Below are positions 1 through 64,000 of a stretch of 64,000 bases of DNA, piece after piece. Below the pieces are notes generated by a model. That model searched no databases, was not told the origin of the DNA, and was given only the letters and a program-made list of their open reading frames with translations. The stretch is taken from positions 1 through 64,000 of the forward strand of contig CALSUG010000006.1 in assembly GCA_943789475.1 (NCBI GenBank). Reading direction: 5' to 3'. Position numbers and translations under genes: made by a program. This stretch comes from an uncultured Alphaproteobacteria bacterium (GTDB taxonomy: Bacteria > Pseudomonadota > Alphaproteobacteria > Micavibrionales > UBA1664). Numbering within the stretch: the stretch's first letter is position 1; every line of letters starts with the position of its first letter.

Positions 1-12
1 CTCCTTATTCAT
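1..12 (-). CDS. Start of a divergent gene cut by the left edge
   Basis: On the minus strand an AAGGAG Shine-Dalgarno (positions 25-20) is followed after 7 nt by ATG at 12-10, then codons for N, K and E before the window ends. Only four codons are visible, so no product can be named. A gene read away from the early operon, with operator-like sites between the two, is where a phage repressor often lies. That role is inference from position only. Confidence 0.4.
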
Positions 13-290
13 TCTAACACTCCTTAATTCGTTTGTTTTTGATTGAGGGTGTCAGGGGTATATTCATGCTTCACCCTGATTTTCGATGCCACCTAATAAG
101 GCTTAACACATCTTGGACTACACCGTTTGTGGGGTTTCAACCACTCGTTACCGCACCCTCAATTAATCCATCAGGCATAGGTTTTTGGTGTTTTTTGTCT
201 CTGCCTAATGAATTAATTGAAAGCGAAAGCTTTGCTCTCCCTACCCTCACCCCTTTTATATCAACGTTTTGTGAGGAATGAAAGAAAAAA

Positions 291-305
291 GTTACAAAAA
301 GTAAC
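291..305. promoter_or_regulatory. Operator-like palindrome 1 (GTTAC-N5-GTAAC)
   Basis: A perfect 5-bp inverted repeat, GTTAC, spaced by AAAAA from GTAAC. The same architecture recurs at 324-338, with centres 33 bp apart (about three helical turns), between a probable divergent start at the left edge and the early operon. This suggests a cooperative repressor binding pair; the protein is not in the window. Confidence 0.5.
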
Positions 306-314
306 ATTTTATAC

Positions 315-344
315 TTGACTATTGTTACTAATAGTAGCAATATA
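315..344 (+). promoter_or_regulatory. Probable early-operon promoter with embedded operator 2
   Basis: A TTGACT -35 box (315-320) is followed after 17-18 nt by a weak -10 (CAATAT or AATATA, 338-344). The second operator-like repeat, GTTAC-N5-GTAGC at 324-338, fills the spacer, where a bound protein would block RNA polymerase. The first gene of the plus-strand operon starts at 375. The upstream stretch 13-290 has no convincing gene. Confidence 0.5.
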
Positions 345-374
345 GCTTCATAACAAAGCAAAAGGGGCTTTCAA

Positions 375-659
375 ATGTTAAAAGAAATTGAAAAATCAGT
401 TCGTGATTTAGAAGATCGTATGGCGCAAGCTGTCGAACTTTTAAAAAGTGTTCCTACTGACAGCTTGGCTGTTCAGGAAGCTATCGAAGTTTTAGACAAT
501 CACAAAGCATCACAAGAAATCAGTTTTAACCTTCTTCTTATGAAGAGCGAAGTTAAAGGTGCACGCATGCATAACACACAACTAAAAACAATCATGGATG
601 AGCAATCGAAAAACGACTTTAGCGCTCGCATGGTTGAGCTTTCAAGACCGAATTCATAA
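375..659 (+). CDS. Phage-type hypothetical protein, helical, 94 aa
   Basis: First gene of the early operon of the integrated element, with an AAGGGG ribosome site about 8 nt before the ATG. The product is short, charged and predicted mainly helical, with heptad-like leucine spacing in its first 40 residues, so a small coiled-coil protein is plausible. No family is recognised. The next gene starts 11 nt downstream. Confidence 0.6.
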   Translation: MLKEIEKSVRDLEDRMAQAVELLKSVPTDSLAVQEAIEVLDNHKASQEISFNLLLMKSEVKGARMHNTQLKTIMDEQSKNDFSARMVELSRPNS

Positions 660-669
660 GGGGAAGATC

Positions 670-906
670 ATGACAAAACGTTTCTTTTTATTCGGGTACG
701 AAATCTTAGTCACACGCAAGAATGATGTCGCAATTCAAACATCAAACATGCATGGCGATTTAGTACCAAACAAGCATTCAAGTGCCGATCAACCGCGAGA
801 AAAAGGCCAATTTGCAAAACCAAAATTACCAACAATCCACTTTGACGACATACGCGTCACAAATGACTTTGATTTAACAAAAAGCCTTGAGAGGAAAGCA
901 TCATGA
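670..906 (+). CDS. Phage-type hypothetical protein, 78 aa
   Basis: The ATG at 670 was chosen over an upstream in-frame ATG at 598 because AAGGGGAAG lies just before 670 and 598 lies deep inside the preceding gene. The product begins MTKRFFLFGYEI and is basic in the middle. No family is recognised. Its stop overlaps the next start by 4 nt (ATGA), showing translational coupling within the operon. Confidence 0.55.
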   Translation: MTKRFFLFGYEILVTRKNDVAIQTSNMHGDLVPNKHSSADQPREKGQFAKPKLPTIHFDDIRVTNDFDLTKSLERKAS

Positions 907-1235
907 AAAACAAATTTAATGAACACACACCTTTACCTTGGAAGGTTTACTACGCGAAAAACAATGGGCAAGTAATTTTAGGAACGGGCGAAGAAAATGG
1001 ATGCGCTGTTCAAGCTCACAACGGTTCATTCTGGCGCAATGATGAAGAGGCAAAAGCAAATGCGGAGTTTGTCGTGCATGCCTGTAACTGTCACTACGAA
1101 TTGTTGGAGGCATTGGAGATGTGCCAACAAGCCCTCATTCCTCACTATGATGATGACCGTGACGGATCAGATGAGGCAAACGCAGTAGTAAACGCCATGG
1201 GAGTAATTGCCAAAGCCAAAGGTGGTGTGTCATGA
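903..1235 (+). CDS. Phage-type hypothetical protein, 110 aa
   Basis: The start is coupled to the preceding stop by ATGA. The N-terminus has HTPLPW and the centre has ANAEFVVHACNCHYELLEAL. This HTPLPW plus A-N-A-E-F-ACN-H pattern is typical of a widespread family of small phage and prophage proteins of unknown function. The match is from memory of the pattern. No enzymatic motif is seen. Confidence 0.65.
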   Translation: MKNKFNEHTPLPWKVYYAKNNGQVILGTGEENGCAVQAHNGSFWRNDEEAKANAEFVVHACNCHYELLEALEMCQQALIPHYDDDRDGSDEANAVVNAMGVIAKAKGGVS

Positions 1236-1567
1236 GCCAAATACACCTATGCGAATTAAAGATGATCTCCACAAATAAAGAAAGACAATGGATCAAAGAA
1301 TTTGAATTCCGCCCTGCCAACATGAACCGCCTTATTCCGTTTTGTAATATCGATTTGGAATTACGCGCGATGGAAGCGGAGGAAACAGAATTTGCGTGTG
1401 TTCCACATGCACGCAGATACCTAACGCCATTATTTCAAGCCCCATCCACAAAACGAGGATTGAAGGCGTTGGTTGCAAAAACTTGGAGAAGGCACAAAGG
1501 TGCGATTGGATATTATGCCTTGTGTCTTCTCTGTCTTTTGTACGCGTACCTTTGGTACGGGAGGTAA
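1232..1567 (+). CDS. Hypothetical protein with C-terminal membrane anchor, 111 aa
   Basis: Coupled to the previous gene by a 4-nt overlap. The first 85 residues are soluble and charged. The last 20 (around GYYALCLLCLLYAYLWYG) form one hydrophobic helix, so the protein is probably tail-anchored in the inner membrane. No family is recognised; it belongs to the element's early operon by spacing and strand. Confidence 0.55.
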   Translation: MSQIHLCELKMISTNKERQWIKEFEFRPANMNRLIPFCNIDLELRAMEAEETEFACVPHARRYLTPLFQAPSTKRGLKALVAKTWRRHKGAIGYYALCLLCLLYAYLWYGR

Positions 1568-1570
1568 GCC

Positions 1571-1792
1571 ATGACAGATAAATACTACGACATGACCTTA
1601 CAGGGCATTCAAGAGCGTGCGTCCGATATTCAATTGGCTATCTCTGACGCGCAAGACGCAATCGAAACATTAAAAAATATGGTGGTTGAACAGGACTACA
1701 CATTAACAAGAGAACACCGCAACGACATTCTTGGAATTTCAAGTGATGCCAGTGTGATTGTTCAGGAAGGTTATCCAGATGGACAACATTAA
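1571..1792 (+). CDS. Small acidic hypothetical protein, 73 aa
   Basis: Starts 3 nt after the previous stop, behind GGGAGG, a good ribosome site. Acidic and mostly helical; no family recognised. Its 3' end overlaps the start of the Rad52-like gene by 14 nt in a different frame, which suggests coupled translation with the recombination module. Confidence 0.55.
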   Translation: MTDKYYDMTLQGIQERASDIQLAISDAQDAIETLKNMVVEQDYTLTREHRNDILGISSDASVIVQEGYPDGQH

Positions 1793-2429
1793 ACAATTAA
1801 GTGCGCCATTCCCAGCGGAAAAAGTTTCTTTTCGTATAGGAGCAAGAACAAAAAATAAAGATAAGTGCATCGGCCTTGCATACTTAGACGCCCGTGATGT
1901 CATGGAAAGGTTGGATAGCGTGTGTGGTGTTGAAAATTGGCAATGCACATACCCGCACGCAAATGGAAAAACATCCTGCCGTATTGGAATAAAAATAAAT
2001 AATGAATGGATTTGGAAAGAAAATGGTTCTGGTGACACGCAAGTTGAAGCAGAAAAAGGCGCTTTTTCAGACGCGTTTAAGCGTGCGGCTGTTTTATGGG
2101 GAATTGGTCGATACTTGTACGATTTCCCGAACACATGGGTTGAATGTGATGGATTCAAGATATCGCCAAATGGCCTATCAACGTTAAAAGCAGAACTCTT
2201 AAAAATGTCGTTCTCTACAGATTGGTTAGATCAATCTATCACCGCCGTTTTGGGAGCCACAGACTTAAAGGCGGTAACTCCTATAGCCAATGACTTTAAA
2301 GCAAACTCTAAAGTATTGCGTATTGCAGATAAGGATAAATACGAAGAGTTAAAAAATCTTATCTCAAAATTTTTTCAACGTGATCAAGAGAACGCAAATC
2401 AACCGCAACCAATAACTAACGCAGGATAG
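1779..2429 (+). CDS. Rad52/Rad22-family single-strand annealing protein
   Basis: A 216-residue phage recombinase of the Rad52/Rad22 type. It would anneal complementary single strands during phage recombination, working with the SSB encoded two genes downstream. The N-terminal 130 residues carry the family pattern: an early YLDARDVMERLD segment, a WQC strand, and a conserved helix around EAEKGAFSDAFKRAAVLWGIGR leading into YLYDFP. The ATG at 1779 was chosen over 1758 because AGGAAGG lies about 9 nt before it. The C-terminal third is variable, polar and probably disordered. Family assignment is strong; the partner protein is inferred from neighbourhood. Confidence 0.85.
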   Translation: MDNIKQLSAPFPAEKVSFRIGARTKNKDKCIGLAYLDARDVMERLDSVCGVENWQCTYPHANGKTSCRIGIKINNEWIWKENGSGDTQVEAEKGAFSDAFKRAAVLWGIGRYLYDFPNTWVECDGFKISPNGLSTLKAELLKMSFSTDWLDQSITAVLGATDLKAVTPIANDFKANSKVLRIADKDKYEELKNLISKFFQRDQENANQPQPITNAG

Positions 2430-2441
2430 AAAGATAAAACA

Positions 2442-3185
2442 ATGGATTTAGCACTAATGGGACATAACAACCCACCAAGCGAAATGGAAATATTACGTGA
2501 GCGTTTAGAGGCTCATGTAGAGCAAAAAGAAACTCTTGAGCGTCTATCGTCAAAAGAAATACCTGAAAGCGTAGATAGTGAAGATGAGGCAGGAAAAATA
2601 ACCGACCACATCAAGTTATTGAAGGTTTTGCGTGGAGATATTGAAAAGATATTTAAGCAAGAAAAATCTCCATTCTGGGATTGTTGCAAGGCCGCAGATG
2701 AATGGAAAAATTCTTATTGGAAAAAAATTGACGCTTCGATCGCGGATGCAAGCAAGCCTGTATTGGCATGGCATAAAAAGAAAGAAGAAGAAGAGCGTCA
2801 AAGACAATTGGAAATTGCGCGTAAAGCGCAAGAAGAGGCTGAAAAATTAGCTTTAGAAGCTGAGGCGCACGCCGATGCAGGAATTGTTGATACCGCAGAT
2901 TCTTTAATGAATGCCGCCGTCCAAGAGGACGAAAAATCAAGAATGATAGCTCAAAACCTTTCAAACGGATTATCAACAAAATCAGTCGGCGGTTTCTCAA
3001 CGGCATCAAACCGCAAGCCATGGACAGGCAGATTAGAAAGCCGTCCAGCATTAGATCTTGAGGCTCTTAGAAATTACTTCTCAGACGATGCGTTAGACAA
3101 GGCGATTAAATCAGCCGTTCGTGATGGTGTTCGCACTTTACGAGGGGCAACTATCTTTCAAGAAAACAAGCTATCAGTTCGATAA
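2442..3185 (+). CDS. Phage coiled-coil protein between annealase and SSB, 247 aa
   Basis: The product begins MDLALMGHNNPPSEME; a GHNNPP motif near the N-terminus is common in uncharacterised phage proteins of Alphaproteobacteria. Residues 25-75 and 100-150 are strongly helical, the latter a KKKEEEERQRQLEIARKAQE coiled coil. The C-terminal 60 residues look folded (RPALDLEALRNYFSDDALDKA). Its position between the Rad52-like annealase and SSB suggests a role in the recombination module, but no activity can be read from the sequence. Confidence 0.6.
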   Translation: MDLALMGHNNPPSEMEILRERLEAHVEQKETLERLSSKEIPESVDSEDEAGKITDHIKLLKVLRGDIEKIFKQEKSPFWDCCKAADEWKNSYWKKIDASIADASKPVLAWHKKKEEEERQRQLEIARKAQEEAEKLALEAEAHADAGIVDTADSLMNAAVQEDEKSRMIAQNLSNGLSTKSVGGFSTASNRKPWTGRLESRPALDLEALRNYFSDDALDKAIKSAVRDGVRTLRGATIFQENKLSVR

Positions 3186-3205
3186 ACAGAAAAGGAAATT
3201 AAGAC

Positions 3206-3670
3206 ATGGCAGGTTCATTAAATAAAGTAATGCTAATTGGAAATTTGGGACAAGAACCCGATATTCGATCAATGCAAAACGGTGGAAAGGTTTGTAATCT
3301 TTCAATCGCAACATCCGACACGTGGAAATGTAAAAACACAGGTGAACGCAAAGAAAAGACAGAATGGCACCGTGTTGTTGTGTTCAATGAAGGCTTGATT
3401 GGTGTAATTGAAAACTACGTCAAAAAAGGTTCAAAGGTGTTCATTGAGGGACAACTTGAAACACGTAAATGGCAAGACCAAAACGGCAATGACAAATATT
3501 CAACCGAGATCATTTTAAAGAACTTCAATGGCACTTTAACGATGCTTGATGGTCGCGATGGACAATCGGGTGGTCAACAAAACCAACAACCAGCGCAACA
3601 GCAGTCACAAGGCGGATATACACCAAGGAACGCGCATCATGACGACTTTGAAGACGACGTGCCTTTCTAA
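3206..3670 (+). CDS. ssb: Single-stranded DNA-binding protein
   Basis: A 154-residue SSB. The OB fold occupies residues 1-110 (NKVMLIGNLGQEPDIR at the start, then EKTEWHRVVVFN, YVKKGSKVFIEGQLETRKWQ). A Gln/Gly-rich linker (residues 118-140) leads to the acidic tip DDFEDDVPF, which in the family binds partner proteins. As one of the element's early genes it probably protects single strands for the Rad52-type annealase. It is an accessory copy; the chromosomal SSB must lie elsewhere. Confidence 0.93.
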   Translation: MAGSLNKVMLIGNLGQEPDIRSMQNGGKVCNLSIATSDTWKCKNTGERKEKTEWHRVVVFNEGLIGVIENYVKKGSKVFIEGQLETRKWQDQNGNDKYSTEIILKNFNGTLTMLDGRDGQSGGQQNQQPAQQQSQGGYTPRNAHHDDFEDDVPF

Positions 3671-3682
3671 GTAGGTGATGCC

Positions 3683-4222
3683 ATGAGTGATAACCAATTC
3701 TACCAATTAAAAAACATGGATGTTCTCGCAAAGATAGTGAGCGACATCACGAAGGTTTTGCAGGGTGATGTTTTGTATGAAGTGGTTTTGCGCCCCTTTA
3801 AATCAAAACGAAGCCTCGCTCAAAATTCTCTGTATTGGCTTTGGTTAACCGAAATATCCAGCCAGATAAAAACAGCAGATGGCAAGCTTTTGGATAAGGA
3901 AGAATGGCACTATTTATGCGGATTAAAATTCATTGGCGTTAAGAGTTTTGATGTGATGGGAAAAACATATGTAACCCCAATGAAAAGCACAACAAAACTA
4001 ACAACAAAGGAATTTACGGATTATCTCATGCAGATAGAAGCCGAATTTCTATCCCGTGGTGCAGGTCTAACGTTTCCAGATGCGTATGAGCTTGCAATGC
4101 ACGGAACGAAACAGAATAGGGTCACGAAATCGGAACAGTCCCCCTTGCCCGAGTTACCCCCTCTCGCTTCACCTCAAGGTCGTGATAGAGGCGAAGCATC
4201 ATATTCAAGGCAATCAGCATGA
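3683..4222 (+). CDS. NinB-like phage recombination protein
   Basis: A 179-residue protein with the NinB/Orf pattern: an N-terminal strand region, then VVLRPFKSKRSLAQNSLYWLWLTEIS, followed by a GKLLDKEEWHYLCGLKFIG segment and an MKSTTKLTTKEFTDYLMQIEAE helix. In lambda, NinB (Orf) is a recombination mediator that helps load recombinase on SSB-coated DNA. The setting next to ssb and a Rad52-type annealase agrees with that. The last 35 residues are Pro/Ser-rich and variable. Confidence 0.8.
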   Translation: MSDNQFYQLKNMDVLAKIVSDITKVLQGDVLYEVVLRPFKSKRSLAQNSLYWLWLTEISSQIKTADGKLLDKEEWHYLCGLKFIGVKSFDVMGKTYVTPMKSTTKLTTKEFTDYLMQIEAEFLSRGAGLTFPDAYELAMHGTKQNRVTKSEQSPLPELPPLASPQGRDRGEASYSRQSA

Positions 4223-4302
4223 GAATGATTGCCAGCATAATAATTTTACTAATCATCGGCCTGATTTGTTGGGGTGAAGATATGGAAGGACACGAAGAAT
4301 GA
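4219..4302 (+). CDS. Very small membrane protein, 27 aa
   Basis: An ATGA overlap couples its start to the NinB-like stop, and its stop overlaps the next start in the same way. The product is one hydrophobic helix (MIASIIILLIIGLICW) with an acidic tail (GEDMEGHEE). Perfect packing between two genes supports real translation. Function unknown; small single-helix proteins are common in phage early regions. Confidence 0.5.
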   Translation: MRMIASIIILLIIGLICWGEDMEGHEE

Positions 4303-4682
4303 ATACAAATAAAAAACAAGAAGATATGTTTCACGCGTTTGACGCTTCATCTGTTTTGTATGGAAATGATAGCGGACAAGTGAAGTGGTGCGCTCAAACA
4401 AATAGCCTTGATTATGAATTAATGTCTGATGATTTTGAAAACCATTGCGCCATCGTTACAGGCACAAAATACGTTTTACAACGTACGCAAACTGTAACCG
4501 CCATTGATGGCTTCACATGGTCTGTATGGGATGGTGGACTGACGGGACGATTGCTTAAAGGTGGAATTAAAACACTTGATCAAGCGATGCAACATGTTCG
4601 CTCGCTTATTCCCCCTCATAAAATTAGAAAAGCACAACAACAATGCCCTGATTATATTTCAGGCCAAAGAGAGAGAATATAA
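4299..4682 (+). CDS. Hypothetical protein, 127 aa
   Basis: Coupled to the preceding 27-residue frame by ATGA. A soluble protein with a beta-rich centre (GFTWSVWDGGLTGRLLKGG) and a helical, basic C-terminus. No family is recognised. It lies in the accessory part of the early operon, downstream of the recombination genes. Confidence 0.5.
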   Translation: MNTNKKQEDMFHAFDASSVLYGNDSGQVKWCAQTNSLDYELMSDDFENHCAIVTGTKYVLQRTQTVTAIDGFTWSVWDGGLTGRLLKGGIKTLDQAMQHVRSLIPPHKIRKAQQQCPDYISGQRERI

Positions 4683-4684
4683 CC

Positions 4685-4855
4685 ATGACAAAAGAAGACC
4701 AATCAATATTCGCAACCCTGCGTGACATCGCCTTAGTAATAGTTCTGCTATTCATCTTAGGCATGTCCTTTGGCTATGGCGTAACACAAATGGTTGAGGC
4801 CAAGACATACATCATCGAAGTCCACGACACGACACAGCCGGATGAGGTGGAGTGA
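4685..4855 (+). CDS. Small membrane protein, 56 aa
   Basis: Starts 2 nt after the previous stop. One membrane helix (residues 14-34, around ALVIVLLFILGMSFGYG) follows a short charged N-terminus. The C-terminal 20 residues are acidic. Its stop shares bases with the next ATG (TGATG). No family is recognised; it is supported by tight packing in the operon. Confidence 0.5.
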   Translation: MTKEDQSIFATLRDIALVIVLLFILGMSFGYGVTQMVEAKTYIIEVHDTTQPDEVE

Positions 4856-5067
4856 TGAATTACAGGATAGTAAAAGGGTCTTCTTTTGGGCATGCGTTTT
4901 TTGAAATTCAGGCAAAAAAGAAATTTTTCGGAATCTCGTACTGGGAAAAACATCACGTGATTTACATCAACAAATCGGATGCGGAACTAGCTTACAGGCA
5001 AGCAAAGAAACTAATGAAACAACTTGAGAATATAGAAAATGAACACACTAACACCAGAGCAGATTGA
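4855..5067 (+). CDS. Hypothetical basic protein, 70 aa
   Basis: The ATG at 4855 overlaps the preceding TGA. Lysine- and aromatic-rich N-terminal half with alternating strands (FFEIQAKKKFFGISYWEKHHVIYI), then a helix (AELAYRQAKKLMKQLENIE). No family is recognised. Its 3' end overlaps the next gene by 29 nt in another frame. Confidence 0.5.
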   Translation: MNYRIVKGSSFGHAFFEIQAKKKFFGISYWEKHHVIYINKSDAELAYRQAKKLMKQLENIENEHTNTRAD

Positions 5068-5530
5068 TGAAGCCACTGAATGGATTAGTCAAATTGACGC
5101 AGTCGTAATTGAAGGAACATTACCACAAGCGAAAACCATTCTAATCGCCCTAGAAATGGCGAAGGGGAATATTGATAAATTGTTCCAATTAAAACAACTT
5201 ACAGATGTTCAATGCGACGATGGAAACTGGAATTACGATCCATACATGCACGGCATGGCAAACGGTATGATTTTTTCACAATCCGTCATGGAAGGTTGTG
5301 AGCCTAAGTATAAGGATGCGCCCGATACGTGGTTAGCGAAGGGGAACGTTTGGGGTGACCTGTTGCCTCTTGAGATAGTTCAAGGCGACTCTATGAAAAG
5401 ACTTAACCCACATGCGGGACAATTAGTAAACTCCAATGAGGTTTGGTTTGTCACACAGCCTGTCAAAAATATGCATACCGCAAGAGAGTTATTAAAAACC
5501 CTACCAACCCCACCAAAAGAAAGCAATTAA
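5039..5530 (+). CDS. Hypothetical protein, 163 aa
   Basis: An acidic soluble protein. A helical N-terminus (residues 5-60) is followed by an aromatic-rich stretch (GNWNYDPYMHGMANGMIFSQ) and a C-terminus ending in PTPPKES. The same PPKES ending occurs in the next gene product. The MHGMANGMIFS pattern resembles segments in small phage proteins of unknown role. No activity can be assigned. Confidence 0.5.
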   Translation: MNTLTPEQIDEATEWISQIDAVVIEGTLPQAKTILIALEMAKGNIDKLFQLKQLTDVQCDDGNWNYDPYMHGMANGMIFSQSVMEGCEPKYKDAPDTWLAKGNVWGDLLPLEIVQGDSMKRLNPHAGQLVNSNEVWFVTQPVKNMHTARELLKTLPTPPKESN

Positions 5531-5818
5531 ATGAATTTAAGAGTGGCTGTAAATGGCGAATATTTTGATGATGCGAAAGCAGGGATTAAAACACATGAAT
5601 ATAGGTTAAAAACACCCTATTGGACAAAACGCCTTGTAGGTCGGCATTACGATACTTTCACAATGACAAAAGGTTATCCCAAACGTGGTGACAAAGAAAG
5701 AATATTAACGATGCCATACCGTGGATATGAGGAACAAACGATCACGCATAAGCATTTTGGCGATAAACCAGTTGATGTTTTTGCAATAATTATAACCCCA
5801 CCAAAAGAAAGCGAGTGA
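5531..5818 (+). CDS. ASCH-domain protein
   Basis: 95 residues matching the phage ASCH family pattern: VNGEYFDDAKAGIKTHEYRL, then YWTKRLVGRHYDTF, a GYPKRGD turn, and a C-terminal strand (KPVDVFAIII). ASCH domains have a PUA-like beta barrel and are thought to bind RNA; some have nuclease or amidohydrolase activity. The gene starts directly after the previous stop. Role in the element unknown. Confidence 0.7.
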   Translation: MNLRVAVNGEYFDDAKAGIKTHEYRLKTPYWTKRLVGRHYDTFTMTKGYPKRGDKERILTMPYRGYEEQTITHKHFGDKPVDVFAIIITPPKESE

Positions 5819-5820
5819 GT

Positions 5821-5997
5821 ATGAAAGCACACCACATTGTAACCGCAACCCTGTTTTATCTTTCAACATATTGCTTGGCTGTTGGAATAGATATTTTAGA
5901 CAAGTTCAATTATGAGGAACAAATAGCGTATGGCTTAATCGGGTTATTTGCCCTAATTTTCGTGGGTCTTATTTTAGCACCAAAGGATGCTTTTTAA
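5821..5997 (+). CDS. Small two-helix membrane protein, 58 aa
   Basis: Two hydrophobic helices (residues 6-24 and 38-54) joined by an acidic loop (DILDKFNYEEQ). An in-frame GTG at 5815 overlaps the previous stop and is an alternative start; the ATG at 5821 is taken here. No family is recognised. A small holin-like or signalling role is possible but unsupported. Confidence 0.5.
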   Translation: MKAHHIVTATLFYLSTYCLAVGIDILDKFNYEEQIAYGLIGLFALIFVGLILAPKDAF

Positions 5998-5998
5998 A

Positions 5999-6988
5999 AT
6001 GACAGATAACGAAAAAGAATTGATGCCAAAAAAACTTTCATACAGAACGAAAGAATTTGATGATTGGGGTGTTGTAAGAGATTCAGAAACTGGAAAAATG
6101 TTTTGCTTATTGCGTGTTTTAGGCGGTATTGAAGAGCAAGACAAACACAGAGCCGATAAAACAGACCCGTGCGAGCCTATGGCTGTTGAACTTATTAAAC
6201 GTTGGAACTCACGCCCCCAACCATCCGCAGATGTGGGGATAGCTATTACGTATTTAGACACTATTACAAATAGGCGTTTGTTAGAGGATACCGCGAATAA
6301 TCCATACAGGAGGCTTGCTTATATGTCAGAGTTACATCATATCCGCCAAGCCCTAACCCAACCAAAGGGTGATGATTTTAAACAACTAACGTTCGGACGT
6401 GGAATGTTAGATATTAACAACATAACGTTTGAAGGCCGTGACGGGTTGCTATTCAAAAAGCGCATCAACTATTCACCTGTTGGGACAGAAGATAAAGAAA
6501 AACTTGGTGAAACGGAATTTTACAAAGATGATATTGTTTTCTGGTTTGATACCAAGGAAGGCGCGGAAAATCTAATTAATGAAATAGCCTTATGTGCAAA
6601 TATTAACAAACCAAAGGCAGTGGATGTTGAGGGGTTGATACGAGTACAAAAAACTATAAAAAAATGTGCTAAAATTGCACACAGGTATAGAGATATAAAT
6701 ACTTCCGTGGATTTGAATATCGCTTGGGAAAACATAACCTATATTATCGACCAATCATCCGAACAAGGCCTATTAAACACCAACGAGCGTGTGAAGGAAT
6801 TGGCAAATACACTTACCGATACACGGACTGTTTGTAACCATTGGCGCAAATTAGCGCACGAGCGTGAAACGCAACTCAAAATGGCTACGGATGCTTTGAA
6901 TAAGATTGAGCGTACGTCAAACGATGATCTTGCGAAAAACCAATCAAGAAAAGCCCTACAACAAATGGAAGGAGGTAGAGATGAATAA
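5999..6988 (+). CDS. Hypothetical phage accessory protein, 329 aa
   Basis: The ATG at 5999 has AAGGA 11 nt upstream; an in-frame ATG at 5987 is the alternative. It is the largest unassigned product of the element. An N-terminal module (residues 1-75) ends in ELIKRWNSRP, a W-N-x-R signature seen in Lar-like and related phage early proteins, but without their zinc cysteines. The middle is beta-rich and the C-terminal 100 residues are helical. It may be a mosaic of phage modules. Confidence 0.5.
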   Translation: MTDNEKELMPKKLSYRTKEFDDWGVVRDSETGKMFCLLRVLGGIEEQDKHRADKTDPCEPMAVELIKRWNSRPQPSADVGIAITYLDTITNRRLLEDTANNPYRRLAYMSELHHIRQALTQPKGDDFKQLTFGRGMLDINNITFEGRDGLLFKKRINYSPVGTEDKEKLGETEFYKDDIVFWFDTKEGAENLINEIALCANINKPKAVDVEGLIRVQKTIKKCAKIAHRYRDINTSVDLNIAWENITYIIDQSSEQGLLNTNERVKELANTLTDTRTVCNHWRKLAHERETQLKMATDALNKIERTSNDDLAKNQSRKALQQMEGGRDE

Positions 6989-7100
6989 GCCTTATATTGC
7001 GGTCATAATATATCTTATTTTATCGTCAGTAATCGTATCATCGTATTTGGCTATAAAATCCCCTTATTATCAAGAAAAACAAAAAGGATCGGGGGAGTGA
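6981..7100 (+). CDS. Small membrane protein, 39 aa
   Basis: A strong GGAGG ribosome site (6971-6975) lies just before the ATG, and the gene overlaps the end of the 329-residue gene. One membrane helix (IAVIIYLILSSVIVSSYLAI) precedes a polar, basic tail. It shares bases with the next start (GTGATG). Function unknown. Confidence 0.5.
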   Translation: MNKPYIAVIIYLILSSVIVSSYLAIKSPYYQEKQKGSGE

Positions 7101-7342
7101 TGAAAATTGAAATTGTTGATCAAAGAAAATCAGATGAATGCGGTTGTCCAGAGGAGGACTTGATAATCGGCATGTGTTTTTTAACAATCCACTTGGAAAA
7201 AGACAACTCAGGGCATTTGTTTTTAGACATGGGTGATTGGGATGAAGAGAAGCTCGTCGAATGTGATGGAACAATAGAAGATTTACGCAATCGCGCCCAC
7301 GATTGGGTGGAACAAATACATATTAACACTTTAGAACACTAA
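7100..7342 (+). CDS. Small acidic protein with CGCP motif, 80 aa
   Basis: The ATG at 7100 overlaps the preceding TGA. It carries DECGCPEEDL near the N-terminus and a later single Cys, and is acidic throughout. The paired cysteines might bind metal, but there is no complete zinc-finger set. Last gene before the integration module. No family recognised. Confidence 0.5.
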   Translation: MKIEIVDQRKSDECGCPEEDLIIGMCFLTIHLEKDNSGHLFLDMGDWDEEKLVECDGTIEDLRNRAHDWVEQIHINTLEH

Positions 7343-7354
7343 AACATCCTTTTC

Positions 7355-7395
7355 ATGAAGTCAGAACAATCTTCCCTTTTGCGTTCTGGCTTCAT
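7355..7395. repeat. 13-bp inverted repeat between early operon and integration genes
   Basis: The left arm ATGAAGTCAGAAC (7355-7367) pairs with the right arm GTTCTGGCTTCAT (7383-7395), with one G-T wobble and a 15-nt loop. No run of T follows, so it is a poor intrinsic terminator. It lies just upstream of the HTH and integrase genes, where it could control transcription into them or bind a directionality factor. Confidence 0.5.
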
Positions 7396-7422
7396 CAAGG
7401 GGATATAGAGAGGAGTATAAAT

Positions 7423-7692
7423 ATGATTGGAGAAAAAGCTTTTAGCACAAAGCAATTATCAGAAAGATGGGGCGTTTCACAACCAACCATTCACAACATG
7501 GCCAAAAATGGTGATATTTCATTTTTTTGGATAGGAAAACAAAGGAGATTCTTAGCATGCGAAATCAGAAGGATAGAAAACTTAAACTCTACAGAGGCAC
7601 ATGGTGCGTCGTCTGGACAGATGAGCATGGAAAGACCAAACGTCACTCCCTTCGTACCAAGTGTCGGAATGAGGCAGAGCGCAACCATTTAG
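7423..7692 (+). CDS. Helix-turn-helix protein, excisionase-like
   Basis: 89 residues behind an AGAGGAG ribosome site. Residues 5-50 fit the winged helix-turn-helix found in excisionases and MerR/AlpA relatives: FSTKQLSERWGVSQPTIHNMAKNG, then a wing FFWIGKQRRFLACEIRR. Such proteins set the direction of integrase action or activate it. The last 136 nt overlap the integrase gene out of frame, so the C-terminal 40 residues may be little constrained. Excisionase is inferred from size and position. Confidence 0.65.
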   Translation: MIGEKAFSTKQLSERWGVSQPTIHNMAKNGDISFFWIGKQRRFLACEIRRIENLNSTEAHGASSGQMSMERPNVTPFVPSVGMRQSATI

Positions 7693-8519
7693 AGTACGCC
7701 AAGCAATTACAGTATTCTGGCGATACTGTGAACGACATCATTGAACAATGGTTGGAGGAAAAAAAGAACCTCAAATCAATGGGCAATATATTGGGGCGCG
7801 TCCATAATATTAAAAAATTCTTTGGTCATTATTACCCAGACCAAATAAACAGGCCATTATGTCGTGCATATGGTCAGTTTAGGCAAGTGTCCAACACCAC
7901 AGTGAAAAATGAGCTTTCTATTTTGCGATGTGCCATACGTTGGAACAACCCGCAAACAAAGGCCATATTTGAATTACCTGCACCGAATGCTCCAAGAGAT
8001 ATTCGTATAACAAAGGACGAATATAAAACCCTATTAAAGCATGCAAATTCGCCACACATAAAACTGTTTGTGATACTCGCAATCGCCACGGCTGGTCGTG
8101 TTAGCGCACTGCTAGAATTAACCTGGGACAGAGTAAATTTTGAGAAAAAGCAAATTCAACTATCAACTGGCGATCATAAGAATAAAAGACGCGCACTTGT
8201 TCCCATGACTGAAAATTTAAGAGAGGCATTAGAGGAAGCGTATATCGCAAGAACATCTGACTATGTGATTGAATATGGATCAAAAAAAATCAATTCAATT
8301 AGAAAGGGTTTTAAAGAAACAGCAAAGAAAGCTGGACTTGATCATATATCGCCACATGTACTAAGACACAGTGCCGCATCATGGATGGCAGAAGGCGGAA
8401 TCCCCATGGCAGAAATTGCACAATATTTAGGGCACACAAACCCATCAATCACATATAAGGTGTATGCTAGATATTCACCTGATTATTTGAGAGAAGCGGC
8501 TTCTGTATTGGATATTTAG
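7557..8519 (+). CDS. int: Tyrosine recombinase (integrase)
   Basis: A 320-residue site-specific recombinase. The ATG at 7557 was chosen because AGGAG lies about 11 nt before it. The catalytic set is present: R181 (ATAGRVSALLELTW), a lysine in the beta hairpin near 208-210, H267 and R270 (SPHVLRHSA), H293 (YLGHTN) and the nucleophile Y303 (KVYARYSPDYL). The first 70 residues form a short arm-binding region and 50-130 the core-binding domain. The gene lies 65 nt from the 3' end of tRNA-Phe, the usual layout for tRNA-integrating elements. It looks intact and active. Confidence 0.93.
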   Translation: MRNQKDRKLKLYRGTWCVVWTDEHGKTKRHSLRTKCRNEAERNHLEYAKQLQYSGDTVNDIIEQWLEEKKNLKSMGNILGRVHNIKKFFGHYYPDQINRPLCRAYGQFRQVSNTTVKNELSILRCAIRWNNPQTKAIFELPAPNAPRDIRITKDEYKTLLKHANSPHIKLFVILAIATAGRVSALLELTWDRVNFEKKQIQLSTGDHKNKRRALVPMTENLREALEEAYIARTSDYVIEYGSKKINSIRKGFKETAKKAGLDHISPHVLRHSAASWMAEGGIPMAEIAQYLGHTNPSITYKVYARYSPDYLREAASVLDI

Positions 8520-8584
8520 GTTCAAATGAACTAACGAAACATGGATTTAATGAAAAATAAAACGTTATATATCAGAGGTTTAAA

Positions 8585-8660
8585 TGGTGGTCGAGGGCGG
8601 GCTTGAACCGCCGACACACGGATTTTCAATCCGTTGCTCTACCAACTGAGCTACTCGACC
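8585..8660 (-). tRNA. tRNA-Phe (GAA), probable attachment site
   Basis: A complete cloverleaf on the minus strand. The acceptor GGTCGAG (8660-8654) pairs with CTCGACC, the anticodon stem ACGGA/TCCGT has loop TTGAAAA giving anticodon GAA, the T arm is GGCGG-TTCAAGC-CCGCC, the discriminator is A, and CCA is encoded at 8587-8585. The 3' end faces the integrase gene, so the 3' half of the tRNA is probably the attachment core and was restored on integration. The other att copy must lie off the left edge. Confidence 0.95.
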
Positions 8661-8731
8661 ATCTTTATTGGTGCTAAGTTTATATGCAATATTGATGCAC
8701 ATGTCCATAGGGGAATTGATGATTATTCAAA

Positions 8732-9955
8732 CTATTCATCAATATCACCCATTTCAAACATCACTAGTTTTTCTTCCAGCGTCGGTGTACGACGTTGGCG
8801 CGATATTTCAAATACACCTAATTCCGTTATTCCATGACATTGAACCGTACATGGATCATTTTCAAAGGCATCATCCAATGCCTGTAACACCTTATCCTTT
8901 TGTGATTGTTGCTTCATATTAATAAAGTCAGCCATGACAATGCCACCAATATTACGAATGCGTAATTGACGTTCAATTTCACGCGCAGCCTCGAGATTTA
9001 CATTTAGAATACTTTTATCCGCACCTTTATTGACATCAATAACCGTCATTGACGCTGTGCGTTCGATAATAATCGATCCACCAGACGGCAAAACAACATA
9101 AGATTTTAACAACCCCTCAAATTGTCCTAACAAATCGTGCACTTCGAATAACCCCATACCAGATCGCGTATTATCAACACCACGAGGTTCAATCTTTGTC
9201 ATTAAATCTGGCGCAAACAAATCGCACCATTCTTCAGTTTCTTCAAAAATTTCCATGGTTGATGCAGAAATAGAATCAACAGTACTTGCCGCCAGATCAC
9301 CCAATGTACGGTGCACAGCATCTGGTCCCATCATGAGCAATGTTGCCTCTTCCTCACCATCATATTCACATAAACCACCCCAGATAGCGTTAAGGATTTT
9401 TCCTTCGCGAACCAACATGTCCGTTTGGCAATTGGCCGCACTTGAACGAAGAATGCATCCCTCAAGTTCATCTACGCCTTTCAACATAGATTTAAGGTCA
9501 GAGCGTAGCTTCTTATCCAAAATACGTTTGGACACCCGTGTCTCCTTGGCAAAAGGTGTATAGATCAAAAAACGCCCCTGTAAGGCTATGTCCATAGACA
9601 GACGTGACGCCTTCACATTATTAGAATCATCACCACCTGTTGGATTGTGTGGCGATTTCACCTGCACCAAAACCATTTCACCAGATGTTAAGACTTGGCC
9701 AATTTTTTTACCTTTTGGTACTGGTTTACCCTCAAGGCGAACATCCTTTAACGGTAACATGCCTTCAAAACCGAAACCCAAATCAATAAATGCACAATCT
9801 GATGATTTATCAATACGGGCCACACGCCCTATATAAACAGACCCCCAACGAATAATTTCTGCATAGGGATCAATTTCCAAATTTTGAATTTTGTTCTTTT
9901 TATCGATTGCAACCGCCCAAAGCGATCCCTCTAGGTCTTCAATTAAAATATCCAT
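8732..9955 (-). CDS. rng: Ribonuclease E/G family protein
   Basis: A 407-residue endoribonuclease that would cut single-stranded RNA at AU-rich sites in mRNA decay or rRNA processing. An S1-like domain lies near residues 35-130 (GSVYIGRVARID, GFEGMLPL). The catalytic DNase I-like part contains VIDVNKGADKS and IVMADFINM, whose aspartates bind the metal in RNase E. It lacks the CPxC zinc link and the long scaffold of RNase E and is shorter than E. coli RNase G (about 489), so it is the small alphaproteobacterial type. Confidence 0.9.
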   Translation of the reverse strand: MDILIEDLEGSLWAVAIDKKNKIQNLEIDPYAEIIRWGSVYIGRVARIDKSSDCAFIDLGFGFEGMLPLKDVRLEGKPVPKGKKIGQVLTSGEMVLVQVKSPHNPTGGDDSNNVKASRLSMDIALQGRFLIYTPFAKETRVSKRILDKKLRSDLKSMLKGVDELEGCILRSSAANCQTDMLVREGKILNAIWGGLCEYDGEEEATLLMMGPDAVHRTLGDLAASTVDSISASTMEIFEETEEWCDLFAPDLMTKIEPRGVDNTRSGMGLFEVHDLLGQFEGLLKSYVVLPSGGSIIIERTASMTVIDVNKGADKSILNVNLEAAREIERQLRIRNIGGIVMADFINMKQQSQKDKVLQALDDAFENDPCTVQCHGITELGVFEISRQRRTPTLEEKLVMFEMGDIDE

Positions 9956-9973
9956 GAAAATATCTTATCTCAC

Positions 9974-11317
9974 TTATGGGGCAATGACCATGCAATTACG
10001 CAAGTACGCGCATGCCTTTTGCGCAGTATGCTCATCAAACCCTTTTAGTCGGGCGCGGTATATTGTGCGACTTCCTGTTGTTAGAGGCATTGTGTTTGCA
10101 CTCGCCAATTTACGAAGTTCCACTGGTAAAGATTTTGATGCAACATTCATCGCCTGCTGTGATATTTTTTGTGATGAATAGGCACCAATTTGCACCGCCC
10201 ACTGATCACCATTCATATTCTCGACTTCGCCAAACTGCCCAACACCATTAATTTGTGCACGACGTCCGGAATGTGCCGCAATCGCCAATAATCCTGTTTC
10301 TAAACGTGATGCGGCACGCGGATCAACATCCCCCTGCCCTAACATTTCATCAATACGCTTATCATTATTATCGTTTGAATAATTTGCGACCTTTGGTTTT
10401 GTCGCTATTACTTGATTAGCTTTCAAAGACGCCAATACGATTTGTGTAATATCTGGTTTCGCTTGCGGTGTTGGCACACGAACAGATGCAAGACGTGTTG
10501 GTGGTAATTTACGCGCTAGTTGAAAACCATGATCCATAATCTCGGCCATATGACTGTTTCGTGATTTTGATGAACGACCACCAAACACAACAGCAACCAA
10601 ACGTCGGTTATTACGTACCGCCGATGCAACCAAGTTAAATCCAGATGCATGAATATAACCCGTTTTAATACCGTCCATTCCTTCGTAAGAAGTCAAAAGT
10701 TTATTATGGTTTTTATAACTGTTTCCACGGTACTTAAATTTTTTCGTAGAAAAATAATGATAATATTGCGGATGATTATAAATCAAAGCACGCGCCAAAA
10801 TTGCCATATCACGTGCTGTTGTTTTTTGCCTTTTGTTCGGCAGCCCAGATGCATTTTTAAATGTTGTTGAACGCATTCCCAGTGAACGAGCCTTTGCCGT
10901 CATCTTGGTTGCAAATCCCCATTCCGTTCCACCAATTTTTTCGGCCAATGCTGCTGCGACGTCATTCGCTGACTTTGTAACCAATGCATATACAGCGTCT
11001 TCAACCTTAATTGAAGAACCAATTGGTAAATTTAACTTACTTGGCACCATACCTGCCGCATGTTTTGATATACGAACACGTTCATTTAGGCGAAGTTGTC
11101 CACGTGATAACGCATCAAACGTCATATACAGCGTCATCATTTTCGTTAATGAGGCCGGATATAAGGGCTTATTTGCATTACGGGAACGTAAAACTTTACC
11201 ACTTTCTGCATCAACAACGATCGATGCGTATTTCGCATTTGCTTGCACATCATTTGCACCACTAAACACTAGAGTTATCAAAAATAGTAAGAAAAGGAAT
11301 ACAGGGCGAAAAATCAT
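9974..11317 (-). CDS. dacA: D-alanyl-D-alanine carboxypeptidase (PBP5 family) with SPOR domain
   Basis: 447 residues. A signal peptide (1-26) is followed by a penicillin-binding transpeptidase-like domain with SxxK (S56-K59, PASLTKMM), SxN (S116-N118, KSANDV) and KTG (218-220). The enzyme trims the terminal D-Ala from peptidoglycan stems in the periplasm. Residues about 372-447 form a SPOR domain (WAVQIGAYSSQ), which binds denuded glycan at division sites; this fusion is common in Alphaproteobacteria. It lies between the RNase gene (18 nt away) and a recX-like gene, all on the minus strand. Confidence 0.92.
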   Translation of the reverse strand: MIFRPVFLFLLFLITLVFSGANDVQANAKYASIVVDAESGKVLRSRNANKPLYPASLTKMMTLYMTFDALSRGQLRLNERVRISKHAAGMVPSKLNLPIGSSIKVEDAVYALVTKSANDVAAALAEKIGGTEWGFATKMTAKARSLGMRSTTFKNASGLPNKRQKTTARDMAILARALIYNHPQYYHYFSTKKFKYRGNSYKNHNKLLTSYEGMDGIKTGYIHASGFNLVASAVRNNRRLVAVVFGGRSSKSRNSHMAEIMDHGFQLARKLPPTRLASVRVPTPQAKPDITQIVLASLKANQVIATKPKVANYSNDNNDKRIDEMLGQGDVDPRAASRLETGLLAIAAHSGRRAQINGVGQFGEVENMNGDQWAVQIGAYSSQKISQQAMNVASKSLPVELRKLASANTMPLTTGSRTIYRARLKGFDEHTAQKACAYLRNCMVIAP

Positions 11318-11374
11318 ATTTAATTAGTGTATCAGATTTACACAGAAAGGCTCAACGCACTTGTGAAATTATTT

Positions 11375-11917
11375 TTATTTATCCTCAATAACACGCATGG
11401 CGATATCATAAGAGAATCCCGCGCGCGCCAACTTGCCCAAATCCTTTTTCTTTTCATTATAATCTGTATAGGGTGTAAGACGATATTGTCCTATTCTTTT
11501 CTTACGTGCGAATGTATGGACCGCCTGCGCATCATCAAAACCACCATTGAGACAATCTTCCACCAATTGCGACGGCACTGATTTTTGTATCATTCGTGAT
11601 TTAATTTTGGCCGCAGAATATCCTTTATTTTTCAAACCGTTAAACAACGCCCGTGCATACAGATCATCATTCAAAAAACCCAGTTTTTCAAAATATGGAA
11701 TAACGACCTCACGCACATGCGTAATCCATTCATTTCTATCTTGATCTGCATGATCACGACACGATCGATCGATTTTACGCTTCATCACGATCAAAAAATG
11801 ATCCGATGATGCAGGAAAACGGTTCAAATAATACTCCCCCGCATTGCGCAGGTATCTTTCTGACAAGCGTTTTGTCTGCTTGATCTTTTTTGAATTATCG
11901 CTATCTTTTGCTTTCAT
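11375..11917 (-). CDS. recX: RecX-like regulatory protein
   Basis: About 180 residues from the ATG at 11917; an upstream in-frame ATG at 11953 would overlap the divergent permease gene. The helical repeats fit the RecX family: YLNRFPASSDHF at the start, LGFLNDDLYARALFNGLKNKGYSAAKIKSRM in the middle, and FARKKRIGQYR followed by LARAGFSYDIAMRVI at the end. RecX limits RecA filament growth. No recA is adjacent, so the call rests on the sequence pattern alone. Confidence 0.75.
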   Translation of the reverse strand: MKAKDSDNSKKIKQTKRLSERYLRNAGEYYLNRFPASSDHFLIVMKRKIDRSCRDHADQDRNEWITHVREVVIPYFEKLGFLNDDLYARALFNGLKNKGYSAAKIKSRMIQKSVPSQLVEDCLNGGFDDAQAVHTFARKKRIGQYRLTPYTDYNEKKKDLGKLARAGFSYDIAMRVIEDK

Positions 11918-11933
11918 AACCACGGGATATAAT

Positions 11934-12731
11934 ATGACGCAACATACCAACACATCAATGGAAAAAACAAATTGGATTGGGATTAAAACCCTTATTCAAA
12001 AAGAAGTTGGTCGTTTTTTGAACGTTTACCTACAAACAATCATTGCACCTGTCGTTACAACATTTTTATTTTACGTCATTTTTACAGTTGCATTTAAAGG
12101 CCTTGATGGGCGTGGCATACAAGGTATTCCTTATATGCATTTTCTTGTCCCTGGATTAATCATGATGGCCATGGCACAAAATGCATTTGCCAATACCGCC
12201 TCATCACTCATTATCGGCAAGGTACAAGGAAATATCATTGATGTTCTTATGCCCCCATTTGCCCCCTGGGAAATTTTAACGGGATACATGGTTGGTGGCG
12301 TCTTGCGTGGTTTCCTTATCGGACTTGTTTCCGTTTGTACACTTGCCCCATTCATCGGCATTCACATTGCACACCCTGTCCTTTTGGTTGTTTTTGGAAT
12401 TTTAGGAACAGGCATGCTATCCCTTCTTGGTATTGTCAGCGGTATTTGGGCAGAAAAATTTGACCATAATGCAGCAATTACAAATTTTGTTGTCATGCCT
12501 CTAACTTTTCTATCAGGGACATTTTATTCAATTGACCGTCTAACGCCCGTTTGGCAAACTATCGCGCATATCAACCCGTTCTTTTATATGATTGATGGTT
12601 TTCGTGCTGGATTCATTGGACAAAGTGATATGCCCATCATGCTTGGAATTTCTGTCCTTATTGGGGTGAATTTAACATTATGGACTTTGGCACTTCTTAT
12701 GCTAAGAAGTGGATACAAAATTAAAAGCTAA
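11934..12731 (+). CDS. ABC-2 type transporter permease
   Basis: 265 residues with six predicted membrane helices and the ABC-2 permease layout: an N-terminal amphipathic stretch before helix 1, then LVPGLIMMAMAQNAF, and a conserved FLSGTFYSIDRLTPVWQ-x-INPFFYMIDGFR region typical of YadH/NodJ-like exporters. It would need an ATPase partner, but none is adjacent. The start ATG at 11934 is 16 nt from the divergent recX-like start. hslO follows 13 nt downstream and is probably co-transcribed. Confidence 0.85.
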   Translation: MTQHTNTSMEKTNWIGIKTLIQKEVGRFLNVYLQTIIAPVVTTFLFYVIFTVAFKGLDGRGIQGIPYMHFLVPGLIMMAMAQNAFANTASSLIIGKVQGNIIDVLMPPFAPWEILTGYMVGGVLRGFLIGLVSVCTLAPFIGIHIAHPVLLVVFGILGTGMLSLLGIVSGIWAEKFDHNAAITNFVVMPLTFLSGTFYSIDRLTPVWQTIAHINPFFYMIDGFRAGFIGQSDMPIMLGISVLIGVNLTLWTLALLMLRSGYKIKS

Positions 12732-12744
12732 GAAATTTAAGAAT

Positions 12745-13698
12745 ATGACCCGCATCGCAAATGACAATCCCATCGATCAAGACGGTGACGTAAAAGACAA
12801 CATCATCCTTCCTTTTCAATTACAAGAATCCGGTCTACGTGGCCGCGCCATACGCCTAGGTAGTGAATTAGATACTATTATATCCGCCCATGATTATCCG
12901 CCGGCAATTTCACACCTACTGGCCGACACAATCACACTTGCCGTGGCGTTATCATCCATGTTGAAATATGACGGTATTTTCACATTACAAGCCAGTGGAA
13001 AAGGCACCGTAAAAACATTAGTCGCGGACATGACGCATGAAGGACACATCCGCGGATGTGCCACATTTGATAAAGATACCTTGGATACACTTGGGACATC
13101 CGATAATGGTATTTACGATGGACACACATTGACGGACCTATTAGGTGATGGCTATATCGCTTTTACTGTTGATCAGGGGGACAATACAGAACGTTACCAA
13201 GGCATTGTGTCCTTGGAGGGTGAGTCATTACAAGATTCAATCGTGCACTATTTTGAACAGTCCGAACAATTGCGTACCTCCCTTTATGTCGCCGCACGCA
13301 AGGGTGATGATAACAAATGGAATTCGGGTGCATTAATGCTTCAATACCTTCCTGATGATCATGCGCCAAACAATGATGTTGTTTCCTTTAACGACAAAGA
13401 AGAGTCAGAGCGTAAGGAAGATTGGCACCGCTCAAAAACACTGCTTCAAACCTGCACTGACGATGAAATATTAAACAAGGATATGCACATCAACGAACTT
13501 CTCCGTCGCCTATTCCACGAAGAAGGTGTTATTGTTTATGAAGAAAAAGATTTGCGCCACCAATGTCGATGTTCACAAGATCGTGTCCAACATGTTATTG
13601 ATGGGCTTAGTGAAGAAGACCGCGAACATGCCGCAAAAGATGGCAAAATTGAAATGACTTGTGAATTTTGCAGCAAAACATATATTATAGATGTATGA
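12745..13698 (+). CDS. hslO: Hsp33 redox-regulated chaperone
   Basis: 317 residues. The C-terminal redox switch has the four zinc cysteines as CxC (C274, C276) and CxxC (C306, C309, CEFC). On oxidation the zinc leaves, disulfides form and the holdase becomes active in the cytoplasm. The N-terminal domain carries the family's GKGTVKTLVADM segment. The start at 12745 is used because in-frame codons further upstream lie within the permease gene. The stop overlaps the next gene's start by 4 nt. Confidence 0.95.
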   Translation: MTRIANDNPIDQDGDVKDNIILPFQLQESGLRGRAIRLGSELDTIISAHDYPPAISHLLADTITLAVALSSMLKYDGIFTLQASGKGTVKTLVADMTHEGHIRGCATFDKDTLDTLGTSDNGIYDGHTLTDLLGDGYIAFTVDQGDNTERYQGIVSLEGESLQDSIVHYFEQSEQLRTSLYVAARKGDDNKWNSGALMLQYLPDDHAPNNDVVSFNDKEESERKEDWHRSKTLLQTCTDDEILNKDMHINELLRRLFHEEGVIVYEEKDLRHQCRCSQDRVQHVIDGLSEEDREHAAKDGKIEMTCEFCSKTYIIDV

Positions 13699-14453
13699 TT
13701 CGTAATATTGCTCTTGTTTCTCTTTCTACTCTCGCTTTAACCGCTTGCATCTCAACACCTGATGACCATATCGCAACATTGCCTGAGATTAATTACAATA
13801 CTCTCGACGTTATTCCCGTTGATGTATCACGTATTGAGATCGATACACAAACACAGCCTGGTGCGCAGGCATGGGATATCAGCAACAGTGTGACCACATC
13901 TCCTGACACTGCAATGCGTCGATATTTACAGCAACGATACAAGGCCAATGGGCAAAATGGTGTCTTAAAATTCAACCTTGAAAAGGCGGAAATAACATCT
14001 CAATCTGTGCCTAATAAAAACAAAATTCTATCATTTATTTCATTAGCCAACGTAACTGATTACACAATGACGATTGTTGTAAATATTGACAGTGCTTATC
14101 ATTCGGGACAACCGGATTATAATACAAGCACACGTTTTGTACGTAAAACACGCATGCCTGTTGATGTAACACTTGCCTATCGTGAAGCTCGCCTACAAAA
14201 AACATTGGAAGAAATGGTTCGTGATATTGATGATGCAATGATTACAACATTATCCAATAAATTTAATCTTATTTCTCACAACAACATCCCCAAAAAAAAT
14301 ATCGCTGTTCATACAGAATTACCAAAACATGAAGGTGAATTAGATATCTTTATTGACGAGGTAAAAGGAAACGCCTCTAAAATAAAACAATCTGTAAAAA
14401 ATAACGTTTTTGGTGACACAACATCAGTTGTTCCAACCGATTATAATCATTAA
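13695..14453 (+). CDS. Hypothetical lipoprotein, 252 aa
   Basis: The start is coupled to the hslO stop by ATGA. A lipoprotein signal ends at LALTAC-I, so the mature protein is probably lipid-anchored on the periplasmic side. The body is soluble and contains a repeated helix with RRYLQQRYKANG and a later AYREARLQKTLEEMVRDIDD. No family is recognised with confidence. It converges on trkH with a 4-nt overlap of stop codons. Confidence 0.75.
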   Translation: MIRNIALVSLSTLALTACISTPDDHIATLPEINYNTLDVIPVDVSRIEIDTQTQPGAQAWDISNSVTTSPDTAMRRYLQQRYKANGQNGVLKFNLEKAEITSQSVPNKNKILSFISLANVTDYTMTIVVNIDSAYHSGQPDYNTSTRFVRKTRMPVDVTLAYREARLQKTLEEMVRDIDDAMITTLSNKFNLISHNNIPKKNIAVHTELPKHEGELDIFIDEVKGNASKIKQSVKNNVFGDTTSVVPTDYNH

Positions 14454-15892
14454 TTTTTCCAAAACCTCGGTGCAAAAAACACAAGCAGTGTAAAAAATTC
14501 TAAGCGCCCCAACATCATAGATGCGATTAGCACCCATTTTGCATTGTCTGGCAACGGTTCAAATGTACCCGTTGGTCCAATAATATCTCCCAGACCTGGC
14601 CCAACATTAGCCAACGATGTTATCGCCCCGGATAGTGATGTCAAAATATCTAACCCGCATGCCAACAGTAAAGTTGAAACAATAACGAAACTTGTTACAA
14701 ATATAAAAAAATATGCCATTACAGATCCTGCAATTTGAACACTCAATGGATGATTATTATATTCAATCGTAAACACACCGTTTGGATGAATAAGTTGGTG
14801 TATTTGGTTTTTTGTCACGGCATACAAAATTTGAAATCTAAAAATTTTAATTCCGCAAGTCGTTGACCCTGCGCATCCACCAATACAACTCACAAATAAT
14901 AAAAAACCAACGGCAAAACCACCCCACAACATGTAGTCTGCGTCAGTATATCCAGTTCCTGTTAATAACGATATGGTCGTAAAAAATGATTCCACAACCA
15001 TAGAAAATGAAAATTCATTCAAATTAGCGTTCACGTTTAGCATCATCAATAGCGGAAGAAAAATAACCATTAACAAAAATACCTTAACCTGTTGGTCTTG
15101 TATCAATGATTTCCAATTTCCAGTCAGGCACTTAATATAAAGAACAAATGGCAAGCATCCCAATATCATAAACACTATCGCGACCAATTCAGGCCCCAAG
15201 GAATCAAAATTTGAAAAAGAACTGTCACTCGTTGCAAAACCTCCCGTCGCAATTGTTGTCATTGCATGAGCAATGGCATCGAATGGATTCATACCCACTT
15301 GCGAATACGCCAACGCGCATAATGCAGTCAATCCCAAATAGATATAAACAATATAAGCCGCCAGTTGAGTTGCCCGTGGAACAGCCTTTTCTTTTTCTGA
15401 GGACTCCAAGCGGAACAACTGCATTCCACCAACCTTTAACATCGGTAAAACAGAAATAGCCATTACGATAATTCCAACGCCACCCAACCATTGTAATAAA
15501 GAACGCCAAATTAACAATCCGCGTGGCATATCATCCAGACCCGTCATAATGGTTGATCCCGTTGTTGTTAATCCAGACACAGATTCGAACACTGCATTAG
15601 TGAACCCAAGGGTTGGCACACCAAAAACAAACGGTAACGACGAAAAAAAACACAAAAAAATCCAAGTCAAAGCGGTTAATAGAAACGCCTGTTTTCCTGA
15701 CATATCAATTTGAGTTTGCTTATTAGCAAGCATTAATAAAACGCCAGAAAATCCACATAAAGATAGAGAAACGGCAAACGCCTTCCAATCTTCATGATTA
15801 TCCATTAAATCCAAAGACATTGGCACAACCATACCACACGCCAACATGCATAAAAAAATACCAACGATATAGAGAACGGGCCGTAAATCCAT
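14450..15892 (-). CDS. trkH: TrkH-family potassium transporter
   Basis: 480 residues with about ten membrane helices in the four-fold M1-P-M2 pattern of Trk/Ktr channels. Recognisable pieces are SGLTTTGSTIMTG (first pore loop), RSLLQWLGGVGIIVMAISVLP, ATGGFATSDSSF (second pore loop) and GGCAGSTTCGIKIFR (third). It imports K+ across the inner membrane, normally with a cytosolic TrkA subunit, which is not in the window. It begins with a GXXD-like MDLRPVLYIVG helix and appears complete. Confidence 0.93.
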   Translation of the reverse strand: MDLRPVLYIVGIFLCMLACGMVVPMSLDLMDNHEDWKAFAVSLSLCGFSGVLLMLANKQTQIDMSGKQAFLLTALTWIFLCFFSSLPFVFGVPTLGFTNAVFESVSGLTTTGSTIMTGLDDMPRGLLIWRSLLQWLGGVGIIVMAISVLPMLKVGGMQLFRLESSEKEKAVPRATQLAAYIVYIYLGLTALCALAYSQVGMNPFDAIAHAMTTIATGGFATSDSSFSNFDSLGPELVAIVFMILGCLPFVLYIKCLTGNWKSLIQDQQVKVFLLMVIFLPLLMMLNVNANLNEFSFSMVVESFFTTISLLTGTGYTDADYMLWGGFAVGFLLFVSCIGGCAGSTTCGIKIFRFQILYAVTKNQIHQLIHPNGVFTIEYNNHPLSVQIAGSVMAYFFIFVTSFVIVSTLLLACGLDILTSLSGAITSLANVGPGLGDIIGPTGTFEPLPDNAKWVLIASMMLGRLEFFTLLVFFAPRFWKN

Positions 15893-15953
15893 GGTTTATA
15901 AGATAGTCAAGAAACAGTGATCCGAACAGCCTTTTTTAAAACAATCTCTGTTT

Positions 15954-16778
15954 TTATGGACATTGATAAGATTGACGCTCGCTGTTTGCTTTACTCAAAA
16001 CAGATGCCGGCGCATTTGGGAAACGTGATTTTAACTCTCCCAATGTCAAACAAGCTTCATCCTTCATATTTTGTCCCTTTAGAGACATCGCCAATTTCAA
16101 CAATGTGTCAGGTGCCTTTTGCCCCTCTGGATGATCTTTAAATGATCTTGCGAATGCACGTGATGCAGCAGGATAATCGCTGCGCGCATAAAATGTTTCA
16201 CCTAACCAATATTTTGAATTGGCCGCCAATGAGTGGTTTGGATATTTTTCAATAAAATTTTCAAATGCACCTTGCGCATTCGCGTAATCATTAATCTGCA
16301 AATAGGAAAATGCCTTATCATATAGGCTTGCCGGCGTTGTTGCAGTTTGGTTATTTGTAATCGTTCCCAATTGGTACGGTGTATTATCAACTGTTAAAGA
16401 TGTCTCCTGAACAGATGATACAGCAGGTGAGACAGATGAATTTGTAGGAGTCGACACCCCAGAAGACAACATCTTAACTTTATCTTCCAGTTGACGTGTA
16501 CGGTAACTGTTTTCTTCAATCATACCTGTCAAACGGCGCAATTGATCTTCTAATTGATTCATCCTCACTTCAGCTTGAGCTGTAACTTGAGAGTTCACCC
16601 CCGACTGTATCTGTGGCGGTGGAACATCACCTTTATAAACAGAGCGAGAAAGCGTTTGCATTTCGCGCTCCATACGATCAAGTCGTATTTGTAACGAATT
16701 AATATTTTGTGCCGATGCAGAAAAGGTTGACAAACCAACCCCTGCAAACAACGCAAAATATGTGATCGATTTTAACAT
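15954..16778 (-). CDS. cpoB: Tol-Pal system protein CpoB (YbgF)
   Basis: 274 residues with a signal peptide (FSASA-Q), an N-terminal coiled coil (NSLQIRLDRMEREMQTLSR, later QLEDQLRRLTGMIEE), a low-complexity linker and a C-terminal TPR domain (residues about 150-274: YDKAFSYLQINDYANAQGAF, SLAANSKYWLGETFYARSDY). CpoB couples outer-membrane constriction by Tol-Pal to septal peptidoglycan synthesis. It follows pal by 6 nt, the usual order. Confidence 0.93.
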   Translation of the reverse strand: MLKSITYFALFAGVGLSTFSASAQNINSLQIRLDRMEREMQTLSRSVYKGDVPPPQIQSGVNSQVTAQAEVRMNQLEDQLRRLTGMIEENSYRTRQLEDKVKMLSSGVSTPTNSSVSPAVSSVQETSLTVDNTPYQLGTITNNQTATTPASLYDKAFSYLQINDYANAQGAFENFIEKYPNHSLAANSKYWLGETFYARSDYPAASRAFARSFKDHPEGQKAPDTLLKLAMSLKGQNMKDEACLTLGELKSRFPNAPASVLSKANSERQSYQCP

Positions 16779-16784
16779 GATTTA

Positions 16785-17339
16785 TTATTGAACCACAGAA
16801 ACTGCACGACGGTTTTTAGCCCAACTCTCAGAATTTGCTCCCAACATTTCAGGACGCTCCTTACCGTATGAAATTGTATTCACCCGCATTGGTGATACAC
16901 CAAGTGATACAAGATAATTTTTCGCAGCATTCGCACGACGGTCACCCAAGGCCAAGTTATATTCACGTGTTCCACGTTCATCTGCATGACCTTCAACTGT
17001 CACATTAACGGATGGGTATTGGCGCATCCATTGTGCTTGCAATTCTAATTGAGAAATTGCCTCTGGTGTCAATGTAAAACTGTCATATCCAAAGAATACA
17101 CGATCCCCTACATTCACTTCCAAATCATCTTGTGATCCAGGTACCGCAGAACCATAATTCATGTTTTGCGCCTCATATCCCTGAACAGGAACAGATGGTA
17201 CAGATTGATCAACCGCCGTTACATTCGGCTGTTCATTTGGAAACAACTCATCCCCATAAGGTTTTAATTCGTTATCTGATGAACAGGCTGCAAGGCCTAT
17301 TGTCATTGCTGATACAGCTAATAAAAGTGATTTACGCAT
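16785..17339 (-). CDS. pal: Peptidoglycan-associated lipoprotein Pal
   Basis: 184 residues from the ATG at 17339, which has AAGGAG upstream and starts a clean lipoprotein signal (lipobox LAAC-S). The OmpA-like domain (residues about 75-184) carries VTVEGHADERGTREYNLALGDRRA, including the residues that bind diaminopimelate. Pal anchors the outer membrane to peptidoglycan. tolQRAB are not upstream; rpoH lies there instead, so the tol genes must be elsewhere. Confidence 0.95.
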   Translation of the reverse strand: MRKSLLLAVSAMTIGLAACSSDNELKPYGDELFPNEQPNVTAVDQSVPSVPVQGYEAQNMNYGSAVPGSQDDLEVNVGDRVFFGYDSFTLTPEAISQLELQAQWMRQYPSVNVTVEGHADERGTREYNLALGDRRANAAKNYLVSLGVSPMRVNTISYGKERPEMLGANSESWAKNRRAVSVVQ

Positions 17340-17432
17340 GGGAGGTCTCCTTAAAAAAATAACTAACCCCACAACAATGGCGCAATCGCATTTATCCTTC
17401 AAGGAAAATCTTAAGGCATTTTTGTGGCACTT

Positions 17433-18362
17433 TTATGCGTTAGCGAGAACTCTAGGGCGAATAATTTTTGACTGACGGCCTTTTCTTCTATTGCTATTTA
17501 ACGCAGCAAAATCAACCTCTATTCTACAATCTGTCGAGATATACTGAACAACCTTCTCTAGAGCCCTCATTTCAATCTGACGAACACGCTCCCTTGAAAT
17601 ATCATGCTCAACCGCCAACACCTCCAACGTATCAGGATCCTCTTTCAAACGACGACATATCAATATTTCTTTTTCTCTATCATTTAACACGGACCCAACT
17701 GCAGTTTTAAATGCACGCTTTGCAAAATCGAGATGATCCCTTTCTTCGTTGATTTCTGCTGCTTGCGGATCTTCATCTTCAAGCCAATCAATCCAAGAAC
17801 CACCACTCTCATCATCTTGTGAAAGAGGGGTATCAAGAGACGCATCTGCCATCAAACGCATGCGAGTTTGTTGCACTTTTTCCAAACTAACACCTAGCGT
17901 TTTTGAAAGCGCCACATCAAATTCAAAACCTATCATTTCTGGGTTTTTATGAGACAGTTTGTTTTCAGCTTTTCTAAAATTAAAAAACAGTTTTTTATCA
18001 TCGGAGGTTGTGCCGTTTTTAACCATCGAATGATTTTTTATGATATGATCTTGGACAGATGCTCTAATCCACCACAGCGCATATGTTGCAAAACGAAAAC
18101 CTTTTTCAGGATCAAATTTATTTGCCGCTCTGATAAGCCCATCAAAAGCCTCCTGTTGAATATCTCGTCGTGATCTTCCATTGTAACCGTTTGCAATTTT
18201 CATTGCCAATTTCATGTGCGATGTTACCAACCTGTTACGAGAATCAACACACTCCCGCTCTTGCACCGCACGACCCAACGATCGCTCTTCCTCTGGTGTA
18301 AGTATTTGAAATTCAGGACGGTTAAAATCAAATTGAATAGAAGGTGGGTAACTCACTGACAT
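17433..18362 (-). CDS. rpoH: Heat-shock sigma factor RpoH (sigma-32 type)
   Basis: 309 residues of the sigma-70 family. Region 2 has DIQQEAFDGLIRAANKFDPEKGFRF and ATYALWWIRASVQDHII. The RpoH box (DDKKLFFNFRK) follows, which separates RpoH from other group-3 sigmas. Region 4 ends in a helix-turn-helix (LAVEHDISRERVRQIEMRALEK). It would direct transcription of chaperone and protease genes. Alphaproteobacteria often have more than one rpoH. It is not closely linked to the hslO gene found nearby. Confidence 0.92.
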   Translation of the reverse strand: MSVSYPPSIQFDFNRPEFQILTPEEERSLGRAVQERECVDSRNRLVTSHMKLAMKIANGYNGRSRRDIQQEAFDGLIRAANKFDPEKGFRFATYALWWIRASVQDHIIKNHSMVKNGTTSDDKKLFFNFRKAENKLSHKNPEMIGFEFDVALSKTLGVSLEKVQQTRMRLMADASLDTPLSQDDESGGSWIDWLEDEDPQAAEINEERDHLDFAKRAFKTAVGSVLNDREKEILICRRLKEDPDTLEVLAVEHDISRERVRQIEMRALEKVVQYISTDCRIEVDFAALNSNRRKGRQSKIIRPRVLANA

Positions 18363-18430
18363 TTATTATAATTCCCTGTTTTTTTATTTTTAGTCACTAC
18401 ATTAATATGACAACCAAAAAGCAAGCTATT

Positions 18431-19294
18431 TTAATGCAGTGAAGATTTCAATTGATATAGAAAATCTTCCGCCTCTACACGATCGCCATTATCCAAATCA
18501 TTTGATGATAAATATATTTCTATGTTTTCAATTGCAGCCTTGGTTTGCCCAATACGAGAAAACAAAACAGCCTTATCCAAATTCAATCGCACATCAGTTG
18601 GCGCAATCAAACACATCTGCATTACTATTTTTAATGCCCCTTGATAATCTTGCACATCAATCAACCTGTACTTAATATTATTTTGTAAGCGAAGTAATGT
18701 TTCACGGTTATCGCATGTCTCATAGTGCGTTGCGGACAGCTCTGCTTCATCACCCAGCATTTTCTTCAATAACAATCGTAAATCTTTTGCCTCTAAAATT
18801 TTACAATTGTCATACAGGTCAACAATGAAGCGTTCACCATCTTTTTCCAAACACATTAAAAAATGACCTGGAAAATTAATCCCCTGTGCGTTCCAGCCCT
18901 GTGCTTGACACAAACCAATTGCCAAAATTGACAATGTAATTGGGATTCCCATGCGACGATCCATCACATGAATGATATTCATGTTTTTAAGATCATTATA
19001 CGTATCTTCATCACCATGATAGCCACACCCACCTATCAAAACTTGCTTTAACGCTTGCACCATAGCATAAGGATCATCACTATTATTGGCCGCAGCGACA
19101 TTTTGGAAGCAGTGATCAAGATCAGATATCATCATATCAAAAATGTCACGATATTTTTGTATGTCCACATCATAACATTCTGAAAAAGCAAAAGCCAAAG
19201 CCCCCTCAAAAACATCAATGTCAAAGCCATTCACCCGCCCAGCGTCAGCAAGAAAATATTCTGCTTCCACTACGGTCATAAATTTTTTACACAT
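18431..19294 (-). CDS. SirB1/transglutaminase-like protein with TPR tail
   Basis: 287 residues of the SirB1 (UPF0162) family. The core has MDRRMGIPITLSILAIGLCQ and GINFPGHFLMCLE, equivalent to the Cys-His region of transglutaminase-like folds, though the usual catalytic Cys is not evident here. The C-terminus has a TPR-like segment (YQGALKIVMQMCLIAPTDVRL...LFSRIGQTKAAIENIEIYL). Cellular role uncertain. It precedes the BON-yraN-rsmI group in reverse order on the minus strand. Confidence 0.8.
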   Translation of the reverse strand: MCKKFMTVVEAEYFLADAGRVNGFDIDVFEGALAFAFSECYDVDIQKYRDIFDMMISDLDHCFQNVAAANNSDDPYAMVQALKQVLIGGCGYHGDEDTYNDLKNMNIIHVMDRRMGIPITLSILAIGLCQAQGWNAQGINFPGHFLMCLEKDGERFIVDLYDNCKILEAKDLRLLLKKMLGDEAELSATHYETCDNRETLLRLQNNIKYRLIDVQDYQGALKIVMQMCLIAPTDVRLNLDKAVLFSRIGQTKAAIENIEIYLSSNDLDNGDRVEAEDFLYQLKSSLH

Positions 19295-19302
19295 CAGAAA
19301 CC

Positions 19303-19926
19303 CTAAAAATCAGTCGGCCCTGTTACAGCATGATCTTCTACATTTTCTACAGGATCGCCTAGCATTTTAACATATGAAATCACCTGCTGAACATAGTTGG
19401 TATTTCGAGCATGTTCGATAACAGCCTCCAACTCTTCACGATTTTGCGCAATCCCCATCAGATAAACCGTCGCCTGCACTGTATCAATTGTATAATTAAT
19501 CGATGATATATCTTTATCAAATATCATCTTTGTACGAAGGTTAGTCGAAATCCATTTATCCCTAGCGTACCCTGAAAAACCATCACTTTCGGCAACCCGA
19601 ACCTCGTTAATCACTTGCACAACACCTTCAGGTTGCCACGCCAAACGTATTGCCTCGACACGGTGATCTGGATTCTGAACAATCCCTGTTACCAAAACGC
19701 GCCCCTGCTCAATCGTATGATTCAATTTTGAAAAAGCATCAATATTATATTTGAACCACAAATCATTAATTTCAAACGCGATACGTGTATCAATGGCCGA
19801 TTGTTTTAATCCACCTTCACGCGCAGCGGCAATACCACCAACAGCACCAACAGATGTCGCGACACCTGCCAAAGAACAGGCCTGAAGACCAAAAACAATC
19901 ATCAATAACAATAAACTAGAACGCAT
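19303..19926 (-). CDS. BON-domain lipoprotein (DolP/YraP-like)
   Basis: 207 residues with a lipoprotein signal (lipobox LQAC-S) and two BON domains (about residues 45-115 and 120-195; RVLVTGIVQNPDHRVEAIRLAW and ATVYLMGIAQNREELEAVIEHA). In E. coli, DolP is an outer-membrane lipoprotein that binds anionic phospholipid and supports envelope integrity, and its gene lies next to yraN and rsmI as here. The start overlaps the end of yraN by 11 nt. Confidence 0.88.
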   Translation of the reverse strand: MRSSLLLLMIVFGLQACSLAGVATSVGAVGGIAAAREGGLKQSAIDTRIAFEINDLWFKYNIDAFSKLNHTIEQGRVLVTGIVQNPDHRVEAIRLAWQPEGVVQVINEVRVAESDGFSGYARDKWISTNLRTKMIFDKDISSINYTIDTVQATVYLMGIAQNREELEAVIEHARNTNYVQQVISYVKMLGDPVENVEDHAVTGPTDF

Positions 19927-20284
19927 TTTTTATGTGCTTTACCCAAAAATATTTATTCACTGCAATGACATCGCACTGCATATCCAAGGCCAATTTAGAC
20001 GATTCTCTTTTTGCAACAACGCAATAATGTTCCGCGGTACGTTTTATCCTCAACTGAGATTTACAACCCACTGCCACTAATGCATCTGACAAATGATTTC
20101 GGCGCTTTACTTCAATAAAATGAATTGAACGGCCACGGCGCGCAATAATGTCAATCTCGCCAACCTTTGTCTTATAACGAATTTTTTCTATACGGTAAAA
20201 TTGACACCACAATAAAAAGGCGACCCAATATTCTGCAAGAACACCACGCCAATAATTTTTATTTTTCAAGGATTTGGAGCGCAT
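19916..20284 (-). CDS. yraN: YraN family protein (UPF0102)
   Basis: 122 residues with the restriction-endonuclease-like fold signature GEIDIIARRGRSIHFIEVKRR (D...ExK). Members resemble Holliday-junction resolvases but their activity is poorly known. The gene overlaps rsmI by 26 nt and the BON gene by 11 nt, matching the conserved rsmI-yraN-dolP cluster. Length is normal for the family (about 120). Confidence 0.9.
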   Translation of the reverse strand: MRSKSLKNKNYWRGVLAEYWVAFLLWCQFYRIEKIRYKTKVGEIDIIARRGRSIHFIEVKRRNHLSDALVAVGCKSQLRIKRTAEHYCVVAKRESSKLALDMQCDVIAVNKYFWVKHIKNAF

Positions 20285-21152
20285 GATTATAAATGTCTTT
20301 TTTCTTCATCCCTACGATAGACGCAATCGATGCAGACAGGTCTTTTAATTTTTCACCAGCTTTATGTGCCTGCAAAATCATCTGATCCAAATCATAATCT
20401 TCACCTTGAACATCACTACAACCATCAACAACTAATGCGATTTCACCTTTTACTGACTTACCCGCCATTTGCGCTAAAATTTCCGAAGAGGTTCCCCTAT
20501 AAACCTCTTCGAACATTTTTGAAATTTCACGAATAACCGCAAGTTTACGATCAGGCATAACCTCATTAAATACCAACAATGTTTTTTCAATCCGTTTCGG
20601 AGATTCATAAAAAACGCTAACATTATTAATATCATTTAGTTTGTTAACTTCGTTTTTTAATTGATTGTATTTACTCGATAAAAAGCCAAAAAATACAAAT
20701 GAATTTGTTGAAAACCCGGACAATTGTAATGCAGGTAAAACAGCGTTAGCCCCAGGCAAAGCCGTCACATAAAAATTATTTTCAACACAAGAACGAACAA
20801 GTTTATACCCAGGATCTGAAATCATCGGTGTACCCGCATCACTCACCATGGCCACAATTTTTCCATCTGCAATTAAAGATAAAATATATGCCTTAACCTC
20901 ATCATCCGCATGATCGTTATAAGTTACCTTTTTAGGTACTTTAATATCGAATATCTTCAACAGCTTTCCGCTCACGCGCGCATCTTCACACACCAACACG
21001 TCGCATGCATTCAGTACATCCAACGCACGCAATGTTATATCACGCAAATTACCAATCGGTGTTGGCACCAAATAAAGCCCTGAACAAAGCGCGCTTTCCT
21101 CTTTATTTCGTATTTTTAATGCATTAATCTGATCCATAATAAACAACACCAT
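20259..21152 (-). CDS. rsmI: 16S rRNA 2'-O-methyltransferase RsmI
   Basis: 297 residues. A tetrapyrrole-methylase fold with LYLVPTPIGNLRDITLRALDVL, CEDARVSGKLL, MVSDAGTPMISDPGYKLV, ALPGANAVLPALQLSG and FYESPKRIEKTL. It methylates the ribose of C1402 in 16S rRNA. The start is not certain: an ATG at 21137 would remove five residues and neither has a good ribosome site. It is divergent from the LpoA-like gene (13-nt gap), the same neighbourhood as in E. coli. Confidence 0.95.
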   Translation of the reverse strand: MVLFIMDQINALKIRNKEESALCSGLYLVPTPIGNLRDITLRALDVLNACDVLVCEDARVSGKLLKIFDIKVPKKVTYNDHADDEVKAYILSLIADGKIVAMVSDAGTPMISDPGYKLVRSCVENNFYVTALPGANAVLPALQLSGFSTNSFVFFGFLSSKYNQLKNEVNKLNDINNVSVFYESPKRIEKTLLVFNEVMPDRKLAVIREISKMFEEVYRGTSSEILAQMAGKSVKGEIALVVDGCSDVQGEDYDLDQMILQAHKAGEKLKDLSASIASIVGMKKKDIYNHALQILEK

Positions 21153-21165
21153 AAAGGGATTTCAC

Positions 21166-22374
21166 ATGCTCCGCATCCATTTTGTTGCTTTCGCACTTTT
21201 ATTTATCAGCAGTTGCGTGCCCAATATGCAACCCACACCTAAACAATCACCATTTGATCCTTATTCACAAACAGTGATCGACAATAACGGCCAAATGATT
21301 CCCGTTGACCAAAACACACAAACGAAAATCAACCCTATACAAACGGTTCAATCCGCAAATGGTAAAGTTGCAATCCTCCTCCCTCTATCTGGACAACATG
21401 AAAAAATCGGCCAATCCATGCTCAATGCCGCACAAATGGCTTTGTTTGATGTTAATGATCCGACATTTGAACTTATTCCTATCGATACAAAAGGAACAGC
21501 CCAAGGTGCAACATTAGCTGTCAATGAAGCGGCTCGTCAAAATGTTAAATTAATTTTAGGCCCCCTACTATCTCAATCAGTCCAAGCCGCAGGAAACGCG
21601 GCCCGTCGTTACAACCTCAACATCATTGGATTTACAACCGATTCCAACACGCTTGGCGGAAATATTGTGACACTCGGCATTCTTCCTCATGATCAGGGAG
21701 CGCGAATGGCACAATTTGCACACAAATCAAATATAAAGCGCGTTGCTATCATCACTCCAAACAATGCCTATGCTAATACCGTTACAACCGCTTTTGAACA
21801 GTCTGCAAGATCTTTGGGTATTCAAGTTACAACTAGAGTCCCATTCAACACACATGCTGACATTAACATTCCCGTTCAAAAATTAGCGACAATGCGTGAT
21901 CAATTTGACGCCCTCATTATGCCTGTAAGCAATCCATCCATGGCACGATTGGCCGAGGCATTAAATAATCAACAATTTGGAACATCCACCACCCCTTGGA
22001 TCGGCACAGGATTATGGGATGATGCATCTATCAAACAAAATCGCCTGATGAGTGGCGCATTTTTTACCGCACCATCCCCACAACTGCGTAATAATTTTGA
22101 AAGTAAATATCGATCGATATATGCAGAAACACCGCAAAGGTTAGCGTCGCTTGCCTATGATGCAACGGCATTATCTGTTGTACTTCTTCGCAACAACGGT
22201 GCAGGTTTAATTTCAAGAAACGCTATTTTAAACCCAAATGGGTTTGCAGGTATTGATGGCATATTCCGTTTCACTTCAAATGGTCGTGCTGAACGTGGTT
22301 TAGCTATCCACCGCATTACAGGCGTCAATCGAACAGTCATCACCGACCGCGCCCCAACCAGTTTTATGCAATAG
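21166..22374 (+). CDS. Penicillin-binding protein activator, LpoA-like lipoprotein
   Basis: 402 residues with a lipoprotein signal (lipobox ISSC-V) and a type 1 periplasmic-binding-protein fold (KVAILLPLSGQHEKIGQSMLNAAQMALFD, then LILGPLLSQSVQAAGNAARRYN). This matches the C-terminal domain of LpoA, which activates PBP1A from the outer membrane. The LpoA N-terminal TPR domain is absent, as usual in Alphaproteobacteria. AAGGG precedes the ATG. The gene is divergent from rsmI, as lpoA is in enterobacteria. Confidence 0.85.
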   Translation: MLRIHFVAFALLFISSCVPNMQPTPKQSPFDPYSQTVIDNNGQMIPVDQNTQTKINPIQTVQSANGKVAILLPLSGQHEKIGQSMLNAAQMALFDVNDPTFELIPIDTKGTAQGATLAVNEAARQNVKLILGPLLSQSVQAAGNAARRYNLNIIGFTTDSNTLGGNIVTLGILPHDQGARMAQFAHKSNIKRVAIITPNNAYANTVTTAFEQSARSLGIQVTTRVPFNTHADINIPVQKLATMRDQFDALIMPVSNPSMARLAEALNNQQFGTSTTPWIGTGLWDDASIKQNRLMSGAFFTAPSPQLRNNFESKYRSIYAETPQRLASLAYDATALSVVLLRNNGAGLISRNAILNPNGFAGIDGIFRFTSNGRAERGLAIHRITGVNRTVITDRAPTSFMQ

Positions 22375-22383
22375 GATATCAAA

Positions 22384-23571
22384 ATGACAAAACGTAACTC
22401 AATTGAAAATTTTAAAGATGAGGTCACTGGATGGAGACGTGAACTTCATATGAATCCAGGCATCAAGCATGAAGAAAAATTTGCACATGATTTTATCAAG
22501 GCACATTTGTATGATTTAGGCGTTACCTATAAAGACGGTTACGGCGGATATGGTATTGTCGCCACGATCGAGGGAAATACAAACACATCAGGCAAAGCGG
22601 TTGGCCTGCGCGCCGACATGGACGCCCTCCCCTTAACGGAAGAAAGCGGACAACCATGGGCATCCAAAACCGATGGCGTGATGCACGCATGTGGACATGA
22701 TGGTCACACTGCCAGCCTTTTAGGCGTTGCAAAATATTTGTCCGAAACACGCAATTTTGACGGAAAGGTTCATCTTATTTTTCAACCTGCCGAAGAAGGC
22801 GGTCACGGCGCGGACATGATGATCGCCGATGGATTATTCACTGATTTTCCAATGGACGGCGTATACGGTTTACACAACTGGCCATTTGAAAAATCAGGAA
22901 CGGCGGCCATTCGCCCCGGCCCTATCATGGCATCCGTTGATGAATTCACCATCACCATCACTGGTCGTGGTGGACATGCCGCCATGCCTCACCTATGCAT
23001 TGATCCTATCGTCATTGCATCGCAATTCATGGTACAGGCACAAACAATTATCAGTCGCACTACCGACCCTGTACAGGCCGCAGTGCTCAGCTTTACTGAC
23101 CTACATGCGGGCGAAGGCGCACATAATGTCATCCCCGAAACATGTTCAATCATGGGAACAATCCGCACGTTCGATTTTGATGTTCGTAAAAACATCCAAA
23201 CGAAATTAGAAGAATTACTCAAATCTATTTGTGCCGTGAATGAGGCAACCTGTGAAATTGAAATCATCCCACATATTGATCCAACAATTAATGATGCGGT
23301 CGAAGCCGAATTTTGCGCCGACGTTATGGCATCATTAATCGGTGAAGAAAACATGGAACGTAATGTTGACCCCTGTATGGGTGGTGAAGATTTTGGTTCA
23401 ATGCTCCGCGAAACAAAGGGAGCTTATATTTGGATTGGTCAAGGAACGGGTGATAAAAACTCACCCCATGATCAAGGCTTACATTCCCCCAAATATGACT
23501 TCAATGATGATAACCTACCGCTCATCATTGATTACCTTGCCGAACTGGTTGAGGTAAAGTTAAAGAAATAG
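22384..23571 (+). CDS. M20 family amidohydrolase (hippurate hydrolase/aminoacylase type)
   Basis: 395 residues of the M20D family. Metal-binding motifs are HACGHDGHTASLLG and QPAEEGGHGADMMI, with the active-site GLRADMDALPLTEESG strand and a dimerisation lid (FTITITGRGGHAAMPHLCIDPI). Such enzymes cleave N-acyl amino acids, amino-acid conjugates or peptides in the cytoplasm; substrate cannot be told from sequence. It starts 9 nt after the LpoA-like stop, so the two are probably co-transcribed. Confidence 0.92.
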   Translation: MTKRNSIENFKDEVTGWRRELHMNPGIKHEEKFAHDFIKAHLYDLGVTYKDGYGGYGIVATIEGNTNTSGKAVGLRADMDALPLTEESGQPWASKTDGVMHACGHDGHTASLLGVAKYLSETRNFDGKVHLIFQPAEEGGHGADMMIADGLFTDFPMDGVYGLHNWPFEKSGTAAIRPGPIMASVDEFTITITGRGGHAAMPHLCIDPIVIASQFMVQAQTIISRTTDPVQAAVLSFTDLHAGEGAHNVIPETCSIMGTIRTFDFDVRKNIQTKLEELLKSICAVNEATCEIEIIPHIDPTINDAVEAEFCADVMASLIGEENMERNVDPCMGGEDFGSMLRETKGAYIWIGQGTGDKNSPHDQGLHSPKYDFNDDNLPLIIDYLAELVEVKLKK

Positions 23572-23627
23572 TTTACATTTCGATTGACTTTCATTATGTT
23601 TAATTTAATTCATAATGGGGATTGCGT

Positions 23628-24800
23628 ATGAGCACTTGGGGTATAAATCCCAATACAAATCAACTGGAACCAAATAAGCATATGACTTATGGGAATGATG
23701 ATTATCATACCCCCATGAGTTTTCATTATCATGCCTCAGTTACAGACGATGTTTGTGATTTTTTGGAAGAGGTAGCAAATGCAAAATATCCAAATGCACA
23801 TGATGTTAAAATTATTGGATCAATCTATGATTACACCAAGGCCAATGTCACAGATTATGTTGAACGTCCCATCGGCCATTATCGCATTCGAGTTGATGGT
23901 GAGGATAAAATATTTGTTGTTGTTGATCGTAATCCTGATTTATTTTTAAGACCTGCTGCGGACTATGTCGCAGCATTAGAGGCTGATGGCTTGTCCGTCA
24001 TTCAAACTATCCCAAATAAAGACGGTACATTTGCAAATAAAATTGAATATGCTGGTGGCCAATCACTCTATGCGTATGAAGAAATCCATCTCCAAAAATC
24101 TCCAGAGTGGATGATACAAACAGGTATAGATGAACGAACATTTGAATTAGGGACTTTGATTGGTAAAATTCATACCTCATCTAAAAAATTTGCTCAAGAG
24201 AACCCAGAAAAATTAATAGACATGCAGGCATTTATGGATGAGTATAAAATGACTCCAATGCGCACGCTCTATGCTCAGGAAAAAGATGGATTAAGTCAGG
24301 ATACTCAAAAATTTTTAGATAAATTTTTAAATCCTGAAACACCATGGGTGCCAACAACTGGTAATTTCATCGAAAAACAACCTATTGGCGTTGTGACCTT
24401 GGCTCACGATTCCGCAACACAAGGGTATATAACAATGATGACTGATAATGCTTGCTATGATTGCGGTCTGGCCGTTGCACGTATTATAACAAATTCAGAT
24501 TTATACATTTCGGGACAAGATGTAGAAAATGGCCTTGAGGGGTTCGTTGATGGATACAATAAAGAAACAGGGTATAGTCTTTCAATGGATGAAGCGATGC
24601 AAGCCGGATTAAATGCATTTATAACACTCGGCTTATATGGTCGAACAATGGGAATTCATTCAGATTATAAAAACACATTAGATGATCATATCAATAATGT
24701 CCTTAATCCCCATAAAGAACGCTTTGCAGTCATTCAAAAAATGATAAATGAGAAAGGCACAGCAAAAATCCCCCTGCCAACAACACTAAAAAATTCTTAA
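23628..24800 (+). CDS. APH/choline-kinase-fold protein with degenerate catalytic loop
   Basis: 390 residues, not matched to any named enzyme. The layout follows aminoglycoside-phosphotransferase-like kinases: an N-lobe (HYRIRVDGEDKIFVVVDR, then a PNKDG turn), a linker helix FELGTLIGKIHTSSKKF like the conserved LGxLHxxS helix, and a C-terminal helical lobe. The loop that should read HGDxxxxN is TLAHDSATQGYI, and the metal-binding DFG-like site may be YDCG. So the fold is likely but phosphotransfer is doubtful. A GGGG ribosome site precedes the ATG at 23628. The assignment is inference. Confidence 0.55.
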   Translation: MSTWGINPNTNQLEPNKHMTYGNDDYHTPMSFHYHASVTDDVCDFLEEVANAKYPNAHDVKIIGSIYDYTKANVTDYVERPIGHYRIRVDGEDKIFVVVDRNPDLFLRPAADYVAALEADGLSVIQTIPNKDGTFANKIEYAGGQSLYAYEEIHLQKSPEWMIQTGIDERTFELGTLIGKIHTSSKKFAQENPEKLIDMQAFMDEYKMTPMRTLYAQEKDGLSQDTQKFLDKFLNPETPWVPTTGNFIEKQPIGVVTLAHDSATQGYITMMTDNACYDCGLAVARIITNSDLYISGQDVENGLEGFVDGYNKETGYSLSMDEAMQAGLNAFITLGLYGRTMGIHSDYKNTLDDHINNVLNPHKERFAVIQKMINEKGTAKIPLPTTLKNS

Positions 24801-24863
24801 AAATAAATTGCATTTTAATCCCATAATATGTTTCAATAAAATAATGATTAAAGATGTGAAACA

Positions 24864-24925
24864 TATGTGCCGCACGATGCGACGATGGAGCCGACCTCTC
24901 ATCGCGTAGGGCAGATGCGCACATA
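24864..24925. other. G+C-rich structured intergenic element
   Basis: In an otherwise A+T-rich 177-bp gap (24801-24977), outer arms TATGTGC (24864-24870) and GCACATA (24919-24925) enclose an inner hairpin CGATGGAG-CCGAC-CTCTCATCG (24883-24904, one bulged base). AAATTTTC follows. It could be a terminator for the upstream gene, a small structured RNA, or a leader for the GNAT gene at 24978. No known RNA family was recognised. Confidence 0.4.
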
Positions 24926-24977
24926 AATTTTCTGCCACTTTTTGTATTTTAATTTTTATTACATTTGGGCAGTTACA

Positions 24978-25598
24978 ATGACACACACATCTTTCGCATT
25001 TGCGGCAACGCAACTTCAAACAAACGATATCAATCAATTTTTAGAACTACAGGACTTAGTACGCAATTCTTTGTCGGTTGAAACACGGCATTACATCAAA
25101 CCACGGAATGCAGAAACGTTAAAAAATCACATATCATCCAACATGCCTATATTAGGTTTACGGCACGATAATCAATTTGTTGGTGTTGTCATTCTCACTC
25201 ACCCTAATAACGTTCATGCACAAAACTTAGATGGGTACCCCTTTGATATTTTAGGAAATATTGATGACATCTCCGTCATTCAAAGCCTTTATGTTGATCC
25301 AAATTACAGAGGACAAAGCCTGTCGACAAAATTGATCAAATTATCCGCTGAATTTTCAAGTGCTTCTGGACGTAAAACACTCATTGCCAAGGCGACATCC
25401 AATAACGACAAAAGCCAGCGCGCATTTTTAAAAAATGGATTTAATATTGCCACAAGTGGAATTGATCCATCCCTTGGCCACGATGTTGTTTATATGATAG
25501 GAAAAACATCCGATATTTTAGACATCGTTCGCACGAAGGAATTGTCGCGCAGATCAACATCAACCATCCATTATGATATTCATCCCAATCTATCGTAA
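24978..25598 (+). CDS. GNAT family N-acetyltransferase
   Basis: 206 residues. The acetyl-CoA-binding motif A is VIQSLYVDPNYRGQSLSTKLIKL, followed by a motif B-like region ending in SQRAFLKNGFNIA. The ATG at 24978 is preferred to an upstream in-frame start because the conserved domain begins soon after. Substrate unknown. The 3' end overlaps the convergent YgjV-like gene by 9 nt. Confidence 0.82.
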   Translation: MTHTSFAFAATQLQTNDINQFLELQDLVRNSLSVETRHYIKPRNAETLKNHISSNMPILGLRHDNQFVGVVILTHPNNVHAQNLDGYPFDILGNIDDISVIQSLYVDPNYRGQSLSTKLIKLSAEFSSASGRKTLIAKATSNNDKSQRAFLKNGFNIATSGIDPSLGHDVVYMIGKTSDILDIVRTKELSRRSTSTIHYDIHPNLS

Positions 25599-26171
25599 TT
25601 GTTGCCGGTTACAGCGAGAAATAATTCGTAAAATCAATCCTGACAACAAAAGCGATACAGTATCTATTGGCTTAAAATTCTCATGTTTCATTTTACCATA
25701 CACTCCTGTGGATATGGATAGAGCCATTTGTAATGTTTGATAAACAGATTCAATAGCGATACCATAACCTAACCATAAGAAACAGTTGAGTAATATTGCA
25801 TTACTCAGAATACGACGTTCCTCTGACAACATTGCATAACTTACAATTGTTGTCCCCATAGGAGGTATTAAACTCTGTACCCCTTGATAAAAGTAAAGAC
25901 AAAGCCCCCAAACACAAATGATCAAAAAAGAAACCAGCACAACAAAGCTCTTCTTTGATAGATATAATCGCCCAAGCGTCCTAAAAAAAGACATGCCTGA
26001 AATTATAGCACCAGAGAAACCACCAACAAGAAACAAATGAATTCCCCATAAAATAGAGTTAGGAATCTCTGCGACATAAATGAGTCTATTTGTTTTCAAT
26101 TGCATTCGCCATAAACCAACTGCAAACGCAATCAAACCAAACATTCCTGCAATGCTAAACAAATGTTCCAT
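25590..26171 (-). CDS. YgjV-family inner membrane protein
   Basis: About 193 residues with five to six membrane helices. The pattern (LIYVAEIPNSILWGIHLFLVGGFSGAIISGMSFFRTL, then ISYAMLSEERRI-like loop before a further helix pair) fits the YgjV/Imp-YgjV family, whose function is unknown. The ATG at 26171 is used; 26189 is an alternative. Composition is hydrophobic and A+T-rich, as its neighbours. Confidence 0.65.
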   Translation of the reverse strand: MEHLFSIAGMFGLIAFAVGLWRMQLKTNRLIYVAEIPNSILWGIHLFLVGGFSGAIISGMSFFRTLGRLYLSKKSFVVLVSFLIICVWGLCLYFYQGVQSLIPPMGTTIVSYAMLSEERRILSNAILLNCFLWLGYGIAIESVYQTLQMALSISTGVYGKMKHENFKPIDTVSLLLSGLILRIISRCNRQQLR

Positions 26172-26264
26172 ACTGAAAATATACGTCAAACACGTTAAAT
26201 ATAAGTAAACAAGATTGATGATGCATAATTGACCAAGAACAACAACATCCTTACCATGTAAAAC

Positions 26265-27884
26265 ATGAAAAATAACGCGCCAATATTAAGTATTTCTAAC
26301 CTTGTTGTTGATTTTAAAACTGGGAAAGATGATGTTTTCAATGCCGTAAAGGGAATTACATTAAAATTACGCGCAGGCGAGACATTAGCCTTGGTCGGAG
26401 AAAGCGGTTCTGGAAAATCAGTGACCGCCCTATCCATCCTTCGCCTCCTTTCCACCAATGCGTCATTTGGTGAAACAAGCGCGATTAATTATAAATCAGA
26501 TACAAATTTATTAACCGCCAGTGATGATGATTTACGCAAGGTTCGCGGAAACAAAATCGCAATGATTTTTCAAGAACCAATGACATCACTAAACCCCCTT
26601 CACAATATCGGTCGACAAATCACTGAATCGCTCAAAATCCATACACAATTGGATAAAAATGCATCCAAGGCACGTGTATCTGAACTCCTCGATCTTGTTG
26701 GATTATCTGCACTGAATGATCGTCTTGATGCACACCCTCATGAATTATCCGGTGGCCAACGTCAACGCGTTATGATCGCCATGGCATTGGCATGCGAGCC
26801 AGATATTTTAATCGCGGATGAACCAACAACGGCGTTGGATGTGACAGTGCAGGCGCAGGTACTAGACCTTCTTAAAGATATTCAAACCAAATTGGGCATG
26901 GCCATTCTACTCATCACACATGATCTAACCATTGTTCAAAAAATGACACAAACAATGGCCGTTATGAAACACGGTGAATTGGTTGAACAAGGGCCAACAG
27001 CAGATATATTCAAATCACCACAACACGAATATACCAAAATGCTCATCAATGCCGAACCATCGGGCATGGTTAAGCCCATAGCGAGTGATGCAAAAAACAT
27101 CTTGAATGTCAAAAATTTAAAACTTCATTTTCCAAAATCAAAAAACTTTTTTGGCAAGGTAACTAGCCATGTTAAAGCAGTAAACGATGTGTCACTAACC
27201 TTAGCAGAAGGCGAAACATTAGGCATCGTAGGTGAAAGCGGATCAGGAAAATCAACATTAGGATTTTCTATCTTACGCCTATTAAACCCCACGGGAAAAA
27301 TCGTCTTCATGGGTAATGACATTGCATCAATTCCTGAGAAAAAAATAAAACCTATCCGTGGTGACATGCAGATTGTTTTTCAAGATCCATTTGCATCCCT
27401 ATCCCCTCGTATGACCGTCGCGGACATTATTGCCGAAGGGTTATCCATTCACGAACCATCATTGTCACAACAACAACGTGATGACATGGTTGTTGAGGTA
27501 TTAAAGAAAGTACGCCTTGATCCAGGTGCGCGCCATCGTTTCCCGCATGAATTTTCTGGTGGTCAACGCCAACGCATATCCATCGCGCGCGCACTTATCC
27601 TACGTCCAAAAATGATTGTGATGGATGAACCAACATCGGCATTGGATATGTCTGTTCAGGCCGATGTGGTAGATTTACTCCGCGATTTACAAACGGAATA
27701 TGGATTATCTTATATCTTCATTTCTCATGATTTACGCGTCGTAAAGGCACTATCTCACCGCGTAATGGTTATGAAAGACGGGCAAATTGTCGAACAAGGA
27801 AACGTTCTCGATATCTTTGAAAATGCTCAACAAGAATACACTAAAAGGTTGATTGCCGCCGCGTTCGATACACGCGTTGCTTGA
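26265..27884 (+). CDS. yejF: Peptide ABC transporter ATP-binding protein, YejF type
   Basis: 539 residues with two fused ATPase domains. Each has Walker A (GESGSGKS, near residues 46 and 324), a signature motif (LSGGQRQR; FSGGQRQR) and Walker B (ADEPTTALD; MDEPTSALD). Each domain carries the oligopeptide-type C-terminal extension. This fused form powers YejABE peptide importers. The matching permeases YejE and YejB lie at 62-64 kb, so here the ATPase gene is separate from them. The pairing is inference. Confidence 0.9.
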   Translation: MKNNAPILSISNLVVDFKTGKDDVFNAVKGITLKLRAGETLALVGESGSGKSVTALSILRLLSTNASFGETSAINYKSDTNLLTASDDDLRKVRGNKIAMIFQEPMTSLNPLHNIGRQITESLKIHTQLDKNASKARVSELLDLVGLSALNDRLDAHPHELSGGQRQRVMIAMALACEPDILIADEPTTALDVTVQAQVLDLLKDIQTKLGMAILLITHDLTIVQKMTQTMAVMKHGELVEQGPTADIFKSPQHEYTKMLINAEPSGMVKPIASDAKNILNVKNLKLHFPKSKNFFGKVTSHVKAVNDVSLTLAEGETLGIVGESGSGKSTLGFSILRLLNPTGKIVFMGNDIASIPEKKIKPIRGDMQIVFQDPFASLSPRMTVADIIAEGLSIHEPSLSQQQRDDMVVEVLKKVRLDPGARHRFPHEFSGGQRQRISIARALILRPKMIVMDEPTSALDMSVQADVVDLLRDLQTEYGLSYIFISHDLRVVKALSHRVMVMKDGQIVEQGNVLDIFENAQQEYTKRLIAAAFDTRVA

Positions 27885-27908
27885 CAGAAAAATGAATTGC
27901 GATATTAT
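27881..27908 (+). promoter_or_regulatory. Promoter of rpsU
   Basis: A consensus TTGACA (27881-27886) that overlaps the yejF stop codon, a 16-nt spacer and TATTAT (27903-27908). Transcription would begin about 25-30 nt before the rpsU ATG at 27943, which has AAGGTAGG ahead of it. Confidence 0.65.
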
Positions 27909-27942
27909 ATTTTGTGTAAATATATTTTAAAGGTAGGTACCC

Positions 27943-28236
27943 ATGAGTAAATGTAAGCACGATTTTGCACCAGCTGGACAAGGCATGTCCGTTACAGTAA
28001 GAGGCGGCAATATTGATCAAGCCCTACGTGCACTTGGAAAAAAAATGCAAAAAGGTGGTGTTTTAAAAGAATTCAAAGCAAAGAAACATTTTATACCCGG
28101 AACTAAAGTTCGCCGCACAGAAGAGGCAAAAGCACGGGGAAGAGCCTTCAAGTTAGAAGTCAAAAAATTACAAAAAGAGGGTTTAACAAAAGATGAGGCA
28201 AAGGCAGAAGCTCGCCTTACACGTTCACCACGCTAA
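27943..28236 (+). CDS. rpsU: Small ribosomal subunit protein bS21, extended form
   Basis: 97 residues. The S21 core runs from about residue 15 (MSVTVRGGNIDQALRALGKKM, GGVLKEFKAKKHFIPGTKVRR), basic and helical. bS21 sits near the anti-Shine-Dalgarno region of 16S rRNA and aids initiation. Typical S21 has about 70 residues; here an extra 14-residue N-terminus (MSKCKHDFAPAGQG) and a longer basic C-terminus are seen. The AAGGTAGG ribosome site favours the long start over the internal ATG at 27985. It has its own promoter. Confidence 0.85.
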   Translation: MSKCKHDFAPAGQGMSVTVRGGNIDQALRALGKKMQKGGVLKEFKAKKHFIPGTKVRRTEEAKARGRAFKLEVKKLQKEGLTKDEAKAEARLTRSPR

Positions 28237-29052
28237 ACCATCTAAAATTGCTGTCGGGGTGTGTTCATCGAATGCACCTTTGGCCTTTTCAATATCAATT
28301 TTTCCATTTGTTGTAATTTCATGCAGGTGAATACCAACAGCATTCCACAATACATCAATTCCAAATTGTGACGCACCGGTAACATCTGTACGAATAGAAT
28401 CTCCAATGGCCAATATTTTTGATTTATCTGGGCGTTCCAACAATTCATATGCCCATTCATAAACAGGTGCATGCGGTTTACCATGCCATTCAACTTTACC
28501 GCCCATATCCTCGTATAGATCAGCAAGCGTCCCCGCGCACATAATAATTTGCCCGCCAACATCCACAATCCGATCAGGGTTAGCACAGATGATTTTCAAA
28601 TCATTATCAAGGCATTGGGACAATGGTCCACGATATGGCTCAACACTATTATGGCGCAGATCATACATAATCGCGATGTCCGCATTGGCAGGCGAAGAAA
28701 CTTGTTTTAAGTTCAATTCACCCAACTCTTTCGGCGAATTATAATCTTCAAAACAATAAATCGATTGCCCTTTATATTGCTCTAATGAATGATATGAACT
28801 CTCTCCAGAAGTTATTATATGATCATACAAATCACGCCCTACCCCCATAGAATCAAGTTGCTCTGAAACACGTTCAGATCGTTCGGGTGAATTCGACAAT
28901 AACAAAACTTGCTTACCACGCGCTCTTAACTTTTCCAAACTCCTGATCGTGCCATCATATAAACGCACACCATTATGGAGAACGCCCCATATATCAAAGA
29001 TATAATGATCGTAATCATCCGCGATAGGCGCAAGGCCATTTAATATTTTCAT
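28225..29052 (-). CDS. Class IIA HAD-superfamily hydrolase (alphaproteobacterial type)
   Basis: 275 residues. The HAD motif I is FDIWGVLHNG (nucleophile Asp, class IIA form), motif II LLSNSPERS, and motif IV LAIGDSIRTDVTGASQFG. The family resembles NagD and is commonly found in Alphaproteobacteria; the substrate is unknown, probably a small phosphorylated metabolite. It follows pyrD by 5 nt and overlaps the convergent rpsU by 12 nt. Confidence 0.9.
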   Translation of the reverse strand: MKILNGLAPIADDYDHYIFDIWGVLHNGVRLYDGTIRSLEKLRARGKQVLLLSNSPERSERVSEQLDSMGVGRDLYDHIITSGESSYHSLEQYKGQSIYCFEDYNSPKELGELNLKQVSSPANADIAIMYDLRHNSVEPYRGPLSQCLDNDLKIICANPDRIVDVGGQIIMCAGTLADLYEDMGGKVEWHGKPHAPVYEWAYELLERPDKSKILAIGDSIRTDVTGASQFGIDVLWNAVGIHLHEITTNGKIDIEKAKGAFDEHTPTAILDGLAW

Positions 29053-29057
29053 GAAAA

Positions 29058-30110
29058 CTATTCCTGACCTATGGCTTCGCCGATATTTTCACGTCCATCA
29101 GCCTTTAATAACTTTACCAAACCTTTATTAATTTTATTAGGAAGATTTGGTCCCTGATAAACTAGCGCACTGTATAATTGAATCAACGATGCCCCCGCCT
29201 TTATCTTCGCATATGCACTTTCGGCGTTGTCCACACCCCCTGCCCCAATAATCGGTAATTCACCATCCGTATGTTTATAAAACTGACGAATAACATCCAA
29301 TGATTTGTCTTGTAAAACAACACCGCTTAAACCACCGGCTTCATTTCTAAAGCTCTCCGGCAAAAACTCAGGGCGTTCCAATGTTGTGTTGGTTAGAATA
29401 AGACCATCTACTCCTGTCTCCATCACACAATCCGCAATGGATTTACATTCATCATCACTAAGATCAGGCGCAAGTTTCACCAGTAACGGCGTATTACAAC
29501 GTGCATTACGCACAATCACCAATTGCCGCAAAAATGGTAATAATTCTGCCGGATCTTGTAAATCACGCAAACCCGGTGTGTTGGGTGACGAAATATTAAC
29601 AGTCAAATAATCGGCTTGCTTGCCAAAACGATGGACTAGAGCAACATAATCGGCAAGCGCATCTTCTTGATCTTTATTTTTACCAACATTAATACCGACA
29701 ATACCGGTTTTATTTTTTCCATGTTCACGAAACGCTTGATAATTTTGTTCAAACACATCCGCACCTTCGTTGGGAAACCCCATGCGGTTAATCACATTCC
29801 GTGATGATTTATCACGAAACACACGTGGTTTTGGATTTCCGATTTGTGATTGAGGCGTGACTGTTCCTACCTCAACAAATCCAAATCCATATCCCAACAT
29901 TGCATCCATGCTTTCCGCATTTTTATCAAATCCTGCCGCCAAACCGATGGGATTGGGAAATACACGACCAAACAATGATAATGCCAATGAAGGATCATTT
30001 TCCTTTGCCTTTCGCGTGACAAGACCTGATTTTAATCCAGTCATTGTTAGCGTGTGTGCCTTTTCGGCATCCATCATATGCAAAAATGGAAGGGCTAACT
30101 TTTCTAACAT
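29058..30110 (-). CDS. pyrD: Dihydroorotate dehydrogenase (quinone), class 2
   Basis: 350 residues. The class 2 enzyme oxidises dihydroorotate to orotate using FMN and passes electrons to membrane quinone. The N-terminal 40 residues are the amphipathic quinone tunnel (LALPFLHMMDAEKAHTLTMTGLK). Core motifs are NPIGLAAGFDKNAE, VNISSPNTPGLRDLQ (with the catalytic Ser region), LVKLAPDLSDDE and GAGGVDNAESAYAKIKAGASLIQLYSA (split by position). It sits in a pgsA-pyrD-HAD run with gaps of 1-5 nt. Confidence 0.96.
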   Translation of the reverse strand: MLEKLALPFLHMMDAEKAHTLTMTGLKSGLVTRKAKENDPSLALSLFGRVFPNPIGLAAGFDKNAESMDAMLGYGFGFVEVGTVTPQSQIGNPKPRVFRDKSSRNVINRMGFPNEGADVFEQNYQAFREHGKNKTGIVGINVGKNKDQEDALADYVALVHRFGKQADYLTVNISSPNTPGLRDLQDPAELLPFLRQLVIVRNARCNTPLLVKLAPDLSDDECKSIADCVMETGVDGLILTNTTLERPEFLPESFRNEAGGLSGVVLQDKSLDVIRQFYKHTDGELPIIGAGGVDNAESAYAKIKAGASLIQLYSALVYQGPNLPNKINKGLVKLLKADGRENIGEAIGQE

Positions 30111-30111
30111 G

Positions 30112-30681
30112 CTACTTCTTCTCCATCGCGATAATGGCCTTCATTCCCTGCGCCATATAATTCCATCCCGTTATAAATGTAAAAACCGCAGAAACAGATA
30201 ATAAATATTTACCAATTAATAACGTATCGGGCACCAACCAATCACCAAAATCACCGACAAGCAGAAACCCTAATGCTATCATTTGTGTAAATGTTTTATA
30301 TTTCGCCAATTTAGAAACATGAATGACAATATTTTGAGGGCCCAAAAATTCTCGCAAACCCGAAATCAATACCTCGCGAAACATAATCACACACGCAGGA
30401 ATAAGCCATAGTCCGTCAATTTTTCCAAGACCCGCAAAAACCAAAAGTAATATTGTGATGAGCAATTTATCCGCGATAGGGTCCAAAAACCGTCCAAATG
30501 CCGATACAATTTTCATCTTTCGCGCCAAATACCCATCCAACCAATCGGTTACACATGCAATGGTATAAAGCCCCCATGCGGTCCATGCCGCCCAAAATTC
30601 ATCCACAAACATTAATCCCGCAATAAAGGGGATAAGGGCAATACGAAGAAGCGTCAGGTTATTTGGTAAATTAAATATCAT
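30112..30681 (-). CDS. pgsA: CDP-diacylglycerol-glycerol-3-phosphate phosphatidyltransferase
   Basis: 189 residues with about five membrane helices and the CDP-alcohol phosphotransferase motif DWLDGYLARKMKIVSAFGRFLDP (D-x2-DG-x2-AR-x8-G-x3-D form). It makes phosphatidylglycerol phosphate from CDP-diacylglycerol and glycerol-3-phosphate in the inner membrane. The N-terminus NLPNNLTLLRIALIPFIAG is typical. It is the first gene of the three-gene unit, ending 1 nt before pyrD begins. Confidence 0.94.
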   Translation of the reverse strand: MIFNLPNNLTLLRIALIPFIAGLMFVDEFWAAWTAWGLYTIACVTDWLDGYLARKMKIVSAFGRFLDPIADKLLITILLLVFAGLGKIDGLWLIPACVIMFREVLISGLREFLGPQNIVIHVSKLAKYKTFTQMIALGFLLVGDFGDWLVPDTLLIGKYLLSVSAVFTFITGWNYMAQGMKAIIAMEKK

Positions 30682-30728
30682 GCATTTTTATCGCACAAAT
30701 AACACGTCTGTAAAAGGGTATAGTTACA

Positions 30729-31949
30729 TCACTTATGCATCCATCGCTGCATAACCGCCGTCGCAGTTAAATCACCTGTAATGTTAATTGTCGTACGACA
30801 CATATCCAACAACCGATCGACGCCTAAAATCATGCCTACTCCTTCTGATGGAACACCAATGCCACTAAGAATTGTTGCAAGGACAATAACACCAACACCT
30901 GGTAAACCTGGTGTACCAATTGATGCACCAATCGTTGTTACAACCAATATCACCGTTTCCCCCATCGACAAATCAATTCCAAACACTTGACACAAAAACA
31001 GGGCGACAACCGCCTGATACATCGCGGTTCCATCCATATTAATCGTTGCTCCCAACGGCACAACAAACCCATGAACATCATCGGATGTTTTTAATCGCTC
31101 TTCTGCAACTGACAAAGTAACTGGCATTGTGGCAAGAGATGAACTTGTCGAAAATGCAACGATTTGTGCTGCTCGAATATCACTCAAAAATTGAAAAGGA
31201 TTACGTTTTGCAATAATCCAGACAATAACCATATAAACAACCATCATTGTCATTAACCCACCAACAACACATGCAACATACAACGCCATCGATGACAATG
31301 CCGACAACCCCATCGCAGAAACCGCCGTTATCATCAAACTAGCTACAGCAAACGGTGCCAACCACATTGCCCAACCAACAACCAACATGCACGCATCTTG
31401 TGTAAATTCACAAACATCACGAAATGTTTTTGTCGATTTCGTTCTTAACATCAATAATGCGATTCCTGCAATCACCCCTAAAATAACCAATTGCAGCATG
31501 TTTTTACTCAATTGTGCTTCGGCTGGATTAACAGGAACAACATTCATAATTCGTTCTGGAATCGTAATATCCAACAGTTTTTGTGTTGTCACTTGCTCTG
31601 CAGGTTTCATCAATGATTGATCAATCGCAAGGCCAGGTTCAACAACTGATGTAATTGTTAGGCCAATCGTAATCGCAACCGCAGTGGTAAATATAAAATA
31701 AGGAATAAGGCGCACCCCCATTGATCGTAAATAAGATAACGATCCCGCAGAACCAATCCCTAATATCACTGATGACAAAACCAATGGCACAATCACCATT
31801 TTTAATATTCCAATAAACATGTCCCCTGGCAATTCAACCCATGGCATATAAGATTCAGGTATTGAAACATTTAAGGCAATTCCAACCCCAACAATCATAC
31901 CAATTAAAATTTTAAGCCATAATTTTTCGGGGAGAACATGGTGATGCAT
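30729..31949 (-). CDS. Dicarboxylate/amino acid:cation symporter (DAACS), downstream copy
   Basis: 406 residues from the ATG at 31949, which follows AAGGA by 9 nt. Eight-helix SLC1-type fold with two re-entrant hairpins: the serine-rich hairpin AFSTSSSLATMPVTLSVAEE and NMDGTAMYQAVVALFLCQ, then GIGVPSEGVGMILGVDRLLDMCRTTINITGD. It imports glutamate, aspartate or C4-dicarboxylates with Na+ or H+; substrate not decided. The start lies 1 nt after the stop of a paralogue upstream, so the two are translated together. Confidence 0.9.
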   Translation of the reverse strand: MHHHVLPEKLWLKILIGMIVGVGIALNVSIPESYMPWVELPGDMFIGILKMVIVPLVLSSVILGIGSAGSLSYLRSMGVRLIPYFIFTTAVAITIGLTITSVVEPGLAIDQSLMKPAEQVTTQKLLDITIPERIMNVVPVNPAEAQLSKNMLQLVILGVIAGIALLMLRTKSTKTFRDVCEFTQDACMLVVGWAMWLAPFAVASLMITAVSAMGLSALSSMALYVACVVGGLMTMMVVYMVIVWIIAKRNPFQFLSDIRAAQIVAFSTSSSLATMPVTLSVAEERLKTSDDVHGFVVPLGATINMDGTAMYQAVVALFLCQVFGIDLSMGETVILVVTTIGASIGTPGLPGVGVIVLATILSGIGVPSEGVGMILGVDRLLDMCRTTINITGDLTATAVMQRWMHK

Positions 31950-31950
31950 A

Positions 31951-33210
31951 TTAATTATCCTTACTTTTCCGTTCATATTTTGGTTTCTTTTTACCCATCC
32001 ACTGCTGCATGACGGCTGCCGCAGTTAGATCACCTGTTACATTTATTGTTGTCCGACACATGTCCAACAATCTATCAACGCCTAAAATTAATGCTATACC
32101 ACCTGTTGGAATTCCAATAGATGTTAGAATAGATGTTAAAACAATTAATCCAGCTCCAGGCAAGGCCGGTGTACCAATCGAAGCAACCACTGTTGTAAAA
32201 ATAAGTAGTACAGTTTCCCAAACAGATAAATCTATTTTAAAAATTTGACACAAAAAAATTGCTGCCGTTGCTTGATATAATGCAGTTCCATCCATATTAA
32301 CCGTCGCCCCAACAGGAATAGAAAAACTTGATATTTTTTTATCTATTTTCAATTTATTTTCTGCAACATTCATCGATACAGGCATTGTTGTAGATGATGA
32401 TGATGATGAAAATGCCACTATTTGCGCTGAACGTATATCTTTTAAAAATTGTAGAGGATCACGTTTTGCAACAAACGTTACAATAATCAAATAAAGACAC
32501 AAAAGACACAAAAGACCACAAACAACGGAAAGAGCATAATATGCAATTCCTAAGACACCCGACATCCCCATAGTTGAAATAGCTTTAATCATCAAACTAA
32601 AAACAGCCAATGGTACAAACATCATTGCCCAATTAACAATCATCATAGACATATCTTGTACAAATTCACAAATGTCTCTACACGTTTTAACCGCCTTTGA
32701 TTTTATAGTTAAGAATGCTATCCCTGTAACAATACCCAATACTACAAGTTGTAGCATATCTTTATCTAGCAACGCTTGCGCTTGATTTACTGGTATAGTG
32801 CTTAAAATACGATCAGGAATAGTTAAATTATCAAACACATCTCTATTATTCGTTAGAAATTCCCTTTCAACAGTTGATGCATCAACTGTTATTCCTGGTT
32901 GAAATAACGACGTAAGAAATATTCCAATCATTATTGAAATAATTGTTGTCCCCACAAAATAAGGAAAAAGCCTCACTCCCATTCTTTTTAAATGATCTAA
33001 GGATCCTGCATTTGCTACCCCTAAGATAACGGATGAGAGAACAAGAGGAACAATAACCATACGTAATAAATAAATAAATAGATCACCAGGAAATATAATC
33101 CACTCTCTCCATGGATCCTTTATTTCAATCATCAAGGCACATACAACACCCAAAATCATTCCAACAAGAATTTTAAGCCACAAACGATCTGGCAAAGTGT
33201 TATGTTGCAT
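31951..33210 (-). CDS. Dicarboxylate/amino acid:cation symporter (DAACS), upstream copy
   Basis: 419 residues, clearly paralogous to the next gene along the same transcript: RLWLKILVGMILGV here versus KLWLKILIGMIVGV, and the end GVDRLLDMCRTTIN is identical in both. The serine hairpin is AFSSSSSSTTMPVSMNVAEN and the NMDGT motif is conserved. The C-terminus is longer and basic (KKKPKYERKSKDN). Codon use is visibly more A+T-rich than the downstream copy, which hints at transfer or faster divergence rather than very recent duplication. Confidence 0.9.
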   Translation of the reverse strand: MQHNTLPDRLWLKILVGMILGVVCALMIEIKDPWREWIIFPGDLFIYLLRMVIVPLVLSSVILGVANAGSLDHLKRMGVRLFPYFVGTTIISIMIGIFLTSLFQPGITVDASTVEREFLTNNRDVFDNLTIPDRILSTIPVNQAQALLDKDMLQLVVLGIVTGIAFLTIKSKAVKTCRDICEFVQDMSMMIVNWAMMFVPLAVFSLMIKAISTMGMSGVLGIAYYALSVVCGLLCLLCLYLIIVTFVAKRDPLQFLKDIRSAQIVAFSSSSSSTTMPVSMNVAENKLKIDKKISSFSIPVGATVNMDGTALYQATAAIFLCQIFKIDLSVWETVLLIFTTVVASIGTPALPGAGLIVLTSILTSIGIPTGGIALILGVDRLLDMCRTTINVTGDLTAAAVMQQWMGKKKPKYERKSKDN

Positions 33211-33280
33211 GGGTTGATAATCTCCTCATCTTTGATATTGTTCTGTCAGTAAGTTTAAACAAAAAATAGGAAAACACAAA

Positions 33281-34201
33281 ATGTCCGAAAATACGACTGA
33301 AACAATTCCAGCATTTTCAATTGAAGATATCAACCTGGAAACATTAAAAAACTATGATTACAGCGCAATAAGTGACATGGCTATCGCACACGGTACAAAA
33401 TTTTTAACCGCCTTTATCATCTTCATCATTGGTAAATGGATTGCAAAACGTATCGTAAATGTCATGGACAAAGCATTTGATAAAGCTGGTGTTGATCAAA
33501 CACTCGCAGATTTCATTGAAAACATCGCCTATGGCATACTAATGGTTGTTGTTGTTATCGCCGCCCTTGGTCAAATGGGCATTGAAACAACGTCATTTGC
33601 CGCAATTTTAGCCGCCGCTGGTTTAGCAATTGGTTTGGCACTGCAAGGATCTCTATCAAATTTTGCAGCAGGTGTTTTAATCATCTTATTCCGTCCATTC
33701 AAAGCTGGTGACTATGTTGAGGCCGCGGGTGTTGGCGGAACAATTGAAGAAATTTCAATTTTTACAACACAAATGAAGACACCAGATAATCGTGAAATCA
33801 TTATTCCAAATAATAATATCACAACAGGTACTATCGTTAATTATTCTGCGAAAAAACAACGCCGTATCGATTTGGTTGTTGGAGTTGCATATGATGCCGA
33901 TCTGAAAAAAGCACGCAAAGTGTTTGAAAAAATTATCGCCGCAGACGACCGTATTTTGGCAAAACCTGAATCACAAGTTGCTGTTGCGGAACTCGGTGCA
34001 TCATCAGTTGATTTCGTTGTACGCCCATGGGTTAAGGCTGCAGATTATTGGGCCGTTCGTTTTGACTTAAATGAACAAATTAAAACTGAACTGGATAAAG
34101 CAGGTATTGGCATTCCATTCCCACAACGTGACGTTCACCTCCACATCCAAGATGGCGCGGAACTTCCTGTGAAAAAGAAATCAACAGCAAAGAAAAAATA
34201 G
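33281..34201 (+). CDS. mscS: Small-conductance mechanosensitive channel MscS
   Basis: 306 residues. Three membrane helices; TM3 has the pore-lining Ala/Gly pattern AAILAAAGLAIGLALQGSLSN, followed by FAAGVLIILFRPFKAGDYVEA and the cytoplasmic beta and alpha/beta cage. It opens under membrane tension to release solutes in osmotic downshock. The lysine-rich tail (VKKKSTAKKK) is unusual but harmless-looking. A strong terminator follows 8 nt after the stop. Confidence 0.93.
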   Translation: MSENTTETIPAFSIEDINLETLKNYDYSAISDMAIAHGTKFLTAFIIFIIGKWIAKRIVNVMDKAFDKAGVDQTLADFIENIAYGILMVVVVIAALGQMGIETTSFAAILAAAGLAIGLALQGSLSNFAAGVLIILFRPFKAGDYVEAAGVGGTIEEISIFTTQMKTPDNREIIIPNNNITTGTIVNYSAKKQRRIDLVVGVAYDADLKKARKVFEKIIAADDRILAKPESQVAVAELGASSVDFVVRPWVKAADYWAVRFDLNEQIKTELDKAGIGIPFPQRDVHLHIQDGAELPVKKKSTAKKK

Positions 34202-34208
34202 TTTCTTT

Positions 34209-34233
34209 AAAAGGCCTCTATGAGGCCTTTTTT
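34209..34233 (+). terminator. Intrinsic terminator after mscS
   Basis: Hairpin AAAGGCCTC-TAT-GAGGCCTTT (34210-34230) followed by three further T, 8 nt after the mscS stop. Confidence 0.9.
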
Positions 34234-34289
34234 ATGCCCGATTTAATGCATATCCTGTTTCATGTAGTCAGCAAGAAAGGACACAAAAT

Positions 34290-34598
34290 ATGAAAAATTT
34301 ATTTATGACAGCCGCCGTTTTAGGTGCATTCGCTTTAACAACTAATGCAGTGTTAGCAGAAAGCCCAATGCATAAAGGCGAACACAAAGGTAAAATGATG
34401 GAGCGCGTTGATACCGATGGTAACGGCAGCGTATCTAAGGCTGAATTTATAGCAAAGCACGAAGCCATGTTCGTGAAAATGGATAAAGACGGCAATGGTG
34501 AACTTTCAAAAGAAGAAATGAAGAACGGAAAAAAACACATGCGTAAAAAAATGAAAGAACGCATGGATAAGATGAAAGAAAATCATTCAGAAAAATAA
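34290..34598 (+). CDS. Secreted EF-hand protein
   Basis: 102 residues. A signal peptide (cleavage after VLA-E near residue 24) and two EF-hand loops: DTDGNGSVSKAEF and DKDGNGELSKEEM, both with the acidic positions needed for Ca2+. The remaining sequence is Lys/Met/His-rich (MHKGEHKGKMME). It is probably a periplasmic calcium-binding protein; partners unknown. It is monocistronic, between two terminators. Confidence 0.88.
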   Translation: MKNLFMTAAVLGAFALTTNAVLAESPMHKGEHKGKMMERVDTDGNGSVSKAEFIAKHEAMFVKMDKDGNGELSKEEMKNGKKHMRKKMKERMDKMKENHSEK

Positions 34599-34622
34599 TA
34601 TTTAAAGACCTTCCCTCCCCTA

Positions 34623-34653
34623 AAATCCCTGTATTAATTTACAGGGATTTTTT
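34623..34653. terminator. Bidirectional terminator between EF-hand gene and metA
   Basis: Perfect 11-bp stem AAATCCCTGTA / TACAGGGATTT (34623-34633 and 34640-34650) with a 6-nt loop, T-rich on the plus strand and A-rich at the other side, so it can serve both converging genes. It touches the last bases of metA. Confidence 0.88.
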
Positions 34654-35566
34654 ATTTCAGATCATCTAGATTATACGGTGTACCTTGATACACTATATTG
34701 ATCCAATTCATGAATAACAGATTGCGGTGTGCACGCCAATTCATAATTGGTTTTTGTGTATCATCATCATTTGGAAAATAATATGCAGGAACATCAATAT
34801 CATTCCCTTGCGCTTTGTCCCTATCATATTCACCTTTGAGTGTTTCACGGTCGTATTCAAAATGGTTAAGCATAAATATGCGCCGTGCATTATCATCACT
34901 CATCAATGCTGTTCCCGTTTCAGATGATTTTAACAACGGTAAGATATTATCATCACTTGCAATTGCGCTCTCTCTAATTTCTGTATGACGTGATACAGGG
35001 ATAGAAACAACGTCGTCAAACCCACGAACAAGCGGGTGATAAAATTCTAAACGCTCATGCGGATAAACCCCAAACAATTTTGATTTTGTTTCATGTTTTT
35101 CAATTTTATAAAAATGATTTAAAGCGGCCTGCGCACCCCAACATATATAAAATTGGCTATAACAGCTTGTGTCCGCCCAATTCATAATGGTTGTGAGTTC
35201 CTCCCAATATTGCACATCGTCAAAATCCATTGTTTCAACAGGTGCCCCCGTGACAATAATGCCATCAAATTTTTGATCTTTAATCGTGTCAAATGTTTCA
35301 TAAAAACCAAGCAAATGATCCTCAGATGTGTTTTTACCCATGTATGATGCCGTGCGCATCAAAGTAAGTTCGATTTGTAACGGTGATGCCCCTAACACAC
35401 GTGCAATTTGTGTTTCAGTCGTGATTTTATCCGGCATTAAATTAAATAACAAAATACGCAATGGGCGAATATCTTGGCGCACCGCCGTACTCTCATCCAT
35501 GACATCAATCCGTTCTTTTGCAAGGATGTTTCTGGCTGGCAATCCATCAGGAATTTTTATCGGCAT
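34652..35566 (-). CDS. metA: Homoserine O-acyltransferase (MetA fold, predicted acetyl specificity)
   Basis: 304 residues of the MetA family, acylating homoserine in methionine synthesis. The nucleophile is C142 (YICWGAQAALNHFY); H235-type and Glu partners lie in MLNHFEYDRETL. Position 111 is Glu (GAPVETM). In studied members Glu111 goes with acetyl-CoA and Gly111 with succinyl-CoA, so the product is predicted to be O-acetylhomoserine despite the common name succinyltransferase. The gene starts 7 nt after the trhO stop. Confidence 0.92.
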   Translation of the reverse strand: MPIKIPDGLPARNILAKERIDVMDESTAVRQDIRPLRILLFNLMPDKITTETQIARVLGASPLQIELTLMRTASYMGKNTSEDHLLGFYETFDTIKDQKFDGIIVTGAPVETMDFDDVQYWEELTTIMNWADTSCYSQFYICWGAQAALNHFYKIEKHETKSKLFGVYPHERLEFYHPLVRGFDDVVSIPVSRHTEIRESAIASDDNILPLLKSSETGTALMSDDNARRIFMLNHFEYDRETLKGEYDRDKAQGNDIDVPAYYFPNDDDTQKPIMNWRAHRNLLFMNWINIVYQGTPYNLDDLK

Positions 35567-35573
35567 TTATAAA

Positions 35574-36470
35574 TTAAGCCACACCAACTTGTGTTGATTT
35601 AAAATGGGTATGGCGTTCGGTCAATGATTTACGTTTTGCGGCTGTTAAATCACCAACACAACGGGCACAACAGATTCCTTCTTCAAAAGAATCATGTGCC
35701 TTGTCCGTTGCATTTACAGGGAATCCACATCCAAAACAATAATCATATGTGCCTTCTTTTAAACCATGCCCAACACTGACGCGATGATCAAAGACATAGC
35801 ATTCACCTTCCCACAAGGATTCTTCTTTTGGCACTTCTTCTAAATATTTCAAGATACCGCCATCAAGATGGTAAACCTCGTCATATCCTTCGGCGAGCAT
35901 ATAACTTGATGCCTTTTCACAACGGATACCACCGGTACAAAACATCGCTACTTTTTTATTTTTTTCTGGGTTTAGTGTTTTTTCAACAAAATCGGGAAAT
36001 TCCGTAAACACCTTTGTTTTTGGATCAACCGCATTTTTAAATGTACCAATTTCGACTTCGTAATCATTACGTGTATCTAACACAGGCATATCAGGATTGT
36101 TTTTCAACAATTCATTCCATTCTTGAGGGTTCAAATATATCCCAACATCTTTTGTTGGATCAACATGATCCTTGCGCAATGTCACGATTTCATTTTTCAA
36201 ACGAACCTTCATACGACGAAATGGACGAAGTTCGGCAGTAGAATATTTTAAAGATAGTTTTTCATCACCGATTTCTGAAATAATATAATCAGTAACCTTA
36301 TCCATCGCCTCACGCGTTGGCGCACAAATTGTTCCATTGATCCCTTCATGGGCAACCAATAACGACCCATACACGCCATTATCATTACAACGCGATTTTA
36401 ATTCCGCTTGAAACGCTTCACGGTCTTTAATTTTAGAAAATTTATATAATGCTGCTACTGTCCATGTCAT
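35574..36470 (-). CDS. trhO: tRNA uridine-34 hydroxylase TrhO (rhodanese-like)
   Basis: 298 residues from the ATG at 36470. An N-terminal ferredoxin-like domain (VAALYKFSKIKDREAF) is followed by a rhodanese domain whose active Cys sits in MFCTGGIRCEKASSYML. A C-terminal cysteine cluster follows (DYCFGCGFPV, EGICCARC). TrhO hydroxylates U34 of certain tRNAs with O2 on the way to (m)cmo5U. It begins 27 nt after the oxyR stop and is followed by metA, all on the minus strand. Confidence 0.9.
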   Translation of the reverse strand: MTWTVAALYKFSKIKDREAFQAELKSRCNDNGVYGSLLVAHEGINGTICAPTREAMDKVTDYIISEIGDEKLSLKYSTAELRPFRRMKVRLKNEIVTLRKDHVDPTKDVGIYLNPQEWNELLKNNPDMPVLDTRNDYEVEIGTFKNAVDPKTKVFTEFPDFVEKTLNPEKNKKVAMFCTGGIRCEKASSYMLAEGYDEVYHLDGGILKYLEEVPKEESLWEGECYVFDHRVSVGHGLKEGTYDYCFGCGFPVNATDKAHDSFEEGICCARCVGDLTAAKRKSLTERHTHFKSTQVGVA

Positions 36471-36496
36471 GTGTGTATTCTTACTCCAAAGGCACA

Positions 36497-37363
36497 CTAA
36501 AAATCAAGATTTAAATAACTCGCACGCCTAACATCCGCCCGACGCCAAACAAGTCCAATTTGACGTTTGGGCACATCACCTGAGAAATCTTTAATTTCCA
36601 CATGTGGGTATGGTTTTGTAATACCCGCATCAACCGCCATTTTGGGTAACAAAGTCATTCCGTATCCTTGATTCACCATGGCTAATAATGTGTGCAGAGA
36701 ATCAGCCTCAAAAAATTGATTTTTCCGCACCTCTGGCACGTTACACGCGCTCAACACATGATCTTTTAAACAATGCCCATCACGAAGGAGGAGCAAATCA
36801 TCGTGAGAAAGCGATTCAATATCTACTGCATTTTTGAATTTCACCTGATGCGGATGTACCAACAAAAAATCTTCCTCAAATAAAATACAATATTCCAAAT
36901 CACGCGTATCGATGGGAAATGCCAAAACACCCAAATCCATTTTACCCGATTGCACCTTGTCCAAAATCATTTCCGTTGGGTCTTCGGCAACTTGCACAGA
37001 TGATTTGGTAAATTCACGTTCAACCGTGGGTAAAAATTGTGGCAAAAAATATGGCGCAATGGTGGGTATAGCGCCCAAACGCAATGGCCCTGCATTGGGA
37101 TTAACCAACGATTCCATATCTTGTTTTAACATCTCGTTTCGCTCAACAATATCCTTCGCATGGTTTATTGCACGTGCGCCCGCGGGTGTTGGAATAATGT
37201 TTTTACGTGACCGTTCAAACAAGGTTACACCCATTTGACGTTCCAATTCTTTCACACCTAATGACAATGTCGATTGCGTCACATGACATGTATGCGCTGC
37301 CTTTGAAAATGACCCTGCGCGCCCCACCGCGACAATATATTGAAGATGTTTGATCGAATACAT
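36497..37363 (-). CDS. oxyR: Hydrogen-peroxide sensor OxyR (LysR family)
   Basis: 288 residues. An N-terminal winged helix (HLQYIVAVGRAGSFSKAAHTCHVTQSTLSLGVKELE) and a regulatory domain carrying two cysteines at 198 and 207 (GHCLKDHVLSAC), the same spacing as the redox pair C199/C208 of E. coli OxyR. Peroxide would form the disulfide and switch on target genes. It is divergent from ahpC across 139 bp, so ahpC-ahpD is the likely target. Confidence 0.94.
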   Translation of the reverse strand: MYSIKHLQYIVAVGRAGSFSKAAHTCHVTQSTLSLGVKELERQMGVTLFERSRKNIIPTPAGARAINHAKDIVERNEMLKQDMESLVNPNAGPLRLGAIPTIAPYFLPQFLPTVEREFTKSSVQVAEDPTEMILDKVQSGKMDLGVLAFPIDTRDLEYCILFEEDFLLVHPHQVKFKNAVDIESLSHDDLLLLRDGHCLKDHVLSACNVPEVRKNQFFEADSLHTLLAMVNQGYGMTLLPKMAVDAGITKPYPHVEIKDFSGDVPKRQIGLVWRRADVRRASYLNLDF

Positions 37364-37397
37364 AAAATCATTTTACCAATATTAAATTATAATTACT

Positions 37398-37412
37398 ATT
37401 GATTTTTTCAAT
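37398..37412. promoter_or_regulatory. Inverted repeat in the oxyR-ahpC intergenic region
   Basis: ATTGA-N5-TCAAT lies 35 bp from the oxyR start in the 139-bp divergent gap. LysR-type regulators often bind T-N11-A palindromes; a full OxyR tetramer consensus was not found by eye. The gap should hold both promoters. Confidence 0.35.
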
Positions 37413-37502
37413 GCTAAAAACATGCAAACTCAATTTGCTTTTCTCCTCATAAATTGCGACAAATGACATGCAATATTAATCATTAAAAATAAGGAGTTTA
37501 AA

Positions 37503-38069
37503 ATGATGTTAGGTGTAGGTGATCAATTCCCAGAATTTGAAGTAACAGGTGTAAAGCCACAATTCATGAATCATGAAGAAAATGGCGAAAGCGCATTTGA
37601 AGTACTAAATGGCGATTCATTCGAAGGAAAATGGAAAGTTTGGTATTTTTATCCAAAAGATTTCACATTCGTATGTCCAACTGAAATCGCAGAATTTGCA
37701 AAACTAAATGATGATTTCGCCGACCGCGATTGTGTTGTTCTTGGCGGATCATCAGATAACGAATTTTGTAAACTAGCTTGGCGTCGTGACCACGCAGATC
37801 TTAACAAACTTAACAGCTGGATGTTTGCCGACACAAACGGCACATTGATCGACAACCTCGGTATTCGTGAAGATTCAGGTGTTGCATACCGTGCAACATA
37901 CATTGTTGATCCACATGGTGAAGTACAACATGTGTCTGTAAACCCATTATCCGTTGGTCGTAATCCAAAAGAAATTTTGCGCATTTTGGATGCATTACAA
38001 TCAGACGAGTTATGCCCATGTAACCGCCCTGTTGGTGGTGACGTGATTAATTTGTCAGAAGCTGCATAA
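37503..38069 (+). CDS. ahpC: Alkyl hydroperoxide reductase AhpC (peroxiredoxin)
   Basis: 188 residues. The peroxidatic Cys is C58 in FYPKDFTFVCPTE and the resolving Cys is C171 or C173 in ELCPCNRP. It reduces H2O2, organic peroxides and peroxynitrite. The AAGGAG ribosome site 7 nt before the ATG at 37503 is strong. With ahpD starting 3 nt downstream and oxyR divergent, this is a compact peroxide-defence locus; AhpD would supply reducing power in place of AhpF. Confidence 0.96.
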   Translation: MMLGVGDQFPEFEVTGVKPQFMNHEENGESAFEVLNGDSFEGKWKVWYFYPKDFTFVCPTEIAEFAKLNDDFADRDCVVLGGSSDNEFCKLAWRRDHADLNKLNSWMFADTNGTLIDNLGIREDSGVAYRATYIVDPHGEVQHVSVNPLSVGRNPKEILRILDALQSDELCPCNRPVGGDVINLSEAA

Positions 38070-38072
38070 CCC

Positions 38073-38630
38073 ATGTCATTGGATACATTGAAAAACATGG
38101 TTCCTGATTACGCCAAGGATCTTAAATTAAATTTAGGATCTCTGGCGAATGAGGATGATTTGAACGATCAACAAAAATGGGGATGCTTTGTTGCATGCGC
38201 CATGGCGGGTCGCAACGAAACTGTCATTCAAAACATTATGGCCGATGCACAAAATATTTTGTCCGCAGAAGCCATGAAAGGCGCACAATCTGCCGCTGCA
38301 ATCATGGGAATGAATAACGTTTATTACCGTTTTGCTCATATCGCAACGTCGAAAGATTATATGACGATGCCAGCAAAATTACGCATGAACGTCATTGGCA
38401 ACCCTGGTGTTGATAAAATTGATTTTGAGTTATGGTCATTGGCGGTATCTGCCATTAATGGATGCGGCATGTGCATTGATTCTCACGAAAAACAATTGCT
38501 CGATCATGGTATGACCAAATTACAAATTCAAACGTCCGTGCGTATCGCCGCGACCGTACAAGCGATCAGCGCGATCATGGACACTGAAAACGCAATGAAC
38601 ATGGATATACCTGCACAACAGGCAGCATAA
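38073..38630 (+). CDS. ahpD: Alkyl hydroperoxide reductase subunit AhpD
   Basis: 185 residues, all helical, with the CxxC-xxx-H active site at C131, C134 and H138 ([15 protein letters not shown]). AhpD reduces AhpC, drawing electrons from a lipoylated protein in characterised cases. Length and layout are normal for the family. It is co-transcribed with ahpC and followed by an intrinsic terminator. Confidence 0.95.
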
Positions 38631-38645
38631 CAAAATTAACTACCC

Positions 38646-38672
38646 AAAAGAGCCTCTTCTGGCTCTTTTTTT
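38646..38672 (+). terminator. Intrinsic terminator after ahpD
   Basis: Stem AAAGAGCC (38647-38654) / GGCTCTTT (38661-38668) with a 6-nt loop and a continuing T run. The following 38673-38866 stretch has no gene; a second, bulged hairpin (around 38681-38711, then TTCTTTTT) may be a backup terminator. Confidence 0.9.
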
Positions 38673-38866
38673 CACAAACACGCATTGGAAAAAATGGACG
38701 ACCAAGAGTGCGTTTCTTTTTGATTCTAAAATCCTATTTAAAACCATTCCTGCAATTATAAAACACCGAAAAGCCCCCCCACTCTAGACAATTAAAAACA
38801 AACACCTATGAATAAATTTTATTCGTACAAACATACAAAAAAAGACACTTAAAAATAAACATAGAT

Positions 38867-38955
38867 TGGTGCGACCGAGAAGACTCGAACTTCCACGGGA
38901 TTTAACTCCCACAGCGACCTCAACGCTGCGCGTCTACCAATTCCGCCACGATCGC
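38867..38955 (-). tRNA. tRNA-Leu (GAG)
   Basis: Minus-strand cloverleaf with a long variable arm. The acceptor GCGATCG (38955-38949) pairs with CGGTCGC, the anticodon arm CAGCG-TTGAGGT-CGCTG gives anticodon GAG, the T arm is GGAAG-TTCGAGT-CTTCT, the discriminator is A, and CCA is encoded at 38869-38867. No integrase is adjacent. Confidence 0.94.
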
Positions 38956-39120
38956 ACTGTGATATAACCTTGGTAGTGCCGTTATATTTAATTTGTATTC
39001 AGGCAAAGTGCAATCATTCTTTTTATCGGTTGAACAAAAATATTGTCCCCTTGCCCTATCGCATAAAATCGGCATGATGATGGGTATAAATATATTGAAA
39101 ATAAGGATTATAAAAACATC

Positions 39121-41379
39121 ATGGATAAAGCGTTTGAACAAGAAGCCCTCGATTACCACAAACATCCAACACCAGGTAAAGTCGCAATAAAGGCCACAAC
39201 GCAATTAACAACACAACGTGATTTGGCCTTAGCCTACTCCCCTGGTGTTGCCGCCCCTTGTTTAGAGATTGAAAAAGATCCAATGAAGGCATTTGATTAT
39301 ACTTCACGAGGAAATATGGTTGCCGTTATTTCAAATGGTACGGCAGTTCTTGGTCTTGGTAACATTGGTGCATTGGCATCAAAACCAGTGATGGAAGGAA
39401 AATCTGTCCTATTTAAAAAATTTGCCGCCATCGATTCAATTGATATTGAAGTTGATGAAACCGATCCAGATGCATTTTGCCAAACTGTTCGCCGTTTAGA
39501 ACCGTCATTTGGTGGCATTAACCTAGAGGATATCAAAGCACCAGAATGTTTTGAAATTGAAGAACGCCTTAAAAAAGAAATGAATATTCCTGTGTTTCAT
39601 GATGATCAACATGGAACGGCGATTATTGTGGGCGCGGCGTTTAAAAACTGGATCAAACTATCCGGCCGTAAAATGGAAGACATTCGCCTTGTTGCCAATG
39701 GTGCAGGTGCCGCGGCCATTTCATGCTTAAAAATTCTTAACGGGCTTGGCTTACCAAAAGAAAACATCACAGTATGTGACCGTAATGGCGTTATTTACAA
39801 AGGCCGTACCGAAGGCATGGACCCATATAAAGAACAATTCGCAGTTGAAACAAATGCACGTGATTTAGATGATGCCATTGAAAACGCGGATGTATTCCTT
39901 GGGCTATCTGCCGCGGGTGCATTATCAAAAGAAAACTGTGCTAAAATGGCAAAGGCACCACTTGTTATGGGGCTTGCTAACCCGACACCAGAAATTATGC
40001 CAGAGGAAGTCCGAGAAGTGCACCCAGATGCGATTGTGTGTACGGGGCGCTCAGATTATACAAACCAAGTGAACAACGTTTTATGTTTCCCATACCTATT
40101 CCGTGGTGCATTGGATTGTGGTGCAACATCTATCAATGAAGAAATGAAATTAGCCTGTGTTGAGGCGATTGCAGAATTAGCACAAGCAGAAGCGTCACAT
40201 GAGGTCGCAACCGTATATGCAGGTGAAAAATTAGAATTTGGCCCTGAATATTTAATTCCAAAACCATTTGACCCAAGATTGATTGTGAACCTGCCTGTTG
40301 CGGTTGCAAAAGCTGCAATGGATAGTGGTATTGCCCAACGCCCAATCGAAGATTTTGAAGCCTATAAACAAAAGCTAACACAATATTTCTATCGTTCAAA
40401 CTTGGTCATGGGGCCTATTTTTGAAAAGGCTAAATGCGCACCAAAACGTGTTGTCTTTGCCGAAGCCGAAGAAAAACGTGTTTTGATGGCCATCCAGACT
40501 ATCCTTGATGAGGGATTAGCAAAACCTATCCTTATTGGCCGTCGCCGTGTTCTTGAATCACGCATTGAAAAATTACACCTTCGCATTGATTTGGATAAAG
40601 ATGTTGAAATTTGCGATCCAGAAAGCGACCCTCGTTATCACGAATATTGGACACAATATCACACCCTTATGGAACGCCGTGGCGTCACACCAACCGTTGC
40701 AAAAACACTAGTGAGAACTAGCAATACGGTCATTGCCGCATTAATGGTTGAACGTGGTGAGGCAGATTCATTGATTTGTGGTGTTATGGGACAATACGTT
40801 TATCACATGCGTCACCTACGCCAAATTATCGGCCTTAAAGATGGTGTTGAAAAACCATCTGCATTAACTGGTTTAATTATGAGTAAAGGAAATTTATTTA
40901 TTACGGACACTCACGTTAATGCCAATCCAAGTGCAGAACAATTGGCCGAAATGACAGCCCTCGCCACAGAAGAAATGACTAAATTCGGTATTGAGCCAAA
41001 TGCAGCATTAGTTTCACACTCGAACTTTGGAAGCTCTCAACTGCCATCCGCCATCAAAATGCGTGAAGCTCTCGATATTATAAAAGAAAACCACCCAGAA
41101 ATAAAAGTAGAAGGCGAAATGCATGCCGACAGCGCGCTATCCGAAAACATTCGCAAGGTCATGATGCCTAATTCAAATATGGAGGGCGTTGCAAACCTAC
41201 TGGTCATGCCAAATGTTGAATCAGCAAACATCAGCTATAACGCGATTAAGGTAATGAACGAAGCAACAGTTGTTGGACCAATCTTACTTGGTATGGCAAA
41301 ACCGGTACACATTTGTACAGCGGCAGCTACACCACGCACATTGGTGAATTTAGCAGCATTAAGCAGCGCCAGCGTCTAA
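39121..41379 (+). CDS. maeB: NADP-dependent malic enzyme with phosphotransacetylase domain
   Basis: 752 residues. The malic domain (1-430) has YSPGVAAPCLEIEKD, NGTAVLGLGNIGALASKPVMEGK (in pieces), VFHDDQHGTAI and the NAD(P)-binding VANGAGAAAISCLKIL. The C-terminal 320 residues are a phosphotransacetylase-like domain (KRVVFAEAEEKRVLMA, and the end LVVMP-type NLLVMPNVESANISYN). It decarboxylates malate to pyruvate with NADPH; the tail is usually regulatory, not catalytic. It stands alone, convergent with glpK. Confidence 0.95.
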   Translation: MDKAFEQEALDYHKHPTPGKVAIKATTQLTTQRDLALAYSPGVAAPCLEIEKDPMKAFDYTSRGNMVAVISNGTAVLGLGNIGALASKPVMEGKSVLFKKFAAIDSIDIEVDETDPDAFCQTVRRLEPSFGGINLEDIKAPECFEIEERLKKEMNIPVFHDDQHGTAIIVGAAFKNWIKLSGRKMEDIRLVANGAGAAAISCLKILNGLGLPKENITVCDRNGVIYKGRTEGMDPYKEQFAVETNARDLDDAIENADVFLGLSAAGALSKENCAKMAKAPLVMGLANPTPEIMPEEVREVHPDAIVCTGRSDYTNQVNNVLCFPYLFRGALDCGATSINEEMKLACVEAIAELAQAEASHEVATVYAGEKLEFGPEYLIPKPFDPRLIVNLPVAVAKAAMDSGIAQRPIEDFEAYKQKLTQYFYRSNLVMGPIFEKAKCAPKRVVFAEAEEKRVLMAIQTILDEGLAKPILIGRRRVLESRIEKLHLRIDLDKDVEICDPESDPRYHEYWTQYHTLMERRGVTPTVAKTLVRTSNTVIAALMVERGEADSLICGVMGQYVYHMRHLRQIIGLKDGVEKPSALTGLIMSKGNLFITDTHVNANPSAEQLAEMTALATEEMTKFGIEPNAALVSHSNFGSSQLPSAIKMREALDIIKENHPEIKVEGEMHADSALSENIRKVMMPNSNMEGVANLLVMPNVESANISYNAIKVMNEATVVGPILLGMAKPVHICTAAATPRTLVNLAALSSASV

Positions 41380-41383
41380 TAAT

Positions 41384-42838
41384 TTAAAATTGAGAAACAC
41401 AATCAACCGCGCGTTGCCACATGGCATAGTCGCGGTTGTTTTTTTGCGTATCACCTTGTGGTGTGAATTGTCTTTCCAACGTATGAATGTTGACGATATC
41501 GTCAAATGATTTAAATACACCCGCCTGATAAAACGCCATCGCGGCGACTCCCCAAACTGTGGCCTCTTGATTAACGGGTCGATCGATATTTGCGTTTACT
41601 TGATCGGCAATCGCCTGACATACAAAATCATTGGCAACCAATCCGCCATCCACACGAATGGTTTTAACATCGTGGCCAACATCACCGTTCATCGCCTCTA
41701 TCAAATCACGCGTTTGGTATGCCTGAGCCTCCAACACCGCACGCGTTATATGTGCATTTGTTGTCCCCCTACTCATCCCCAACACCGCACCACGTGCATT
41801 TGGATTCCAATGTGGTGCACCAAGCCCTGTAAATGACGGTACAAAAACAACACCACCGGCATCATCCACGGATGATGCAAGTGCTTCACTCTCACCTGCA
41901 TCATCAAACATGTTCAAATTATCGCGCAAAAATTGTACGGCCGCACCCGCGACAAAAATCGATCCCTCCAACGCATACGTTGTTTGTCCATCAATTTTCC
42001 AAGCCACCGTCGACAATAGTTTATTTTGCGATTTTACAGGCAGATCCCCCGTATTCATCAGTGCAAAACATCCCGTGCCATAGGTTGATTTCACCATGCC
42101 TTTTTCAAGACATGCTTGTCCAAATGTTGCCGATTGTTGATCCCCTGCCATGGCCAAAATGGGCAAAGGTCTATCAAATAATTTTGTTACACCAAATTGC
42201 GCGCAATTTTCCATCACCGTTGGTAAAATTGATTGCGGAATGCCGATACGGTCACATTGCACATTGTCCCATTGCATATCATGGATATTAAATACCATTG
42301 TCCGCGCCGCATTGGATACATCGGTGGCATGAACATCACCATTCGTTAATTTCCACAAAAGGTAACTGTCAATTGTTCCAAACAATACATCATTTTGATT
42401 TACACCAGTGTGATTTAAAATCCATTTTATTTTTGTTGCAGAGAAATAAGGATCGGCGAACAATCCAGTCCGTGCCTGAATATCATTTTCATATTGCTTC
42501 AGTATTTCACAAAAATCGGCCGTGCGGCGATCTTGCCACACAATCGCGTTATAGATTGGTTCGCCTGTTTTTTTATCCCAAATAACGGTCGTTTCGCGTT
42601 GGTTGGTAATGCCCATACCTACGACATGTGTGATATCAATTTGCGTCAACACATCCTTACAAACCTCAACAACATCGTTCCATATTTGTGTTGCATCTTG
42701 TTCCACCCATCCTGATTGAGGCGTTATCAATGGTAATTCTTTTTGTGCCTTGGCGACTATTTCACCACGCGCATTAAAAATAAGCGCACGTGTGCTGGTC
42801 GTGCCTTGATCAAGGGCAAGGACTAATTCACCACTCAT
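41384..42838 (-). CDS. glpK: Glycerol kinase
   Basis: 484 residues of the FGGY kinase family: LALDQGTTSTRALIF at the N-terminus, VGMGITNQRETTVIWD, IVWQDRRTADFC, GTIDSYLLWKLT, and GLGAPHWNPNARGAVLGMSRGT with DGGLVANDFVCQ at the C-terminus. It phosphorylates glycerol to glycerol-3-phosphate using ATP. It overlaps glpD by 4 nt; glpD is upstream, so the two form one unit. No glpF or glpR is in the window. Confidence 0.97.
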   Translation of the reverse strand: MSGELVLALDQGTTSTRALIFNARGEIVAKAQKELPLITPQSGWVEQDATQIWNDVVEVCKDVLTQIDITHVVGMGITNQRETTVIWDKKTGEPIYNAIVWQDRRTADFCEILKQYENDIQARTGLFADPYFSATKIKWILNHTGVNQNDVLFGTIDSYLLWKLTNGDVHATDVSNAARTMVFNIHDMQWDNVQCDRIGIPQSILPTVMENCAQFGVTKLFDRPLPILAMAGDQQSATFGQACLEKGMVKSTYGTGCFALMNTGDLPVKSQNKLLSTVAWKIDGQTTYALEGSIFVAGAAVQFLRDNLNMFDDAGESEALASSVDDAGGVVFVPSFTGLGAPHWNPNARGAVLGMSRGTTNAHITRAVLEAQAYQTRDLIEAMNGDVGHDVKTIRVDGGLVANDFVCQAIADQVNANIDRPVNQEATVWGVAAMAFYQAGVFKSFDDIVNIHTLERQFTPQGDTQKNNRDYAMWQRAVDCVSQF

Positions 42839-44334
42839 TTCGCATGATCTTTCATATATTTATGAACGGCCTTTTGTGATGCCTTATCCAAATGCAAATA
42901 CAACTTTGTTCGACGGTACAAAACATCATCACCTGTTTTTGCAAATTCATAAGCTATCAAATAGTCCAATTCGCGCCCATATACACCACCACCAACATCC
43001 ATTCCCATATCATCAAGTGATTGTGCACGATTAAGGATAATATCCATACATGCCCCATATGTTCGCGCGTAACGGCTAATTAATTCCTTAGATAAAAATG
43101 GATATTCAATTGTTTTTTCACGGATAAAACGTTTCAGATCATCTTCTTCTATATCACCACCCGGGAGTTTCTCACCTGCCGTCCAATGATGAGGTTCTTT
43201 ATGAAATTGACGATCAATTTTATCAACGACCTCTTGTGCCAACACACGGTATGTCGTTAACTTGCCACCAAGGACCGACAAAAATGGCAATCCATCGACA
43301 TGTTGTAAATTCAAATCATAATCACGCGTTGCATATGCCGCCTCGCCCTCATCATCATCCGCCAATGGACGCACACCGGCATAAGACGCAATAACATCTA
43401 TACCCCGTATTTTCTTTTTAAAATATTTTTGAATAACGTTTTTTAGATATCCAATTTCACTATCGCTAATTTCAATTTTTTGGTCAGGATCATCACCCAA
43501 ATCAACGTCCGTTGTCCCAATTAATGTATAATCCCCCTCATATGGAATGGTAAATACAATGCGGCCATCTTCGTTTTGAAGAATGTAACATTCATCACTT
43601 TTATAAAGTTTGGGAACAATGATGTGTGATCCTTTTACAAGGCGGAGCGATTGTGGTTTCACCTCACCTACCATTTTCATCACATTCGATGCCCATGGCC
43701 CCGCCGCGTTTACAATCATTTGCGCCGTGTATGTTTGACCATCATCACATGTGATATCCCATTGATCACTTTCATGATCCAACGACACACATTTTGTATT
43801 TGTTTTAACCACCGCACCGCGTGCATTCGCATCCATGGCATTTAAAACAACCAACCGTGCATCATCTACCCAACAGTCAGAATATGAAATACCTTTTTTA
43901 AATTTATTATTTAAAATATGATTATTAACCTCTGTTTTAAATGATTTTTTTAATTTTGTTTTTCCCGATAAAAAATCATAAATATACAACCCGATACGGA
44001 TCATCCACATTGGCCTTTGATGTGGCTCATGCGGTAAAATAAATTGTAATGGCCAAACAATATGTGGCGCCATCCCCATCAAAACATCACGTTCGCGCAA
44101 CGCCTTTTTCACCAATCCAAATTCAAAATTTTCAAGATAACGCAAGCCACCATGGATTAATTTTGTGCTCGCGCTTGATGTCGCCGATGCGAAATCACCC
44201 TGTTCAATCAACAACACCTTATATCCACGACCAACGGCATCACGCGCAATACCACACCCGTTAATTCCACCACCAATAATACAAATATCAAATACGCCCT
44301 TATCCATATTTACATTAGGCGCTGATTTCACCAT
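42835..44334 (-). CDS. glpD: Aerobic glycerol-3-phosphate dehydrogenase
   Basis: 499 residues. FAD-binding ICIIGGGINGCGIARDAVGRGYK, then LIEQGDFASATSSASTKLIHGGLRYLE, the classical GlpD signature, and LNVLGGKLTTYR-like SVLGGKLTTYRVLAQEV. A membrane-associated flavoenzyme oxidising glycerol-3-phosphate to dihydroxyacetone phosphate and reducing quinone. An in-frame ATG at 44307 is an alternative start. It forms an operon with glpK. Confidence 0.97.
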   Translation of the reverse strand: MVKSAPNVNMDKGVFDICIIGGGINGCGIARDAVGRGYKVLLIEQGDFASATSSASTKLIHGGLRYLENFEFGLVKKALRERDVLMGMAPHIVWPLQFILPHEPHQRPMWMIRIGLYIYDFLSGKTKLKKSFKTEVNNHILNNKFKKGISYSDCWVDDARLVVLNAMDANARGAVVKTNTKCVSLDHESDQWDITCDDGQTYTAQMIVNAAGPWASNVMKMVGEVKPQSLRLVKGSHIIVPKLYKSDECYILQNEDGRIVFTIPYEGDYTLIGTTDVDLGDDPDQKIEISDSEIGYLKNVIQKYFKKKIRGIDVIASYAGVRPLADDDEGEAAYATRDYDLNLQHVDGLPFLSVLGGKLTTYRVLAQEVVDKIDRQFHKEPHHWTAGEKLPGGDIEEDDLKRFIREKTIEYPFLSKELISRYARTYGACMDIILNRAQSLDDMGMDVGGGVYGRELDYLIAYEFAKTGDDVLYRRTKLYLHLDKASQKAVHKYMKDHAK

Positions 44335-44351
44335 AATTTCAAGTCAAAGAG

Positions 44352-45711
44352 ATGATTATTCACATGACGCGGTTTCTCGCGCTGTTTTTTATATTTGGTT
44401 TTTCGACGGATGTTTTTGCAAATGATAGCAAAGATAAGAGCCTTTATGACCATTTTAAAGGCCTCATCCTCGACACCCCACCACCACGACCAACACTGTC
44501 CAAAAAATATCCAACAGACAACAATATTGATGCCATTATCAAACACACACGCGTCAATCATATGAAGGTGGATGATAGTGTCGCAACCGCATGCATCACA
44601 TCATCACCACATCATAACTATTCCATCATGGAAAATATTGGTCAATCCGCACGCGTCATAGCAAACAACCTGAATAAAGATATAAAATCATTTACATTCC
44701 AACCACGTTTTGGCGGCCTAAAAGGCCCAAAAATTACAATCATGCGTAAAGATTTAGAACACGCACTCATACACAAACAAGGATCCGCACAAGAAATATT
44801 TCACAACACACATATCACCACAAAATCACAAATCAATTGCAACACAGGCATCACCTATAACAACCATTACATCATCCACAACCATGTTGATACATATGAA
44901 AGTGACGTCACTCCCCTCATTCGTTCATCATTAAAATGGCGAAACGAATTAAACCTTGGGCAATATTTGATGGGCACGATGAGCACACGATATGCGCTTG
45001 GCGATAATTTAGACAAAGACAGAAACCTCAATATTCTTGATCGCCCTGATCCAATCCGCCAAGATGTCATTGCATTCCAATATCAAAATGTAAATCTTGA
45101 GCGCCTAATGTTAAGCGGTTTGGCAACACCGCGTGACAATTTGTATATAGCTGGACATATAGGGTATTTAGAAGAAATGTTCGCAGGCGCAGGTGCCGAA
45201 ATCCTCTATCGTCCATTCGATGAACAATTCGCCATTGGGGCAGAGGCATGGAACACAATCAAACGTGCACCATATAATGGCTCAATATGGGCAACGGATA
45301 ATCATAACAGACAACAAAGTTATCTCCTCAATGCATGGTATGACTTATCCGAAACACCATTATCCTTTGGTACATCCGTAGGGCGATTTTTAGATGGCGA
45401 TATAGGGATAGAACTCAAAAGCAGATGGACACCAAAACCGGGGTGGAGGGTCGAGGGTGTCACCACATTCACAAACGAAAACGACACAACATTGGGAAAT
45501 GATAAAAACGAATGTGTTTACAGGATTGCGCGCAACCATACCATTAGGGCAATTTAAATTATTACCCGACCAAAGTCGAACAGAATTAAACATCACGCCA
45601 TTCGCTCGTGACAAAGGCCAACGCATCGACAATCCATACCCATTATATGATTACACAGACCCGTGGAGCACGAGAAACATCAACCGTTATTGGAATAAGA
45701 TTACGAATTAA
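44352..45711 (+). pseudogene. yjbH: YjbH-like exopolysaccharide-associated protein, frameshifted
   Basis: The first frame (44352-45557) has a signal peptide (ALFFIFGFSTDVFA) and the YjbH-type outer-membrane barrel pattern: TFQPRFGG-like start, LNLGQYLMGTMSTRYALGDNLDK, PRDNLYIAGHIGYLEEMFAGAGAEILYRPF. It then derails into CVYRIARNHT. The other frame continues the protein perfectly: TNVFTGLRATIPLGQFKLLP and the family ending NPYPLYDYTDPWS. Removing one A from the run 45504-45508 restores a single reading frame of about 452 residues. This is either a recent pseudogene or a sequence error. Confidence 0.75.
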
Positions 45712-46255
45712 AGGCGCAATATTGTCATTTGCCCCTGTTTAGCCATTTTATAAAAATTTAACATCATTATAGCCTTTGGTGGTAATACAGCACCAGCAAT
45801 AACACGCGCAGGAAAATCCCCTAAACGTCGAACCGTGCGTTCAGAAAATGCATGCGATTCTGAATGTCCGTTATCATACCAATCTTTCAAGATATCAAAT
45901 GGCGCACGTATTTCTTGCACCTGTTCATCATCAGGGTATTTTTTTCAGCGCTTCATCAAAGGCCCATTCAACCGCTTTTTAAGCTTTCCGAAAATGTCTT
46001 CTTTTTATGCACATCATTTTGAACATCCTCCTCAGTTATTTTTTCAAAAAATGTGCAATGTAATTGATCGAACAATTCAAGAGTCCCCTCTCCATACATA
46101 TCAGGTTGCACAATTTCATTACACAAACGCCCCAATTTACCTACAAGCATATTAAAATCGTCCGTTGCCTGGCGGGCACTTATATCCTTAAAATTAGAAG
46201 AAAATTTAAGATCATAATTTATTGCAACATTTGCAAAAAACAAAACGAGCGACAT
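45708..46255 (-). pseudogene. Unknown gene with two single-base insertions
   Basis: The first frame begins MSLVLFFANVAINYDL and ends after TFSESLKSG. Removing one base from the T run 45976-45980 continues it as KAVEWAFDEALKK, and removing one from the T run 45939-45945 continues as YPDDEQVQEIRAPFDILKDW to the end MAKQGQMTILRL. The repaired product has about 180 residues, with a hydrophobic start that may be a signal. Its stop overlaps the yjbH-like stop by 4 nt. No family recognised. Confidence 0.55.
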
Positions 46256-46312
46256 TAGATAATTTAAACATCCCTTATCAATATTGCAAAAATATGAAAA
46301 TACAATTATTTT

Positions 46313-46753
46313 TTAATTTTTCAGACGATTTGAACCCAATAAACCTATTTCTGCAGGGCTAAAATTTTCTATTTCATCTGTTGGACCACAACCACTCACG
46401 AAATATATACTATTTGTCCCCCCTCTTCCAAAGACTATATAATTTTTACCCGCGTAAATTCCCACGGCATGGTAATAATTTTGTGAAATGATAACATCAT
46501 CACCAACCTCAACATTATCCCCCTTCCACAATTTTAAAACCACCATAGGTTCAGAAATATTTTCTTCTTCTTTCTTTCTTGGAACATCTTGGTATACATT
46601 AGGATTTTCTGACAATCTTCCTTCGAAAATAATATCGCTATTCTCAATAATCTCACTATCCACTCTTTGTTTAATACACTGCCCTGCATATGCTACGTTT
46701 ATGATTGACACTCCAAATAGAGTTATTAAAGTCATTAAAAAATATCGCATCAT
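46313..46753 (-). CDS. Secreted hypothetical protein, NTR/TIMP-like pattern, 146 aa
   Basis: Signal peptide ending in NVAYA-G. The mature part has CIKQRVDSEIIENSDIIFEGRLSE, then MVVLKLWKGDNVEVGDDVIIS and YIVFGRGG...SGCGP. The spacing of a leading Cys, a SDxIFxG strand, a LWKG turn and a late Cys resembles netrin/TIMP-like secreted proteins of bacteria. That comparison is from pattern only. It lies between decayed genes and uvrB but is itself intact. Confidence 0.6.
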   Translation of the reverse strand: MMRYFLMTLITLFGVSIINVAYAGQCIKQRVDSEIIENSDIIFEGRLSENPNVYQDVPRKKEEENISEPMVVLKLWKGDNVEVGDDVIISQNYYHAVGIYAGKNYIVFGRGGTNSIYFVSGCGPTDEIENFSPAEIGLLGSNRLKN

Positions 46754-46791
46754 TATCTCCCTCTTGTTTTCATCCCTATTCAGTAAAGCAT

Positions 46792-48831
46792 TTACAACCC
46801 CAACTGCATAGCCTCGAGCTTTTTAATTTGATCACGTATTTGCGCCGCGGTTTCAAATTCTAGATCGCTGGCAGCGTCCTGCATATCCTTCGTCAAACGC
46901 TTTATCGTTTTTGCGATATCTTCGGGTTTGATGGTTTCCGCATCTTTACCCTTTATCTTAATTTTCACATCGGTTAGGACATCGCCCTTACCCATGATGT
47001 CGGCAATTGCCTTTTTCACCGTTTGCGGTGTAATGCCATGCTCGGCATTATGGGTCTGTTGTTTTTCACGACGGCGGGCGGTTTCATCCATCGCATCTTT
47101 CATTGATCCCGTTATTTTATCCGCATATAAAATCACACGTCCATCGGCATTCCGCGCGGCGCGTCCAATGGTTTGGATGAGTGACCTGCGCGAGCGCAAG
47201 AACCCCTCTTTATCCGCATCCAAAATTGCAACAAGACCACATTCAGGAATGTCTAACCCTTCACGTAACAAGTTAATTCCAATCAACACATCATATTCAC
47301 CAAGGCGTAAATCGCGGATAATTTCGATCCGTTCCAACGTATCAATATCGGAATGGAGGTATCGCACTTTAAACCCTGCCTCAACCATATACTCGGTCAA
47401 ACTTTCCGACATTTTTTTTGTCAGTGTGGTAATCAGAACACGGTATCCACCATCAATCACCTTGCGGCACTCATCCATTACATCATCAACCTGATGCGTT
47501 GTTGGTCGCACCTCAACTGGTGGATCAATCAATCCTGTTGGCCGCACGATTTGTTCAATAAATGCACCACCCGTTTGTTCCAATTCCCAATCCCCCGGCG
47601 TGGCGGATACATAGACCGTTTGCGGACGCAACGCGTTCCATTCATCAAATTTTAATGGGCGGTTATCTTTTGCCGCGGGCAATCTAAACCCATAATCAAC
47701 TAGATTTGTTTTACGCGCACGGTCACCATTATACATTCCACCAATTTGCGATACCATCACATGGCTCTCGTCCAAAAACATCAATGCGTTATCGGGTAAA
47801 TATTCAATCAATGTCGGGGGCGCTTCACCTTCCGCCCTACCCGTCAGGTATCTTGAATAATTCTCAATTCCTTGACACACACCGGTGGCACCCAACATTT
47901 CCAGATCGAATTTAGTCCGTTGGTTAAGGCGTTGCGATTCCAGCAACTGTCCCTCATTATCAAACCAGGCCAAGCGATCTTTCAAATCAATCTTAATCTG
48001 TTCCATCGCCTGTGCAATCGTGGGGCCAGGTGTAATATAATGCGAATTCGCATACACGCGCACGCCATCCATTTTATGGAATTTTTCACCCGTGAGCGGA
48101 TCAAATTCTGTCACCGTCTCCATCTCATCACCAAACAAACTAAATCGCCATGCGCGGTCTTCCATATGGGATGGGAACAACTCGACCGTGTCCCCTCGTA
48201 CACGAAAGCTTCCGCGTTCAAATGCCAAATCATTGCGTTTATATTGCAAGGCCACCAATTTAGCCAACAAATCTTGGCGATCAATTTGCATGCCCTTATA
48301 AACGTCAAAGGTCATGGCCGCGTAATCTTCTTTCGATCCGATACCATATATACATGATACAGACGCCACGATGATAACGTCTTTGCGTTCAAATAATGAA
48401 CGCGTGGCCGCGTGACGCATACGATCGATTTCTTCGTTAATATCGGATTCTTTTTCAATGAACGTGTCTGTTCGCGCGACATAAGCCTCAGGTTGATAAT
48501 AATCATAATAAGACACGAAATATTCGACAGCATTATCGGGAAAGAACGCCTTAAATTCTTGATAAAGTTGCGCCGCTAACGTCTTATTTGGTGCCATGAT
48601 AAGCGCGGGACGTTGTGTTTCCTCAATCACATGCGCCATGGTAAAGGTCTTACCCGATCCTGTTACCCCCAGCAAAACTTGATCGGTTTCACCATTGCCT
48701 AATCCTTCAACCAATTGACGAATTGCCTCGGGCTGATCCCCCGCGGGTTTAAATTCAGATGCAATACGAAACGGTGGGGATTCTTCCATCGGTTCGCTTG
48801 CTGCTTGATTGAGTTCAACTGCCATAACCAT
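46792..48831 (-). CDS. uvrB: Excinuclease ABC subunit B
   Basis: 679 residues. Walker [13 protein letters not shown], the beta-hairpin region [39 protein letters not shown], the helicase motif VI segment QTIGRAARN and a C-terminal UVR domain ([18 protein letters not shown]) that contacts UvrC. UvrB verifies damage in nucleotide excision repair. The reading frame is intact although genes on both sides carry lesions. Confidence 0.97.
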
Positions 48832-48924
48832 GCGTCAAAACATAAACAAAACAGGAACATTTGAAAAGAAGAAATTCTCACTCCAATATTGATAACACTC
48901 ATTTAATCATGTAACTCATTACCC

Positions 48925-49575
48925 ATGAAAGAATTTTTACAAACACGCAGATCAACCAAAGTGAAAATGATGAGCGAACCTGGCCCATCACAAGATGAAC
49001 TGAACGAGATTTTAAAAATCGCTGCACGTGTTCCTGATCATGGAAAATTATCCCCCTTTTATTTTATTGTTTTTCAAGGTGATGTTCGCAAATAATTTAG
49101 TCAACATTTACGCAATGTATGGGCGGATGAGCATCCTGATGCCACCGAAGATTTCTTAAAAAATGAAGAAAATAGATTTATGCAGGCACCATTGGTTGTC
49201 GCAGTCATATCACGTATTCGCGATGCAAAAATTCCTGCATGGGAACAAATATTAACCGCTGGCGTATGTTGCCACAATTTATGCCTCGCGGCCAATGCAC
49301 ATGGGTATGGCACGAATTGGTTAACACAGTGGTATTACAACCATCCTGAGGTTCGCAAAATTCTTAATCTTGAAAATGGACGCGACAACGTCGCGGGCTT
49401 TATCTATATCGGCACAGAAACCGAAAAACAAGATGATCGCAATAGACCAGATATTTCCTTCATCACAAATCATTGGACTTCCCATAACTCAAGTGATAAA
49501 AAAGGTGATTGCTATAATAAAGATGGATTAGGGAGTCCGCACCATGGGTTTACAATTACACAATTCTCGACCTAA
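48925..49575 (+). pseudogene. Nitroreductase-family protein with in-frame stop
   Basis: From the ATG at 48925 the frame reads MKEFLQTRRSTKVKMM, then AARVPDHGKLSPFYFIVF, hits TAA at 49093-49095, and continues in the same frame as FSQHLRNVWADEHP through APLVVAVISRI, NLCLAANAHGYGTNWLTQWYYN and a late RPD motif. This is the YdjA-like FMN nitroreductase layout. A single substitution (for example GAA or CAA to TAA) would explain it. The C-terminal part alone could start at 49180 but would lack the FMN-binding N-terminus. Confidence 0.75.
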
Positions 49576-49840
49576 ATCAGATACATTAACTTATTTAACT
49601 TTGTCTCCATTGGCGGAGATTAAAACATGCATCGCCTCAATCGGAAGTGGCAGTATAATGGCCGATGTTGCAGTAACCGCATTTAAATTTGTTGCCATGC
49701 CTGCCCTTTTAACCGTAGGAATTGCTAGCATTGCATTTTTAGCCACTGTCGATTACGTCAGTGATAAAATGACAGAACGTGCACTCGATAAAGGTGATGT
49801 AAAAATTAAAACAGTCAAACGCCCACAGATTGATATTTAA
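49544..49840 (+). CDS. Small membrane protein, 98 aa
   Basis: The ATG at 49544 follows TTAGGGAG and overlaps the end of the nitroreductase frame by 32 nt. One or two hydrophobic helices (AVTAFKFVAMPALLTVGIASIAFLA) lie in the centre, with a basic C-terminus. No family recognised. It converges on nth with a 4-nt stop overlap. Confidence 0.5.
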   Translation: MGLQLHNSRPKSDTLTYLTLSPLAEIKTCIASIGSGSIMADVAVTAFKFVAMPALLTVGIASIAFLATVDYVSDKMTERALDKGDVKIKTVKRPQIDI

Positions 49841-50472
49841 AGCACCTTATCCTTAAATCCGCAAAGGTCAGAAATGATACAGTTTCCGCAATCTGGTTTA
49901 CGTGCCTTGCACATATAACGCCCATGAAGAATAAGCCAGTGATGCGCGTAATATAAAAAACTCCTTTGGAATTTTTTTCTCTAACTTATGCTCAACTTCA
50001 TCAGGGGTCTTCCCCTTGGCCATGCCTGTCCGATTCCCCACACGGAACAGATGTGTATCAACGGCAATTGTTGGATAACCAAACGCAACATTCAAAACAA
50101 CATTCGCGGTTTTACGCCCTACCCCTGGCAAAGCCATTAATTCTTCGCGTGTTTGAGGAACGTTCGACCCGTGATTATCAATCAATAACTTTGAAAGCTT
50201 AAACACATTGGCGGCCTTAGCCTTATAAAGCCCTATCGTTTTAATATACTCACGAATGACATCTTCGCCCAATTCAACCATTTTTTCTGGTGTATCCGCG
50301 ATCGGAAATAAATGCTGGGTCGCCTTATTCACACCAATATCCGTGGCCTGTGCCGACAACACAACCGCCACTAACAATGTAAAAATCATTCGTGTATTCA
50401 AGGTCGCTTTTCGGTTGGGGATTATCCGCACGAAGGCGTGTAAACAATTCAGTTATTTTTTTCTTTATTCAT
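49837..50472 (-). pseudogene. nth: Endonuclease III with three frameshifts
   Basis: The open central frame has VVLSAQATD, LPGVGRKTANVVLNVAFG (helix-hairpin-helix with the catalytic Lys region) and IAVDTHLFRVGNRT (catalytic Asp). The true N-terminus, MNKEKITELFTRLRADNPQP, and the Fe-S C-terminus, HHWLILHGRYMCKARK then CGNCIISDLC, lie in other frames. Removing one base from each A/T run (50456-50462, 50381-50385 and 49955-49960) gives one frame of about 210 residues, the normal Nth length. As read, the protein lacks the cluster and would be inactive. Confidence 0.85.
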
Positions 50473-50501
50473 GATGGCCATTTCATATTATAGACATTAA
50501 T

Positions 50502-50526
50502 AGCACTCATATACCATACGAGTGCT
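50502..50526 (-). terminator. Weak hairpin downstream of the 127-aa secreted protein gene
   Basis: 7-bp inverted repeat AGCACTC (50502-50508) / GAGTGCT (50520-50526) with an 11-nt loop, about 20 nt past the stop of the minus-strand gene at 50544. No clear U run follows on that strand, so terminator function is uncertain. Confidence 0.35.
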
Positions 50527-50543
50527 CATCATAATATGAGAAG

Positions 50544-50927
50544 TTACGGCTTTACCTGTGGCTGATTTTTGAGTGTATCAGACGCAACAATATAAACATT
50601 TTCACCATCTGTAAAAAAATTATCCGTTTCAACACCTTTTAATGCAGGAACCGTAGTGTCATTTTCATAGGCGCCCCATGCTTGCATGATTTTAATTTTT
50701 TCACCCATTGATGCTTGTGTTAATTCACATGTGTCCTCGATTAAATTATCATCCGCAACCTTGTATACCGTCACCTGAACACCGTAATGAGAAAAATGCG
50801 TATAACCACTTTCTAATAAATTAGAAAGTGACGCATCCCCGCAACCCAAATCACTTGCCAACACAGAACTAGATAACGATAGAGCGCAAAATACACCCAC
50901 AACAGCAGTCTCAAAATATTTTTTCAT
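50544..50927 (-). CDS. Secreted hypothetical protein, 127 aa
   Basis: The ATG at 50927 begins a good signal peptide (MKKYFETAVVGVFCALSLSSSVLA-S). The mature 105 residues hold three cysteines (LGCGDAS and DTCEL) and a repeated beta pattern (QVTVYKVADDN, NVYIVASD). No family recognised. Probably periplasmic. Confidence 0.65.
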   Translation of the reverse strand: MKKYFETAVVGVFCALSLSSSVLASDLGCGDASLSNLLESGYTHFSHYGVQVTVYKVADDNLIEDTCELTQASMGEKIKIMQAWGAYENDTTVPALKGVETDNFFTDGENVYIVASDTLKNQPQVKP

Positions 50928-51071
50928 GAGATTACTATATAATAAAAAGAGCAATTCTATGTAAAATTATTTTAGTATAATCATGCGTCCGTAATCATCA
51001 TAGGCCTATTAACATCTTAATGCTAATCTTACTCGTTGTTTGTAATCAAACTTAGCAAAGGGAATAACATT

Positions 51072-51383
51072 ATGACAGGCAAAACATCAAGGTTTTTACT
51101 TACAACATTTACACTTGGTGTATTAGTTATTGCACCCGCAATGACTACACATGCCGAAAATGCATATGATTGCGATGCACACGCGGCACATATTGACCAT
51201 GAAATTGGTGTAGAAAAAGCACTAGATGCTTACCATGTCCTTCACGGTGATAAAACCGATGTTCATCATATTATTGATGAACTAAAAAAAACTCATGCAG
51301 ATGTCGAACATGAGTTGGAAGAGTACGTGGCAAAAGGGTGTTCTAATGAAGAATTAATCGCCCACGCAAATGACGCGTATTAG
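51072..51383 (+). CDS. Secreted His-rich hypothetical protein, 103 aa
   Basis: The ATG at 51072 follows AAGGGA; an upstream in-frame start at 51036 is less likely. A signal peptide ends in TTHA-E. The mature part is acidic and helical with many histidines (CDAHAAHIDHE, VLHGDKTDVHHIIDE, HADVEHE) and two cysteines. The histidine spacing could bind metal, but no known family is recognised. A terminator follows. Confidence 0.6.
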   Translation: MTGKTSRFLLTTFTLGVLVIAPAMTTHAENAYDCDAHAAHIDHEIGVEKALDAYHVLHGDKTDVHHIIDELKKTHADVEHELEEYVAKGCSNEELIAHANDAY

Positions 51384-51411
51384 TTATTAATATAATCAAC
51401 ACTAATTATCT

Positions 51412-51445
51412 CCCCATAGCGAAAAAAATCACTATGGGGTTTTTC
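51412..51445. terminator. Intrinsic terminator between the His-rich gene and lysS
   Basis: Perfect 8-bp stem CCCCATAG (51412-51419) / CTATGGGG (51432-51439) followed by TTTTT on the plus strand. It lies between two converging genes; the minus-strand side is less U-rich but may serve lysS weakly. Confidence 0.85.
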
Positions 51446-51446
51446 T

Positions 51447-53432
51447 TTATTTATAAAGGGAAAATTTACCAGTGATATCTTTTAAATCACTCGTTTTTCC
51501 AAATAGTGCCAAAGCAATATAATTCAAATCATCTGTTTGTTTTTCAGATGTTGCTTTTAATTGTTCTTCTGAACCGCCAATAGTCATCGTGTCCGTGAAA
51601 TCAACAAATGATATGCCTGCTTGTTTTGCCTTTTCACGTGCCGTCAAAATTTGATTTGAATTTTTAGCCTTCACCGCAATAACAGGATAGTGCGAAATTG
51701 ATGAATGAACTTCACCAGATCCATCCTTGTAATCAATAAAACAGAAATCTTCACCTTGCGCTTCTTTTCCGACGAGTCCAGCCATTGAATGTCCTAATGC
51801 ATTCATAACACGACCAATGCTTTCTTCTTTACCATTCACAACAACGATAAAGCGATATTCATTTTCATCCTTATTTTTATGTGGCTGATCTGCATCCACA
51901 TTCACTTCTTGTGAAACCACCTTCGGCGCAGGATTTGTTTTTAACGGTTTTAACGTTGGGAAACAAATAACATCACGGATATTTGTTGAATCGGTCAATA
52001 ACATCGTCAAACGATCAATCCCAATTCCGTACCCACCATTTGGCGGAAGGCCAACTTTCAACGCAGTCACGTAATCGTCATCAACCATTTGCGCCTCTTC
52101 ATCCCCCGCATCACGCGCAGCGGCTTGCAGATCAAATGAAGCCTGTTGAATGTCTGGATCATTTTGTTCCGTAAAGGCATTGGCAATTTCCCAACCGTTA
52201 CAGAACGATTCAAAACGTTCAGTTAAACGCGTATCTTCTTTATCCAATTTCGCCAATGGTGAAATATCGTATGGTAGGTGCGTGATATGTGTTGGTTGAA
52301 TCAATGTATGTTCAACATGCTCATCAAACATTTCGGCCACGATTTCACCCCACTTCATCGTGTCGGTGACTTCACATCCTTTTTCTAATGCTTTCGCACG
52401 TAAAGCGTCCGCATCAAAATCAAGAGGATTAATACCAGTGCGTTTTTCAATTGATCCGCACATTGTTTCACGTGGCCATGGCCCTGCAAAATCAAGTTCA
52501 TGTTCACCATAAGTTGTCACCGTCGCACCATCATTAAGATGTTTCACAAGATCAGATAATAGCGTTTCAACAAATTCCATCACATGGGTGTAATCCCACC
52601 ACAACACATTCCCTTCCATCATTGTGAATTCAGGATTATGTTTTGGTGACACACCTTCGTTGCGGAAATAACGACCAATTTCATAAACATGTTCGGTCAT
52701 TCCACCAACCAACAAACGTTTGAGGTACAACTCCGCCGCAACTTTCAAATAAAATTCACTATCTAGTGCATTATGTTGCGTAATAAATGGTTTTGCCGAT
52801 GCACCACCCATGATTGGTTGAAGGATTGGGTTTTCAACCTCAACCGCGCCAAGTTTACGCATATATTCACGCAAAAATGCGGTAATTTCAGAACGTTTTA
52901 ACAATGTCTTTGCACTGTCATCATTCATGATCAAATCAAGATAACGTTGACGATAACGCGTTTCGATGTCTGTCAAACCATGGTGTTTTTCTGGCAATGG
53001 TTCAAGAGATTTTGTAACTAATTCAACTTCGCTTGCACGCACGGATAATTCACCACGTGGTGTACGGCGCATTGTTCCTTTTGCCCCAACAATATCACCA
53101 AGATCAAGATATTGAAGGTTCGCCAGTTGATCTTCGTTCATTGTTTGTTTGTGACAAAAAACCTGAATACGTCCGGATGTATCCTTCACATCCAAAAACA
53201 TTCCATTGTTACGCATCGCCATCACGCGGCCGGCAATTGCAACTTCATCTGTTGTTTCTTCACCATCGGGAAGGTCGGCATATTTCGCTTGCAAAGCCCC
53301 AGCATCATGCGTTTTGGGATAATTATACGCATATGGATTTTTACCCGCGGCCTTGTATGCATCGCGTTTTGCGCGGCGCGCTTCGCGTGGGTCGGTTAAT
53401 CCTTCTGTCTTTACTTGTGCGTCTGCCATCAT
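51447..53432 (-). CDS. lysS: Lysyl-tRNA synthetase (class II) fused to a DUF2000-like domain
   Basis: 661 residues against about 500 for normal LysS. Residues 1-497 are complete class II LysRS: an anticodon-binding OB fold (VAIAGRVMAMRNNGMFLDVKD), motif 2 (RYFRNEG...HNPEFTMME, 254-273), motif 3 (GYGIGIDRLTML, 467-478) and the end DVICFPTLKPL. After a 28-residue linker, residues 526-661 add a domain (YRFIVVVNGK, GRVMNALGHSMAGLVG, SSISHYPVIAVKAKNSNQI, ISFVDFTDTMTIGG, LNYIALALFG) matching the DUF2000/peptidyl-tRNA hydrolase 2 fold pattern. The frame is continuous. The domain may act on tRNA or aminoacyl-tRNA; that is inference. Confidence 0.9.
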   Translation of the reverse strand: MMADAQVKTEGLTDPREARRAKRDAYKAAGKNPYAYNYPKTHDAGALQAKYADLPDGEETTDEVAIAGRVMAMRNNGMFLDVKDTSGRIQVFCHKQTMNEDQLANLQYLDLGDIVGAKGTMRRTPRGELSVRASEVELVTKSLEPLPEKHHGLTDIETRYRQRYLDLIMNDDSAKTLLKRSEITAFLREYMRKLGAVEVENPILQPIMGGASAKPFITQHNALDSEFYLKVAAELYLKRLLVGGMTEHVYEIGRYFRNEGVSPKHNPEFTMMEGNVLWWDYTHVMEFVETLLSDLVKHLNDGATVTTYGEHELDFAGPWPRETMCGSIEKRTGINPLDFDADALRAKALEKGCEVTDTMKWGEIVAEMFDEHVEHTLIQPTHITHLPYDISPLAKLDKEDTRLTERFESFCNGWEIANAFTEQNDPDIQQASFDLQAAARDAGDEEAQMVDDDYVTALKVGLPPNGGYGIGIDRLTMLLTDSTNIRDVICFPTLKPLKTNPAPKVVSQEVNVDADQPHKNKDENEYRFIVVVNGKEESIGRVMNALGHSMAGLVGKEAQGEDFCFIDYKDGSGEVHSSISHYPVIAVKAKNSNQILTAREKAKQAGISFVDFTDTMTIGGSEEQLKATSEKQTDDLNYIALALFGKTSDLKDITGKFSLYK

Positions 53433-53435
53433 ATC

Positions 53436-53466
53436 CTCTTACTTAAATTCTTTACGAGAGTAAGAG
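53436..53466 (-). promoter_or_regulatory. Hairpin covering the lysS ribosome-binding site
   Basis: On the minus strand CTCTTACT (53466-53459) pairs perfectly with AGTAAGAG (53443-53436) across a 15-nt loop. The right arm contains the GAG of the AAGAGGA Shine-Dalgarno just before the tandem ATGs at 53432 and 53429. It could limit translation when folded. It might also be a terminator for the upstream gene, but no U run follows. Confidence 0.4.
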
Positions 53467-53503
53467 TTATAACAGTTTAGCGCGACATTTCAATCAAGAA
53501 CTA

Positions 53504-54031
53504 TTAAGATCTATAAGGATTTTCCCATGAAGGGAGAGGACGACGCGCAACACTGGACGGTGTATTAACCCCTTGCGCATCCAGAACATCACGCAAACAT
53601 TGGTCATTCCATGTTGCCTGATCCACCTGCTCAAATTGTGCATTGATGCCATCATTCATTGATAGTGCGCGAAATTCGATATATTCAGGTTGCGATTGAT
53701 CACCGTTAAAATAAACATCCAAGGCGCAACTTTCACCATGGTAGTGCCATGCCGACACGGCCAACTCTTCACGTTTTAAAGATGGTGTACGAAGAAGGAT
53801 TTCAATATCCCTCCTATCCATTAATGACAATGATTGTGGTGCGCGAACGGCTTGTTTCACCAACGTCACGCGTTTCATATTATCGGCCAATGACAAATCA
53901 CCATCGGCATAAACCGCCAATGACAATATCAATTGGAAAAACGATAACCCACCCGCAATAATACATGCAAAGATAAGATTAAAAAAAGATGCAGGCATAA
54001 CCTGCATTTTATTGAGTGTATTATTTAACAT
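53504..54031 (-). CDS. Hypothetical single-pass membrane protein, 175 aa
   Basis: Starts 9 nt after the bactofilin stop (ATG at 54031). An N-terminal membrane helix (SFFNLIFACIIAGGLSFFQLILSLAVY) is followed by a soluble domain of about 120 residues, probably periplasmic, with two cysteines (GESCALDVYF, NDQCLRDVL) and an acidic, Trp-containing sequence. No family recognised. Its pairing with a bactofilin suggests a role at the cell envelope. Confidence 0.6.
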   Translation of the reverse strand: MLNNTLNKMQVMPASFFNLIFACIIAGGLSFFQLILSLAVYADGDLSLADNMKRVTLVKQAVRAPQSLSLMDRRDIEILLRTPSLKREELAVSAWHYHGESCALDVYFNGDQSQPEYIEFRALSMNDGINAQFEQVDQATWNDQCLRDVLDAQGVNTPSSVARRPLPSWENPYRS

Positions 54032-54040
54032 GAAGAACAA

Positions 54041-54652
54041 TTAAGCAGCGTTAGCTTTCTTATCCGTTTTCTTTGACGCGGCCTTCAATTTTGAAAAATC
54101 CGTCGCTGTTTCTGTTTTTGCGCTCGCTGATGCGAATGAAGAAATTTTACCTTCGATATTAGCACCTGCCTCAACTGTTAATTCACGGTAAGTAATTGTA
54201 CCAATCACTGTTCCTGTTGCCTCAACTGTTACACGACCATCAACCGTTAGATCACCTTCAAAACGACCAGCGATAACTGCTTCTTCAATATCAACAGAAC
54301 CATAAAAAATACCTGTTTCGGCAATATCCAACAATTTTGCACCATTTAACGTTGCCTCAACCGTACCTTCAACCAACAATTGATCACAATTTTCAATTTC
54401 ACCTGACATTGTAATGCCTTGACCAATTGTTAATTTACGGCCATCACTTTCCGTGCGTGTTTGTGCTGTACCATATGTCTGTCCACCCATCATTGCAGGG
54501 CGACCGAAAGGTGCATTTTGTTGTGCTTCTTGTGATTGGTTATCAGACATTGTATTTTCTTCCTTATTATCTGTCGTATCTTGATTATCGTTTTCCGATT
54601 GCAATGCATCCTTGGCGGGCGCAGATGCAGGAATATTCTGTTTATGAAACAT
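54041..54652 (-). CDS. Bactofilin family cytoskeletal protein
   Basis: 203 residues. A disordered, Gln/Asn-rich N-terminus (1-75) leads into the right-handed beta-helix core with short repeats of about 17 residues: GITMSGEIENCDQLLVEGTVEA, GIFYGSVDIEEAVIAGRFEGDL, VTVEATGTVIGTITYRELTVEAGANIEGKI (pieces). Bactofilins polymerise without nucleotide and position cell-wall enzymes. The Lys/Ala-rich tail (KAASKKTDKKANAA) is typical. It is co-directional with the membrane protein gene downstream. Confidence 0.9.
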   Translation of the reverse strand: MFHKQNIPASAPAKDALQSENDNQDTTDNKEENTMSDNQSQEAQQNAPFGRPAMMGGQTYGTAQTRTESDGRKLTIGQGITMSGEIENCDQLLVEGTVEATLNGAKLLDIAETGIFYGSVDIEEAVIAGRFEGDLTVDGRVTVEATGTVIGTITYRELTVEAGANIEGKISSFASASAKTETATDFSKLKAASKKTDKKANAA

Positions 54653-54807
54653 ATTTATTCACCTTCGTTTTACTTTTCAGTTTTCAAATTGATGCAGATT
54701 ATTAAAAATCTCATCCGAAAAACACACATTGTTTTTTCGTTACTTAAGGCGCACACTAACACGATAAAAAATTAAATTGCAAGGTTTTTAAATAAGGTTT
54801 TCCACCT

Positions 54808-55791
54808 ATGTCATTGAGAATTATTCAAATAACACTTCCCGCCGAACGTAAAAAAACCATGATACAAATCGCGGAAACACACAAAGCATTGGATGTATGG
54901 TGGGAACCAAAAAATGAAGATGGCATTCGCACAATATCTATTTTAGTCGACAATCATAATCAGCAAAAAATATTAGATAGTATCCAAACTCATATGGGAG
55001 AAAGCATGGATTGGCGGGCGGTCCTGCTCCCCGTTGAAGCAAGCTTGCCAAAACAAGAAAACAATAGAAAACCCCACAAATTTAAATGGCGTAAATCTCT
55101 TACCCGTGAAGAACTGTATCAAGAAGTAGCCAATGGTGCTGAGGGAGATTTACTTTTTTATCTTATGGTTTTTCTTTCAACTATCGTCGCAGCCATCGGT
55201 CTTATTCAAGATAACGTTGCGATCGTTATCGCAGCCATGGTGATTGCACCACTTTTGGGCCCCAATCTCGCCCTATCTTTTGCAACAGCACTCGGTGACA
55301 AACCCCTCATATTAAAATCCCTTTTAACATGCACCGGTGGTTTAATCGCCGCAATCATTCCATGTATTATCTTAGGACACTTTCTACCAGTAGACTTAGG
55401 AAGCGAAGAATTATTCGCGCGCACAAATATTAATTACGCCGCAATTATCCTTGCGCTCGCTTCTGGTGCCGCGGCTGTATTATCACTGACTACTGGTGTG
55501 TCATCCGCATTAGTTGGCGTTATGGTATCGGTTGCACTCCTCCCTCCCGCGGCAGCATTTGGTATTTATATTGGTTTAAATCAATATAATTTAGCCATGG
55601 ATAGCGGATTTCTCCTTCTTACAAATCTTTCTAGTATTGGGGTATCCGCCCAAGTTGTATTGGCCTTCATGGGGATTCGTCCACGAACATTTTTGGAAAA
55701 AAGATCCGCCAATCAATCTAGCCTTGTCCAAATTGGAATTTGCACAATTTTATTGGCAATAATTTCTATCGTTATTACCTACAAAAATTAA
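54808..55791 (+). CDS. DUF389 family membrane protein
   Basis: 327 residues. A soluble ACT-like N-terminal region (residues 1-85, LRIIQITLPAERKKTMIQIAE) is followed by six or so membrane helices with the DUF389 signature: FYLMVFLSTIVAAIGLIQDNVAIVIAAMVIAPLLGPNLALSFA (in parts) and VSVALLPPAAAFGIYIG. The family is widespread and its function unknown. Confidence 0.88.
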   Translation: MSLRIIQITLPAERKKTMIQIAETHKALDVWWEPKNEDGIRTISILVDNHNQQKILDSIQTHMGESMDWRAVLLPVEASLPKQENNRKPHKFKWRKSLTREELYQEVANGAEGDLLFYLMVFLSTIVAAIGLIQDNVAIVIAAMVIAPLLGPNLALSFATALGDKPLILKSLLTCTGGLIAAIIPCIILGHFLPVDLGSEELFARTNINYAAIILALASGAAAVLSLTTGVSSALVGVMVSVALLPPAAAFGIYIGLNQYNLAMDSGFLLLTNLSSIGVSAQVVLAFMGIRPRTFLEKRSANQSSLVQIGICTILLAIISIVITYKN

Positions 55792-55794
55792 AAG

Positions 55795-55809
55795 GTACAA
55801 ATTTTGTCC
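55795..55809. promoter_or_regulatory. Palindromic operator-like site A
   Basis: GTACAAA-T-TTTGTCC, a 7-1-7 palindrome with one mismatch, followed by TAAT, 46 bp before the ATG of the 116-residue gene at 55856. A near-copy at 58636-58650 lies upstream of the NifU-like gene at the other end of the same locus. It is probably a shared transcription-factor site. Confidence 0.5.
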
Positions 55810-55855
55810 TAATGGGTTGCAATTGATTTTTTGTTTGTTTAAAATCAAACGCAAG

Positions 55856-56206
55856 ATGCTAGCAACTTTAGAAAAAACAGATAATGCCACAATTGTTACA
55901 TCAACTGATGATATAACAGTAAGTCAAGGCGCGTTTGAATTGGAAATTCCAACATCTATTCAATCATCACTGGATGAAATTTTAAATTATTATAAATGCT
56001 CCTGTATGAAACCTGTGATAAAAACGCAAGGATCGCCATTGGATGTCACAACAGCATTGGTGCGTGAAGTTAAACAAAGCCTTCCAAATAATTTGCAAAC
56101 TGATGCTAAAACTTTACTCGACTTTATGATTAAAGAGATTGTGACTTATTGCCGTGAAACATCCGCAAGCTCTCTCTCTCTCAATTTTTCGTTTGAAAAG
56201 ATGTAA
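55856..56206 (+). CDS. Hypothetical protein upstream of the repeat protein, 116 aa
   Basis: The ATG at 55856 opens a soluble, helical protein with no signal peptide. One notable segment is NYYKCSCMKPVIKTQ, with a CxC. No family recognised. The repeat protein gene starts 5 nt after its stop, so the two are translated together. The palindrome at 55795 lies in its promoter region. Confidence 0.6.
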   Translation: MLATLEKTDNATIVTSTDDITVSQGAFELEIPTSIQSSLDEILNYYKCSCMKPVIKTQGSPLDVTTALVREVKQSLPNNLQTDAKTLLDFMIKEIVTYCRETSASSLSLNFSFEKM

Positions 56207-56211
56207 CAATA

Positions 56212-57864
56212 ATGGGATGTCCTGCTCTAAAAACACCTGATCAACTTGATGTGCGTCTTATGTCTGCAAATACCAATGGTGCACCTGGCGAAATTGCAAA
56301 GCAATTGGCCGAAATGTACGGTTTTCAAAAACAACGTCACAACACCATGGACGGATCTAGCCCTTCTAATTTTGACCACCGCACAATCACAGCATTAGCA
56401 CAAACACCGCACATTGCCCTATCCGTTGTTCCGTCACAAAATAATGACATGCGTGATACGGACCTCACCATAGAGCAAATAAATCTACAACTCGATCTTA
56501 TTGAAAAAGCGGGTAGTGATCTTGATATTCATCACGAAAAAATTAATGAAAAAGTTCACGCAATAAAAACACAACCAAAAGCTTCTCTATTTAAACAAGC
56601 TATAAATGCCATGGTTGCACAGGTTGCAAACATTAATAAACCCGCACAAGCCACACCACAAACAGCAGCGCCCGTTGAAGCAAAAGTAGCAACACCCGCA
56701 CAAGCCACACCACAAACAGCAGCGCCCGTTGAAGCAAAAGTAGCAACACCCGCACAAGCCACACCACAAACTGCAGCGCCCGTTGAAGCAAAAGTAACAA
56801 CACCCGCACAAGCCACACCACAAACAGCAGCGCCCGTTGAAGCAAAAGTAGCAACACCCGCACAAGCCGCACCACAGCCAGCGGCTCCTGTACAAACGGC
56901 ACCAACGCAACCTGCACCTGTGGCACCAACACCACAACCAACGGCTCCTGTACAAACGGCACCAACGCAACCTGCACCTGTGGCACCAACACCACAACCA
57001 ACGGCTCCTGTACAAACGGCACCAACGCAACCTGCACCTGTGGCACCAACACCACAACCAACGGCGCCTGTACAAACGGCACCAACGCAACCTGCACCTG
57101 TGGCGCCAACACCACAACCAACGGCTCCTGTACAAACGGCACCAACGCAACCTGCACCTGTGGCGCCAACACCACAACCAACGGCTCCTGTACAAACGGC
57201 ACCAACGCAACCTGCACCTGTGGCACCAACACCACAACCAACGGCGCCTGTACAAACGGCACCAACGCAACCTGCACCTGTGGCACCAACACCACAACCA
57301 ACGGCTCCTGTACAAACGGCACCAACGCAACCTGCACCTGTGGCACCAACACCACAACCAACGGCTCCTGTACAAACGGCACCAACGCAACCTGCACCTG
57401 TGGCACCAACACCACAACCAACGGCTCCTGTACAAACGGCACCAACGCAACCTGCACCTGTGGCACCAACACCACAACCAACGGCTCCTGTACAAACGGC
57501 ACCAACGCAACCTGCACCTGTGGCACCAACACCACAACCAACGGCTCCTGTACAAACGGCACCAACGCAACCTGCACCTGTGGCGCCAACACCACAGCCA
57601 GTAGCGCCAGTGTATGCAGAACCAACAAAAACCGTTAGTTATGCATTACCGACGACAGAGACACCCACATTTGCTCAAAAATTGGATGCAGGCCCCCAAT
57701 TAAATGATTTCATGCCCAAAGGCAGTGCTTGCGGAAGTTGTGGAGGTGGTAATTGTGGCGCCTGTGGCGTTAGCTTTAACGCAGCAACCGCTGCAGAAAC
57801 AAATACTGCTGCAGCCCTTTCCTCATCATATCAAGGAAACAAACCCAAAGCGCTAAAATTATAA
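56212..57864 (+). CDS. Repeat protein with CxxC-x4-CxxC tail, 550 aa
   Basis: No known family. Residues 1-143 look folded and helical (GAPGEIAKQLAEMYGFQ; LTIEQINLQLDLIEKAGSDLD). Residues 144-215 are four copies of an 18-residue unit (TPAQATPQTAAPVEAKVA) and 224-463 are twelve copies of TAPVQTAPTQPAPVAPTPQP, both Pro/Ala-rich and surely extended. The end (residues 504-518) is GSACGSCGGGNCGACG with C507, C510, C515 and C518, a likely metal or Fe-S site. There is no signal peptide, so it is probably cytoplasmic. A NifU-domain gene converges 6 nt away. Confidence 0.75.
   Translation: MGCPALKTPDQLDVRLMSANTNGAPGEIAKQLAEMYGFQKQRHNTMDGSSPSNFDHRTITALAQTPHIALSVVPSQNNDMRDTDLTIEQINLQLDLIEKAGSDLDIHHEKINEKVHAIKTQPKASLFKQAINAMVAQVANINKPAQATPQTAAPVEAKVATPAQATPQTAAPVEAKVATPAQATPQTAAPVEAKVTTPAQATPQTAAPVEAKVATPAQAAPQPAAPVQTAPTQPAPVAPTPQPTAPVQTAPTQPAPVAPTPQPTAPVQTAPTQPAPVAPTPQPTAPVQTAPTQPAPVAPTPQPTAPVQTAPTQPAPVAPTPQPTAPVQTAPTQPAPVAPTPQPTAPVQTAPTQPAPVAPTPQPTAPVQTAPTQPAPVAPTPQPTAPVQTAPTQPAPVAPTPQPTAPVQTAPTQPAPVAPTPQPTAPVQTAPTQPAPVAPTPQPTAPVQTAPTQPAPVAPTPQPVAPVYAEPTKTVSYALPTTETPTFAQKLDAGPQLNDFMPKGSACGSCGGGNCGACGVSFNAATAAETNTAAALSSSYQGNKPKALKL
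56641..56856 (+). repeat. Tandem 54-bp repeats, 4 copies
   Basis: Four in-frame copies of a 54-bp unit (starting CCCGCACAAGCCACACCACA) that encode an 18-residue Ala/Pro/Gln/Glu unit. Copies differ by one or two bases, mostly silent (for example AACAGC versus AACTGC), and one T-for-A change in KVT. A fifth partial copy runs into the 60-bp array. Confidence 0.93.
56881..57600 (+). repeat. Tandem 60-bp repeats, 12 copies
   Basis: Twelve head-to-tail copies of a 60-bp unit (start ACGGCTCCTGTACAAACGGC) encoding 20 residues. Copies are identical except for a few single-base changes (GCTCCT/GCGCCT, GCACCA/GCGCCA, the first and last units). Such uniformity implies recent expansion or strong homogenisation, so copy number probably varies between strains. 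Confidence 0.96.
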
Positions 57865-57870
57865 GTAAAA

Positions 57871-58566
57871 CTAACCTAGTTGAGACTTAATAAAGAACCC
57901 TTGTTTTGCGTCAATTGGATTCATAAGAACATTTTCCAGTGCCATAATCGTTTCATTTTCATTAAATGGAGGAAGTTGTTGTAGATTGTTCAACTCGTGA
58001 GCAACGTGATCTCGTAACGATCTTAACGTCGCAACACTCGACAATTGGCAATCGGCACATGAACCAAACAAAATCATATGAACCTCTAACGTTTTTCCAT
58101 TCGGAACAACATCCGTCACAATAATATCACCACCATCATTTTGTAGCTTTTCACGAACACCTTTTTGATCAATCGTGTTATTTACAAGCTGAATGAACAC
58201 GCGTTCATTATCAGGAAGAACCAAGCTATTAAAATCTTGTTGAACAGCTGCGCCATCGACAAGATGTTCTAATTTCTCTAACGATTTTCTACCAATCTCT
58301 CTATCACCGTCGGACCATCGCCCCGTTCCCCTCACGAAAGATAACCTTGTTTTTCCGTTTGGTGTTTGAATAGCATCCATACGCGTAATTCCAGAAACAG
58401 TAGAAAAAACGGATTTTAGCGCATCACTTGCACCTATTCCCTGTTCATTTGCAGGAATCGATAATCTTAAAAAATCCATTTTCCGGGAAATATCAACCGT
58501 CAAAGTATTCAAACTTGGATTATCTTCAACAACTTCAACTTTATTCTTTTTACTAAACCAGCCCAT
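57871..58566 (-). CDS. NifU C-terminal-domain protein
   Basis: 231 residues from the ATG at 58566. The C-terminal part (about 130-200) is a NifU/Nfu domain: LQNDGGDIIVTDV, TLEVHMILFGSCADCQLSSVATLRSLRDHVA, with the CxxC that carries a transient Fe-S cluster. The N-terminal part (RLSIPANEQGIGASDALKSVFSTVSGI) resembles the Nfu N-terminal domain loosely. It probably delivers or repairs Fe-S clusters. It converges on the Cys-tail repeat protein and has a matching palindrome (58636-58650) upstream. Confidence 0.8.
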   Translation of the reverse strand: MGWFSKKNKVEVVEDNPSLNTLTVDISRKMDFLRLSIPANEQGIGASDALKSVFSTVSGITRMDAIQTPNGKTRLSFVRGTGRWSDGDREIGRKSLEKLEHLVDGAAVQQDFNSLVLPDNERVFIQLVNNTIDQKGVREKLQNDGGDIIVTDVVPNGKTLEVHMILFGSCADCQLSSVATLRSLRDHVAHELNNLQQLPPFNENETIMALENVLMNPIDAKQGFFIKSQLG

Positions 58567-58635
58567 GACACACACCCTTCTTTAAATTAATAGGAATATA
58601 TATAAATAAATGACATAACAATGTCCAGGTAAAAA

Positions 58636-58650
58636 GGACAAATTTTGTTC
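58636..58650. promoter_or_regulatory. Palindromic operator-like site B
   Basis: GGACAAA-T-TTTGTTC, followed by TAAT, 70 bp upstream of the NifU-like ATG (minus strand). Together with flanking AAAA and TAAT it nearly repeats site A at 55795-55809, differing by one T in the left arm and one C/T in the right. Confidence 0.5.
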
Positions 58651-58657
58651 TAATTGT

Positions 58658-59977
58658 TTACTTTTGGATCAAAACACGATGCGGGAATGGAATTTCTATA
58701 CCGTGCTCTTTAAATGCATCCCAAAGGGCCAACATGATATCACCCTTTGTATTCGTGACGCCGTTTTCCGCATCTTCTATCCAATAACGCAGGACAAAAT
58801 TAAGGGAACTATCTCCAAATTCAACTAAATGGCAGACAGGTTTCGGATCTGGGCAAACGCGATTGACCTTACTTGCCACCTCTATCCCCAATCGTTTTAC
58901 CAAATGTGGATCACTCTCATAACTCACCCCAAATTGCGTTTCGACACGAATTTTACGATCACTGTACGACCAGTTAATTACAGGTTGCGTTACAAAATCT
59001 TCGTTCGGGATAAGGTATTCTTTATTGTCCCGCGTAATCAATGACACGTAACGTGCACCTAATTGTGACACCCACCCAAACATGCCTGAACCGTCGGTAA
59101 GTTCAATCACATCGCCAGGTTTTATTGATTTATCAACCAGCAATAACATTCCTGAGAACAGGTTTGAAATCACCTTTTGCAAACCAAAACCAATACCAAG
59201 GCCAAGCGCACCACCAAATATTGCCAAAGCGGACAAATCAATACCCGCGGTGGTTACACCGATCAATATTGCCAGTGATATCAGCGTTATTTTTATAATT
59301 TTAATTAACAAAACACGCGCCGATGGTGTTAAGTCAGTTGCACGTTGCAATGACCTTTCTGCAGTATTGGTCAACAATCTTGTCACGGTCAATAAAATAA
59401 AAATCGCGATAACAAATTTAGTAATCGTCAATAGAGACAAACGCCAATCACCAAAATCCATACCTATGGCATCAAGAGCGGATTTCGTTTGTTCCATCAC
59501 GCCCATAATGGACAATGCCGCAATGATCCAACCGCTCATCGCGACAATTTGGCGAACAAAATTATTCTCTATCACCTGTGCAAAAACACGAATAAGTATC
59601 CATGCGATTAGTAATTTAGCAACAGCGCTTAACAATGAACGATCAATATCGGGAAACCCTGCCATTAAAATAATTTGCGCCGAACCAATAAACATCAAGG
59701 CACCTAATTGCAATGTTAATTTTGTTAGGTTTTTTAAAATACGATTAACACGATATGAAACATTCAACCGGTCAATAGCATTAACCAATCGCGCTCGTGT
59801 CATTCCACGAAAAAACCATCCTGAGAAATAAGATGCAATTAAAAGTAAAATCACAATCCAATGATTTTGATTCCACAAATATTCCGTTGCCATAGCATAA
59901 AAATCAACAACCGCCTCATTCGTTTTTTGAATTGTTATTTCGGGTATTTCCACATTGATTTCTGGTGTATTGCTCAT
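58658..59977 (-). CDS. MscS-family mechanosensitive channel, larger type
   Basis: 439 residues. About five N-terminal membrane helices precede the MscS core: IAVIF-type TM3 AIFGGALGLGIGFGLQKVISNLFSGMLLLVDKSIKPGDVIEL (in parts), with the cytoplasmic beta domain (RYVSLITRDNKEYLIPNEDFV) and a cage end (IEIPFPHRVLIQK). It is a distinct paralogue of the 306-residue MscS at 33281. Role in osmotic protection is by family. Confidence 0.92.
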   Translation of the reverse strand: MSNTPEINVEIPEITIQKTNEAVVDFYAMATEYLWNQNHWIVILLLIASYFSGWFFRGMTRARLVNAIDRLNVSYRVNRILKNLTKLTLQLGALMFIGSAQIILMAGFPDIDRSLLSAVAKLLIAWILIRVFAQVIENNFVRQIVAMSGWIIAALSIMGVMEQTKSALDAIGMDFGDWRLSLLTITKFVIAIFILLTVTRLLTNTAERSLQRATDLTPSARVLLIKIIKITLISLAILIGVTTAGIDLSALAIFGGALGLGIGFGLQKVISNLFSGMLLLVDKSIKPGDVIELTDGSGMFGWVSQLGARYVSLITRDNKEYLIPNEDFVTQPVINWSYSDRKIRVETQFGVSYESDPHLVKRLGIEVASKVNRVCPDPKPVCHLVEFGDSSLNFVLRYWIEDAENGVTNTKGDIMLALWDAFKEHGIEIPFPHRVLIQK

Positions 59978-60027
59978 ATTTCAATTATGATCCTGATCAT
60001 TAATTAATCAAGTCAAAGGATGTTTTT

Positions 60028-60483
60028 ATGAGATACTTACACACAATGGTTCGGGTTCGCGACATTGATGAATCACTTGATTTTTGGTGCAATAAGATGG
60101 GGTTAGTTGAAACACATCGCAAAGAAAATGAATCTGGCCGTTTTACACTTGTTTTCCTTGCTGCGCCCAATGATCTTGAAAATGCTAAATCAAACCAAGC
60201 ACCACTACTGGAACTCACTTACAACTGGCCAACAGAAGGTATGGACGATGAAATATACACCAATGGTCGCAATTTTGGTCATTTAGCGTATCAAGTTGAT
60301 AATATCTATGACACATGCCAGCGATTAATAGATGCTGATGTTACTATCAATCGACCACCACGTGATGGATGGATGGCCTTTATAAAATCACCCGACGGTA
60401 TATCCATTGAATTATTACAAAAGGGTGAAAAACTTTCACCTCAAGAGCCTTGGGCATCTATGCCCAATACAGGAGAATGGTAG
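60028..60483 (+). CDS. gloA: Lactoylglutathione lyase (glyoxalase I)
   Basis: 151 residues of the VOC fold. Metal ligands sit in LHTMVRVRDIDESLDFW (His), LLELTYNW (Glu), NFGHLAYQVDNI (His) and GISIELLQKG (Glu). It isomerises the methylglyoxal-glutathione hemithioacetal. Slightly longer than E. coli GloA (135). The next gene, an ATP-grasp ligase, follows 72 nt downstream. Confidence 0.95.
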   Translation: MRYLHTMVRVRDIDESLDFWCNKMGLVETHRKENESGRFTLVFLAAPNDLENAKSNQAPLLELTYNWPTEGMDDEIYTNGRNFGHLAYQVDNIYDTCQRLIDADVTINRPPRDGWMAFIKSPDGISIELLQKGEKLSPQEPWASMPNTGEW

Positions 60484-60555
60484 AATATTTGACACAAATC
60501 ATGTTCGGGCGTATTGTGCCGATCAAATAACAAATAAAGATAAAAAAGCGACAAC

Positions 60556-61495
60556 ATGGAAGTTTGGATTTTATACGGGGATGACATTGATTCAACGGCT
60601 GACTTAGCCTTTGAAATGCGACGTTTTCTGGCTGAAGGCGAAAAAATGGGAATTGAAGTTAAAGCCTTCAAACCCAATCAATTTGATCTACTTGTTACCG
60701 AAGAAAATCGCGATCAAATCATTATTGACGGCAAATGGACAAATTTACCTGATTTCATTTTCCCTTACTTTAACCACAGCGACCACAGCTATTTCTCACT
60801 TGCGATTGTTCGTCAATTTGAGCGTATGGGCGTCCCCGTATTTAATAATGCAGATACACTTGAGCGCGTGCGTGACAAACTACATGCGCACCAAATTCTG
60901 GCAGAAAAGCGGCATACCAACGCCAGACACAATGTTAGCAAAGTTCCCTATCAATATTGAATTGGTCGAAGAAACACTGGGCTTCCCTTTAATTGTTAAA
61001 ACACTTCATGGCGCATTGGGATCAGGCGTATTCTTAATTGAAAATGAGAGATCATTTGATGATCTGATGACTTTGGTTCACGAAACACAACCAAACATGC
61101 TGATGATTTTTCAAAAATTTGTAGCCCATTCAAAAGGTCGAGATCTGCGCATTCTTGTTGTTGATGGCAAAGTCGTTGCAGGTATGCAGCGCACGGCCAA
61201 ACCAGGAGACTTTAAAGCTAATTATTCTCAAGGCGCAAAAGTCGATGAATTTATCGTTGATAAAAAGGCCGCAGACATCGCAATCAAAACAGCCAAAGCA
61301 TTAGGTATTCAGGTCGCTGGGGTAGACCTCCTTTTCACCGAAACAGGATACACAATTTGCGAGGCAAACACATTTCCTGGATTTAAAGGATTGGAACAAG
61401 CCACAGGCGAAAACATTCCAAAAGCCATTTTTGAATCAATGCAAAAACATTTGAAGGCGAAAAAACCTAAGTTGGTGAAGAAATTACTGGGATAA
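60556..61495 (+). pseudogene. RimK-like ATP-grasp ligase, frameshifted
   Basis: The N-terminal frame (60556-60960) has MEVWILYGDDIDSTADLA, GVPVFNNADTLERVRDKLHAHQILAE. After the run AAAA at 60905-60908 the protein continues in another frame as SGIPTPDT, FPLIVKTLHGALGSGVFL, GRDLRILVVDGKVVAGMQR and the Mg/ATP-binding AGVDLLFTETGYTICEANTFPGF. Removing one A gives a single 312-residue RimK-type ligase, which would add an amino acid to a carboxylate. It is otherwise free of stops, so loss is recent or an error. Confidence 0.85.
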
Positions 61496-62072
61496 TTGAT
61501 CTCGATTCGAGATTGTTCATTAATCTTTTTGGGTGATTGAACATTTGGCGTGGCATTTTAATGCCTGCCTCCCTTAAAATATCCTTGGTAAAACCAACAC
61601 AGTTACTAATACCCAAAGTGTAAACGCCACCTTTTTTATCAATAGCTTGCTCTACCCTATTATAATCCTCTTCACTGATTGGAATCTTATAGGAAATGTC
61701 ACCACCATTTTTCAACTCATCATTTTTACACTTCGCAATAACACCCTTTGATGTGCTATTCATCGCAGCATATGCCATTCCGACTATTCCACCAGCAAAT
61801 GCAATCTTCGCATCAAAACCACTTGCCATAGCCCCAGTATAAAATCCCATTGCCGCATATCCAACAATACATCCCATTGTTGAAACACCTTGTGCAACTC
61901 GCCTGAATGCTGAGGAACATTCTGAATATTTACCACCGGCATTAATACTGCCAAAATCATAGTGAGAATGATCATTTTTGGACAAATCAGACAAAGTAAC
62001 ACCCGCATGCCCGATATAAGCATTCTCAGCCGATGGCTCGGTTACTCTGACTGTTAGTTCATACATGTCCAT
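61467..62072 (-). CDS. Possible papain-fold (NlpC/LRAT-like) amidase with membrane helices
   Basis: 201 residues, no named family. An N-terminal strand ends in YIGHAGVTLSDL (H22) and the C-terminal part has YTLGISNCVGFTKDILREAGIK (C158). A His near the start and a NC-x-x-F-T helix near the end fit permuted papain-like amidases or LRAT-like acyltransferases. Two hydrophobic segments (residues 62-82 and 88-104) lie between them. The start is at 62072. It overlaps the broken ATP-grasp gene by 29 nt at the 3' ends. Catalytic role is inference. Confidence 0.5.
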   Translation of the reverse strand: MDMYELTVRVTEPSAENAYIGHAGVTLSDLSKNDHSHYDFGSINAGGKYSECSSAFRRVAQGVSTMGCIVGYAAMGFYTGAMASGFDAKIAFAGGIVGMAYAAMNSTSKGVIAKCKNDELKNGGDISYKIPISEEDYNRVEQAIDKKGGVYTLGISNCVGFTKDILREAGIKMPRQMFNHPKRLMNNLESRSIIPVISSPT

Positions 62073-62102
62073 ATTATGACACAGAATATATTAAAAAAGC
62101 CT

Positions 62103-63128
62103 TTATAGTCCAGTTTTGCGTGGGTCAAACGCATCACGCACGGCCTCACCAATAAAAGTTAATAACGTCAACATCACCGCCAGTGAAAAAAACGCCGTTA
62201 AACCCAACCAAGGTGCATGAATATTATTTTTCCCTTGGGCCAACAATTCACCCAAAGACGGCGACCCGGGCGGCAACCCAAACCCTAAAAAATCCAATGA
62301 TGTCAGTATGGTAATCGAACCCGTTAGGATAAAAGGCATCAATGTTAATGTCGCAACCATCGCATTAGGCAACACATGACGACGCATAATAGTGACATTC
62401 GACACACCCAACGCCTTTGCCGCGCGCACATAGTCTAAATTTCGCGCACGGAAAAATTCAGCACGCACAACATCAATCAAATTTGTCCATGAAAATAACA
62501 ACATCATCCCCAACAATACCCAAAATGTAGGTGTAATAATCGAGGCCATAATAATAATGATAAACAAGACAGGCAAACCTGACCAAATCTCAATAAAGCG
62601 TTGAAAAATCAAATCAACCCAACCGCCATAATATCCCTGCACACCACCAGCAATAATTCCGACAATTGAACTAAATATAGTCAGGACAAGACCAAACAAA
62701 ATAGAAATTCGAAACCCATATATAAGGCGGGCCAAGACATCGCGCCCCTGATCGTCCGTCCCCAATAAATTGTCACCCGTTGGCGCACTGGGTGCGGGAA
62801 CATTCAAATCATAATTAATGGTGTCATAGGAATATCGAATGGTCGGCCAAACCATCCATCCCTTTTCATTGATTAAATCCATCACGAATTCATCACGGTA
62901 ATCGGCCTCAGTTTCAAAATCTCCACCAAAAACCGTTTCGGCATATTCATTTGCCAATGGCCAATAATGACCCTCGTCATAATTGATATAGAGAGGTTTG
63001 TCGTTCGCAATAAAATCAGCCGACAATGTCAAAATAAACAGAATAGAAAAAATCCATAGAGACCAATAACCACGTTTATTCGCCTTAAATTGTTCAATAC
63101 GTTTTTGTGTAATGGGTGAAAATGCCAT
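62103..63128 (-). CDS. yejE: Peptide ABC transporter permease YejE
   Basis: 341 residues from the ATG at 63128, which has GGGGAAG upstream. The N-terminus SPITQKRIEQFKANKRGYWSLW is typical of YejE/OppC-like subunits, then a periplasmic loop with ADFIANDKPLYINYDEGHYWP, and the binding-protein-dependent transport domain with the EAA loop (AAKALGVSNVTIMRRHVLPNAM). It forms the peptide channel with YejB. The start follows the yejB stop by 1 nt. Confidence 0.94.
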   Translation of the reverse strand: MAFSPITQKRIEQFKANKRGYWSLWIFSILFILTLSADFIANDKPLYINYDEGHYWPLANEYAETVFGGDFETEADYRDEFVMDLINEKGWMVWPTIRYSYDTINYDLNVPAPSAPTGDNLLGTDDQGRDVLARLIYGFRISILFGLVLTIFSSIVGIIAGGVQGYYGGWVDLIFQRFIEIWSGLPVLFIIIIMASIITPTFWVLLGMMLLFSWTNLIDVVRAEFFRARNLDYVRAAKALGVSNVTIMRRHVLPNAMVATLTLMPFILTGSITILTSLDFLGFGLPPGSPSLGELLAQGKNNIHAPWLGLTAFFSLAVMLTLLTFIGEAVRDAFDPRKTGL

Positions 63129-63129
63129 G

Positions 63130-64000
63130 TTACGACTTCCCCTCAAAACTAATCCGCGGGTCAACCAACACATATGTGATGTCGGACACCAATTTCAAAA
63201 TCAATCCCATCAATGTAAAGATAAATAACGTTCCAAACATGACTGGATAATCACGATTAATCGTACTTTCAAAACCGAGCAAACCAAGACCGTCTAGAGA
63301 GAATATAACCTCGATCAACAATGCGCCTGTAAAAAATATACTCATAAACGCGCTTGGAAAACCTACAATCACAATCAACATTGCATTACGAAATACATGC
63401 TTATACAAAACAGCTTTTTCACCCAAACCTTTTGCCCGTGCCGTTAAAACATATTGTTTATTAATCTCGTCCAAAAATGAATTTTTGGTCAGCATCGTCA
63501 AACCTGCAAAACCACTCACCACCATCGCCGCCACCGGCAAAACCATATGCCATGCATAATCCAATATTTGCTGAATCACATTCATGTCTTCAAATCCGTC
63601 TGATGTCAGTCCACGCAATGGAAACCAATCAAGATACCGCCCACCGGCAAACACAATGATCAACAAAATCGCAAATAAGAATGATGGAATGGCGTACCCG
63701 ACAAAAATAATACCGCTGCTCCACACGTCAAATTTTTCACCATCCTTCACGGCCTTTTTAATCCCCAATGGAATAGAAATTAAATAAATAATGAGTGTCG
63801 ACCACAACCCCAATGAAATGGACACAGGCATTTTTTCAAAGATCAAATCGATGACACCAACATCACGATAATAGCTATCCCCAAAATCAAATTGTAAATA
63901 ATTCCAAACCATTAAAAAGAAACGCTCATGTGCTGGTTTATCGAAACCAAACTGCTTTTCCATCTCTTCAATAAATTCTGGTGGCAAACCTTGTGCTCCA
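63130..64000 (-). CDS. yejB: Peptide ABC transporter permease YejB (5' end off window)
   Basis: About 290 residues are visible; the frame is open to the right edge ([19 protein letters not shown]), so the N-terminus is missing. Six helices with the EAA loop [22 protein letters not shown] and an end [13 protein letters not shown] typical of YejB. With yejE it forms the inner-membrane pore; yejF at 26 kb is the probable ATPase. A binding protein YejA may lie to the right, outside the window. Confidence 0.93.

Follow-up and report, generated by a model that had tools for sequence, protein, structure and literature searches.

An undescribed gene set conserved in Micavibrio relatives suggests a new form of metal-cluster handling under starvation

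The window analyzed here, a stretch of 64,000 nucleotides from an uncultured alphaproteobacterium of the order Micavibrionales, contains two adjacent plus-strand genes, P1 and P2, and a minus-strand NifU-like gene, Nfu2, with a palindrome before each of the two transcription units (Table 1). The first-pass annotation had proposed an undescribed Fe–S or metal-handling unit under shared control, and the question is whether these genes belong together and, if so, what they might do. We find a conserved, undescribed gene set in Micavibrio relatives that suggests new metal-cluster handling under starvation.

Table 1. Features of the P1–P2 and Nfu2 locus in the window
Feature	Coordinates	Strand	Remarks
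Palindromic box before P1–P2	55795..55809	+	GTACAAATTTTGTCC, then TAAT
P1, 116 aa, new family	55856..56206	+	core helix-strand-helix-helix-strand
P2, 550 aa	56212..57864	+	conserved N-terminal domain, Ala/Pro repeat linker, and Cys tail
P2 N-terminal conserved domain (P2-N)	56212..56526	+	fused to P1 in other loci
P2 linker, Ala/Pro rich	56640..57610	+	54-nt (18-aa) repeats x4, then 60-nt (20-aa) repeats about x12
Tail motif CGSCGGGNCGAC (CxxC-x4-CxxC)	57730..57765	+	C507-x2-C510-x4-C515-x2-C518
Nfu2, 231 aa, diverged second Nfu-like protein	57871..58566	-	tail-to-tail with P2, 6 nt apart
NifU domain of Nfu2	58012..58164	-	CxxC C170/C173 at 58048-58059
Palindromic box before Nfu2	58636..58650	-	GGACAAATTTTGTTC on the + strand

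The P1–P2 family and the cysteine tail

We sought relatives with P1 in 142 genomes of the Micavibrionales, most of the genomes compared being metagenome assemblies. Wherever the contig permits a view, P1 is followed on its 3′ side by a P2-type protein or is fused to one. The concatenated P1 and P2-N sequences of the window match those of G116, G117, and G121 with E-values of 6e-37, 1e-24, and 2e-19, respectively (database size set to 1e9), and a profile recovers the family from 15 genomes at E ≤ 1e-3; named records place it in Micavibrio MAGs. Outside the Micavibrionales, a sample of about 780 genomes of the class and phylum contained no member of the family, and the literature searched includes no paper combining Micavibrio with NifU or Micavibrionales with iron–sulfur. 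By sequence comparison, P1–P2 is a new gene family of the Micavibrionales, often fused; the set with Nfu2 is missing from most genomes of the order, and P1–P2 occurs without Nfu at some loci. We considered and rejected a phage- or plasmid-borne origin of the genes, for which no homologues were found in phage families or in virus or plasmid collections.

Neither P1 and P2 nor their relatives contain a curated Pfam or NCBIfam domain above cutoff. The core blocks of a P1 structure model have pLDDT values mostly of about 80–92 and the model has no fold match in the PDB, and the AlphaFold model of P2-N is unreliable (pLDDT 46). An HPr-like fold for P2-N, suggested by its strand and helix pattern as read by eye, was rejected (hhalign probability of 0.2% against PTS-HPr; no match in a search with PF00381). 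The spacer of P2, which in the window comprises about 16 Ala/Pro repeats of 18–20 residues, differs strongly in length among relatives, whole proteins ranging from about 550 to 2362 aa.

The length and repetitiveness of P2, together with the presence in this order of Micavibrio, an epibiotic predator (PMC3189940), would fit a prey-contact or surface protein made by a predator in metal shortage, its tail catching metal from the prey. This reading is highly improbable in our judgment: by eye, neither P1 nor P2 shows a signal peptide or membrane segment, and Nfu proteins work in the cytoplasm.

At least four cysteines fall within 10–14 residues in the P2 C-terminus at all 11 Nfu2 loci, and seven of these have a strict CxxC-x3-5-CxxC tail; three of the 11 do not follow the two-CxxC pattern even with loose spacing. 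The tails read CGSC-GGGN-CGAC in the window, CAGC-FTKA-CGSC in G116, CSGC-FNKS-CAAC in G120, CSGC-FND-CAGC in G140, CLIC-KFGGN-CKDC in G041, CLDC-DRTKG-CC in G112, CGDC-NGTKG-CC in G119, CGGKSCASCGEC in G043, and CSGLCGTCKKC in G121, and are present twice in G044 (CPGC-PGGD-CEKC) and G019 (CVDC-GGGI-CPGC). From this comparison the four-Cys cluster is therefore the most constant part of a very variable C-terminal half, and the CxxC-x4-CxxC tail that the first-pass annotation had reported on the 550-residue protein is indeed there. That it binds an Fe–S cluster is our inference, and the metal of the tail is unknown.

The tails are rich in Gly and Cys and variable in spacing, and this, with the cytoplasmic and disordered appearance of P2, would also be compatible with a thiol redox or protein-modification module in which the tail acts as a disulfide switch or is itself a modified peptide, Nfu2 being kept for some other reason. 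We regard such a module as improbable given the conserved iron- and zinc-type promoter boxes and the Nfu and CobW partners described below, and the loci have no recurrent modification enzyme as a neighbor.

A diverged Nfu convergent with P1–P2

Nfu proteins are general Fe–S carriers, and a match to the Pfam NifU domain (PF01106) was found in 127 of the 142 genomes, nearly all of which encode a housekeeping-type Nfu of about 185–200 aa; that of the window's own genome lies elsewhere (G000:C1:85303). The window Nfu2 matches PF01106 with 31.7 bits (E 1.8e-7; cutoff 27), and the Nfu2 proteins of G043 and G116 score 36.6–41 bits; those of G119, G120, and G140 fall below the cutoff. The Nfu_N domain (PF08712) is matched weakly in G121 (2.7e-5) and G044 (0.0025) and not at all by the window copy. 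The CxxC motif is kept in 10 of the 11 Nfu2 proteins (C170-x2-C173 in the window); the Nfu2-like protein of G019 has lost its spacing and has no Pfam match. The earlier view of this gene as a relative of Fe–S carriers is supported by the NifU domain above cutoff and the CxxC motif, carrier activity being inferred.

A Pfam search detected a diverged second Nfu in nine of 142 genomes, every one convergent with a P1–P2 gene, and two further diverged Nfu-like genes recognized by eye, in G019 and G120, are also convergent with P1–P2. The convergent pairing is thus conserved at 11 of 11 loci, at 10 of which the genes are direct neighbors with a stop-to-stop gap of -4 to 367 nt; two small genes intervene in G121. 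The co-occurrence of Nfu2 and P1–P2 across genomes is significant (p = 1.6e-8), its sole exception being G044, where the P2 gene is cut by the contig end. Conservation of gene order, one of the checks proposed with the original annotation, was examined in this way, and the three genes stay together across families. In a tree, nine of the 11 Nfu2 proteins cluster together (98/96), with very long branches, and a single origin of Nfu2 is not proved.

Like Nfu/NfuA-type carriers, which combine Nfu_N and NifU domains, Nfu2 has a NifU domain with the CxxC motif in all cases but one and, in G121 and G044, a weakly recognizable Nfu_N-like N-terminus; unlike them, it evolves fast as an additional copy next to the housekeeping Nfu and is tied to one partner gene rather than to many clients. 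Such a fixed partnership would provide a natural and testable carrier–client pair in which the cluster site of the client is reduced to about 12 residues.

As a separate observation, a minus-strand Nfu2-like gene at locus L095 (6240-6902) occupies the conserved place beside a P2 whose CxxC tail is present in two complete copies; its product has lost the CxxC spacing (EACVGSGSSC) and has no Pfam match.

Palindromic and Fur-like boxes at the two promoters

Each of the two near-identical palindromes first noted in the window differs at a single base from the perfect 15-bp palindrome GGACAAATTTTGTCC and is followed directly on its 3′ side by TAAT on the plus strand. A -35/-10-like pair lies at 55817-55845, just downstream of the box before P1–P2. 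A genome-wide search for the palindrome had been suggested as a second check, and pattern searches of the window's own genome (1.97 Mb, nine contigs) found three sites with at most one mismatch, these being both window boxes and one site within a coding ORF. The relaxed consensus GKACNAAWNTNGTYC likewise has three exact sites, the third in a serB-like ORF. With two mismatches allowed there are 15 sites compared with 10 for a control; the regulon is therefore not large. The palindrome is rare in its genome, and in relatives it is found again at the same promoters.

Because the palindrome is no commoner than the control at two mismatches, chance neighbors and a chance palindrome could be invoked, an explanation to which we give virtually no credence in view of the adjacency, the uniform convergence, and the co-occurrence of the genes reported above and of a box that is kept at orthologous promoters.

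A DUF389 gene and an mscS-like gene end directly before the palindromes. We rejected the interpretation of the palindromes as transcription terminators of these upstream genes, since nothing resembling a terminator structure was found there and the box is kept in relatives where the neighboring genes differ. The flanking genes in the window encode a DUF389 membrane protein (54808-55791) and an MscS-like channel (58658-59977); DUF389 adjoins P1 in G117 too, but not in G116.

A box of the GGAC-N7-GTCC type is present at both promoters in the window, G116 (GGACAAATATTGTCC and GAACTAATATAGTCC), and G119 (GTACCAAATTAGTCC at Nfu2 and GGACCAATTTTGTCC at P1–P2) and at P1 in G117 (GGACAAATTTCGTCC) and G118 (GTACAAAAATAGTCC). 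The G119 P1–P2 box counts only if the start codon is set slightly downstream of that of the longest ORF. Among control upstream regions from the window's family, one of 132 reaches 9/12 and none of 132 reaches 10/12. We note that the consensus was modeled on the window's own palindrome and then tested on the relatives, that several box scores are weak taken alone, and that several single p-values are only 0.03-0.1. The shared control postulated from the window alone has a counterpart in relatives, where the palindrome-type box recurs at both promoters; which regulator exerts it is inferred.

The only Rrf2 gene found in the window's own genome heads the suf operon (TIGR02944, E 2e-28). In G121 the box before the suf Rrf2 gene, TAGGACTGATTTGGTACTA, is identical in 18 of 19 bases to the Nfu2 box of G119, TAGGACTAATTTGGTACTA, and the suf Rrf2 box of G116, TAGGACTAAAGATGTCCAA, scores 11/12 (p < 0.001); both are strong matches. 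The suf promoters of G119, G115, and G117 have boxes of the same type, but weaker, and that of the window's own genome has only a weak box, TAGGTCTAAGATTGGTACTA, with a spacer one base longer and a score not above chance. P1–P2 and Nfu2 would in this respect resemble a SUF operon under an Rrf2-type regulator (SufR/IscR-like, TIGR02944), with whose Rrf2 gene they have a box type in common in several relatives, unlike which they lie outside the suf operon. The box before P1–P2 in the window is likely an Rrf2-type SUF-regulator site, bearing in mind that regulators were assigned by box similarity only.

In other families, Fur-like boxes stand in place of the palindrome at both promoters. The Fur and Zur consensus sequences used here are general knowledge, the Fur box being the 7-1-7 consensus TGATAATnATTATCA. 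Fur-like boxes occur at both promoters in G043 (TGAGAATGATTCTCA and TGACAATCATTCTCA), G041, and G140 (TGATAATCATTATCA and TGAGAATTATTCTCA) and at one promoter in G112, G044, and G121, with scores of 14/14 for Nfu2 of G140, 13/14 for P1–P2 of G041 and G112, and 12/14 for both promoters of G043 and for P1–P2 of G140. The presence of two distinct iron-related box types at one gene pair is strong evidence for a response of this pair to iron or Fe–S status, even though the identity of the regulators (Rrf2/SUF, Fur) is inferred. Of the original proposal, an iron- or Fe–S-related unit is hence well supported by promoter comparison; an Fe–S cluster on the tail remains an inference.

Nfu-less loci and a proposed mechanism

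P1–P2 loci without Nfu (G140a, G141, G118b, G054, G119a, G075, G112a, and G043a) mostly have another partner of about 200 aa in which an SCC motif is conserved, the downstream gene of G043a being a different one. Their tails are mostly of the CxC or Cys/His type, and several have DUF2946 or CobW neighbors. Neither the long P1–P2 protein nor those SCC partners that were scanned match a Pfam family. Zur-like boxes (consensus TGTTATAnTATAACA) matching at 13-14 of 14 positions precede P1–P2 in G112a, G054, G119a, and G043a and cobW in G112a; such a box is not present at every Nfu-less locus, and none was found before the tested Nfu2-type genes. Zur regulons commonly include CobW/COG0523 genes (PMC6103462), and the Nfu-less version resembles Zur-regulon units with COG0523/CobW metallochaperones in its boxes and CobW neighbors, unlike them including a long P1–P2 protein and an SCC partner without a Pfam family. 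It is apparently a zinc version of P1–P2.

We hypothesize, with confidence that is no more than even, that P1–P2 and Nfu2 constitute a metal-starvation unit of the Micavibrionales in which Nfu2 loads an Fe–S cluster onto, or unloads it from, a tail held on a long Ala/Pro linker. Shortage of iron or Fe–S clusters would lead the Rrf2-type SUF regulator, or Fur in other lineages, to free both promoters, so that P1–P2 and Nfu2 are made; Nfu2, a diverged paralogue of the housekeeping carrier, would exchange an Fe–S cluster, or iron, with the four-Cys tail. The tail terminates a long flexible arm, Ala/Pro-rich or coiled, that would let it reach its target; the conserved P1/P2-N head may dock this arm on a still unknown partner, so that the arm would hold, protect, or deliver the cluster. 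Ala/Pro-rich swinging arms are known, for example, from the lipoyl domains of E2 enzymes; the P2 linker could similarly carry a cofactor-bearing end to distant sites, but it ends in a four-Cys tail instead of a lipoyl domain, and the likeness is an analogy only. The direction of transfer and the role of the head, like cluster binding by the tail and the identity of the regulator, are inferred without experiment.

Alternatively, the tail could be a metal buffer that stores or chelates Fe, Zn, or Cu in the manner of a small tethered metallothionein, with Nfu2 merely an iron donor or sensor. The zinc-type version with its CxC and Cys/His tails and Zur-like boxes, as well as the duplicated tails of G044 and G019, which would be expected if capacity matters, are consistent with a buffer. 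We nevertheless consider one unlikely, since starvation-type control by Fur, Zur, or the SUF regulator suits scavenging and delivery better than detoxifying storage, and a dedicated Nfu with a conserved CxxC points to clusters.

Returning to the starvation unit, the paralogous version, with another partner and CxC tails, would apparently do the same job for zinc under Zur. More tentatively, and with confidence short of even, we suggest that the two represent a new class of metal-specific carrier, built from a head for docking, a flexible arm of great length, and a Cys motif at its end, with paralogous iron–sulfur (Nfu2 partner, Fur/SUF boxes) and zinc (SCC partner, Zur boxes) versions in which a change of metal goes along with changes in tail, partner, and regulator. 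Such versions would let one ask how these three jointly set metal identity. For predatory bacteria, whose handling of metals has been little studied, they would represent an additional, metal-starvation trait.

Several further observations concern the surroundings of P1–P2 genes. Members of the SCC/CC family of about 200 aa adjoin P1–P2 genes at L067 (4946-5593), L025 (8075-8692), L026 (5637-6302), L027 (9315-9968), L028 (8469-9137), and L030 (6998-7579), and several of these proteins have Cys/His residues near the C-terminus. A cluster with Zur-like boxes at L094 (G112:C2:153000-166000; 2711-8738) encodes a CobW GTPase, a MerC-like membrane protein, a DUF2946-like protein, a small Cys protein, a P1–P2 fusion (895 aa), and an SCC partner, with a perfect TGTTATATTATAACA before cobW and before P1–P2. 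At L097 (G043:C13:45000-57000; 4997-11115), a P1–P2 fusion with a duplicated CTCSSC tail lies near a peroxiredoxin-like gene, CobW, and an ABC ATPase, and Zur-like boxes precede P1–P2 and the next gene. The G121 locus (L024/L067) encodes a giant 2362-aa P2 with several Cys stations and combines Nfu2 and an SCC partner with Fur-like and Zur-like boxes. Near the G140 locus, a minus-strand gene (L069, 10749-11819) encodes a protein of 356 aa that contains 24 Cys and in which C-N-G motifs are repeated.
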